From the IMG/VR virus record IMGVR_UViG_3300027971_000147, positions 1 to 32,505 of that record: 32,505 nt of DNA; one strand, written 5' to 3'. Under the pieces are notes generated by a model. It saw only the letters and a list, made by a program, of their open reading frames with translations, was not told where the DNA came from and ran no database searches. The position numbers and the translations under genes are program-made. Position 1 is the first letter of the stretch. Every line of letters starts with the position of its first letter. Positions 1 through 32,505 of this stretch are shown one piece after another. Source of the stretch: a virus.

Positions 1-2803
1 GTTCAGCCATCTGAGGCAGATAGTTCAACGGAGGAAGGTTTCCTGTTTGTATGCCGTTCCCCTCCATCTGTCGGATCTTATTACCCTGAACCTCAAATTC
101 TACGTTGGTCAAAAGATGGTTGTCTGGGCCATACAAAGTAAACAATCGAATACTGCCATCATCCAAGGCTTTTCGACCGTTACGTAGAGGCCCGTACGCC
201 CCATATCTAGCATAACCTGCAATTGAATTATTTATAACCTGTGCCGGAACATGGGTAGCCAGCGGGTCAGTAATCTCTCTCCACTGAAATCCTTGCGCAT
301 CCCTTGGCAAAGCTTCTTTTGTTCCTACCCCTGCCACTTCAATTGGTACAGGTTTACCCTGTTTTGCCAGTCTTTTTGCCTCTTCCCCAAAACCAGTAAA
401 GGTCTGCTGCCCTTGTTTGAGCTTAAGAACGTTAGAGAAAAATTCGCTGACCCCCATGTTTTTCAACGCGGAAGGATCTATGCTGGTCAGCCCAAGATTG
501 ATGTCGTTCTGACTAAGCCCCAAAGGAGCAGGCCCCGTCAAAATGCGGTTAACATCCCCCGCTTCTACTTCTTTCACAAGATTTTTACCAACGTCGTGCA
601 AAATGGGTTCGTGTCTCCCAAGTGCCGCAATCCCTTCCGGGGTCTTCAACATCGATTGTTTTGTAGGGGTTAAAGGCTCAGTGCCCTCAACAAGATCACT
701 TGCTTTGGTAGCACGCAGATTAGGGAACAACTTCAAAAGCTTGGGTTCAAGCTCGTTTGTAAAATACCCGCCCTGCGTTCGTTCAATTCTGTCTCTGGTG
801 TCCTGAACAAGTTGTCCAAGAGTCATCTTGTCCGCGGTCAGTTTTTCTCCTTCTGCCAACTTCACAGGAGTCTGCGGCATCTTGGTAACGTCTTTCCCAC
901 GCAACCGTGCAATCAAGGTATCCGGAATCAAATTGGGATTTTGTCTCATCTGATCCAAAATCAACGACTGCATCTTGTAGTGCTCTGCCTCTCCAGCGGC
1001 TTGAGCAGATAAGGCATTGCCTTCTTCTCGTCTCAGGTACCCTTTCACCCCTAAAAGACTGTCATACTGTCTTTCGACCCAGCGCATGGCGGTAGTGTCC
1101 CCGCTTCTCGCAGCATCTAATATTGCCTGAGGGAACAAGGCCTCTTGCTCTGATCCTTTGGGAAATTTGATTTTTCCAGAAAGCAGCCCTTCCCTGACGG
1201 GATCCGACACCGTACTGGCTTCATTTTTTAGCCATGGAACCAACTTGGTTTCCAAAAACTGTTTTACAGGGGACATGACTTCCGGGTTCCCCCGCATACT
1301 GTTGTCTGCCGCCATAAACAACTTGTTTGTATACTCATCCAAAGAGGATTGTTCTTCCCCTTTTTCTATCAACCCTTTGGACTCATACGTACCATACGTA
1401 TTTTCATCAATAGCCCGCTTCGCTTCTTCCGCCGTCCGAACGGGTATGTCTCTGGTGTTGGTAGTAGGAATCACCCGTCCAACAGGAGAAGTGATGTACA
1501 TTAAGTTGCCGCGCTTCTCCATCCGCTCACGTAATGGACGGTACTCGCTCTCGGGAGTCTTACGCGCCTCTTCCCCAGCACGGCGAATCCTTGCCCGCTG
1601 CACGTTCCCGATAGTCACATCCTCCAACATCTTGGCAGCTTCGCCCGTTTTTTGCGCAGCACGGACCGCGGACCGCGTCGCACCAACAGGATTCACTAAC
1701 CCCGAACCGATGTTCCCTGCCTCGTAAAAACCAGCCAAGGTTTTATCCTCGGGCTCGCCTTTACGCATCCCAGCCCTGTTCAAGAATTCCTTGATTGATT
1801 CGCTCCCGCCAACAGGAGCCTTTACGTCATATCCAAACGGACGCATCAACATCGTTGCAATATCAACCGGCGCACCCGCCCAGTTCGGCAACACATTCTC
1901 AACAACACCCCGCCCCGTCTCTTTCAAGCCCTCACCACTCTCGAGCGCCTGCGAAATAGGACCCCGCTGTTGTCGGCCTTGCGACGAAAAACGAATACTT
2001 GCCGGATAACCCGGCGCTTGCTCCCCTGCTTCCGGAGAACCATCCGCCCGATGCACCACCCCGCCCCTAGCCAACATTACAGGCTCTTCCTGTGCAAACG
2101 GACTCTTGATCTTCAAATCTAAACTGGCCAACTGACTCTTGGCAGTGGGCTCCTCTGGTAACTTAAACGCAGCGTTATAACTCTGCTTTTCTTTGTACGC
2201 CTCGTCCTCTTCATCCGTATCACCCAGCGCCGCTAAAGCCAACGCCGCTTGATAACTGGGGCCAAGACTGCTAATATCAGGGCGTGCTTGAGAAGACTGT
2301 AAAGGTTGAGCAGGCTTTCGCATCCGCTCTTGCGTAGCAGCCTTAGCTGCCATCGGGTTCGAAGGTTGATAGTAAGTATCTAGCGTCGGTTCAACCGTTT
2401 GTGCAACAGCCTGCTGAGTGGGTTGGCCAAAGCCGCCAAGAATCTTGGTTACGTAATTCTTTGTTTCTGACGGCAGTTTACCAACATCTGCCCCGGTCTT
2501 TAACCAACGGTCCGCGTTCCCGGGACCCCAGTTATAAGCCACCAACGCGGTGGGCATGTCCCCATAACGGTCGACCATGGCTTTCAAGTAATCCCGGCCA
2601 ACCCGCGCCCGCTCGTCCAAAGATTTGTCTCTTGGCGGCTCCACCCCAAAACCCGGGCCCTTGAAGGTCTTATCCATGACCTGCATCTCACCCTTGGCCC
2701 CTTTTGAAGATGTCAGCGGTCTGCCATTCTTGTCATACCGCTTACCCTGACTCTCAGCCTGCATCACCGCATCACTGAGTTCTTCAAAAGTGCTAATCGC
2801 CAT
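1..2803 (-). CDS. Giant virion-associated lytic transglycosylase, C-terminus cut by window edge
   Basis: The minus frame is open for at least 934 codons from ATG at 2803 to the left edge, with no stop. The first 100 residues form an SLT-type lytic transglycosylase domain: the catalytic glutamate sits in an AES motif (E17), followed by GEMQV (38-42) and AYNWGPG (89-95), which are the classic motifs I-III of the goose-lysozyme-like fold. Such domains cut the glycan strands of peptidoglycan so that phage DNA can cross the cell wall. The remaining 800-plus residues have no recognisable enzyme motif. Size and context (directly after the large terminase, 14 bp gap) fit an ejected internal virion protein or tape-measure-like protein rather than a free endolysin, as no signal peptide or transmembrane segment is visible at the N-terminus. 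The ribosome-binding site before 2803 is weak. Domain call is strong; role in the virion is inferred. Confidence 0.88.
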   Translation of the reverse strand, partial: MAISTFEELSDAVMQAESQGKRYDKNGRPLTSSKGAKGEMQVMDKTFKGPGFGVEPPRDKSLDERARVGRDYLKAMVDRYGDMPTALVAYNWGPGNADRWLKTGADVGKLPSETKNYVTKILGGFGQPTQQAVAQTVEPTLDTYYQPSNPMAAKAATQERMRKPAQPLQSSQARPDISSLGPSYQAALALAALGDTDEEDEAYKEKQSYNAAFKLPEEPTAKSQLASLDLKIKSPFAQEEPVMLARGGVVHRADGSPEAGEQAPGYPASIRFSSQGRQQRGPISQALESGEGLKETGRGVVENVLPNWAGAPVDIATMLMRPFGYDVKAPVGGSESIKEFLNRAGMRKGEPEDKTLAGFYEAGNIGSGLVNPVGATRSAVRAAQKTGEAAKMLEDVTIGNVQRARIRRAGEEARKTPESEYRPLRERMEKRGNLMYITSPVGRVIPTTNTRDIPVRTAEEAKRAIDENTYGTYESKGLIEKGEEQSSLDEYTNKLFMAADNSMRGNPEVMSPVKQFLETKLVPWLKNEASTVSDPVREGLLSGKIKFPKGSEQEALFPQAILDAARSGDTTAMRWVERQYDSLLGVKGYLRREEGNALSAQAAGEAEHYKMQSLILDQMRQNPNLIPDTLIARLRGKDVTKMPQTPVKLAEGEKLTADKMTLGQLVQDTRDRIERTQGGYFTNELEPKLLKLFPNLRATKASDLVEGTEPLTPTKQSMLKTPEGIAALGRHEPILHDVGKNLVKEVEAGDVNRILTGPAPLGLSQNDINLGLTSIDPSALKNMGVSEFFSNVLKLKQGQQTFTGFGEEAKRLAKQGKPVPIEVAGVGTKEALPRDAQGFQWREITDPLATHVPAQVINNSIAGYARYGAYGPLRNGRKALDDGSIRLFTLYGPDNHLLTNVEFEVQGNKIRQMEGNGIQTGNLPPLNYLPQMAE

Positions 2804-2817
2804 ACCGGGGTACCTAC

Positions 2818-4305
2818 TTAGTAGTAATCAAGAGTGGCTTCCTCTTGCGACGGCTCATCGTCTTCGTCATCCTGCAACGAAATAAAATTGCCCTGCCGAA
2901 ACCGCATCCACGCCATTACCGACGCATCTACCTGATCGTCGTGCGGACTGTTGGGAAAAGCAGCAAGCTCCTCAACCAGTTCCTCCGCCCACTCCTGCCC
3001 CTCAGGATACCAGATCATTCCTGACTCCAACAAGGGAGCAACAGCATTCGCCCGACTCAACTTGTCCTGCGTTTTACTGCGACCACCCGGCGAATACATC
3101 GTCACAGGAATTCCTAACTTCCTCAACTCTTGCTGCAACGGCGTACCCGTCGCCTTCGCCTCAATCAAAACATTGTCCGGATTCCAATACCGATACTCAT
3201 CCTTGGCAATCCTCTTGAGCTCCGGGAAATCCCACCGGCCCTTGCGCACGTTCAACAAAATCAAATTGGGCCCAGAATCAGCATCCGGCGTGAACACCCC
3301 CCACGTGCTAATCACACTGAAGTCAGCCGTCTCCTTTTTGCTGTACGCCGTATCGTACGTCTGAATCAAATACTCACACTCAGGCGGTTCTTTAAACCGC
3401 CACTTCCTCCACCAGTTCCTCTTTAATATCGCCCCCTCATCATTGGTCGGCTGCTGCTGCCACTGGGCCTGCCACTTCTTCATCCCAATACTGACCTTGA
3501 CTTTCTCTAGCTCGTCCAAGGACCAGTAACCGGGCCACAATGGTTTGCCAGAAGGCAAGATCGCCGGGAACTCCAATATCTCCCACTGGTCAGACTTCAA
3601 CTGACCCTGCTGCCGCAACAACCTCCCCGATAGATCATCCGTCTTCCACCGGGTATTGATAACGATGATCGAACCACCCGGCTGTAACCGTTGACGGGGA
3701 CCGGACGTGTACCACTCCCACGTGGCCTCCATCGCCGTGTCCGACGTAGCATCCTGCTCGTCTAAGATATCGTCCAAGATGACAATATCTCCACCGCGCC
3801 CGGTCATCGCACCGCCCTTACCAATAAAGAACGCCTCCCCGCCTTTATTGGTATTCCACCGTCCAGCAGCTTTACTGTCCACGGACAAGCTCATCTCGGG
3901 GAAGAGTTCTTTGTATTTTTCTTCATCTACAAGATTTCGAATCATCCGGCCAAAGCGCTGCGCTAATTCGCCCGTGTGAGAGCCAACAATCAACTTTGAT
4001 TGCGGACGCTTGCCCATCAAATAGGCAGGAAATAGGTAGCTTCCCATCTGTGACTTGCCGTGGCGCGGGGGCATGGCAATCATCAAGCGCTTGCACTTGC
4101 CTTCAATAACCCTATCCAAAGCTTCAGCAATAATTCTGTGATGCTCGCCGACGATCATTTCAGGCCAGACGTACCGGCAGAAGGACAGAAAGTTCGTTGT
4201 TGATTGCTCGCGTATTTCCAGTAACTGCAACCGGAGTTGGAGCTTTAAGAACTCATCGCGGACTTGATCCGTAGGGGCAATTGCGGTCTGACGGGTAAGG
4301 GCCAT
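2818..4305 (-). CDS. terL: Terminase large subunit (packaging ATPase-nuclease)
   Basis: 495 aa, a normal length for TerL. It drives DNA into the prohead and cuts the concatemer. The ATPase half shows Walker A PPRHGKS (79-85), Walker B VILDD (175-179) and coupling motif INTRW (216-220). The nuclease half shows the RNase-H-like acidic residues: D318 in YDTA, E382 in LIEAKATG and D456/D457 in PHDDQVDA. All key residues are present, so it should be active. The gene starts with ATG at 4305, but no Shine-Dalgarno sequence precedes it; instead an AT-rich perfect palindrome lies 14 bp upstream. It follows a 419-bp non-coding gap, which separates it from the early minus-strand genes and suggests its own late promoter, though I could not identify one. 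The small subunit lies about 5 kb away rather than adjacent. Confidence 0.97.
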   Translation of the reverse strand: MALTRQTAIAPTDQVRDEFLKLQLRLQLLEIREQSTTNFLSFCRYVWPEMIVGEHHRIIAEALDRVIEGKCKRLMIAMPPRHGKSQMGSYLFPAYLMGKRPQSKLIVGSHTGELAQRFGRMIRNLVDEEKYKELFPEMSLSVDSKAAGRWNTNKGGEAFFIGKGGAMTGRGGDIVILDDILDEQDATSDTAMEATWEWYTSGPRQRLQPGGSIIVINTRWKTDDLSGRLLRQQGQLKSDQWEILEFPAILPSGKPLWPGYWSLDELEKVKVSIGMKKWQAQWQQQPTNDEGAILKRNWWRKWRFKEPPECEYLIQTYDTAYSKKETADFSVISTWGVFTPDADSGPNLILLNVRKGRWDFPELKRIAKDEYRYWNPDNVLIEAKATGTPLQQELRKLGIPVTMYSPGGRSKTQDKLSRANAVAPLLESGMIWYPEGQEWAEELVEELAAFPNSPHDDQVDASVMAWMRFRQGNFISLQDDEDDEPSQEEATLDYY

Positions 4306-4318
4306 TAAATCGAGTGAT

Positions 4319-4338
4319 AAATTTTTTGCAAAAAATTT
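4319..4338. repeat. Perfect 20-bp AT palindrome upstream of terL
   Basis: AAATTTTTTGCAAAAAATTT reads the same on both strands. It lies 14 bp before the terL start, where a ribosome-binding site and leader would normally be. It could be a protein-binding site or, as RNA, a 5' hairpin. Confidence 0.8.
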
Positions 4339-4389
4339 AGGGGCATATACCGATTTGGGTATAAGGGGGCCCTTTTTGGCCCCCCGGTA

Positions 4390-4411
4390 GTGTCAAAAAG
4401 TATTTTGACAC
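4390..4411. repeat. Inverted repeat, 9-bp perfect stem
   Basis: GTGTCAAAA and TTTTGACAC flank a four-base AGTA centre. Next to it (4365-4384) is a second stem, GGGGGCC/GGCCCCC around CTTTTT. Neither is followed by a long T-run in the minus direction, so they are not clear terminators. They may be operators or leader structures of the terL transcript. Confidence 0.7.
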
Positions 4412-4519
4412 ACTTTCTGGGAGAGAAATCGAGCCAGAGTCTGAGCGTATGCGATGACGGTGGTTAGATGGCCCTCCCCCTTGTTGATAAGTTGTACGCC
4501 GAAGGAGTGGAACGACTGC

Positions 4520-4566
4520 AAGGCGGGCCCACCCACCCCCGCCACCACCGACCCTCTTCGAGGGAA
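4520..4566 (-). repeat. G-rich hairpin element, full copy 1
   Basis: A 47-bp element with a GGCGGG/CCCGCC stem around a C-rich (plus) or G-rich (minus) loop, then a CCCTC-TTC-GAGGG hairpin. It is almost identical to 5837-5884 (one-base insertion) and partly repeated at 4617-4643. On the minus strand it carries GGGGG, GGG and GGG runs spaced by one base plus several GG pairs, so a G-quadruplex could form in the RNA or non-template strand. Confidence 0.75.
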
Positions 4567-4575
4567 CCAGTTCAG

Positions 4576-4606
4576 AAAAAAAAGAAAATAGGGGAAAACA
4601 CCTATT
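4576..4606 (-). terminator. Intrinsic terminator (second of pair)
   Basis: In the minus direction a 6-bp stem AATAGG/CCTATT with an 8-base loop is followed by a T-rich run (seen as A-rich 4576-4586 on the plus strand). It backs up the stronger terminator at 4668-4693 at the end of early leftward transcription. Confidence 0.6.
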
Positions 4607-4616
4607 GACATATGCT

Positions 4617-4643
4617 GCGGGCCCACCCACCCCCGCCTCCACC
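4617..4643 (-). repeat. G-rich hairpin element, truncated copy
   Basis: Shares the GCGGGCCCACCCACCCCCGC core with the full copies at 4520-4566 and 5837-5884, but the following CCCTC-TTC-GAGGG hairpin is missing. Confidence 0.7.
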
Positions 4644-4667
4644 ATTGTAGGGACGAAAACGCGGGCG

Positions 4668-4693
4668 AAAAAAAACCCGCCGAGTGGCGGGTT
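4668..4693 (-). terminator. Rho-independent terminator after the 93 aa gene
   Basis: In the minus direction AACCCGCC and GGCGGGTT pair around an ACTC tetraloop and run straight into six further T residues. It lies 31 bp past the stop codon at 4725, which is the ideal place for a terminator of that cassette. Confidence 0.88.
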
Positions 4694-4724
4694 GGGAGTG
4701 GAGGCCCCGAGGGGCCAAGTAGTG

Positions 4725-5006
4725 TTATGCCTGGACTGCCTCGGCTGCCGCGTTCGCTTCGGCACGCTTCTGGTTTTTCACTGCCACCAGTGCAGCGGCC
4801 TCTTCTTCCGACTCGGCCACCAGTTGCACGCCCAACGTCAGATCGGAATTGGACTTGATGTACTGGACATTGTCCCGGTAGCTGTCGCCCCATTTGGTTT
4901 CGACTGGGGTCAGACCCAGCAGGACCGCTACGATCTGTTCGACTTTGCTGGTTGCTGGAATCGCGAAGGTCTGGCTTCCGATGGTGACTGTCTTGATCTG
5001 TTTCAT
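4725..5006 (-). CDS. Small early protein of unknown function, 93 aa
   Basis: 93 aa, start ATG at 5006 with AGAGGATAGAGAA just before it. The N-terminal half looks like a small mixed alpha/beta domain (MKQIKTVTIGSQTFAIPATS), and the C-terminus is a long alanine- and glutamate-rich helix that ends in AEAVQA. I do not recognise the family. It forms a complete single-gene cassette: promoter 5056-5085, a strong 5' hairpin at 5027-5051, ribosome site, gene and terminator 4668-4693. This independent control suggests a dose-sensitive early product, possibly a host-takeover protein, but nothing in the sequence shows the target. Confidence 0.8.
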   Translation of the reverse strand: MKQIKTVTIGSQTFAIPATSKVEQIVAVLLGLTPVETKWGDSYRDNVQYIKSNSDLTLGVQLVAESEEEAAALVAVKNQKRAEANAAAEAVQA

Positions 5007-5026
5007 TTCTCTATCCTCTATGGTTT

Positions 5027-5051
5027 GCTCCGGGGCACCGTGCTCCGGAGC
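5027..5051 (-). promoter_or_regulatory. 5' leader hairpin of the 93 aa gene
   Basis: GCTCCGGGGCAC and GTGCTCCGGAGC pair over 12 positions with one G-U or mismatch around a single C. Predicted +1 of promoter 5056-5085 is about 5049, so the transcript would begin inside or right at the stem. Confidence 0.75.
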
Positions 5052-5055
5052 TTTG

Positions 5056-5085
5056 ATTATAACACTGCCTATTGCTTGGTTGCAA
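5056..5085 (-). promoter_or_regulatory. Sigma70-type promoter for the 93 aa gene
   Basis: Minus-strand TTGCAA, 18-bp spacer, TATAAT with TGT directly before the -10 (extended -10). It sits at the stop codon of the upstream 71 aa gene. Confidence 0.75.
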
Positions 5086-5284
5086 GCTTTGGATTCAAGG
5101 TCACATCGATGTCCCGGCTCAGGTCCGCTAGAACCTTGAGCCGCTGCCCGCGGTACCCGTGCTTGCGCAGTCTGGATAAGGCAGTCGGGCCACGGCCACC
5201 CGACATGCCAGCCATCTCGAGGCGCAGCCGAGCGCGAAGTACCAGCATCTCCATGATCGTCATGGTGTGTTTTTCGACAATCAT
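5069..5284 (-). CDS. Small basic protein, 71 aa, unknown
   Basis: 71 aa with many Arg and Lys residues (for example LRARLRLEMAGMSGGRGPT). The ATG at 5284 overlaps the TGA of the preceding 59 aa gene in an ATGA arrangement, so the two are translationally coupled and share promoter 5506-5535. The basic and Gly-Arg composition is compatible with nucleic-acid binding, but no motif is recognised. Its 3' end holds the -35 of the next cassette. Confidence 0.7.
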   Translation of the reverse strand: MIVEKHTMTIMEMLVLRARLRLEMAGMSGGRGPTALSRLRKHGYRGQRLKVLADLSRDIDVTLNPKLATKQ

Positions 5285-5460
5285 TCTGCCACCTCGAGCC
5301 GGTTGGCGATCGTATTGAGCACGACCATGACCGCGGTCATGGTGGCCATCGGGTTATCACTGGCCATTGCCACCTGCTGAGCATACTCGAGGGCCTCGGT
5401 CAAAGTCTCGCGATCCGCGAACAGGTTACTAGTGTGCTTGCGCAATTCCTGAATGTCCAC
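5281..5460 (-). CDS. Small helical protein, 59 aa, unknown
   Basis: 59 aa, GTG start at 5460 preceded at good spacing by AGAGAGGATAGA, the ribosome-site consensus of this region. The sequence begins MDIQELRKHTSN (GTG read as Met) and ends RLEVAE. It looks all-helical with a hydrophobic core (MTAVMVVLNTIANRL). Promoter 5506-5535 and hairpin 5480-5498 lie directly upstream. It is first gene of a two-gene operon with the 71 aa gene, with ATGA overlap. Function unknown. Confidence 0.75.
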   Translation of the reverse strand: MDIQELRKHTSNLFADRETLTEALEYAQQVAMASDNPMATMTAVMVVLNTIANRLEVAE

Positions 5461-5479
5461 TCTATCCTCTCTTGGTTGG

Positions 5480-5498
5480 GGTCCGCGGATCGCGGACC
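5480..5498 (-). promoter_or_regulatory. 5' leader hairpin made of the GCGGTCC motif
   Basis: GGTCCGCG-GAT-CGCGGACC is a perfect 8-bp stem. It begins at the predicted +1 (about 5499) of promoter 5506-5535. Confidence 0.75.
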
Positions 5499-5505
5499 GT
5501 GGCCC

Positions 5506-5535
5506 ATTATAACTCTACGTGGCCTCGGGGGTCAA
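5506..5535 (-). promoter_or_regulatory. Sigma70-type promoter for the 59/71 aa operon
   Basis: Minus-strand TTGACC, 18-bp spacer, TATAAT. The -35 lies inside the 3' end of the upstream 100 aa gene. Confidence 0.8.
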
Positions 5536-5817
5536 GCGTGGTTTATCTGCCGGGTCAAGCGTAAACACCCACCCGTTACCTTCCAGTGTGCGGCCTGCTT
5601 CCTTGAACGTATTCACCCACCAGACATCGCGAACCTTGAGGTGGATGTGCTTACAAACCGCCTGCACATGGGCACCATAACTGTCCTCGCTGTGGTCATA
5701 GGGATAGAACCCAGAGCGAACCTTCCGATCCCGGGAATCCCAATGAGCAACGCGAATTCGAGCGCCCTTAGTGTCAGTACAGGGAACAAAACGAGTAAAC
5801 AATGCAAGTTGATCCAT
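5515..5817 (-). CDS. Hypothetical early protein, 100 aa
   Basis: 100 aa, ATG at 5817 with AGAGGATATCC before it. It begins MDQLALFTRFVPCTDTKGAR and is rich in aromatic and histidine residues, suggesting a compact alpha/beta fold. Similar small proteins of this style are common in phage early regions, but I do not recognise a named family. Unlike its neighbours it has no obvious promoter of its own: a terminator-like hairpin (5885-5914) and a G-rich hairpin (5837-5884) lie directly upstream, so expression may depend on read-through. Confidence 0.7.
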   Translation of the reverse strand: MDQLALFTRFVPCTDTKGARIRVAHWDSRDRKVRSGFYPYDHSEDSYGAHVQAVCKHIHLKVRDVWWVNTFKEAGRTLEGNGWVFTLDPADKPRLTPEAT

Positions 5818-5836
5818 GGATATCCTCTATTAAATA

Positions 5837-5884
5837 AAGGCGGGCCCACCCACCCCCGCCACCACCGAACCCTCTTCGAGGGAA
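5837..5884 (-). repeat. G-rich hairpin element, full copy 2
   Basis: Near-identical to 4520-4566. In the minus direction the GGCGGG/CCCGCC stem with a G-rich loop runs into TTTATTT and then directly into the ribosome site of the 100 aa gene, so it could act as an attenuator or as a translation-control structure. Confidence 0.75.
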
Positions 5885-5914
5885 ACAAAAAGCGAAAAGC
5901 GGTCCGCGGACCGC
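5885..5914 (-). terminator. Terminator built on the GCGGTCC palindrome
   Basis: In the minus direction GCGGTCCGCGGACCGC (a perfect 16-bp palindrome, 5899-5914) is followed by TTTTCGCTTTTT. It lies just after the stop of the 58 aa gene. Confidence 0.65.
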
Positions 5915-5919
5915 CAGCA

Positions 5920-6096
5920 TCAGAACTCGAGCAAGTCCCACATGTAATCGGGCTCAAGCCCGAATTCGTACCTGCAAACTTCTTCCGGGTCCGCGCCCTC
6001 GCGCACCATTTGTTTAGCGTCTTCGATCCACGACAGCGCATCGTCGCGGTCCATTTCATCACGACGCATTAACACTTCCAAGATGCTATATTCCAT
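5920..6096 (-). CDS. Small acidic protein, 58 aa, unknown
   Basis: 58 aa, ATG at 6096 preceded by AGAGAGGATAGAGTC. It starts MEYSILEVLMRRDEMDRDDA and ends DYMWDLLEF. It is strongly acidic and probably a helical bundle; the acidic, small, early character resembles phage proteins that bind host enzymes or mimic DNA, but no family is recognised. It is a full cassette with promoter 6144-6173, hairpin 6118-6136 and terminator 5885-5914. Confidence 0.75.
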   Translation of the reverse strand: MEYSILEVLMRRDEMDRDDALSWIEDAKQMVREGADPEEVCRYEFGLEPDYMWDLLEF

Positions 6097-6117
6097 GACT
6101 CTATCCTCTCTGGTTAA

Positions 6118-6136
6118 GGTCCGCGGACCGCGGACC
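6118..6136 (-). promoter_or_regulatory. 5' leader hairpin made of the GCGGTCC motif
   Basis: GGTCCGCG-GAC-CGCGGACC, perfect 8-bp stem whose first base is one position from the predicted +1 (about 6137). Confidence 0.75.
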
Positions 6137-6143
6137 GTGGCTT

Positions 6144-6173
6144 ATTATAACACTTCCTGAAACCCACGCGCAA
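6144..6173 (-). promoter_or_regulatory. Sigma70-type promoter for the 58 aa gene
   Basis: Minus-strand TTGCGC, 18-bp spacer, TGT-TATAAT (extended -10). Confidence 0.7.
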
Positions 6174-6309
6174 GCATTAACTAGTGGTTTTTCGAGGCCC
6201 GGTTTCAATCGGACGCATTCGGAAACAGTTATCGCGAACACTGCCGCTATAAGTCCCGCTTATAGCCTAAGGCCTAAAGCAGGGACATCGTAGCGTTAAC
6301 TGCCGCCAA

Positions 6310-6378
6310 TTATTTATTGTCCATCCAATCGACAATCCACCACAAAACCACCCAAATTAAAACAACAAGAATTATCAA
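6310..6378 (-). CDS. Possible 22 aa single-pass membrane peptide
   Basis: A TTG codon overlaps the TGA of the 233 aa gene (TTGA), the same coupling style used elsewhere in this genome. It would encode an 18-residue hydrophobic, Trp- and Val-rich stretch (first residues IILVVLIWVVLWWIV) followed by a charged DWMDNK tail: a typical single transmembrane segment. There is no independent ribosome site, and so short a frame may arise by chance. Treated as a candidate only. Confidence 0.35.
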   Translation of the reverse strand: MIILVVLIWVVLWWIVDWMDNK

Positions 6379-7076
6379 ATTGTGGCCTCTTTGCCGCAAT
6401 CGCCCGCTACATGGTGGCGAAGGATCGAACCAATCGGAAGCGATTTTGCGAATTCCCGGACCGCTGCCGCGTCGTTTTTATGGCCTGTTTTTCTGGTTGC
6501 GTGCCACTGCATAACTACCCGCCCAACACCAGCATAACAGCCGCCCTTGTCATCGGATCCGACTAGTTTCTTCTGCTGGCTGTGTCCGACGAACACCACA
6601 ACAAAATCCCGATCCGACCTAGCGCACAATGGGTTTCCGCTGCCGCAATCCCTACATGTGAACCCTTCGGATAGTTCCGCGGGGCAACGCACAAACCGCA
6701 CGCCGTCAATCCGAGCGGGCCATTGATCGGCGCTGTCATGCGGAGCAGCATATACAGTAGGATAACCCGCGGCCACATTCTCAAGCGCGTCCGACACTGC
6801 GTCGGATGATAGGTTGATTACTGTTTTTCCCTTCTTAGGTTTCGGGATAACGCTGCGCCCGAAATGGGAATAAGTAAAGGCTTTCCCTTTACGTGGTACA
6901 GCATCAGATAAGGCGGCTAAGTACTCTTGATCGACTAGGTCCGCGCTATGCTCGCCCTTCGGATTCAATGCACAGGACTTCGGACACGTGCCGAATATTG
7001 AATGCTCGCCGCTGCGGTACGTTACCGCGATTGGTCCGGTTTTCCCGTTACCTGATACCGCTACTGTTTTTAGCAT
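6375..7076 (-). CDS. Cysteine-rich conserved phage protein, 233 aa, unknown
   Basis: 233 aa, ATG at 7076 with AGAGAGGAAATC upstream. It has an ordered set of cysteines: GTCPKSCALNP near residues 29-39, CPAEL, CRDCGSGNPLC around 140-152, and CYAGVG, suggesting a metal- or iron-sulphur-binding core. Other conserved-looking blocks are FTYSHFGRS and HDSADQWPARIDG. The pattern resembles a conserved phage domain of unknown function (I tentatively think of DUF7227 or the gp88-like group), but that match is from memory and unverified. It has its own promoter at 7112-7140, at the end of the upstream operon. No catalytic role can be assigned. Confidence 0.8.
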   Translation of the reverse strand: MLKTVAVSGNGKTGPIAVTYRSGEHSIFGTCPKSCALNPKGEHSADLVDQEYLAALSDAVPRKGKAFTYSHFGRSVIPKPKKGKTVINLSSDAVSDALENVAAGYPTVYAAPHDSADQWPARIDGVRFVRCPAELSEGFTCRDCGSGNPLCARSDRDFVVVFVGHSQQKKLVGSDDKGGCYAGVGRVVMQWHATRKTGHKNDAAAVREFAKSLPIGSILRHHVAGDCGKEATI

Positions 7077-7111
7077 GATTTCCTCTCTTCACTCTAAGTT
7101 ATGACAATAAC

Positions 7112-7140
7112 ACTATAACAGGTTGTCTCCCCATTCGCAA
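7112..7140 (-). promoter_or_regulatory. Sigma70-type promoter for the 233 aa gene
   Basis: Minus-strand TTGCGA, 17-bp spacer, TGT-TATAGT. It overlaps the stop codon of the 76 aa gene. A short 5-bp stem GTTAT/ATAAC lies at 7098-7111, but it starts before the predicted +1, so this promoter departs from the hairpin-at-+1 rule of the others. Confidence 0.65.
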
Positions 7141-7343
7141 CCTATTTTTTCGGCCATCCTTCGGGCTGCATCGCGTACCGCGATCACAAAATCCCGCTGG
7201 CACCCATAAGTCTCCACATCGAACTCGAGCACATCGCCCTCGCCACTGTCCGCGTAAACAGTGGCATGAGGGTAGTCAAAATCGGCGCGAACAAAATCAG
7301 GAACAGAATCAACGGGTTGCGTGATATCGTCGAATAGTCGCAT
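7113..7343 (-). CDS. Small acidic protein, 76 aa, unknown
   Basis: 76 aa, begins MRLFDDITQPVDSV. Acidic, with a likely C-terminal helix (IAVRDAARRMAEKIGCEWG). ATG at 7343 is two bases after the stop of the 74 aa gene, so it is the last member of the operon driven from 7791-7819. No family recognised. Confidence 0.7.
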   Translation of the reverse strand: MRLFDDITQPVDSVPDFVRADFDYPHATVYADSGEGDVLEFDVETYGCQRDFVIAVRDAARRMAEKIGCEWGDNLL

Positions 7344-7345
7344 GG

Positions 7346-7570
7346 TTATCTCCCGAGGGCGTAATTGCGCAAGGTTTTGAAATAGGCACTAGGTTTATCG
7401 TGTTTTCGGGCATTGTCTAACCACGCCACCACGACGGTGCCGCTAGGCTTGACGCCCATAAACCGCCCGACACTTTCCTTTGTTCCGGCATATACCCATT
7501 GCCCGGGTTGAATATGCTTATAAAAAGAATGAGGCATGGCCCAGATATTGAAGGCAGGTTGATATTGCAT
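7346..7570 (-). CDS. Small basic protein, 74 aa, unknown
   Basis: 74 aa, beginning MQYQPAFNIWAMPHSFYKHI. The middle (PGQWVYAGTKESVGRFMGVKPSGTVVVAWL) reads like a short SH3-like or Tudor-like beta barrel, which is an impression only. Its ATG shares one base with the upstream stop (TGATG), showing translational coupling. Confidence 0.7.
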   Translation of the reverse strand: MQYQPAFNIWAMPHSFYKHIQPGQWVYAGTKESVGRFMGVKPSGTVVVAWLDNARKHDKPSAYFKTLRNYALGR

Positions 7571-7749
7571 CAGTCCCTCCCCACACCAGCGTAAGCCTTT
7601 GCGGCCTTTAGAGTACGGAATGTCCGCTTTTCTTGCGGTATTCCGTAATATTCAGAATAGTAAATATTACGATTATGACAACCAAACTTTGTACAAACAA
7701 TCCACGCCACCGTGCGATTGTCGCGCTTCACTGGTGCAAACATAACCAT
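7570..7749 (-). CDS. Small basic protein, 59 aa, unknown
   Basis: ATG at 7749 is preferred over the GTG at 7752 because AGAGGAG is then 6 bases away. About 59 aa; basic, with KRDNRTVAWIVCTKFGCHNR and a C-terminal TLKAAKAYAGVGRD that looks like a helix. First gene of a three-gene operon; promoter 7791-7819 and leader hairpin 7768-7786 lie directly upstream. Function unknown. Confidence 0.7.
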   Translation of the reverse strand: MVMFAPVKRDNRTVAWIVCTKFGCHNRNIYYSEYYGIPQEKRTFRTLKAAKAYAGVGRD

Positions 7750-7767
7750 CACGCTCTCCTCTATGGT

Positions 7768-7786
7768 TCACTGCAACTCGCAGTGA
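7768..7786 (-). promoter_or_regulatory. 5' leader hairpin
   Basis: TCACTGC-AACTC-GCAGTGA, 7-bp perfect stem starting within two bases of predicted +1 (about 7784). Confidence 0.75.
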
Positions 7787-7790
7787 TAAT

Positions 7791-7835
7791 ACTATAACAC
7801 TACTTAACCACCTATGCAACTAGGGAGTTTCCCTA
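7791..7835 (-). promoter_or_regulatory. Promoter with shared 20-bp upstream element
   Basis: Minus-strand TTGCAT (7814-7819), 17-bp spacer, TGT-TATAGT (7791-7796). The 20 bp at 7816-7835 match the elements at 8534-8553 and 8866-8885 and start at the same offset from the -35. Further dyads of CCCTA/TAGGG continue to about 7850. Confidence 0.75.
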
Positions 7836-7848
7836 ATAGGGTTTACCC

Positions 7849-8061
7849 TTAGTAGTCCCCATAGTACAGGTCCTGATATGCTTCTGGGTTCGGCTGCGGC
7901 TCCCCCTTGTAGAAGGGATTCCTCTCCCACGTGTCATAGGGCGACAGCAGCCATTCGACATCCCGGCGATCACGGCCAACATCGAAGGCCCACTGTTTGA
8001 TCGCAGCCTCAATGCTGTAAGGCTGCTCAAATTCGTCATCATGGTTTGGACGAAAGATCAT
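7849..8061 (-). CDS. Small acidic protein, 70 aa, unknown
   Basis: 70 aa from ATG at 8061, which shares one base with the stop of the 133 aa gene (TGATG); this coupling makes 8061 a better start than the upstream GTG at 8076. It starts MIFRPNHDDEFEQPYSIEAA and ends with a Tyr- and Asp-rich tail (YQDLYYGDY). Acidic and aromatic; no family recognised. Confidence 0.7.
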   Translation of the reverse strand: MIFRPNHDDEFEQPYSIEAAIKQWAFDVGRDRRDVEWLLSPYDTWERNPFYKGEPQPNPEAYQDLYYGDY

Positions 8062-8462
8062 CACACCTGCTCCCACGCTTGCAGGCCCTCAATGACCTGA
8101 TCCTTGGTCAACCACCCACTGCGCATGGCGTGCTCGAGAACCTCTACCGCGGCCTCCCGTGACGTGTTGCTTCCAAACCCGTGAAGCTTGCACAACTCCT
8201 CGAAAGTGTCACCAGTGATGGGCACCGCGGCATCAATCAGCGCATCCTGAAGGTCGTCAGAAAACACGCAATGCCGACCAATGTAGATGATCTGAGGATC
8301 ATTGTCGTCCGGCGAATCCTTATACGAGGGCCACACCTCAATCATCATGCCTTTTGGCAAAAAGGGCCAAGATAACCAGCTATCAGTGTATCGACGGTCC
8401 CGGCTAGTATTTTCAACATTCCGGGTCAATTTGTACCACTGGGGTTTTCTGCTCATATCCAT
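8061..8462 (-). CDS. Early protein, 133 aa, unknown
   Basis: The frame is open further upstream, but the promoter lies at 8509-8537, so the start must be inside the transcript. ATG at 8462 follows AGAGAGGATAGAGATAGAA and gives 133 aa. It begins MDMSRKPQWYKLTRN. The C-terminal third is helical (FEELCKLHG, SREAAVEVLEHAMRSGWLT). Leads a two-gene operon with the 70 aa gene. Function unknown. Confidence 0.72.
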   Translation of the reverse strand: MDMSRKPQWYKLTRNVENTSRDRRYTDSWLSWPFLPKGMMIEVWPSYKDSPDDNDPQIIYIGRHCVFSDDLQDALIDAAVPITGDTFEELCKLHGFGSNTSREAAVEVLEHAMRSGWLTKDQVIEGLQAWEQV

Positions 8463-8487
8463 TTCTATCTCTATCCTCTCTTTATTG

Positions 8488-8502
8488 ACTGCACCATGCA
8501 GT
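8488..8502 (-). promoter_or_regulatory. 5' leader hairpin
   Basis: ACTGCA-CCA-TGCAGT, 6-bp perfect stem starting exactly at predicted +1 (about 8502). Confidence 0.72.
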
Positions 8503-8508
8503 GAATAC

Positions 8509-8559
8509 ACTATAACACTGCCATAAGGGGAAGTCAACTAGGGGTTTTCCCTAGTTGAC
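8509..8559 (-). promoter_or_regulatory. Promoter with upstream element and 11-bp dyad
   Basis: Minus-strand TTGACT (8532-8537), 17-bp spacer, TGT-TATAGT (8509-8514). An 11-bp perfect inverted repeat, GTCAACTAGGG/CCCTAGTTGAC (8533-8559, five-base centre), overlaps the -35 and contains the 20-bp element 8534-8553. This placement is typical of an operator or activator site. Confidence 0.78.
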
Positions 8560-8564
8560 ATCAG

Positions 8565-8801
8565 TTAAATAGTCCTCAATCCACTATCCTCATGCATCTG
8601 TTTCAACAGATGATTGGAATCAAAGTATTCGCCCAGATCCCGTGCGTACTTATGTGGGTACGCTCCCATCTTATGGCCAAGATTCCAGATCGCATCATGC
8701 TGAGTCTGGCCATCACATGACAGCCCTAGCTGTCTACCGTCAGACTCAAAGTAAGAAGCTTCCCACTTGCCAGTGTCTTCCTTGAATACACACTTGATCA
8801 T
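8565..8801 (-). CDS. Small early protein, 78 aa, unknown
   Basis: 78 aa, ATG at 8801 with AAGAGAGGAAACG before it. It begins MIKCVFKEDTGKWEASYFES and reads like a two- or three-stranded beta sheet followed by helices. Single-gene cassette with promoter 8841-8869 and hairpin 8821-8833. Not recognised. Confidence 0.72.
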   Translation of the reverse strand: MIKCVFKEDTGKWEASYFESDGRQLGLSCDGQTQHDAIWNLGHKMGAYPHKYARDLGEYFDSNHLLKQMHEDSGLRTI

Positions 8802-8820
8802 CGTTTCCTCTCTTGGTTAT

Positions 8821-8833
8821 CTGCAACATGCAG
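8821..8833 (-). promoter_or_regulatory. 5' leader hairpin
   Basis: CTGCA-ACA-TGCAG stem starting one base from predicted +1 (about 8834). Same plan as 8488-8502 with a different loop. Confidence 0.68.
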
Positions 8834-8840
8834 TGAAGAG

Positions 8841-8885
8841 ACTATAACACTGCCTGGGACCACAATCAACTAAGTACTTTCCCTA
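8841..8885 (-). promoter_or_regulatory. Promoter with shared 20-bp upstream element
   Basis: Minus-strand TTGATT (8864-8869), 17-bp spacer, TGT-TATAGT (8841-8846). The 20-bp element (8866-8885) overlaps the stop codon of the nuclease gene upstream. Confidence 0.78.
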
Positions 8886-9311
8886 CCTTCTGTCCATCAG
8901 GTCGGCCATTTCCTGCCAGTCAATCTTATCGATTGGCCACTGCCCTAAAGGAGGCACACGATCTACGTGCTTCTTCAATAGTTCTGGCACCTTGCTGCCC
9001 TCAAACAGCACCGCCCTTGTATCACCCTTCTCCCAGATATCATCCTCTCGGAACCGGGCCAACAAGTACACAGGGCACCCAAGCTCCCAATGCTTGACCA
9101 TAAACGCTACCTGATGAGGCCGAGGGTAAACCATCTTGGCATAACTAACCTTAAGCTCAACCATCGCAAAACGCCCCGGGAGCGCGACAAGAAGGTCGGG
9201 AAGGCCTAGGGTAGCCCGAGACTCCAACGGCGTTACAGAGGCCCCCGGAAGGGCCTTCCTGACCACTGCTGAGAACTCTGCCTCAGTCTTCCTTTTCTTC
9301 GGTGCTGGCAT
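8883..9311 (-). CDS. PD-(D/E)XK nuclease, VRR-NUC / Holliday-junction-resolvase type
   Basis: 142 aa. The core is E30, then GLPDLL with P38-D39, then VELK with E52 and K54, then Q67 in RPHQVAF. This is the D-xn-ExK metal-binding site of small PD-(D/E)XK nucleases such as VRR-NUC domains and phage Holliday-junction resolvases. It would cut branched replication intermediates before packaging or degrade host DNA. ATG at 9311 lies inside the end of the small terminase gene (29-bp overlap) with GGAG seven bases before it, which ties nuclease and packaging expression together. Fold call is strong; the exact substrate is inferred. Confidence 0.85.
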   Translation of the reverse strand: MPAPKKRKTEAEFSAVVRKALPGASVTPLESRATLGLPDLLVALPGRFAMVELKVSYAKMVYPRPHQVAFMVKHWELGCPVYLLARFREDDIWEKGDTRAVLFEGSKVPELLKKHVDRVPPLGQWPIDKIDWQEMADLMDRR

Positions 9312-9951
9312 CGATCATCTCCATAATGTCTTCAGGGGGTTCTTCGACCCCGGGATCAAAGGCTGGATCTATCTCTCTCGCAAGCGTCTCAGTGACCTCT
9401 CCGGTGGTCGCATCAATGATCGCAGTGGGAGCCGGTCCGTACAGGCGCTTCAGTTCATCAAGCTTGCGCTCGACCTCTTCCTTACTCATCGAGTCAATAG
9501 TCCCGTGCCGGATCTCCTTGCGCTCGATGTAAATCGTTCCAAGGGCCTGTCCCCGCCGATACTCAGCGTTGACCGCGGCAGCAAAAGCACCCGCCTCGAT
9601 GGCCTTGTCGCGGATAATCTGCAAGTCCCGCATGTGCCGGTCATAGTTGGTGTTGTACTTCGAGGCCAACTCCGCCCGGTACGCTTGGATCGCGGCCACC
9701 ACATGGGGGTTCATCTTCGGGTTCGTTAGCTGCCATGCCTTGACGCTGGGGTTCGTTGTCTCATACCCCGCGGCCTTCACAGCATCCTTGAGCGTGACGC
9801 GGCCATCGCCACTCACATACTCCTGAACAAACTTCCACTCTTTGGCCGTCAGCGTCTTTGCAGCACGCAACTTCGGAACAACGGCAGCGGTCCTCGTTGC
9901 TACCTTAGGAGGTATGACAGGAGGGACATTCCAAACATCCTTCTTCGTCAC
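9283..9951 (-). CDS. terS: Terminase small subunit
   Basis: 222 aa. Residues about 36-95 match the DNA-binding head of small terminases: LTAKEWKFVQEYVSGDGRVT, then a helix-turn-helix with DAVKAAGYE and a PHVVAAIQAYRAEL segment. The middle is a helical oligomerisation region, and the C-terminus is acidic (EEPPEDIMEMIDASTEEKED), which suits contact with the large subunit. It recognises the packaging site and hands DNA to TerL. GTG start at 9951 overlaps the upstream TGA (GTGA). It lies about 5 kb from terL with many early genes between them, which is not the usual adjacent arrangement. The call rests on motif pattern and length. Confidence 0.8.
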   Translation of the reverse strand: MTKKDVWNVPPVIPPKVATRTAAVVPKLRAAKTLTAKEWKFVQEYVSGDGRVTLKDAVKAAGYETTNPSVKAWQLTNPKMNPHVVAAIQAYRAELASKYNTNYDRHMRDLQIIRDKAIEAGAFAAAVNAEYRRGQALGTIYIERKEIRHGTIDSMSKEEVERKLDELKRLYGPAPTAIIDATTGEVTETLAREIDPAFDPGVEEPPEDIMEMIDASTEEKED

Positions 9952-10175
9952 TCAGTTCTCCACATACGCCATCCCCCTTCCGCGGGCACAGAACGCACTG
10001 TAAACGCCCAGCTAGGCCTATGCCTTCGGACGAACCTTAACGCGGCCACACGGGCAGATTTAGCCTGTCCAAAGTCCTTAAACAGGATCGAATCCCCCTC
10101 TTCCATCTGATCAAAGGGGTACCGGGTCCGGCCTGTCGGCTGTGACACGTTTTTGTCTATGTTGAACACAATCAA
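9948..10175 (-). CDS. Small basic protein, 75 aa, unknown
   Basis: 75 aa. Best start is TTG at 10175, which overlaps the TGA of the upstream frame (TTGA) and has GGAG four to five bases before it. It begins MIVFNIDKNVSQPTGRTRYP (TTG read as Met). The second half is Arg-rich (SARVAALRFVRRHRPSWAF), consistent with nucleic-acid binding. It directly precedes and couples to terS. Not recognised. Confidence 0.65.
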   Translation of the reverse strand: MIVFNIDKNVSQPTGRTRYPFDQMEEGDSILFKDFGQAKSARVAALRFVRRHRPSWAFTVRSVPAEGGWRMWRTE

Positions 10176-10354
10176 ACAACTCCGTAGGCAACAGGCTCAA
10201 TCGTACAACAAAAGGCACAGAAACAACAACCCTCCCCGCCAAGCCGCATAAACCTTAGGACCGCGGGCCGCGGTCCACGAGCAACCAACCCCAAAACCAG
10301 AAACAAGGGTTCCCTATAGGACTTTTGAGGACATAGGCATGTTTTTTTTTTCAC
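10172..10354 (-). CDS. Doubtful 60 aa cysteine-rich frame
   Basis: Open from GTG at 10354, whose only ribosome site (AGGAGG) touches the start codon; an internal ATG would give 25 aa. It ends with GGEGCCFCAFCCTIE, unusual for a real small protein, and spans the GGACCGCGG/CCGCGGTCC palindrome. Its stop overlaps the TTG start of the next gene, which argues that something is translated up to there. Either a leader peptide or chance. Confidence 0.3.
   Translation of the reverse strand: MKKKTCLCPQKSYREPLFLVLGLVARGPRPAVLRFMRLGGEGCCFCAFCCTIEPVAYGVV
10258..10276. repeat. GCGGTCC-type palindrome near the divergent region
   Basis: GGACCGCGG-G-CCGCGGTCC, a 9-bp perfect inverted repeat around one base, the longest dyad of this motif family in the window. 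Confidence 0.8.
10314..10351 (+). repeat. Inverted repeat, left arm (24 bp plus T10)
   Basis: Starts CTATAGGACTTTTGAGGACA, runs to 10337 and is followed by four bases and ten T. Pairs with the right arm at 10485-10522 with 23 of 24 core bases matching. Confidence 0.85.
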
Positions 10355-10445
10355 CTCCTCTTCTCACGGATCTCCCCTAGAAATTACACCTATAAAACAC
10401 GACGTAATTTGACGTGTGGTTCCAAACCATTGATTTCATTCACTT

Positions 10446-10470
10446 ATTACGGCATTACGTCTATTACGTC
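10446..10470. repeat. Iteron-like ATTACGTC repeats
   Basis: ATTACGGC (10446-10453), ATTACGTC (10454-10461) and ATTACGTC (10463-10470), spaced 8 and 9 bp. An inverted copy, GACGTAAT, is at 10401-10408, followed by TTGACGT. Confidence 0.75.
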
Positions 10471-10484
10471 AAATTTCACAAATT

Positions 10485-10522
10485 TAAAAAAAAAATCACC
10501 TATGTCCTCAAAAGTTCTATAG
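10485..10522 (-). repeat. Inverted repeat, right arm (24 bp plus A10)
   Basis: Mirror of 10314-10351. Core 10499-10522 differs from the left arm at one position; the A10 tract (10486-10495) mirrors the T10 tract. Both arms read outward contain the same six-codon frame, ATG to TAG, encoding MSSKVL. Confidence 0.85.
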
Positions 10523-10614
10523 AAAAGCGTTTTTGCCGTAAAACCCCCAGTTTTGCTTAAAAAATAGGCAAAAAAGCACCATCTTGCCTAACTCCGCACC
10601 ACTTGACCTCCCAC

Positions 10615-10643
10615 TTGACAGTAACACTAGACCTTGTTACTCT
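10615..10643 (+). promoter_or_regulatory. Sigma70-type promoter for the rightward operon
   Basis: Perfect TTGACA, 17-bp spacer, TGT-TACTCT. The -10 is a poor match, but the TGT extension is the same as in the leftward promoters. Confidence 0.5.
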
Positions 10644-10706
10644 CCTCACTTCACAACGACCGAAGCACAGATCCTAACTAACGCAACCACTACAGCCACT
10701 ACAATC

Positions 10707-10913
10707 ATGTCAAATACACAACTTTCTTCAGAAAACGACCGGGCCTCGGCCCTTCTTGACTTCTTATTTAACACCTGTGACTCGCCAAAGGATGCCTTAG
10801 AAACCTTGGACGCGGTCCGCGATCTGCTTACGCAGGCCATCGATACTGTCTCCAAAGAACTCTTGGAGCAGGCTTTGCAAAACGTTTCAACCACTTATGG
10901 GGACAAGTTATGA
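10707..10913 (+). CDS. Small helical early protein, 68 aa, unknown
   Basis: 68 aa from ATG at 10707; the frame is open further upstream, but the N-terminal extension is low complexity and has no start with a ribosome site. No clear Shine-Dalgarno precedes 10707 either. It begins MSNTQLSSENDRASALLDFL and looks like an acidic helical bundle (DALETLDAVRDLLTQAIDTV). First gene of the long plus operon; its stop overlaps the next start (ATGA). Function unknown. Confidence 0.65.
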   Translation: MSNTQLSSENDRASALLDFLFNTCDSPKDALETLDAVRDLLTQAIDTVSKELLEQALQNVSTTYGDKL

Positions 10914-11224
10914 CCAACACCTACCATGTCTTTCTAGAGATAATCACTTCTGACATCGAGCTTGACGGGGTTACGTTGACTGTTGACTATGAGTTTCAGG
11001 AACCTGAAGAGGGTGAAAGAGAGCCCGGGACTGGGTTGCTGTTGAGTCCGGAGATCCCTCCTTTGATCTACATTGAGGGGGTGAGTCATGCGGGCTATGA
11101 CATCACTGACCTGCTTAGTGATGACACGTTTGACCGAATCGAGCGCGTATTGATTGAGCGGTACGAGCATTCCAAGATTGCGAGTTATGAGGATCACATT
11201 CGCGACAAGGAGGAAGACCTTTGA
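10910..11224 (+). CDS. Acidic protein, 104 aa, unknown
   Basis: 104 aa, coupled to the previous gene by ATGA. Begins MTNTYHVFLEIITSDIELDG. The N-terminal half reads as beta strands and the C-terminal half as helices (DDTFDRIERVLIERYEHSK), with a strongly acidic overall charge. No family recognised. Confidence 0.72.
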   Translation: MTNTYHVFLEIITSDIELDGVTLTVDYEFQEPEEGEREPGTGLLLSPEIPPLIYIEGVSHAGYDITDLLSDDTFDRIERVLIERYEHSKIASYEDHIRDKEEDL

Positions 11225-11266
11225 CCTTGTTATTGAACTTACTTGAGCTAGTTAGGAGAAAGAGAG

Positions 11267-11515
11267 GTGTTGTGTCAGGAGTGCTTCGGCAAGGCAAAGA
11301 CGGTGGATACGAGGCATTACCAAGCGGGGGAACAGGAGGGGAGGTTCCCGTGGGTAGAGAGGAGGGTTGTTTGCCTGTATTGCGAACACAAGATGCACAC
11401 GGTGGAGGTAAGTCGGGAGTTGTGGCGGGAGGCGTTTGCTGCACTTTCGCGTGCAAGGAGGGCAGAGAGTGCCCAAGAAGATCAATTAGGGAGAAGCAGT
11501 GATGGTAACGACTGA
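11267..11515 (+). CDS. NrdR-like zinc-ribbon protein, 82 aa
   Basis: GTG start at 11267 with TTAGGAG eight bases upstream. Residues 1-48 follow the zinc ribbon of the transcription regulator NrdR: C3-x2-C6, then TVDTRHY (as VIDSR in NrdR), then VERRVVC36LYC39 and HTVEV in place of FTTFEV. The ATP-cone domain that makes NrdR a nucleotide sensor is absent; the rest is a helical, basic tail (LWREAFAALSRARRAES). It is therefore likely a stand-alone DNA-binding ribbon, perhaps a phage regulator. A more diverged relative is encoded at 14468-14713. Confidence 0.75.
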   Translation: MLCQECFGKAKTVDTRHYQAGEQEGRFPWVERRVVCLYCEHKMHTVEVSRELWREAFAALSRARRAESAQEDQLGRSSDGND

Positions 11516-11660
11516 GAAAACGCCACCTTTGTGCCAACAGTGCCAGCGAGCACCGGCCAAGTTTCGTACCTTTAACGTAAAGACCAAGGGGTACCGGTGG
11601 AAGTGTGAGACGTGTTTTAAGAAACTAAATCCATCTGGGTTTAATGGGGGAGCGCGATGA
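11502..11660 (+). CDS. Small zinc-finger protein, 52 aa
   Basis: 52 aa, ATG at 11502 with AGGGAG seven to eight bases before it, overlapping the end of the zinc-ribbon gene by 14 bp. Two CxxC knuckles, LCQQCQ and KCETCF, are spaced 20-odd residues apart in a short basic protein, a typical four-cysteine zinc ribbon. Stop overlaps the next start (ATGA). Probably binds nucleic acid or a host polymerase; target unknown. Confidence 0.75.
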   Translation: MVTTEKTPPLCQQCQRAPAKFRTFNVKTKGYRWKCETCFKKLNPSGFNGGAR

Positions 11661-11965
11661 AGAGGAAGGAGGTTTTGATGGAGTTTTTGACTGATCTGGC
11701 GGGCATGGTTCCGCGCAGATGGGAGGGGCTCGGAGAAGAGGAAATTAAAGACTTTCAGGTCAACCGGTTTGTGACTGAGCGGTTGATCCGCAGCATCGAT
11801 CAGCGGTTAAGGGAGAAAAACCACGGTCCGCGGTCCGTTGCCGGTGGTTGGCAGACTCTTGATGATGAGGAGTATCAGACCATTCTTGGGCAGCTTGGTG
11901 ATGGTGGGTTGTTGGCCTTTTACGTGTTGATTGAACAAAAACTTAGGGAGAAGAATGGTGGATAA
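11657..11965 (+). CDS. Early protein, 102 aa, unknown
   Basis: 102 aa, coupled by ATGA to the zinc-finger gene. Begins MKRKEVLMEFLTDLAGMVPR; almost entirely helical with a repeated flavour: IDQRLREKN near residue 48 and IEQKLREKN near the C-terminus. The centre (HGPRSVAGG) is encoded by a copy of the GCGGTCC motif at 11824-11837, in a spot that looks like a loop between helices. Function unknown. Confidence 0.7.
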   Translation: MKRKEVLMEFLTDLAGMVPRRWEGLGEEEIKDFQVNRFVTERLIRSIDQRLREKNHGPRSVAGGWQTLDDEEYQTILGQLGDGGLLAFYVLIEQKLREKNGG

Positions 11966-12176
11966 GGACGACATTATTCGTATGGCCTTGAAGGCGGGAG
12001 CGTCACAGGCGGTAAGTCCTAGAAATCCTGATCGACCGGCCCATTCTTTCAGCATGAAGCATCTTGAATGCTTTGCCAACCTTGTTGCCGCGCATGAGCG
12101 GGAGCAGATTTTAGATTTGGAATGTCCGTTAGGCTGGGTAAAAGTTGATGACATCCGCGCAAGGGGAGGGAAATGA
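11955..12176 (+). CDS. AAHERE-type phage protein, 73 aa
   Basis: ATG at 11955 is chosen because TTAGGGAG lies four to five bases upstream. 73 aa, beginning MVDKDDIIRMALKAGASQAV. It shares FANLVAAHERE and a C-terminal IRARGGK with the next gene, so the two are tandem paralogues. The AAHERE...IRARG pattern is familiar from many phage early regions, but I know of no function. Confidence 0.75.
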   Translation: MVDKDDIIRMALKAGASQAVSPRNPDRPAHSFSMKHLECFANLVAAHEREQILDLECPLGWVKVDDIRARGGK

Positions 12177-12379
12177 ACAAACGAATCAAAGAATTGGCTG
12201 AACAATGTTGGGATAGAAGACTAGACGGAGTTCATTTTGACCAAGAAAAGTTTGCCGCCCTTGTCGCCGCGCATGAGCGGGAGGAATGCGCCAAGTTGTG
12301 CGAGGAAGTTGGCGACAGGGATACCGATACACATGCCTATGATTGCGCCGTCGCTATCCGCGCAAAGGGAGAGAAATGA
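12173..12379 (+). CDS. AAHERE-type phage protein, 68 aa
   Basis: 68 aa, ATGA overlap with the upstream paralogue. Contains FAALVAAHEREECAKLCEE followed by CAVAIRAKGEK. Sequence similarity to its neighbour is limited to the central helix and the tail, pointing to old duplication or modular exchange. Function unknown; widespread in phages as far as I recall. Confidence 0.75.
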   Translation: MNKRIKELAEQCWDRRLDGVHFDQEKFAALVAAHEREECAKLCEEVGDRDTDTHAYDCAVAIRAKGEK

Positions 12380-12579
12380 AACACTGCTGGTCCAAGAAAC
12401 TATATTACGTATGTTGTCGTTGGATTGATTACCCAAAAGGCGGCGGCAGAAACTTTATTGCAACTAAACATTTAGGTCGTGCGCGGTACTACGCTAAGCG
12501 TTTAAAGCTCAAAGAACGGCAGATTGATGTGTGGGAAAAGGGTAAGAAAAAATATGTTTTGCAAGGGAGTTGGCTATGA
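12376..12579 (+). CDS. Small basic protein, 67 aa, unknown
   Basis: 67 aa from ATG at 12376 (ATGA overlap). Very basic (KRLKLKERQIDVWEKGKKK) with an aromatic beta-rich start (MKHCWSKKLYYVCCRWIDYP). Possibly a DNA- or RNA-binding protein; no motif recognised. Confidence 0.7.
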   Translation: MKHCWSKKLYYVCCRWIDYPKGGGRNFIATKHLGRARYYAKRLKLKERQIDVWEKGKKKYVLQGSWL

Positions 12580-12887
12580 CTGACCGCGAACTTATGCAAC
12601 AGGTGCTGGATGCTTTGGATAGCGACAATCCAGACATACAACTACGCACAGCAGTAGCCCTGCGCAACAGGATGTCGAAACCAGAGCCCCTTAATTTTAC
12701 CCCCGATGTCACCCCCGATGTCACCCCCGATGTGATTGACTGCCCCCGGTGTGGTCATTGCTGCCCACAGTGGGTCGGGCTGACGGATGAGGAGATTGAC
12801 CACGCCGCAGAGCAGTCAGATAACTATGCGTCATTCATTGCTGGTGCTCTTTTTGCACAAGACAAGTTAGAAGGGAAAAACACATGA
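12576..12887 (+). CDS. Protein with TPDV repeats and a cysteine cluster, 103 aa
   Basis: ATG at 12576 overlaps the upstream TGA. The N-terminal helix bundle (DRELMQQVLDALDSDNPDIQ) is followed by three tandem TPDV units, then CPRCGHCC and a C-terminal GLTDEEIDHAAEQSDNYASF block often seen in small phage proteins. The repeat comes from three 12-bp copies at 12699-12734, which makes a flexible linker that could change length by slippage. Function unknown. Confidence 0.72.
   Translation: MTDRELMQQVLDALDSDNPDIQLRTAVALRNRMSKPEPLNFTPDVTPDVTPDVIDCPRCGHCCPQWVGLTDEEIDHAAEQSDNYASFIAGALFAQDKLEGKNT
12699..12734 (+). repeat. 12-bp tandem repeat, three copies
   Basis: ACCCCCGATGTC repeated three times (last base differs in the third copy), encoding TPDV-TPDV-TPDV in frame. 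Confidence 0.95.
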
Positions 12888-13174
12888 ACGAAATAGATTT
12901 AAAAAATAAAATATTAGATTTTTTATTAGAGAACGGTGAGACGCGAGTGCGTGATGTTGAAATTGTAGGGGCAACTAAAAAAACTGTAGGCACCAACCTT
13001 GTTAGGTTGTTTGAATCGGGGGTTCTGTCCCGTAGAAAAGTCGAAAAGAAGTTTGCCTACAGCATTAGGGACAGGGAAGATTTTTACCTGAACAACGAGC
13101 CGGGGTATGCGTATTACTTGCGCAACCTGCCGCGGTCCGCGGTCCACAATCAATTAAGCGAGCAGGCTGCATGA
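12884..13174 (+). CDS. Winged-helix DNA-binding protein, 96 aa
   Basis: 96 aa, ATGA overlap. Residues 5-62 read as a winged helix-turn-helix: a helix (LKNKILDFLLENG), the ETRVRDVEIVGATKKTVGTN recognition region, LVRLFESGVLSRRKVE as the second helix and wing strand. It is a plausible phage transcription regulator. The first 60 bases are notably AT-rich compared with neighbours, suggesting separate origin. The 3' end carries a double GCGGTCC motif (13130-13145) encoding PRSAV. Confidence 0.65.
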   Translation: MNEIDLKNKILDFLLENGETRVRDVEIVGATKKTVGTNLVRLFESGVLSRRKVEKKFAYSIRDREDFYLNNEPGYAYYLRNLPRSAVHNQLSEQAA

Positions 13175-13911
13175 CTCCGCTGATGCGAAAGATATTGTCT
13201 GTCTACCCGGACAATCCTCCTGAGGATTTCAAGTGGTTTGACATGACGGGGATGATGCCGGAGAAGGGCAATGAGACGATGTTGGACGATGTTGAACATG
13301 GTCATTTGCCTTTTCCGCAGTGTTGTTTGATCGGGACGGATTCAATTGGCAATGAGTATTGTCTTTTTGTGGTGGAAAAACTGGAGGAGCGGTTTCGTTG
13401 GGGTGCGACGGGGATTGTGTTTCACAAGGGGTGGATGGAGAACGGGGAGTTAAAGCTACTTCTTGGTAGCAGGGTTCAGTACAAAATTCCGCCGATCCGG
13501 TTTGACATCAGAAATCGAGAGTTGCAGACGCCCAAAGAGATCAAGAATATGGATATGACCACGATAACGGTGGCCACAATTGCGATTTTTTTAAAAGCGC
13601 TGGAGAGAACCCCGGTAACGGCGCACGTTCCGACGTTGGTCAATACATTTACGAACAAGAGGAAGCTTGCTCAGGGCAAACCTGCTACGTATACGTGGAC
13701 GACGTTAGATATTGATCCGAAGACGATTGTGTATCCTAAGGAGCACAAGGGTGGGACGCATGCCAGTCCGCGGTTTCATGAACGCCGGGGGCATTGGCGC
13801 ACGACGAAGTTGGGCAAGAGGGTGTGGGTCAAGAACTGTTCTGTTGGCAATGCGGCGTTGGGAACAGCGTTTCACGATTACCGGTTAGTGAAAGAGGAGC
13901 GAGCAGCATGA
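13171..13911 (+). CDS. Conserved phage protein with RRGHWR motif, 246 aa
   Basis: 246 aa, the largest gene of the plus operon, ATGA-coupled on both sides. The C-terminal third has KGGTHASPRFHERRGHWR (193-210) followed by a basic WVKNCSVGN segment; I recall similar H-x-RRGHWR tails in unannotated phage and actinobacterial proteins. The N-terminal two thirds show no recognisable domain. A DNA- or RNA-related role is possible from the basic tail but unproven. Confidence 0.75.
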   Translation: MTPLMRKILSVYPDNPPEDFKWFDMTGMMPEKGNETMLDDVEHGHLPFPQCCLIGTDSIGNEYCLFVVEKLEERFRWGATGIVFHKGWMENGELKLLLGSRVQYKIPPIRFDIRNRELQTPKEIKNMDMTTITVATIAIFLKALERTPVTAHVPTLVNTFTNKRKLAQGKPATYTWTTLDIDPKTIVYPKEHKGGTHASPRFHERRGHWRTTKLGKRVWVKNCSVGNAALGTAFHDYRLVKEERAA

Positions 13912-14102
13912 TTGGGTTGACACAAGGACAGGCCAGAGAGGTTGCACATGCGGTTGTGCATCTTGGATTGCAGGTGCGGGAGTTACAGCACTTATCGGCG
14001 ACGGAGGCGGAGATTGATGTTATGCGAGAAAAAATGCTGGACATCATGGAGACGGCATTCAATGGAGTGATGTCAACGGTAAAGGATGTTGGTGATGACT
14101 AG
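13908..14102 (+). CDS. Small helical protein, 64 aa, unknown
   Basis: ATG at 13908 overlaps the upstream TGA. 64 aa, beginning MIGLTQGQAREVAHAVVHLG, all-helical with heptad-like spacing, so possibly an oligomeric coiled coil. Not recognised. Confidence 0.7.
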   Translation: MIGLTQGQAREVAHAVVHLGLQVRELQHLSATEAEIDVMREKMLDIMETAFNGVMSTVKDVGDD

Positions 14103-14298
14103 TCCTAGCCTAGAGCCTACTCAGGAGATGTTGGATGGGGCGAAGGCTTATGCGGATTATCGGTTGAGGGCGATCTTAGTGGAGCTTGAGAAGCAAAAGA
14201 AAAGGCATCCTGATCCGATTACGCAGTGGTGTGCCTTTTTTGATGGATATGTTGCTGGTTGGAAAAGGGCAATTTGGAAGGGGCACGGGACATGTTGA
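14095..14298 (+). CDS. Small protein, 67 aa, unknown
   Basis: 67 aa from ATG at 14095 (another ATG at 14086 is in frame but has a poor ribosome site). Starts MTSPSLEPTQEMLDGAKAYA; helical, ending in an aromatic basic stretch (FFDGYVAGWKRAIWKGH). Overlaps the genes on both sides by a few bases. Not recognised. Confidence 0.65.
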   Translation: MTSPSLEPTQEMLDGAKAYADYRLRAILVELEKQKKRHPDPITQWCAFFDGYVAGWKRAIWKGHGTC

Positions 14299-14471
14299 AG
14301 GCAGGGAAGTTTGTCAAGGATTGGGACCTGACGAGTATGAGTATTGGGTATGTGCGCAAGGTTCCGGCGAGGAGTTTTTGTCGGGATATGACCTTGGTGC
14401 AGACAGTGTTGTCGTGGAAGACAGTTCCGAAGATGGGAATATGGAGACGAGTGTGGAAGAAATTGCCGTGA
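14292..14471 (+). CDS. Basic protein, 59 aa, uncertain frame
   Basis: ATG at 14292, AAGGGG eight bases before. 59 aa, very basic with many Trp and Val (VRKVPARSFCRDMTLVQTVL, MGIWRRVWKKLP). It connects the flanking genes by short overlaps (7 bp, GTGA), which favours it. A second open frame covers the same bases, so the choice between the two is not certain. Confidence 0.5.
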   Translation: MLKAGKFVKDWDLTSMSIGYVRKVPARSFCRDMTLVQTVLSWKTVPKMGIWRRVWKKLP

Positions 14472-14713
14472 GTGAGGATGCGCAGAAGATGCGCATACCA
14501 GATTGGATGGGGACGCTTTGCCCGGAGTGCGGAGCGCGGTCCGCGGTCATGGAAACGCGAAAAACGTTATCTGGACCGAGGAGGAGGTTTTTGTGTGAGA
14601 ACGGTCACCGGTTCACAACCGTTGATCATGCGTTAAAGCGGGTGGATCTGACACCACCGCCAACTGGAAGGCCTATTGTTGCAAAGGAGCAAAAAGATGA
14701 AATTTCTGGATGA
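14468..14713 (+). CDS. Second NrdR-like zinc-ribbon protein, 81 aa
   Basis: GTG at 14468 overlaps the previous stop (GTGA). 81 aa. Residues 18-53 follow the NrdR ribbon: C18PEC21G, AVMETRKTL, GPRRRFLC43 and GHRFTTVDH. The fourth zinc cysteine is missing: NrdR has CxxCGxRFTT, here C43-E-N-G-H-R-F, so His47 or another residue may take its place. No ATP-cone. The SAV in GARSAVMET is encoded by a GCGGTCC motif. With the 11267 gene this makes two ribbons of one type in a single operon. Confidence 0.75.
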   Translation: MSEDAQKMRIPDWMGTLCPECGARSAVMETRKTLSGPRRRFLCENGHRFTTVDHALKRVDLTPPPTGRPIVAKEQKDEISG

Positions 14714-14972
14714 TGTGACCCATGATGAATGGTCAAATTCTGCTTCTCGCCTTCGTAGGGAAGGAGGTGCGCACTACAAGCATGAGCAGTATGAGACGTG
14801 GGACGTGATCGAGGATTGGGGGCTAGGATACTTTGATGGAAATGCTGTCAAATATCTAAGCCGTTGGCACCGCAAGGGCACGCCCATCGAGGATTTGAGG
14901 AAGGCTAGGCACTACATTGACAAGCTGATTCAGCTTGAACTGGACAGGGCCGCAAGGAACTCCCTCAAATAA
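14697..14972 (+). CDS. DUF3310 family protein (T7 gp1.7-like)
   Basis: 91 aa, ATG at 14697 with AAAGGAG seven bases upstream, overlapping the previous gene by 17 bp. It has the DUF3310 signature: HYK (26-28), WDVIEDWGL, GNAVKYLSRWHRKG (48-61) and DLRKARHYIDKLIQLE (67-81). In T7 the family member gp1.7 was described as a nucleotide kinase acting on dTMP/dGMP, though most DUF3310 proteins are uncharacterised. A role in nucleotide supply suits its place beside the DNA polymerase gene, which is convergent: its stop abuts the polymerase stop with no gap. Confidence 0.88.
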   Translation: MKFLDDVTHDEWSNSASRLRREGGAHYKHEQYETWDVIEDWGLGYFDGNAVKYLSRWHRKGTPIEDLRKARHYIDKLIQLELDRAARNSLK

Positions 14973-16829
14973 TTACTTAGCCTCTCCCCAACTCGGTCCG
15001 ATTTCTACGTCAACCCGGTTGGGGACTTCCATGGTCACGCAGTTGGCCATGATGTTTGCGGCTTCTCGAGCCTGCGCCTCAGATTTAACGCTGATTGCAA
15101 TCTCATCGTGTACTTGGAGTAGCAGCTTAAAGCCTGCTTCCTCAAGCTTTACCATGGCCATCTTGCACTGATCTGCGGCTGATCCTTGGATCAAGCGATT
15201 TAAGCCCTTATACGAGCCGCTGCGCTTAATCCGTTGTCCGTATTCAATGACCGCCTGTTCGTACGGCAGAGGCTTGTTTGACCCCCACTGCTGTGGCTCC
15301 CACAGGGGGAAGCGACACTTGCGACCAAGAAGAGTACGAATTGCTCCGCCGGAGGCGGGGTTGTCGATGCGTTTCATAACCGCGGTCACCGTTCCTTTAA
15401 GGAAGGCGACTTTGGTGTGAAAGATCTTGGTTAGTTCTTCAGCCTCTTCGACCGAAAGATCAAGTTGGGCGGCGAGTTTATTTTTGCCCATGCCGTACAT
15501 CAGGCCAAGGCCGATGGTTTTGGCAGTCTTGCGTTTGATCCCTGCCATATCGGCGACCATCTGGTGAAAGTCAGTGTTGGGATCTTGTTGATAGGCATCT
15601 ACCATGCTTTCAGCGCCATTCAGGCCTAAAAGGCTCGCGTAGTGAACCAGCAGGCGCGGTTCTTGGGAGGAGAAGTCGTTTGATGCCCAGAGTTGGCCTT
15701 CTTCAGGCATGAACAAACCGCGGACCATGGGTCCGATGATTTCATGGCGAGCGGGCACCTGTTGAAGGTTGGGCGAGTACATGGACAGCCGCCCAGAGAC
15801 GGTGCCGCCTTCATCAGAGCGTAGCTGATTGATGTGTGGGTGGATACGTCCGGTTTTCTTGCTGAAGTCCAAGTAAGGGCGCAGGAAGGTGCCATGGGTT
15901 TTGTCTGTTTCCCGGGCGGTGATGATGAGTTTGCCCAGTTCACCGCATTCCTCGAGGAAGCTCTTGGTGAAGCTCGGAGCACCGGCATCGGTCCGTAAGT
16001 ATTTGACCCCGGCGGCATCGAATGCGGTGGCGATACTTTGCGCGGCCCAGATGTCTACGTGATGCCCGGTCATTTGGTGCAGGCTTTTCTTTGCCTGCTC
16101 GCACTGCCCGATCAGTTCCTCAATCAGATGTTCACACTTGGATCGGTTGAACCGGATACCGCGGCGGGTGATGCCAAGGAGGACGGGCAGAACTTTTGAC
16201 TCGAGATCGTAGATTGATTCAACATCATCTTGGCGCATCTTGACTTTGAAGTGCTGCCACAGACGCAAGGTTAGGGCAGCATCTTGTTCGGCGTACTCGC
16301 CAACGAACATAGCTGGAAGCTTCCAGAGTTCCTTCTTTGGATGCACACCGAAATCGGATGCGGCTTGGCGAAGGCCCTGTTCGGACTTGGTTTCCTTGAG
16401 GTAATCGAAGCCAAGATTGTTGAGCGAAAACGAGAAGCGGTTCTCATCGAGCACAGGAGCCGCGATCATCGTATCGTGGATCTTGCCCTTTATTTCGAAG
16501 CCGCTGGCCCAGAGCCAGCCCACGTCGTAGGCGGCATTGTGGAAGATTTTGTCTGCGCGGGTGGCACAGACCTCAGCCATCCACCGATTAACCATCCGCT
16601 TATCAAGATTCCCGCCGCCAGCATGAGCGATTGGAAAATACCCAGACCAACCATCGACAGCGACAGCGTACCCCACAACAAAGCCATCGTTACGAGGCCA
16701 GCCGGGACCAAACGACTCGAGATTGGGATCGCAGGTTTCGAGGTCAATTGCAATCTCCGTAGCGTTTGACAGGTCAGGGAACGAAGAGGGGGCTACCCAC
16801 TCGCTTTTTAATGGGAAAAGAGTGCTCAC
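14973..16829 (-). CDS. polA: Family A DNA polymerase with 3'-5' exonuclease
   Basis: 618 aa, replicative phage PolI-type enzyme without a 5'-3' exonuclease. Proofreading domain: DLE (D29, E31), FHNAAYD (N98, D102) and YAEQD (Y179, D183), all intact. Polymerase domain: motif A SNDFSSQEPRL with D385, motif B R433-x3-K437-x3-L441-x3-Y445, motif C VHDE (573-576). The residue matching E. coli Phe762 is leucine (L441). It starts with GTG at 16829, overlapping the helicase stop by GTGA, so polymerase, helicase and primase are translationally linked. It should copy the phage genome from primers laid by the neighbouring primase. Confidence 0.98.
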   Translation of the reverse strand: MSTLFPLKSEWVAPSSFPDLSNATEIAIDLETCDPNLESFGPGWPRNDGFVVGYAVAVDGWSGYFPIAHAGGGNLDKRMVNRWMAEVCATRADKIFHNAAYDVGWLWASGFEIKGKIHDTMIAAPVLDENRFSFSLNNLGFDYLKETKSEQGLRQAASDFGVHPKKELWKLPAMFVGEYAEQDAALTLRLWQHFKVKMRQDDVESIYDLESKVLPVLLGITRRGIRFNRSKCEHLIEELIGQCEQAKKSLHQMTGHHVDIWAAQSIATAFDAAGVKYLRTDAGAPSFTKSFLEECGELGKLIITARETDKTHGTFLRPYLDFSKKTGRIHPHINQLRSDEGGTVSGRLSMYSPNLQQVPARHEIIGPMVRGLFMPEEGQLWASNDFSSQEPRLLVHYASLLGLNGAESMVDAYQQDPNTDFHQMVADMAGIKRKTAKTIGLGLMYGMGKNKLAAQLDLSVEEAEELTKIFHTKVAFLKGTVTAVMKRIDNPASGGAIRTLLGRKCRFPLWEPQQWGSNKPLPYEQAVIEYGQRIKRSGSYKGLNRLIQGSAADQCKMAMVKLEEAGFKLLLQVHDEIAISVKSEAQAREAANIMANCVTMEVPNRVDVEIGPSWGEAK

Positions 16830-18319
16830 AGTTGAAAACCTCGATCAGAGCGCCGCGGCATGACAAGATGCAACGACTCTCTCGGTCGAGTTACACCCAC
16901 GTAAAACAAACGATTGATGTTGTCCGAATCCTGCCAATATTCCTCGGCAGACTTTGGACTCAGATCTAAAAGCAGCATCACGTTGTCCGCCTCTCCGCCC
17001 TTAGCACCATGAATGGTTGAAACCTTGATCCTCGAGGTTTCTGAAAACTTCTGCCCTCTGCGTAGCACGGCTATCATGTATGCCTTTTTGTCTTCGCTAA
17101 TCTTTTCTAGTGCTACGTGCCAAATGGCATCGGTTAGCAAACCATGATTATCCTTTAGTTCTTCAAGAGTGTACAGAGCGTATTCATCGCCTTTCTTAAA
17201 CGTACGGTGACCTCGAGCAACGTTTTCCGAACCAAGGTACCGATAAACGCGCCTTACGTTTTCGTACCCAATTTGACCGCCCTTACGCAAGTGTTCCCAG
17301 TCTCGTACCGATTGAACGATATCAGGGCTGATACTAGACACGCCTTGGCGCTCGAACAACGTTCCGTTATTCCTAAGCCACTCGCAAATAGGGTTGAGCA
17401 TGTAACCTGCGCTGGCCATGATTAGCCATTGGCCGTCGTCAATGGCTACGTCTTCGAAGCGACTGTAGGCCTGTACGGAGCCTTCATGAGATCGTGGATC
17501 CCACTTTTTTTCTTGGCGCGTTTTGATTCGGTTGACGATTCGGTTGGCGATTGTGTGAACAGCTTGAGGCACTCGGTAGGACTTCTCAAGCACCCTAATT
17601 GTTCCAGTGAAGGCAAGAAAGCTAGAAACATCAGCCCCAGCCCATAAGTGAATAGCCTGATCATCGTCGCCTGCTATGTAAGTGCGTTTTGCTTTGGTTG
17701 CGAGTATTTCAACCAGTTGCCACTGAAGACGAGACAGATCTTGCGCCTCGTCGATGATGACTGTCTCAAGCGCGGGCAGCGATTCATGCCGACCGATTGC
17801 CAGTTCCAGTAAATCGGTGAAGTCAATCAGATCATGAGCTGTTTTGTAGTGCCGGTAGCTACGCTCAACAAACTCGAAGTGGTGCCATTCGATGGTCATG
17901 CCTGAGTTGTTGTAGTGCTCACGCAGGTCGATACCCTTTATGCGAGCAATATTGATCTCATTTAAGATCGGGTGATCGGCCTTGACCACTTCATCCTCGG
18001 CGGCTATCCCGATTTCCAGCCCTGTTTGCTGCGCAAATTCTTTGTAATGCTCGGCTGACATCATGTTAGTGATGTTGGTGCCAAGGACCATATAGGCCAG
18101 ACTGTGTAGCGTCCTGAAGTAAGGGAAGTCTCGCTTCTCATGTAGATGAGGGAACTTGATGATTGCCCGTTCCTTGGCCTCGTTTGCCGCCTTACGGGTA
18201 AAGGAGAAGTATCCGATGCGGGTGGAATCGACCCCGCTTGCCAGTTCCTTCTCGACTTCATTGAGAAGGAAGGTGGTTTTGCCTGACCCCGGAGGGCCAA
18301 ATACTTTTTGGATATTCAA
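16826..18319 (-). CDS. UvrD/PcrA-like superfamily 1 helicase
   Basis: 497 aa. Motifs in order: Walker A GPPGSGKTT (8-16), FTRKAA (Ia region, 40-45), DEAQD (190-194), GDDDQAIH (217-224), SYR (247-249), STIHGAKGGEADNV (434-447) and FYVGVTRPR (472-480). These are the seven SF1A helicase motifs. It is shorter than UvrD (about 720 aa), so the 1B/2B insertions are reduced. It likely unwinds DNA ahead of the fork or clears recombination intermediates. Start TTG at 18319 overlaps the primase stop (TTGA). Confidence 0.95.
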   Translation of the reverse strand: MNIQKVFGPPGSGKTTFLLNEVEKELASGVDSTRIGYFSFTRKAANEAKERAIIKFPHLHEKRDFPYFRTLHSLAYMVLGTNITNMMSAEHYKEFAQQTGLEIGIAAEDEVVKADHPILNEINIARIKGIDLREHYNNSGMTIEWHHFEFVERSYRHYKTAHDLIDFTDLLELAIGRHESLPALETVIIDEAQDLSRLQWQLVEILATKAKRTYIAGDDDQAIHLWAGADVSSFLAFTGTIRVLEKSYRVPQAVHTIANRIVNRIKTRQEKKWDPRSHEGSVQAYSRFEDVAIDDGQWLIMASAGYMLNPICEWLRNNGTLFERQGVSSISPDIVQSVRDWEHLRKGGQIGYENVRRVYRYLGSENVARGHRTFKKGDEYALYTLEELKDNHGLLTDAIWHVALEKISEDKKAYMIAVLRRGQKFSETSRIKVSTIHGAKGGEADNVMLLLDLSPKSAEEYWQDSDNINRLFYVGVTRPRESLHLVMPRRSDRGFQL

Positions 18320-19845
18320 AACGGGCTCTCTTTACGCTTGGTATGGCTATCAAACGGAGCGCTTTGCCGCTCAAATTTTGGAATCTTCCAGCACCGTACG
18401 GTCCTGCCTTTGAGAAACATGGATACCGGTTCGCCATTCATATCCCGCAACCGCTGGGCAATTTTGGGTGAGGTCATTCCCATAAAATTACTTCGCTTCA
18501 AATGCGCCTCGAGGTCCTTCATCCTGAAGAACGTCTTGGCCTCCTCATCATCGGTCCATGGTCTGCCCATCAAGATCTCATCCCGATCCATGGCCTGCTG
18601 CATGTGAGCGGTGAATTCCTCGAGCAGGTCCATCAACCTGCCTGTCAGGCTGGTGTCCTCTGAAGCTTCACTGATCTGCTCCGTTTCCACCATTTCTTTG
18701 AGCAGGGCATTGAGCATGGCCTCCCAGTCCCGCTTGAGAAGCGTGGGCGGCAGCACATTCAGGCGCTCAACACAGGCCTTTTGAAAGGAGGCTTGAGAGA
18801 ACAGACTCTCGGTATCAAGCTCAATACGACGCCCATTTACATCCAAAAACCACAGGGGCGGCTCGGAAGCATATTTGGACAACGAAGTCAGTTGAGGCGA
18901 GTCAGGACCTGATGCGCCAATACCAAACTTGCGGGTACGGCAAAGGCCGGAGTTGCAAAAGGAGTTTAGTGGAGCGTCTTTGCACTTGTAGTTGTAATCC
19001 TTTTTGCCCACCTGCTTGATGAGAATCTGCACCTCATTGTTGGGCAGGGGCGGGCTCAAGTACTTGTAGTTGTGCTCCACCAGTGCATCTTCCCAAGTCC
19101 CGGGTTGGGAGCGCTTGAGGAAGGTGCCGATGTTAAACAGACCGTTATTTCTGGTGCCTTCCGGAAACCCCTGCATACACAACGCTTGCAGGCAGGGCGG
19201 ACCATCCTTGATCGGTGCGTCAGCAACCTTCGGGGGATCGGGCAGGACAAGGGGTACTTCTTGGGCGTACTTATCGTACAGCGCATAGAACTCCTCGAGC
19301 GAGGCTGCATCGCCTTCATCATTGAATGCGTACCGCGTTCCGCGGTCACCGGCAAAATAAGGCAGGTTCAGGAAGTTCCCTGTGTCGCCGCGGTCAACGA
19401 GAATTTCTGCTTGCTTAGGGAAGATCTCCCGACCGGACTCGCCAAGTAATGCAGATGCATTCTTGAGGTAATCCTGCATGTCTCGAGCAGGAATAGGTTC
19501 CTTGGTGAACAGGAAGACATGTGCGCCGCCTGACTTGCTACGAAACACCACCAGAGGCAGATTCAACGAAGCAATCTTGGCAACAAGTTTCTTGTGATCA
19601 AAGGGGTACTGATCAATATCGATACATCCCCAGATACAGGTGTTGTCTGCCCGTATGGGGATGATTCCGAGAGAGGGCTCAACACCCTCTAGATGCTTGG
19701 TCCAAAGCGCGTCTACGGGCGGCTGACGTATGACCGTGGCCTTTCCCTGCTGCTTACCGTCGCCTCGGGATGTCTCAATTTTATAGGTGCCGTGGGCTAT
19801 ATCAAGGCCACTGAAGATGGCCTTGAATCTGCTGATATCAGTCAT
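18316..19845 (-). CDS. Archaeo-eukaryotic primase (AEP)-type DNA primase
   Basis: 509 aa. The catalytic core shows the AEP triad: GCIDID (D76, D78), SKSGGAHVF (S105-H109) and EILVDRGDTGNFLNLPYF (148-164). This is not a DnaG/TOPRIM primase; it fits the primase-polymerase group found in plasmids, phages and TOTE-type systems. After it, cysteines C218, C288, C297 and C302 (in YKCKD and CNSGLCRTRKFG) could bind zinc or an iron-sulphur cluster, as in primase C-terminal regions. The last 150 residues are helical and may contact a helicase. It makes primers for the phage polymerase; direct polymerase activity is possible. ATG at 19845, weak GAGAAAGAG ribosome site. Confidence 0.88.
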   Translation of the reverse strand: MTDISRFKAIFSGLDIAHGTYKIETSRGDGKQQGKATVIRQPPVDALWTKHLEGVEPSLGIIPIRADNTCIWGCIDIDQYPFDHKKLVAKIASLNLPLVVFRSKSGGAHVFLFTKEPIPARDMQDYLKNASALLGESGREIFPKQAEILVDRGDTGNFLNLPYFAGDRGTRYAFNDEGDAASLEEFYALYDKYAQEVPLVLPDPPKVADAPIKDGPPCLQALCMQGFPEGTRNNGLFNIGTFLKRSQPGTWEDALVEHNYKYLSPPLPNNEVQILIKQVGKKDYNYKCKDAPLNSFCNSGLCRTRKFGIGASGPDSPQLTSLSKYASEPPLWFLDVNGRRIELDTESLFSQASFQKACVERLNVLPPTLLKRDWEAMLNALLKEMVETEQISEASEDTSLTGRLMDLLEEFTAHMQQAMDRDEILMGRPWTDDEEAKTFFRMKDLEAHLKRSNFMGMTSPKIAQRLRDMNGEPVSMFLKGRTVRCWKIPKFERQSAPFDSHTKRKESPF

Positions 19846-19898
19846 CTCTTTCTCGGGGACAGTGGGGGTACTAGCCCATCAGGCTTTCCCCCCGAAGA

Positions 19899-20663
19899 TC
19901 AGAACGGGATATTTTCTTCCGCTATAGCGGCTTCGTCATGGTGCTTGACCTTGACTTCACCCGCTCCAATCTGCGCAGCAAATGCCTTTGCCACGGCGTA
20001 CTGACCCATGTCCTCGATGGGGCCAATACGGCTGATCTCCCAACCAAACCACTTGCCCTTGTCGTTGGACTCGGGGACCGTGCTCAACCGGTACACGTGT
20101 GAGTACATGGGCGGAGTGTACGGCCCATTCTTGCCCATGAGCTTGGTGGTCATCATCATGCTGTTCCACTTCTTGCTCTTCTTGAGTTGCGTTGATTTCA
20201 TTGTAATCAAAGCAGGCTCAGGAATGCCATCATCGTTTACCACCATCACGTAGTGATTGGCAGTGTTTTCGATGTAGTTCCCGTTTGACAAGTAATCTTT
20301 GCTGTCACCGGGTTCCTTGTGGGTACGACTCATGATGTCGGAAGTTGCCGGATGCACAATCGGAGCCCCGGAGCCCGATCCGCGGGGACTCCACTCCAGA
20401 TAATTGCGCACGTACGCGCACGGGATGACCGTAATGCCCTTCTTGCCGTCGTACAGTTCCCCGCTGACGGTGTTGAAGATCATCCCCGGCAGTGCGCCGT
20501 CTACCTCGCCGACCTCGGGCGAAGTGTTGGTCAACAAGCGCAGGAACGGGAGGGCAAAATCCTCCTGACCCATGTTCTTGAAGCCATCCGACGCATCCTC
20601 CTCGAAAGTGGATGCGATTGCAAGTGCGGTAGTGCCTTTAATAGCGATATCAGTCTTAGCCAT
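19899..20663 (-). CDS. Single-stranded-DNA-binding-like protein
   Basis: 254 aa, ATG at 20663 with AAGGAAGG upstream. The C-terminus is HHDEAAIAEENIPF: an acidic tail ending IPF, the same tip that bacterial SSB uses (DDDIPF) to recruit repair and replication enzymes. The body has beta-strand-rich blocks with aromatic residues (YVRNYLEWSPRGS, HVYRLSTVPES, GKWFGWEISRIG), compatible with an OB fold, but it is not a close SSB match. Position in the replication operon just before the primase supports the call. An alternative is a conserved phage protein of unknown function with SSB mimicry at its tail. Confidence 0.7.
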   Translation of the reverse strand: MAKTDIAIKGTTALAIASTFEEDASDGFKNMGQEDFALPFLRLLTNTSPEVGEVDGALPGMIFNTVSGELYDGKKGITVIPCAYVRNYLEWSPRGSGSGAPIVHPATSDIMSRTHKEPGDSKDYLSNGNYIENTANHYVMVVNDDGIPEPALITMKSTQLKKSKKWNSMMMTTKLMGKNGPYTPPMYSHVYRLSTVPESNDKGKWFGWEISRIGPIEDMGQYAVAKAFAAQIGAGEVKVKHHDEAAIAEENIPF

Positions 20664-20677
20664 TTCTTGAACCTTCC

Positions 20678-21223
20678 TTAGGTCTTGATAGTTGCTTTCT
20701 GCCCAATGTGGGCCCCAAACAGGTCAGAAGGGAATTCGCGTCCCTTCTCAACCATTTCCCGAACCCAAGCCTTTAGCGTCTGGGGTTCGACCTTTTGCGC
20801 TTGTTCAACTGGATAGTTGTCCGTACGCAATTTGGTTAGGAGGATGTCGCACAACTCATCTTCACCACGTCCAAACCTGACGCTGACCGTGTTCTTGATG
20901 ATGTCGTCGTATCCATTGACTCGTAGCCATTCGTAGGCGGTCGCCCGGTTTTCTTCCTTGATGCTGGCACCGTAGAAAGCCTTGACCTCGATCTGGCTTC
21001 CATCGGCCATCTTGAAAGACTTCATGCCCATCTCGGCAAGCTTGCCCGGGATGACTTCTTCAAGCAGCTTGCGCTGCTGTTCTTTTTGCTCTTTCAGATC
21101 TTCTTCCAGATCCTCAATTGCACGCTGAAGTTCCTTGGAACGACGAGCCAAAGCAGCAATGCTGTCCAGTTCATCGTCCTTGACCGTCAGGGCCTCGGCA
21201 TCGGCCTCAAAAATGTCATTCAT
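20678..21223 (-). CDS. Coiled-coil replication-operon protein, 181 aa
   Basis: 181 aa; ATG at 21223 overlaps the upstream stop by 8 bp, AAGGAGAAGG before it. Residues about 20-55 form a charged coiled coil (LARRSKELQRAIEDLEEDLK), followed by a short beta domain with MGMKSFKMADGSQIEVKAF. The layout resembles Gam-type host-nuclease inhibitors and related phage recombination accessories, but this likeness is general and unverified. It lies between a 109 aa unknown protein and the SSB-like protein, so a DNA-end or recombination role is plausible. Confidence 0.7.
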   Translation of the reverse strand: MNDIFEADAEALTVKDDELDSIAALARRSKELQRAIEDLEEDLKEQKEQQRKLLEEVIPGKLAEMGMKSFKMADGSQIEVKAFYGASIKEENRATAYEWLRVNGYDDIIKNTVSVRFGRGEDELCDILLTKLRTDNYPVEQAQKVEPQTLKAWVREMVEKGREFPSDLFGAHIGQKATIKT

Positions 21224-21545
21224 TACCTTCTCCTTTCTGATAGAGGTTGATCTTAACAGGAATGTACAAGTACTCGCGTCGATCCCACTTCAGGACGTTG
21301 AACCGCCCTGAATTTGCCTGAGCAGCAACCGCGCACGTTAGGCCAATTGCCACCGGATCACCAGTCAAAAGCAAATAATCCTCGTCCTTGAAGTTGTGCA
21401 GCGCCCTCATGAGGCGACGAACAATCGGGGCGATGGAAAAAGCAATCTGTGCCGTATGGGGCAACAGAATCTGTACTTCTCCGTACTTAATAGCTGAAGA
21501 GATGTTGTGGTTCGGCATCTCTTGCACTACATAAACTGTAGGCAC
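21216..21545 (-). CDS. Conserved phage protein, 109 aa, unknown
   Basis: GTG at 21545 is chosen because AAGGAG lies six bases before it; an earlier in-frame start falls in the promoter. 109 aa, beginning MPTVYVVQEMPNHNISSAIK (GTG read as Met). It has a Rossmann-like feel (LTGDPVAIGLTCAVAAQANSG) and ends with YLYIPVKINLYQKG. I recognise it only as a type seen in phage replication operons. First gene of the leftward replication operon. Confidence 0.7.
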   Translation of the reverse strand: MPTVYVVQEMPNHNISSAIKYGEVQILLPHTAQIAFSIAPIVRRLMRALHNFKDEDYLLLTGDPVAIGLTCAVAAQANSGRFNVLKWDRREYLYIPVKINLYQKGEGNE

Positions 21546-21574
21546 GTTGTTCTCCTTTCTCAAAACGTCTGCGT

Positions 21575-21604
21575 AGTGTACAATCAGTTTTCTCGTCGTG
21601 TCAA
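21575..21604 (-). promoter_or_regulatory. Promoter of the leftward replication operon
   Basis: Minus-strand perfect TTGACA (21599-21604), 18-bp spacer, TACACT (21575-21580). A plus-strand TACAAT at 21579-21584 overlaps it and may serve the divergent SNF2 gene, but that one has no good -35. Confidence 0.6.
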
Positions 21605-21627
21605 GCACCTACCAAGAAAGGAAGAAA

Positions 21628-23082
21628 GTGGATTACTTCACCGAAAAATATCCGTTTAAAAACAAGCCCTTTGCTCACCAATCAGCGTACTTGCAACGGT
21701 TCTGGGAGAACCGAGAGGCGGCGCTTTTCGCTGAAATGGGTACAGGCAAGTCCTTCATGCTCATCAACAACGCCGCGATACTCTACGATAAAGGGTACAT
21801 CAACGCGATGTTGATTGTCGCACCCAAGGGGGTGTACCGCAACTGGTACCGCAGCGAAATCCCCAAGCATATGCCATATCATGTGCCGTACAAGATGGCC
21901 TGTTGGAGCGCTTCCCCGCGCAAAGCGGAGAAGCTTGAGATGGAGCAGATGTATCAGTCAGTCGATGACCTGCGCATTCTGATCATGAACGTCGAAGCCC
22001 TGAGCACGGTCAAAGGTGTGGATTTTGCTCGTACTTTCCTGCGGGTAACCAAGTCCTTCATGGCAATTGACGAGAGCACCACGATCAAGTCGCCTCGAGC
22101 CATGCGCACCAAGAACATCATCAAGGTTGGCAAAGAAGCCGCCTATCGGCGCATAGCCACAGGCTCTCCTGTGACCAAAAGCCCTCTTGATCTATACAGC
22201 CAGTTCGAATTCCTGAGCCCCAATTGCCTGAACTTCGACAGCTATTACGCTTTTCAGAACCGCTATGCGGTGACGATTGAACGGCGCATGGCCACGCACA
22301 CCTTCAAGCAGATCACCGGGTATCGAAAACTGGACGAACTACAGCAGATCGTTGACCAGTTTTCCTTTCGCGTGACCAAGGCTGAATGCTTGGACCTGCC
22401 TGACAAGGTCTACACCCGCCGGGACGTGGAACTTACTCCAGAACAGACCCGCGCCTATGATGAGATGAAGCGCATGGCCTTCTCGGAGTTCGAGAACGGT
22501 CAGTTGATGACGACTAATAATGCCCTGACCCAACTGATGCGGTTGCATCAGATTGTTTGCGGCCACGCCAAAACGGATGACGGTACGGTAATCGATATCC
22601 CTAGCAACCGGATTAAGGAGCTACTTGAGACGCTCGAGGAAGTGGACGGCAAAGTCATCATCTGGGCGAATTATCGTCGCGATATCGAGAGTATTTACCA
22701 CGCCATCCAAAAGGAATACGGGATGACTTCGGTAGCTACGTACTTTGGCGATACTCTGACAGAGGATCGCCAGCAGATTGTGGAAAAGTTCCAAGACCCG
22801 GGCAGCGATCTCCGGTTCTTTGTCGGTAATCCAAAGACCGGAGGCTACGGTCTGACGCTTACCGAAGCCAAGACCGTGATCTATTACAGCAACTCATTTG
22901 ACTTAGAAGTCCGACTACAGTCCGAGGACCGCGCCCATCGTATCGGGCAAACGTCTAAGGTTATATACATCGATCTAATCGCTTCTGGGACCGTAGATGA
23001 GCACATCGTCAAGGCGCTCAGAAACAAAATCAACATTGCCAGCCAAGTGCTGGGCGAAGACTTTAAGGAGTGGCTCATCTGA
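21628..23082 (+). CDS. SNF2-type superfamily 2 helicase/translocase
   Basis: GTG at 21628 is chosen over the one at 21598 because AAAGGAAG precedes it; 484 aa. Motifs: Q-like FAHQ (15-18), Walker A MGTGKS (37-42), Ia APKGVY, DEST (148-151) in place of DEAH, ATGSPVTKSP (III), and the C-terminal QSEDRAHRIGQ motif VI typical of Snf2 proteins. It is compact, with no extra domains. Phage members of this group are thought to remodel replication or recombination forks or to strip proteins from DNA. Its stop overlaps the nuclease start (TGATG), so the two probably work together, like a helicase-nuclease pair. Confidence 0.95.
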   Translation: MDYFTEKYPFKNKPFAHQSAYLQRFWENREAALFAEMGTGKSFMLINNAAILYDKGYINAMLIVAPKGVYRNWYRSEIPKHMPYHVPYKMACWSASPRKAEKLEMEQMYQSVDDLRILIMNVEALSTVKGVDFARTFLRVTKSFMAIDESTTIKSPRAMRTKNIIKVGKEAAYRRIATGSPVTKSPLDLYSQFEFLSPNCLNFDSYYAFQNRYAVTIERRMATHTFKQITGYRKLDELQQIVDQFSFRVTKAECLDLPDKVYTRRDVELTPEQTRAYDEMKRMAFSEFENGQLMTTNNALTQLMRLHQIVCGHAKTDDGTVIDIPSNRIKELLETLEEVDGKVIIWANYRRDIESIYHAIQKEYGMTSVATYFGDTLTEDRQQIVEKFQDPGSDLRFFVGNPKTGGYGLTLTEAKTVIYYSNSFDLEVRLQSEDRAHRIGQTSKVIYIDLIASGTVDEHIVKALRNKINIASQVLGEDFKEWLI

Positions 23083-23819
23083 TGATGCTCGTACCTGTTC
23101 GCCAAAAGTACGTCTACGAACCGCTGGTTAGAAACGACAGCCCCACGGGTCGCACCTATGGCCCGAATCGTCTGCCCAGCGTAACCACTATTTTGTCCGC
23201 GACCAAAGATCAAACGCATCTTAAAGCGTGGGTTGAACAAGTGGGCGAGGAAGAGGCTAACAAGATCAAAAACGAAGCGGCCACGGTTGGGACGCACATG
23301 CATAGCGTTGTTGAACGTTTGTTGTTGAACCGCCCGTTACCTGTTCCGAGATCATGGCTCGCGGTCCGCGGGTACTGGATGGGGTACAAGCTAATTGATG
23401 CGTTTATGCGCAAAGTCCATGAGGTCTGGGGGACAGAAATCCCGCTGTACTACCCAAACAAATATGCGGGTACTTCAGATTGCATTGGGGTTTACAGCGG
23501 CAAGGAGTCGGTGATTGACTTCAAGCAGACCAATCGGATGAAGCAACGCCGATGGATTGACGATTATTTTGTTCAGACCGCGGCGTATGCGGTTGCGCAT
23601 AATGTGGTCTACGGTACGAATATCTCTCAGGGTGTAATCCTGATGGTGGCCCAAGATGGCCAGCTACAGGAATTTGTGTCTTGTGGCCGCGAGTTTGAGG
23701 GCTACAAAGACAAGTGGATGCACCGCGTGGAAGAGTATCAAAAAAATGGCCCGGAGCTAGGGCTCGACGGGCCGAGGGCTACTGATTGGGGAGATCAAAC
23801 AGATCAGCAGCCAGAGTAG
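23082..23819 (+). CDS. RecB-like PD-(D/E)XK exonuclease
   Basis: 245 aa from ATG at 23082, coupled to the helicase stop by TGATG. It has the RecB/AddB-type nuclease motifs: GTHMHSVVE (H74, E78), YAGTSD (D133), VIDFKQT (D146, K148) and the Q165-x3-Y169 motif. All key residues are present. It likely trims double-stranded ends for phage recombination, or degrades host DNA. It is convergent with the structural operon; only one base separates the two stop codons. Confidence 0.9.
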   Translation: MMLVPVRQKYVYEPLVRNDSPTGRTYGPNRLPSVTTILSATKDQTHLKAWVEQVGEEEANKIKNEAATVGTHMHSVVERLLLNRPLPVPRSWLAVRGYWMGYKLIDAFMRKVHEVWGTEIPLYYPNKYAGTSDCIGVYSGKESVIDFKQTNRMKQRRWIDDYFVQTAAYAVAHNVVYGTNISQGVILMVAQDGQLQEFVSCGREFEGYKDKWMHRVEEYQKNGPELGLDGPRATDWGDQTDQQPE

Positions 23820-23820
23820 T

Positions 23821-24456
23821 TTACATTACTCCGTTGCCGCCGACAACTCTTGACTGCTGTTGATTGCCAGAGCCGGTCATTGCTCCATTTGGACCAGCCA
23901 TTTTTGCTCCAAGATTGACGGGCTCAGATGCAGAAGCGCCTTGATTTGAGTTGGAGGTCTGGCTCAACGAAGAAGGCGGTTGGCTTTGGTTCAAGGAACC
24001 TATTCCGCCTGAAGCAACAGGCGGCTGCGTAAAGGCAGACTGAAGAGCGGGCATCGGTCCTTGCTGCTGGTATGTGTTTCGAGCGTCCAAAGATTGCTGC
24101 TGCATGGCTTGCTGATAAGGATTAGCCATAACGGATTGTTGCGGTGCAGCAGACAACATGTTTCCACTTTGCCCGGTGGTCATGAACTGCGGCATTTGTG
24201 TAGTTTGCATCGGTCCACCCTGATTGGCTTGATTGGACTGCTGCTGTTGCAAATATTGCTGATACTGACCCATTTGTTGATCAGGCGTTTGCTGCTGTTG
24301 CATTCCACCGTAGGGATGCAGAAACTGCCGATACAGGTCGCCCTGTTGCTGATACGCCCCCATGTTTTGCATCATGGGCGGGGCAACCGGAGCAATACCC
24401 GGAACCGTGGAAGAAAGTGGCTGGGGCTGATCGCCCTCATCAAAGTACATTGCCAT
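23821..24456 (-). CDS. Gln/Pro/Met-rich virion-type protein, 211 aa
   Basis: 211 aa, low complexity: runs of Gln with Pro, Met and Gly (MQQQQTPDQQMGQYQQYLQQ). ATG at 24456 overlaps the upstream stop (TAATG). Such disordered, glutamine-rich proteins end several phage structural operons and may be virion or assembly factors, but no family is recognised. Last gene of the late minus-strand operon. Confidence 0.75.
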   Translation of the reverse strand: MAMYFDEGDQPQPLSSTVPGIAPVAPPMMQNMGAYQQQGDLYRQFLHPYGGMQQQQTPDQQMGQYQQYLQQQQSNQANQGGPMQTTQMPQFMTTGQSGNMLSAAPQQSVMANPYQQAMQQQSLDARNTYQQQGPMPALQSAFTQPPVASGGIGSLNQSQPPSSLSQTSNSNQGASASEPVNLGAKMAGPNGAMTGSGNQQQSRVVGGNGVM

Positions 24457-24818
24457 TATTTCAGGTTCCGAAGTTTGTACAGAGTAGACAGGAACGTGGC
24501 CACCGCCTCGTCGATCAGGTTTTGGATCGCAGTTTCTTCTTTCTTGCAGCAGACGTACCGGATTTTTTCTACTTCTTTTAAAATTCCCTCGAGGACCTTA
24601 TCAATAGGTCCTCCCGTTTTGGGAGAAGGCAGGATCGGGATGTCTTCAATGATGTGATACCTGCCCTGAAAGGCTTCGGCAATCGCATCCGCATTCTCAA
24701 TAATCTCGTGATAAAACGTTCCCAATGCCATGTGCTGTGAAAAGCTTTTGGTGCGCAGATGCTCTCGATGAGCCACCTCACGGCTCAAAAATAACAGGGC
24801 AATAAGTTGATCAATCAT
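24456..24818 (-). CDS. Helical ferritin-like or DUF5856-type protein, 120 aa
   Basis: 120 aa, ATGA-coupled to the 1131 aa gene. It reads as a four-helix bundle with HREHLRTKSFSQHMALGTFY followed by HEIIENADAIAEAFQGRYH. The order of H, Q-H and FYHEIIE along helices resembles Dps/ferritin-like proteins and a phage family I recall as DUF5856. Whether the metal site is complete cannot be judged by eye. Its place in the structural operon suggests a role in the particle or in protecting packaged DNA. Confidence 0.6.
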   Translation of the reverse strand: MIDQLIALLFLSREVAHREHLRTKSFSQHMALGTFYHEIIENADAIAEAFQGRYHIIEDIPILPSPKTGGPIDKVLEGILKEVEKIRYVCCKKEETAIQNLIDEAVATFLSTLYKLRNLK

Positions 24819-27800
24819 TGCGGTTGACCCTGTGGAGATTGTTGGACTTGTTGTTGTCGCATCTTGAGCATTGCACTGATCGGATCGTTAGGGAACAGCG
24901 TAGGGTACATCAACGGGATGTTCGGAGCCGAAGGAGGAGGCGGTGCCTTAAACGGTTCGGTGCGCAAGTTGTACCCCGTGGTTGGGGGCGCAGGAGGCAA
25001 CCGGTTCATCATCTCTCTAGCACTTGTGGCAGGCATGACAGGCAGATCCGCCATGTTGCCTATCGGCACTTTTTCCTCTTTACGCAACATCCTGTTTGCT
25101 TCAAGACCAGCAACCTGTACGCCTTTTGGCAGCACTTTACCTATTGGTACGCCAATACTTTGTAGTGCAGCAGCGGCCTGTTGTGCTTGAGAAGGGGTGC
25201 CAATCGAAGCGAGCTTTTTGGCAAACTCCTTGTCTTCCAGAGCTTTGGTGAAGATGCGCTTGTACACATCATTCTCAAGGCTTGAAGCCAATCGAACCAT
25301 CAGCGCCAACGCCCCTGTCTCAGGAGCGATCCGACCAACCGCCGCTTCACGCATAGTCGTAGTCAAGAACTGAATACCTGAACCAAACAGCCGTTTGAGG
25401 CTCTGATCCAATGATTCAAACTCAGGGATCTGCCCGGTAACCCCGGCAAAAGCGTTGACCCGGCGTTGCAGATCCGCCAGCGTTTTTAAATCGGCAAGGT
25501 GGCCGGTCCCATTGAACAGGACGGCCAAAGACTTCTCGTTTGTGTCCAAGAAAGTCTTCAATGCCCCGCCACCCTTTGCGCCCTTGGTAGCTGTGTCGTA
25601 CACAGAACGTCGAAGCGCGGCCAGCATTTCTGGATCACCGCTCATCTGCGTCACAAGCTTTCTCATGACCGCAGGATCGCGCAGCGCCACCGCCATGGTT
25701 TGACTTGGATCGGCATCCGGGCGTGCTGCTTTATTGAGCACGTTATCTAATTCAGAATCCATGGCGTTGACCCGGCGTTGGTCAAGCTGCCCCAGCCGGT
25801 TTACGTAGTCATCCGCCATCTGAACTTCATTGTCCAGCATGGCCCGAAGATCCGGCGGCAAGCTGTCAACAATGTTCTTGTTTTTGGCCAGAACACTGCG
25901 AATCATTTTGGGATCGACAAGCCCTTCCTTGTTGACTACACCTTTGGTGCGCAGCCAATCAATCAGACCACGTTGCAAAAACTCTTGCGCTTGCGGACCC
26001 CCGCCAAGGGTGGTTTGAAGTTGGCGAAGACGATCAGCATTGCTGAACGCTACGCGCATCAGATCTTCGTTTGGCAGTAAAAACTCTTTCCCCCCACGTT
26101 TAGTCGTGGTCATCAGCAGGGGCAAACTATGTTCATATGCCGCGTTATAGTCATCAATGATGGACTTGAGTCCTTCGTACTCATTGCGTAACCGCGGAGC
26201 GCGGTCCAATATCAGTCGCTCAACATCCTTGAATACTTGATTGCCGGTATCGAGCAAGCGCTGGGCATCGGTTATCCGGGCGCGACCCTTGGTCATCGCA
26301 GCGTTGTACCTTCCCAGTTGATCGTTCTTGAAACGAATTGCCGCCTCGAGCGTGTCCAACGCCTCCGGCACGTTCAAATCAATCTTGGTATTTTCCTTAG
26401 CGATCTGGGCGGCATCTTCGGCAATCTTGGCCGGATTGATTTTGATGGTGGCCCCGGGAATAACCCGGAAACTGATCGAGCCATCAGCATGTACTTTCGG
26501 AGGGCTGGCGCGGCCAATCAACTCTTCCGCGGTCACCGCTTTCTTGTTCTTTGGCGGGGTTTTTAACCCCGCATTCTCAAAGTACTGGAGAATGCTTTGC
26601 TTGGCCAAAGCAATGAATTCGGGGTCAACCGTTTTGCCAAGCGCGGCCAACTCATCGTTGATAGCCGTGTCCAAAAGCTGCGAAGACATCTGGTCTTGCA
26701 GTCGAGCCCGGTTAGACAACTGCGTTTTGACAAACGTGTCTAGCCACTTCAGTGGCTCGGGCATCGGGGTACGAGCCGAAGGTCGATTGATCGTGTACTT
26801 TTGCAGCAACGAGACGGCTGCATCTTCCATATCATTGGCATCGTACAAAGACTTGCCAAGCTTATCTCGGGTGGACAAGACCAGTCCTTCCGGGGACAAG
26901 CCTTCTCGAAGACCCATGCGACTTAACACTCGAGCCCGCATGGATGCATCCATCTCCATGCCTGCCATGATCACGCCGCGCAGTTCGTTGTTTATCTGAT
27001 CGATATTCTGCGGGCCAAGCCGCTCCGATATGGCCAAAACTTCCGCATCGGTCAGATCTTTTTTCTGTCGGAGCAAGCTCTCAAAGAAGGCTTGTCGATC
27101 TGCTTGTGCTGCTCGGAACGCTTCCTCCACAGGCTTGCGGGCTTGGGGGGAAAAGGTGGAAAAGAGGTCATCAAGTTTTTGTTGATTTTCATTGATTCGA
27201 GCCTTAACAGATTTGATCTCATTTGGACCAAGTTGCTCCAGTAGTCTGGTCTTCTCTGACAGCAACGGACCGTAAAGCGTTTGCTCGGCCACGTCAAACA
27301 TAAAACCGGCGTTTGCGACCCGGGGATCGGCCATCGCGGTGCGTAATTGATCCAGTGCCGCCTGTGCCTCTGGGCTGTTAGCAATCGGACCAAAGACGTT
27401 CTCAAGCTTGCGCTCGGCATTCTTGATGAAGAGCTTAGGCAGGATATTGATGACCGGGGTTTTTCCAAACCGAACTTCGTTCAATACCTCTTGCTCTGTC
27501 TCGTTCAGCGTTCCGGTGTTGAGTTTGCCCTGAACGTACTGCGCTCCTTTCTTGGCACCAAAAATTGTAGGCGACAAATGCAGAGCAAGAGGGCCGCCCA
27601 AAAACGCTGCGGCGGGCAGGATGTCTTTGTACAGTTCCTTGTTGGGATTAGACTCGTCTACGTTCTCTTCAATGGCCTGACGAAATCCCTCATACGCTGA
27701 ATTAAACGCAATATCAGTTGCCGCAGCAACGCCGGGACTGCGCTGAACAAACTTAATAGCATCATTTGCAATACCTTTTAAAATTCCCGCCGAGGGTTGT

Positions 27801-28210
27801 GCAACAGTGGCCATAGGTCGAGACAACGCTGCCCAACTCAAAATACCGGTCAGCGGCAAACCACTACCAATCCCGCCAGCGATAGCCCTTGTGTACCGCT
27901 CTTCTGCATTGACCGGGGCTTTCTCTCCGCGGTTGAAGAACTTGCCAAGTGTAAACACTTGGTTGTCATCCATACCCAGCGCTTTGCCAATACCCTTGGT
28001 GGCAAGATCGGGCAACGCAAAAAGAGCGGAGTTAAATCCCCATGATGCCTGCTGCGCTAATCCAAACGCCCGGTCTGACCCTTCCTTGACCACATCTGGC
28101 GCTGCGGCTTTCAGTGGATTTTGTTCAACAGGGACGCCTTCTGCCCGACCGACAACCTCTCCGGTTGTCATGTCAACCATCTCACCAAGGGCGTTTTGGA
28201 TTACGGCCAT
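24815..28210 (-). CDS. Large internal virion protein candidate, 1131 aa
   Basis: 1131 aa. Almost all helical and Ala/Leu-rich with long amphipathic stretches, no enzyme motif. The N-terminus (LAQQASWGFNSALFALPDL, then AIAGGIGSGLPLTGILSWAA) has hydrophobic segments suited to membrane contact. The C-terminus is Pro-rich (PPAPPTTGYNLRTEPFKAPP) and ends Gln-rich. This is the size and style of ejection proteins that leave the capsid with the DNA in podoviruses. ATG at 28210 overlaps the upstream stop (TAATG). Function inferred from size, position and composition. Confidence 0.75.
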   Translation of the reverse strand: MAVIQNALGEMVDMTTGEVVGRAEGVPVEQNPLKAAAPDVVKEGSDRAFGLAQQASWGFNSALFALPDLATKGIGKALGMDDNQVFTLGKFFNRGEKAPVNAEERYTRAIAGGIGSGLPLTGILSWAALSRPMATVAQPSAGILKGIANDAIKFVQRSPGVAAATDIAFNSAYEGFRQAIEENVDESNPNKELYKDILPAAAFLGGPLALHLSPTIFGAKKGAQYVQGKLNTGTLNETEQEVLNEVRFGKTPVINILPKLFIKNAERKLENVFGPIANSPEAQAALDQLRTAMADPRVANAGFMFDVAEQTLYGPLLSEKTRLLEQLGPNEIKSVKARINENQQKLDDLFSTFSPQARKPVEEAFRAAQADRQAFFESLLRQKKDLTDAEVLAISERLGPQNIDQINNELRGVIMAGMEMDASMRARVLSRMGLREGLSPEGLVLSTRDKLGKSLYDANDMEDAAVSLLQKYTINRPSARTPMPEPLKWLDTFVKTQLSNRARLQDQMSSQLLDTAINDELAALGKTVDPEFIALAKQSILQYFENAGLKTPPKNKKAVTAEELIGRASPPKVHADGSISFRVIPGATIKINPAKIAEDAAQIAKENTKIDLNVPEALDTLEAAIRFKNDQLGRYNAAMTKGRARITDAQRLLDTGNQVFKDVERLILDRAPRLRNEYEGLKSIIDDYNAAYEHSLPLLMTTTKRGGKEFLLPNEDLMRVAFSNADRLRQLQTTLGGGPQAQEFLQRGLIDWLRTKGVVNKEGLVDPKMIRSVLAKNKNIVDSLPPDLRAMLDNEVQMADDYVNRLGQLDQRRVNAMDSELDNVLNKAARPDADPSQTMAVALRDPAVMRKLVTQMSGDPEMLAALRRSVYDTATKGAKGGGALKTFLDTNEKSLAVLFNGTGHLADLKTLADLQRRVNAFAGVTGQIPEFESLDQSLKRLFGSGIQFLTTTMREAAVGRIAPETGALALMVRLASSLENDVYKRIFTKALEDKEFAKKLASIGTPSQAQQAAAALQSIGVPIGKVLPKGVQVAGLEANRMLRKEEKVPIGNMADLPVMPATSAREMMNRLPPAPPTTGYNLRTEPFKAPPPPSAPNIPLMYPTLFPNDPISAMLKMRQQQVQQSPQGQPQ

Positions 28211-30576
28211 TATTGCATCAGACCTCGAAGCTGGGTTGGAGAGAACGGCTTGACTTGGTTATTGGGCAACCGCAAGTAAACCGTCGCCTTCGGGTCTTGG
28301 TACTTGCCAATTGTGCCAGCAAGGAACGTGAACATCCGTTTTTGCTCTGCCGGATCTGCCGGAATAGTAAACGGATCGGACTGCGTGCCGGTGTTGGGCG
28401 TCTGCATGACGTAATCATTGCCCTCATACCCAAGCTGAGAAAGCACCTGCTGACGAGAGTTGCGAAGCGTAGCTTCCATAGCATTGAACTGCTTGGCAGC
28501 AATCTCTTTGTTGGCAAAGAATGCCGTAGGATCGCTGATTCCCTTGGCTGTATCACGCGCCCACTGTTGCTCCTGCACCGCTACCCTGCCGTTGTCGTTG
28601 GCAGAAGCAATGTTCTTCAGGATGCCGTTCATGCCCGTGCTGATCCGGGTAGAAGCATCTACCAAATCCAGATTTGGGTTGATCACTCCTGCGGAGACTG
28701 GAACCAAGAGATTGTTGACCTTATCACTGAACCACGTGCCGGGGCTGTATGCACTGGCATATGTCCCCTTCAGGTTGGACAACGTGGACAGGCTGTTATC
28801 TAGTGAACGAAGCGTGTTGCCTAGCTTGATGCGCTCCGCTTTGTCTGTTTCAACAGCAAGTGGCGATTGACCGCGGTTCTGCACAAAAGGATTGTCCGTT
28901 GGCCGCAGCGTGTACGAACTGGTAATTGCAGAACGAACTGCCGGATCTTCCGGGTCAATCTTTGGCGTACCAACCAAAGAACCATTGATCTTGATGTTGC
29001 GCATACCCATGCCAGCATCCTCAACCACAGGCTGATACTTGCCAGAAGCCGTGGCCTGTGCCTTGAGTACGTCGTAATCGCCCTTGAGAACAGCAAGTTG
29101 CAGTTGTTGAGCGAACTTGTCCTGCGTATCCACACTCGTAATTGCTTGTTGCAGTGCAGCAGTGTTGACCTTGATGTTGTTTTCCTTGGCCTGCGCGACA
29201 AGAGTGGCCAGACCTTTTGGCATACCGGATAACGCTTCGCCAAGAGCCATGCCCATGGTAGGTTGCTTAGAAGCCGCCAGTTTGAACCCGGCATCCGACA
29301 ACAGCAACAAAGCGTTGGTGCGGATGTCATCTTGCGAGCCAGAGTCGCCAAGCAATTCTTTGAACAGCGGGGCGTATTCTTTCTGTGCCGCTTTAATCCG
29401 ATCAATTTTGCCCTTTTGATCTGGAGCTTTTGCTGCCGCGGCAAGAAAGTCCGTCAGAGACGTAGGCTTAGTTTCTGCTACCGGAGTTTCTGCTACCGGA
29501 GTTTCTGTTACCACCGCTGAAGGAGGAACGGCCACAACAGGAGAAGCCGGGGGCCTCTCAGACACCATGGAAACCTTGGGCGGCTCCCCGGTGAAGATGC
29601 TGTAGTCCTTTGCTGCCGAAGTGGCTCCACCCGGAAGCTTTGCAGGGGCAGGTACGGGACCAGTTCCTGTTGGAATCTGAGCAACCAATTCAGCCTGTGC
29701 TTTTGCCTCATCAGAATTGGGATCTAGCTGCCCTGCTCCTAGACCACTGATACCCATGGCTCCAAGCAATCCTCCGCCAAGACCTGCAATCGGGGTCGTC
29801 ACCCTATTTAAAACAGCCGCGGTCCGCGGATATTCAGCCGCTGCCCGATCAGCGAGGTTACCCATGTAGCTAGTCAGGGTTGGATAATTTAGGATACGCT
29901 CAGACGTAAACCGACCGCCCGGTCCGCGCACATTCTCAAACACAACGTTTGCCGTCGTGGGAAATGCTTTGGACATGGCTTCGCCTGCGGCCTGATTAGC
30001 TCGCGTTCCAAGTTCCGCGGCCCGTTGTATCGGGCCAGATGCCAGTTGCGCCAACCGGGTACCCATGTTGACAAACGCCCCCGCTTGGGCGTGAATTGGG
30101 GGAAGACCGTCAGGGGTAGGCGGAGCTTGTTCAGCCCCGCCCGCCGGGAAAGGGCCTTGGGGTCCTCCCGGTGGAGGCATTCCCGGTGGAGCGCCCGGAG
30201 GTTGACCACCGGGTGGTGGCATATTTGGCGGAGGAGCCATCCCCTGCATTTGCGGCAGGCCAGCAATACCTTGTTGCTGGGGCTGCTGTTGTTGAGAAAG
30301 CTGCGCTTGCAAAAGGGCAAGAACCTCGGGCGGCGTTCCTCGAGCAGCTTTGTCGCCCACTAGGTCGGCCAGTTCCGAGTATCGGGCATCGGTCGAACGC
30401 ATGTCTCCGCGAAGCGTGTTCATCAGAATCTCTGGATTCTGTGGAGTACGTGCCATTGGCGGCATTTCTTCCATGCTGCTGTCGTCCTCAAAGCCCTGCA
30501 TGATTCCACTGTTACGAGCGGATTTTGGCAAAGGTTTTGCAAACATGGCCCGTTTAAGAACTTCATCGCGCATCAT
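28210..30576 (-). CDS. Large virion protein with collagen-like segment, 788 aa
   Basis: 788 aa. Residues about 95-105 are Gln-rich and 108-156 are Pro/Gly/Met-rich with repeated PPG-like units (MPPPGGQPPGAPPGMPPPGG), then a long helical body with hydrophobic stretch AGLGGGLLGAMGISGLGAGQ near residues 267-286. A PVAET tandem repeat lies further on (29471-29515). The C-terminal 350 residues look globular and helical (for example LLLLSDAGFKLAASKQPTMG). No enzyme motif. Probably an internal virion protein next in the ejection set; collagen-like phage segments are otherwise typical of fibres. Confidence 0.75.
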   Translation of the reverse strand: MMRDEVLKRAMFAKPLPKSARNSGIMQGFEDDSSMEEMPPMARTPQNPEILMNTLRGDMRSTDARYSELADLVGDKAARGTPPEVLALLQAQLSQQQQPQQQGIAGLPQMQGMAPPPNMPPPGGQPPGAPPGMPPPGGPQGPFPAGGAEQAPPTPDGLPPIHAQAGAFVNMGTRLAQLASGPIQRAAELGTRANQAAGEAMSKAFPTTANVVFENVRGPGGRFTSERILNYPTLTSYMGNLADRAAAEYPRTAAVLNRVTTPIAGLGGGLLGAMGISGLGAGQLDPNSDEAKAQAELVAQIPTGTGPVPAPAKLPGGATSAAKDYSIFTGEPPKVSMVSERPPASPVVAVPPSAVVTETPVAETPVAETKPTSLTDFLAAAAKAPDQKGKIDRIKAAQKEYAPLFKELLGDSGSQDDIRTNALLLLSDAGFKLAASKQPTMGMALGEALSGMPKGLATLVAQAKENNIKVNTAALQQAITSVDTQDKFAQQLQLAVLKGDYDVLKAQATASGKYQPVVEDAGMGMRNIKINGSLVGTPKIDPEDPAVRSAITSSYTLRPTDNPFVQNRGQSPLAVETDKAERIKLGNTLRSLDNSLSTLSNLKGTYASAYSPGTWFSDKVNNLLVPVSAGVINPNLDLVDASTRISTGMNGILKNIASANDNGRVAVQEQQWARDTAKGISDPTAFFANKEIAAKQFNAMEATLRNSRQQVLSQLGYEGNDYVMQTPNTGTQSDPFTIPADPAEQKRMFTFLAGTIGKYQDPKATVYLRLPNNQVKPFSPTQLRGLMQ
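29471..29515 (-). repeat. 15-bp tandem repeat within the 788 aa gene
   Basis: GTTTCTGCTACCGGA twice and a diverged third copy, encoding PVAET-type repeats in frame. Confidence 0.9.
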
Positions 30577-30582
30577 GCTTCC

Positions 30583-31809
30583 TTAAAGAATTCCGGCGGC
30601 TCTGGCCGCGCCAGCGCCCGCTGCAACCCCTGTGCCCAAACCAGCAATTTGCTGGAACGCACTTGGTGTTGCCGAGGTCTGCTGGGTAAGGGCCATCTGC
30701 GAAGTTGGAGCCCCTTTGTAGATGTCCGAAATAAAGCCCAACTGTTGGTACGGCTGCTGCGCATTTTGCATCTGCGTTGCCCGCAGAGCATCCAGTTCGC
30801 GCTGCTGCTGTTGCTGCTGTTGGCCACCGAGGTTGTACAGGAAATTAACGTCGCTTTGACCCATGGCCTGTGCTGCTTGACCCAACTGAGCCTGCTGCGC
30901 ACCCATCCCGGCCAATTGACCGCCATACCCGGCAAGCCCTTGACTGATGTTTTGGCCAATGTTGAACTGCTGATTGGCCAAACTGCCAATCCCTTGCGCC
31001 AGTTGCTGGCCAAGTTGAGATTGTTGACCATAAATGTTGGCCTGCTGACCAGCAAGCTGACCGCCCATGCCTGCGGCGCTTTGATAGCCCTGAGCCTGAG
31101 CAAGTTGACGTTGTTTTTGCTGCTCAAACGCAGTCATGGCATTTGCTTGCGCTTGGCTATAGCCTTGGCTCATCAATTGGGCAGCGGTATTTGCCTTTTG
31201 TTGCATTAGATCCCGATCCAACGCAGCACGCGCAACCGATTGACGCGACCCGCCAAACGCTCCCGCTGCAACAGCACGTGCGCCTTCTTGCTGACGGGCC
31301 AGCGCTCCTTGGCGTTCAATCTCCTGCATTGACGTATCAACAACATTTTGTTGATACGGGTTCATGTAAGCTTGAACCATGTAAGGGTTATAACCTTGCG
31401 AGGCACCGTACAGCGATCCAATACCTTGATTCAACGTTCCCTGCGCCTGCCGAATACCACGCTGCGCTTGACCCATCTGTTGAATAGGCATGGCCGCTTG
31501 ATTCAACGCAGTTTGTGCTGCACCAAATTGACCTCGAGTATCCGCTCCACGCAGCATGTTGGCCGCTTGGCCAATCATCTGGGTTCCACGACCCACGTTC
31601 TGTGTGCCCGCTTGCAGGTACGGAGCGTAAGCACCAATCCCCTGTTCTCCTGCAAACAACGCAGCATATTGCTGCGGGCTCATCCCCGCTACTTGATAAG
31701 CGGGAAGCTCCGGAGCTTGCAGGTTGGTAGCAGCCGATAATAGGTTCTTTTTATAGGCTTCAATCTCCGGCGATTCGGAGAAGATTTGCTGAGTGATTTC
31801 ATTTGCCAT
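30583..31809 (-). CDS. Gln/Ala-rich virion protein, 408 aa
   Basis: 408 aa, rich in Gln, Ala and Gly with regular helical repeats (for example QLGQQLAQGIGSLANQQFNI). The centre has NPYQQNVVDTSMQEIERQGA followed by GAFGGSRQSV, a block I recall from structural proteins of marine and freshwater phages. A poly-Gln run (seven residues) follows. It likely forms part of the virion, perhaps an internal or neck protein. Six-base gap to the next gene. Function inferred. Confidence 0.75.
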   Translation of the reverse strand: MANEITQQIFSESPEIEAYKKNLLSAATNLQAPELPAYQVAGMSPQQYAALFAGEQGIGAYAPYLQAGTQNVGRGTQMIGQAANMLRGADTRGQFGAAQTALNQAAMPIQQMGQAQRGIRQAQGTLNQGIGSLYGASQGYNPYMVQAYMNPYQQNVVDTSMQEIERQGALARQQEGARAVAAGAFGGSRQSVARAALDRDLMQQKANTAAQLMSQGYSQAQANAMTAFEQQKQRQLAQAQGYQSAAGMGGQLAGQQANIYGQQSQLGQQLAQGIGSLANQQFNIGQNISQGLAGYGGQLAGMGAQQAQLGQAAQAMGQSDVNFLYNLGGQQQQQQQRELDALRATQMQNAQQPYQQLGFISDIYKGAPTSQMALTQQTSATPSAFQQIAGLGTGVAAGAGAARAAGIL

Positions 31810-31812
31810 TTA

Positions 31813-32505
31813 TTAGCCCCGGGCCGCGTTTCGTTCAAGTTGATGCATGAGAGCGTACATGCGTTTTGCTCCTTGACGAGCGCTGCCTCCACCTGCTGCG
31901 CGAACCGCTTTGGCGGTAAACACGAACTCATTGTTGGACAGCATGGCAGGGATAGAATCGGAAGTCTCGGTCCCCGGACCGTTAATTGCTCCCATCATCC
32001 GAGGATACCCTCCTTGCGCCAAAGAGGCAATTCCTCCCTCTGCGAACATGCGGTTATCCCGTCGCCTACTTGGGGCAGGCTGAAGGTTTGAGTACATCGA
32101 AGAGGTGTTATAGGGCTGCGGAACGCGGCCCGTGGTCCGCGGCACCGTTGGGAACATCTGTGCCGCGGCAGCAGGGTTTAGGCTCGGGTACATGCGAGAA
32201 GCTAAGTCCCGACCTTGTGCCATGCCCGCAGTTTGTGCTGCGGACAGGGCTCCTGCCGGATGAGCGGCGGCATAATCCAAGTTGGCAAGCTCAGACCGTA
32301 ATTTGGATATTCTTTGCATTATAGAACTATGCACGTTACTACCTAGTTCTGATTTTGACAAAAAACCTAACTGATCTTGGATCTGCTGCCGAAGTAGGTC
32401 TTGATTTGTTTGGGGGGTAGGTAAAACAGGGCTTGGAATAGGAGGACCAACCGGATCAATCAAAGTTGTATTGGTTGAAGCTGTGGCAGGCGAGGCAACA
32501 TTACC
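31813..32505 (-). CDS. Virion protein with SDSIPAML motif, start beyond window edge
   Basis: The frame stays open to the right edge; the only start inside is TTG at 32463 without a ribosome site, so the true start probably lies outside. At least 230 aa are visible. The C-terminal part has MFAEGGIASLAQGG, then GPGTETSDSIPAMLSNNEFV and KRMYALMHQLE, a block I recall from phage minor structural proteins, where SDSIPA-x-LS-x-GE-FV is common. The N-terminal part is Pro-rich. First visible gene of the late minus operon. Confidence 0.75.
   Translation of the reverse strand, partial: GNVASPATASTNTTLIDPVGPPIPSPVLPTPQTNQDLLRQQIQDQLGFLSKSELGSNVHSSIMQRISKLRSELANLDYAAAHPAGALSAAQTAGMAQGRDLASRMYPSLNPAAAAQMFPTVPRTTGRVPQPYNTSSMYSNLQPAPSRRRDNRMFAEGGIASLAQGGYPRMMGAINGPGTETSDSIPAMLSNNEFVFTAKAVRAAGGGSARQGAKRMYALMHQLERNAARG

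Follow-up and report, generated by a model that had tools for sequence, protein, structure and literature searches.

The window analyzed here is the whole 32,505-nucleotide stretch of DNA from the IMG/VR virus record IMGVR_UViG_3300027971_000147. Its 5027-8869 stretch carries seven leftward sigma-70-like promoters (Table 1). PHROGs and Pfam assigned few functions, and mostly none, to the small proteins of this region, with no match in either for gA. No named phage matched the region in a Megablast search, and no Rfam match in 4300-10000 reached the gathering score.

Table 1. Features of the promoter region and terL (gene starts are given with the ribosome sites)
Feature	Position	Strand	Details
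terL, large terminase subunit	2818..4305	-	anchor for fetching relatives
gA, 93-aa protein	4725..5006	-	no assigned function
Cassette 1	5004..5085	-	-35 TTGCAA 5085-5080; -10 TATAAT 5061-5056
Cassette 1 stem-loop	5051-5027	-	GCTCCGGAGCA-CGG-TGCCCCGGAGC
Cassette 1 ribosome site	5019-5009	-	AGAGGATAGAG; gA ATG at 5006
71-aa protein behind gC	5069..5284	-	second gene of cassette 2; no assigned function
gC, 59-aa protein	5281..5460	-	gene of the ortholog-leader test; no assigned function
Cassette 2	5458..5535	-	-35 TTGACC 5535-5530; -10 TATAAT 5511-5506
Cassette 2 stem-loop	5498-5480	-	GGTCCGCG-ATC-CGCGGACC
Cassette 2 ribosome site	5472-5461	-	AGAGAGGATAGA; GTG start 5460
Terminator-like hairpin, T-rich tail	5915-5898		directly downstream of cassette 3 gene
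Cassette 3 58-aa protein	5920..6096	-	no assigned function
Cassette 3	6094..6173	-	-10 TATAAT 6149-6144
Cassette 3 stem-loop	6136-6118	-	GGTCCGCG-GTC-CGCGGACC
Cassette 3 ribosome site	6111-6099	-	AGAGAGGATAGAG; ATG 6096
DUF7227 (PF23872) protein, 233 aa	6375..7076	-	behind seventh promoter
Seventh promoter	7074..7140	-	-35 TTGCGA 7140-7135; -10 TATAGT 7117-7112
Seventh-promoter weak stem	7111-7098	-	GTTAT-TGTC-ATAAC
Seventh-promoter ribosome site	7088-7080	-	AGAGAGGAA; ATG 7076
Cassette 5	7750..7819	-	-35 TTGCAT; -10 TATAGT 7796-7791
Cassette 5 stem-loop	7786-7768	-	TCACTGCG-AGT-TGCAGTGA
Cassette 5 ribosome site	7763-7755	-	AGAGGAGAG; GTG 7752 or ATG 7749
Inverted repeat	7819..7837	-	ATTAGGGA-AAC-TCCCTAGT; upstream of and touching cassette 5 -35
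Cassette 6	8454..8537	-	-35 TTGACT 8537-8532; -10 TATAGT 8514-8509
Cassette 6 stem-loop	8502-8488	-	ACTGCA-TGG-TGCAGT
Cassette 6 ribosome site	8481-8469	-	AGAGAGGATAGAG; ATG 8462 (more likely) or 8456
11-bp inverted repeat	8533..8559	-	GTCAACTAGGG-AAAAC-CCCTAGTTGAC; 3' arm holds most of cassette 6 -35
Cassette 7 78-aa protein	8565..8801	-	no assigned function
Cassette 7	8799..8869	-	-35 TTGATT 8869-8864; -10 TATAGT 8846-8841
Cassette 7 stem-loop	8833-8821	-	CTGCA-TGT-TGCAG
Cassette 7 ribosome site	8813-8804	-	AGAGAGGAAA; ATG 8801

Taking the seventh nucleotide after the -10 element as +1, we found a clear stem-loop at the expected +1 of six of the seven promoters, their stems starting between 2 nt upstream and 1 nt downstream of it; the remaining promoter has a weak AT stem. 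The initial annotation had described six promoters whose hairpins begin within two bases of the predicted start. All six were recovered in place and the distance was borne out, but the seventh promoter had been overlooked. Its view that the stems differ completely holds across relatives but not within the window, where cassettes 2 and 3 have identical GGTCCGCG arms and three stems are (T)CACTGC variants inside similar 49-nt repeats. One of the 11 pairs in the cassette 1 stem is an A-C mismatch. Watson-Crick stems of at least 6 bp starting 2-8 nt after the -10 occurred at 4/7 promoters versus 2.3% of window positions (p = 9e-6), and the folding-energy z-scores of individual window leaders were unremarkable.

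Hairpin leaders upstream of terL in related phages

Relatives were collected with terL as the anchor, giving 256 fetched records in which some contigs were fetched repeatedly. These records contained 227 distinct leaders with the same layout, consisting of a -10 element, a stem 6-7 nt later, a CAACC-like linker, a AGAAAGGATAGAG-type ribosome site (motif AGAAAGGATAGAG or AGAGAGGATAGAG) and a small gene. Scanning for the promoter and ribosome-site pattern gave 92 stretches that were probably mostly chance matches, true cassettes being distinguished by their stems. When cassettes of the relatives were taken blind to the hairpin, stems of at least 8 bp were present in 94 of 175 spacers compared with about 1.2 in shuffles, and the clustering of stems 2-7 nt after the -10 was confined to the coding strand. 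Matches of at least 4/6 to the -35 element were found in 44 of 137 leaders versus 16 in shuffles. Relative to terL, 235 sites lay upstream and none downstream; the clustering of stems after the -10 was not seen in T7, T4 (1-50 kb), HTVC027P or MinM2. The hairpin arrangement is thus restricted to the region upstream of terL and to this clade.

Homologues of gC and of the DUF7227 gene were found at 74 and 155 loci, respectively, overlapping fetches counted in, and in relatives a hairpin leader likewise precedes the distant homologues of gA that lie upstream of terL. Every locus examined had the shared genes in the single order terS, nuclease, DUF7227 gene, gC, gA and terL, with only the cassettes between them varying, which refutes the earlier suggestion that the cassettes are freely shuffled.

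The position of the stem was sharply defined. Pairing was at the chance level at offsets 0-3 after the -10 but reached 0.73 at offset 6 and stood at 0.96 from the next offset onward; because this onset falls at offset 6-7, pairing begins at the expected +1. Offset 5 was C or T in 110/137 leaders and offset 6 was A or G in 108/137, suggesting that offsets 5-6 are a pyrimidine-purine start dinucleotide and thereby predicting the start site. For a start at offset 6, the stem would begin about 0-3 nt from the 5' end of the RNA, and folding from this offset gave median unpaired probabilities of 0.22, 0.006 and 0.001 at +1, +2 and +3, with the ribosome site mostly free (0.72).

Conservation of pairing with free stem sequence

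In the divergent leaders of gC orthologs, a stem was found at the same place in 20 of 24 cases, versus 0/24 at a control offset. Pairing was counted on loop-anchored sequences, since a MAFFT alignment of the leaders had misaligned the stems. Each arm paired with its own partner at 97.5% of positions compared with 32.5% across leaders, although arm identity was only 32%; for 54 distinct arms of 61, the corresponding values were 96% and 35%, and arms varied even within single genomes. The proposal that structure rather than sequence is kept was therefore upheld, the stems of related phages being preserved with compensating changes. Internal mismatches were more often G-T than A-C, both among clustered representatives (15 versus 4, p = 0.019) and among distinct leaders (28 versus 6, p = 0.0002), and this preference for G-U over A-C points to selection on the sense RNA. 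Together, these substitution patterns show that the hairpin has evidently been selected as RNA, for its position and pairing rather than its sequence. Outer stem bases ACTG/CAGT nevertheless recur in many leaders. Leaders of DUF7227 orthologs had a hairpin in only 8 of 38 cases; therefore, the hairpin is dispensable at some promoters.

Candidate roles of the +1 hairpin and the spacer palindrome

RppH and RNase E require single-stranded 5' ends, and 5' hairpins stabilize mRNAs such as ompA, papA and bla (PMC3997798). Pairing of transcript bases 2-3 in nearly all cases and a mostly open ribosome site make the geometry compatible with protection from these enzymes, assuming that the host possesses them. 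A scan of genome contigs for the host gave two metagenome bins only, which yielded no reliable assignment. We consider it probable, with modest confidence, that the +1 hairpin is a 5'-terminal shield against 5'-end-dependent decay and an insulator of the ribosome site; the start site, the stabilizing effect and the enzymes involved are all inferred in this proposal. Single- or few-gene units would be transcribed from host-type sigma-70 promoters, one per unit, into RNAs that open with a 6-12 bp hairpin from about +1 or +2; a short unpaired CAACC-like linker and the conserved ribosome site would come next. The paired first bases would offer a poor grip to an RppH-type pyrophosphohydrolase as well as to a 5' exonuclease or the RNase E 5' sensor, so that short phage messages might persist longer, and the hairpin may also hold the ribosome site apart from upstream sequence.

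Besides the unremarkable folding energies of the window leaders and the DUF7227 leaders that mostly lack the hairpin, two observations count against this shield proposal. In an AT-rich subgroup (L024, L030, L031, L034 and L037) the inverted repeat reaches offset 2, so that 4-5 of its pairs precede the expected +1, more than a hairpin serving the 5' end alone would call for. In addition, a second, variable palindrome is frequent in the -35/-10 spacer of relatives, a position that the promoter itself cannot transcribe. Stems of at least 7 bp within 45 nt upstream were present in 27 of 71 representatives (about 3 expected), of 77 upstream palindromes, 41 were spacer palindromes ending at the -10, with compensatory changes, and in several genomes the spacer palindrome lies shortly after the upstream stop codon. 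Tentatively, the -10 might sit between two variable hairpins, the spacer one closing the upstream message and the +1 one capping the next, so that small-gene mRNAs would be sealed at both ends. If true, the two-hairpin module would be a sequence-free, structure-defined promoter of a phage clade using minimal DNA.

Other readings divide this evidence differently. It is rather unlikely that the hairpin mainly insulates translation, blocking the pairing of the ribosome site with variable upstream or read-through sequence for steady expression, with stability as a side effect. The linker and ribosome site are indeed conserved and mostly unpaired beside a strong stem, and cassettes are so tightly packed, with upstream stop codons abutting or overlapping promoters, that read-through is likely; however, insulation would not depend on a stem start exactly at +1, and the sharp onset at offset 6-7 suits a 5'-end function better. 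The spacer palindromes and their placement after stop codons would also fit the processing and capping of read-through RNA. The spacer palindrome would then close the preceding mRNA as a 3' hairpin and the +1 stem would open the following one as a 5' hairpin, with cleavage or weak termination taking place at the AU-rich -10 in the middle. We regard this as improbable: none of 42 spacer palindromes was followed by a T tract (5 or more T within 8 nt), the upstream stem is absent from many cassettes, and primary initiation accounts better for the position of the +1 stem.

The compensatory palindromes that end at the -10 and the AT-rich repeats that run into untranscribed bases could instead reflect inverted repeats acting as DNA, through extrusion or supercoiling-tuned promoter opening with the -10 between two palindromes. 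This is very improbable, as the G-T over A-C bias in the +1 stem indicates one-strand selection as RNA, the +1 stem is the sole one in most cassettes, and nothing in such a mechanism explains stem onset at +1. Operator palindromes overlapping +1, bound by a phage or host regulator, could account for the recurrent ACTG/CAGT bases but are barely credible. Arms are only about one-third identical even among orthologous leaders and vary within genomes, and the mismatch bias is RNA-like; with no shared site sequence, a protein binding any palindrome would be needed, and this reading is largely refuted. An intrinsic terminator or attenuator was also rejected because at least 5 T in the 8 nt after the stem occurred in only 4 of 137 leaders. 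This rejection does not extend to a subgroup (L040, L043, L075, L078 and L079) in which TTTTTT comes after the stem.

Well over 100 divergent leaders with one geometry, free sequence and host-type promoters constitute a natural experiment on the purpose of 5' hairpins and a large natural set of candidate stabilizer leaders. They would allow a direct test of the part that 5'-end-dependent mRNA decay plays during phage infection, and they offer a sequence-independent means of locating small genes and start sites in phages that have not been cultured.

Comparison with known systems

Phage morons are promoter-gene-terminator inserts. Like the cassettes, they are small genes with their own promoter, and some have terminators; however, hairpin leaders do not belong to the moron concept, and the genes shared among the present phages are in fixed order. 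The P22 pid arrangement was also checked and differs from the hairpin cassettes. In E. coli, 5'-terminal stem-loops hinder the access of RppH and RNase E to the 5' end (PMC3997798). As in the present leaders, ompA, papA and bla (synthetic 5' hairpins) have the hairpin at or near the 5' end with the ribosome site downstream and free; whereas those stem-loops belong to individual genes, the phage clade has dozens of unrelated stems, saturated in sequence with pairing kept, at the same position of serial promoters.

T7 class III leaders (phi10, phi17 and phi13), phi3.8 and the host-type A2 likewise have a transcript hairpin from +1. The T7 hairpins, in contrast, come mostly from T7 RNA polymerase, are tied to its GGGAGA start, occur at only some T7 promoters and are not arranged as serial small-gene cassettes on sigma-70 promoters. 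Cluster K mycobacteriophages have SAS/ESAS elements, in which a conserved ribosome-site motif and, upstream of it, an inverted repeat precede many small genes of one genome section; SAS is the 13-bp GGGATAGGAGCCC at the start codon, and ESAS is a 17-bp sequence conserved within each phage group, with no described tie to a promoter start (PMC3203893). The present cassettes share the combination of ribosome-site motif and inverted repeat before small genes, but their motif is AGAAAGGATAGAG or AGAGAGGATAGAG rather than GGGATAGGAGCCC, and they have no 17-bp consensus, the arms of orthologous leaders being 32% identical, so they belong to neither SAS nor ESAS. Unlike in ESAS, the stem sequence in these cassettes is free and its position at +1 is fixed.

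Serial promoters in the small-gene region

The window (32.5 kb, an IMG/VR virus record) is part of a tailed-phage genome and codes for the large terminase, PolA, a UvrD-like helicase and a primase. By TerL, its nearest named phages were Dishui Lake phage DSL-LC04 (63%), for which a new family has been proposed (PMC10611076), and pelagiphage HTVC027P (54%). Small genes, most without known function, lay on the minus strand, flanked by the terminase small- and large-subunit genes. Seven promoters with a TATAAT or TATAGT −10 and a TTG-type −35 were found within this stretch; only two more TATA(A/G)T hexamers occurred on the same strand across the whole window. Six of the seven carried a stem-loop at the predicted +1 with a AGAGGATAGAG-like ribosome site downstream, and the seventh (7112, named by its −10) had only a weak AT stem. 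The most widely shared gene of the region encoded DUF7227 (155 loci, including overlapping fetches). A G-quadruplex-like and hairpin-forming G-rich element, GGTGGTGGCGGGGGTGGGTGGGCCCGCC, was present in three copies, two of which adjoined a CCCTC-GAA-GAGGG hairpin; a similar G-rich run was also seen in one relative (L018).

Coordinates of features in the window and in fetched loci (L-numbers)
Feature	Sequence	Position	Strand
Large terminase gene	Window	2818-4305	
GGTGGTGGCGGGGGTGGGTGGGCCCGCC element	Window	4520-4554	minus
GGTGGTGGCGGGGGTGGGTGGGCCCGCC element	Window	4614-4648	minus
GGTGGTGGCGGGGGTGGGTGGGCCCGCC element	Window	5837-5871	minus
Small gene gC	Window	5281-5460	minus
DUF7227 gene	Window	6375-7076	minus
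Spacer palindrome	L014	1489	
Spacer palindrome	L015	2358	
Spacer palindrome	L080	8566	
Spacer palindrome	L101		
Spacer palindrome	L188	1800	
Spacer palindrome	L208	7357	
Stem followed by TTTTTT	L075	7871	
Site before terL-adjoining gene	DSL-LC04 (L175)	10116	

Frequency and position of the stems

Perfect stems of at least 6 bp starting 2–8 nt past the −10 followed four of the seven window promoters against a 2.3% background (p = 9e-6). The question of chance was settled by relatives' loci, beyond window-only statistics: from 256 loci fetched by TerL queries, some being overlapping fetches of one contig, cassettes chosen blind to hairpins gave 175 distinct spacers, and 94 of these held stems of 8 bp or longer, compared with about 1.2 in shuffles. 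The promoter–stem-loop association described in the initial annotation was confirmed. When −10 hexamers were scanned, stems of at least 7 bp began 2–7 nt downstream on the coding strand at about 10 times the per-position rate elsewhere, with no such excess on the opposite strand and no clustering after the −10 in T7, T4 (1–50 kb), HTVC027P or MinM2. Among loci extending 4 kb or more upstream of terL, 235 such sites lay upstream and 0 downstream of this gene, a count inflated by repeated contigs with the contrast unaffected; a looser 6-bp criterion gave a few scattered downstream sites.

In 71 divergent representatives, Watson–Crick pairing was at chance over the first four bases past the −10, 0.48–0.52 at offsets 4–5 (nucleotides downstream of the −10), reached 0.73 at offset 6 and stayed near 0.96 from offset 7 onward. 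Offset 5 was C/T in 110 and offset 6 A/G in 108 of 137 leaders; pyrimidine–purine is the usual start dinucleotide, 7 nt past the −10. The stem therefore begins near the predicted +1 or +2, in agreement with its earlier placement at the predicted start. On folding from offset 6, +2 and +3 were nearly fully paired and the ribosome site was mostly open.

Conserved structure, free sequence and exceptions

The 5′ arms paired at 96% with their own 3′ arm versus 35% with other leaders' 3′ arms, and 54 of 61 arms were distinct. Own-arm pairing is biased upward, the stems having been picked for pairing; the rarity of such stems by chance was established by the shuffle and offset controls. Among 24 clustered leaders of orthologous gC genes, 20 kept a stem of 6 bp or more at offset 2–8 and none had one at the control offset 15–21. 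Their arms were 32% identical between leaders, with own pairing of 97.5% and cross pairing of 32.5%, so that the compensating-change check called for in the initial annotation was passed and the proposal that structure is kept over sequence was supported. Mismatches within otherwise perfect stems were far more often G–T than A–C, both in representatives (15 versus 4, p = 0.019) and in distinct stems (28 versus 6, p = 0.0002), an asymmetry expected from folding of sense RNA and not of DNA. Together, the stems have a defined geometry, covary and are selected in the RNA sense. Free shuffling of cassettes, also proposed initially, was not supported.

Three features do not fit a simple +1 hairpin. 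The DUF7227 leaders mostly lacked a stem, although the gene is the region's most conserved, and the inverted repeat of an AT-rich subgroup extended 4–5 pairs upstream of the predicted start. In many relatives, a second palindrome of variable sequence filled the −35/−10 spacer and ended at the −10 (Table, among others), with compensatory variants between relatives such as TTGACATGGTCC-AGCT-GGACCATGTTATAAT, TTGACACGGTCC-AGCT-GGACCGTGTTATAAT and TTGACACGGGGC-CCAA-GCCCCGTGTTATAAT. An upstream stop codon often shortly preceded it, and no U tract was found at these palindromes; any role in ending the preceding message would therefore be that of a weak terminator or 3′ shield. In a subgroup of loci (L040, L043, L075, L078 and L079), TTTTTT followed the post-(−10) stem, resembling an intrinsic terminator sited at +1.

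Proposed function and known systems

The best-supported reading is a 5′-terminal RNA hairpin limiting 5′-end-dependent decay. Since both RppH and RNase E require single-stranded 5′ ends, and the ompA, papA and bla mRNAs are stabilized by 5′ hairpins (PMC3997798), such a hairpin on a phage message would slow this decay; insulation of the ribosome site may account for part of the effect. Of the initial interpretation, structure and position were supported by the pairing and offset data, and we infer the function, including the start site, half-life effect and enzymes.

The leaders lacked the defining features of SAS/ESAS and of intrinsic terminators, and the stems, with their free arm sequence, those of operators. 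No description of serial +1-hairpin cassettes was found in the open-access literature searched. DSL-LC04 had one similar site (GCGGGA-ATCC-TCCCGC, offset 6), suggesting that a sparse form of the arrangement may be older than this clade. In T7, transcripts from phi3.8, phi10, phi13, phi17 and the host-type promoter A2 fold with a hairpin starting at +1. In their proposed action, the hairpins of this phage are likened to the phi10 and phi17 leaders and to the ompA and papA 5′ stem-loops.
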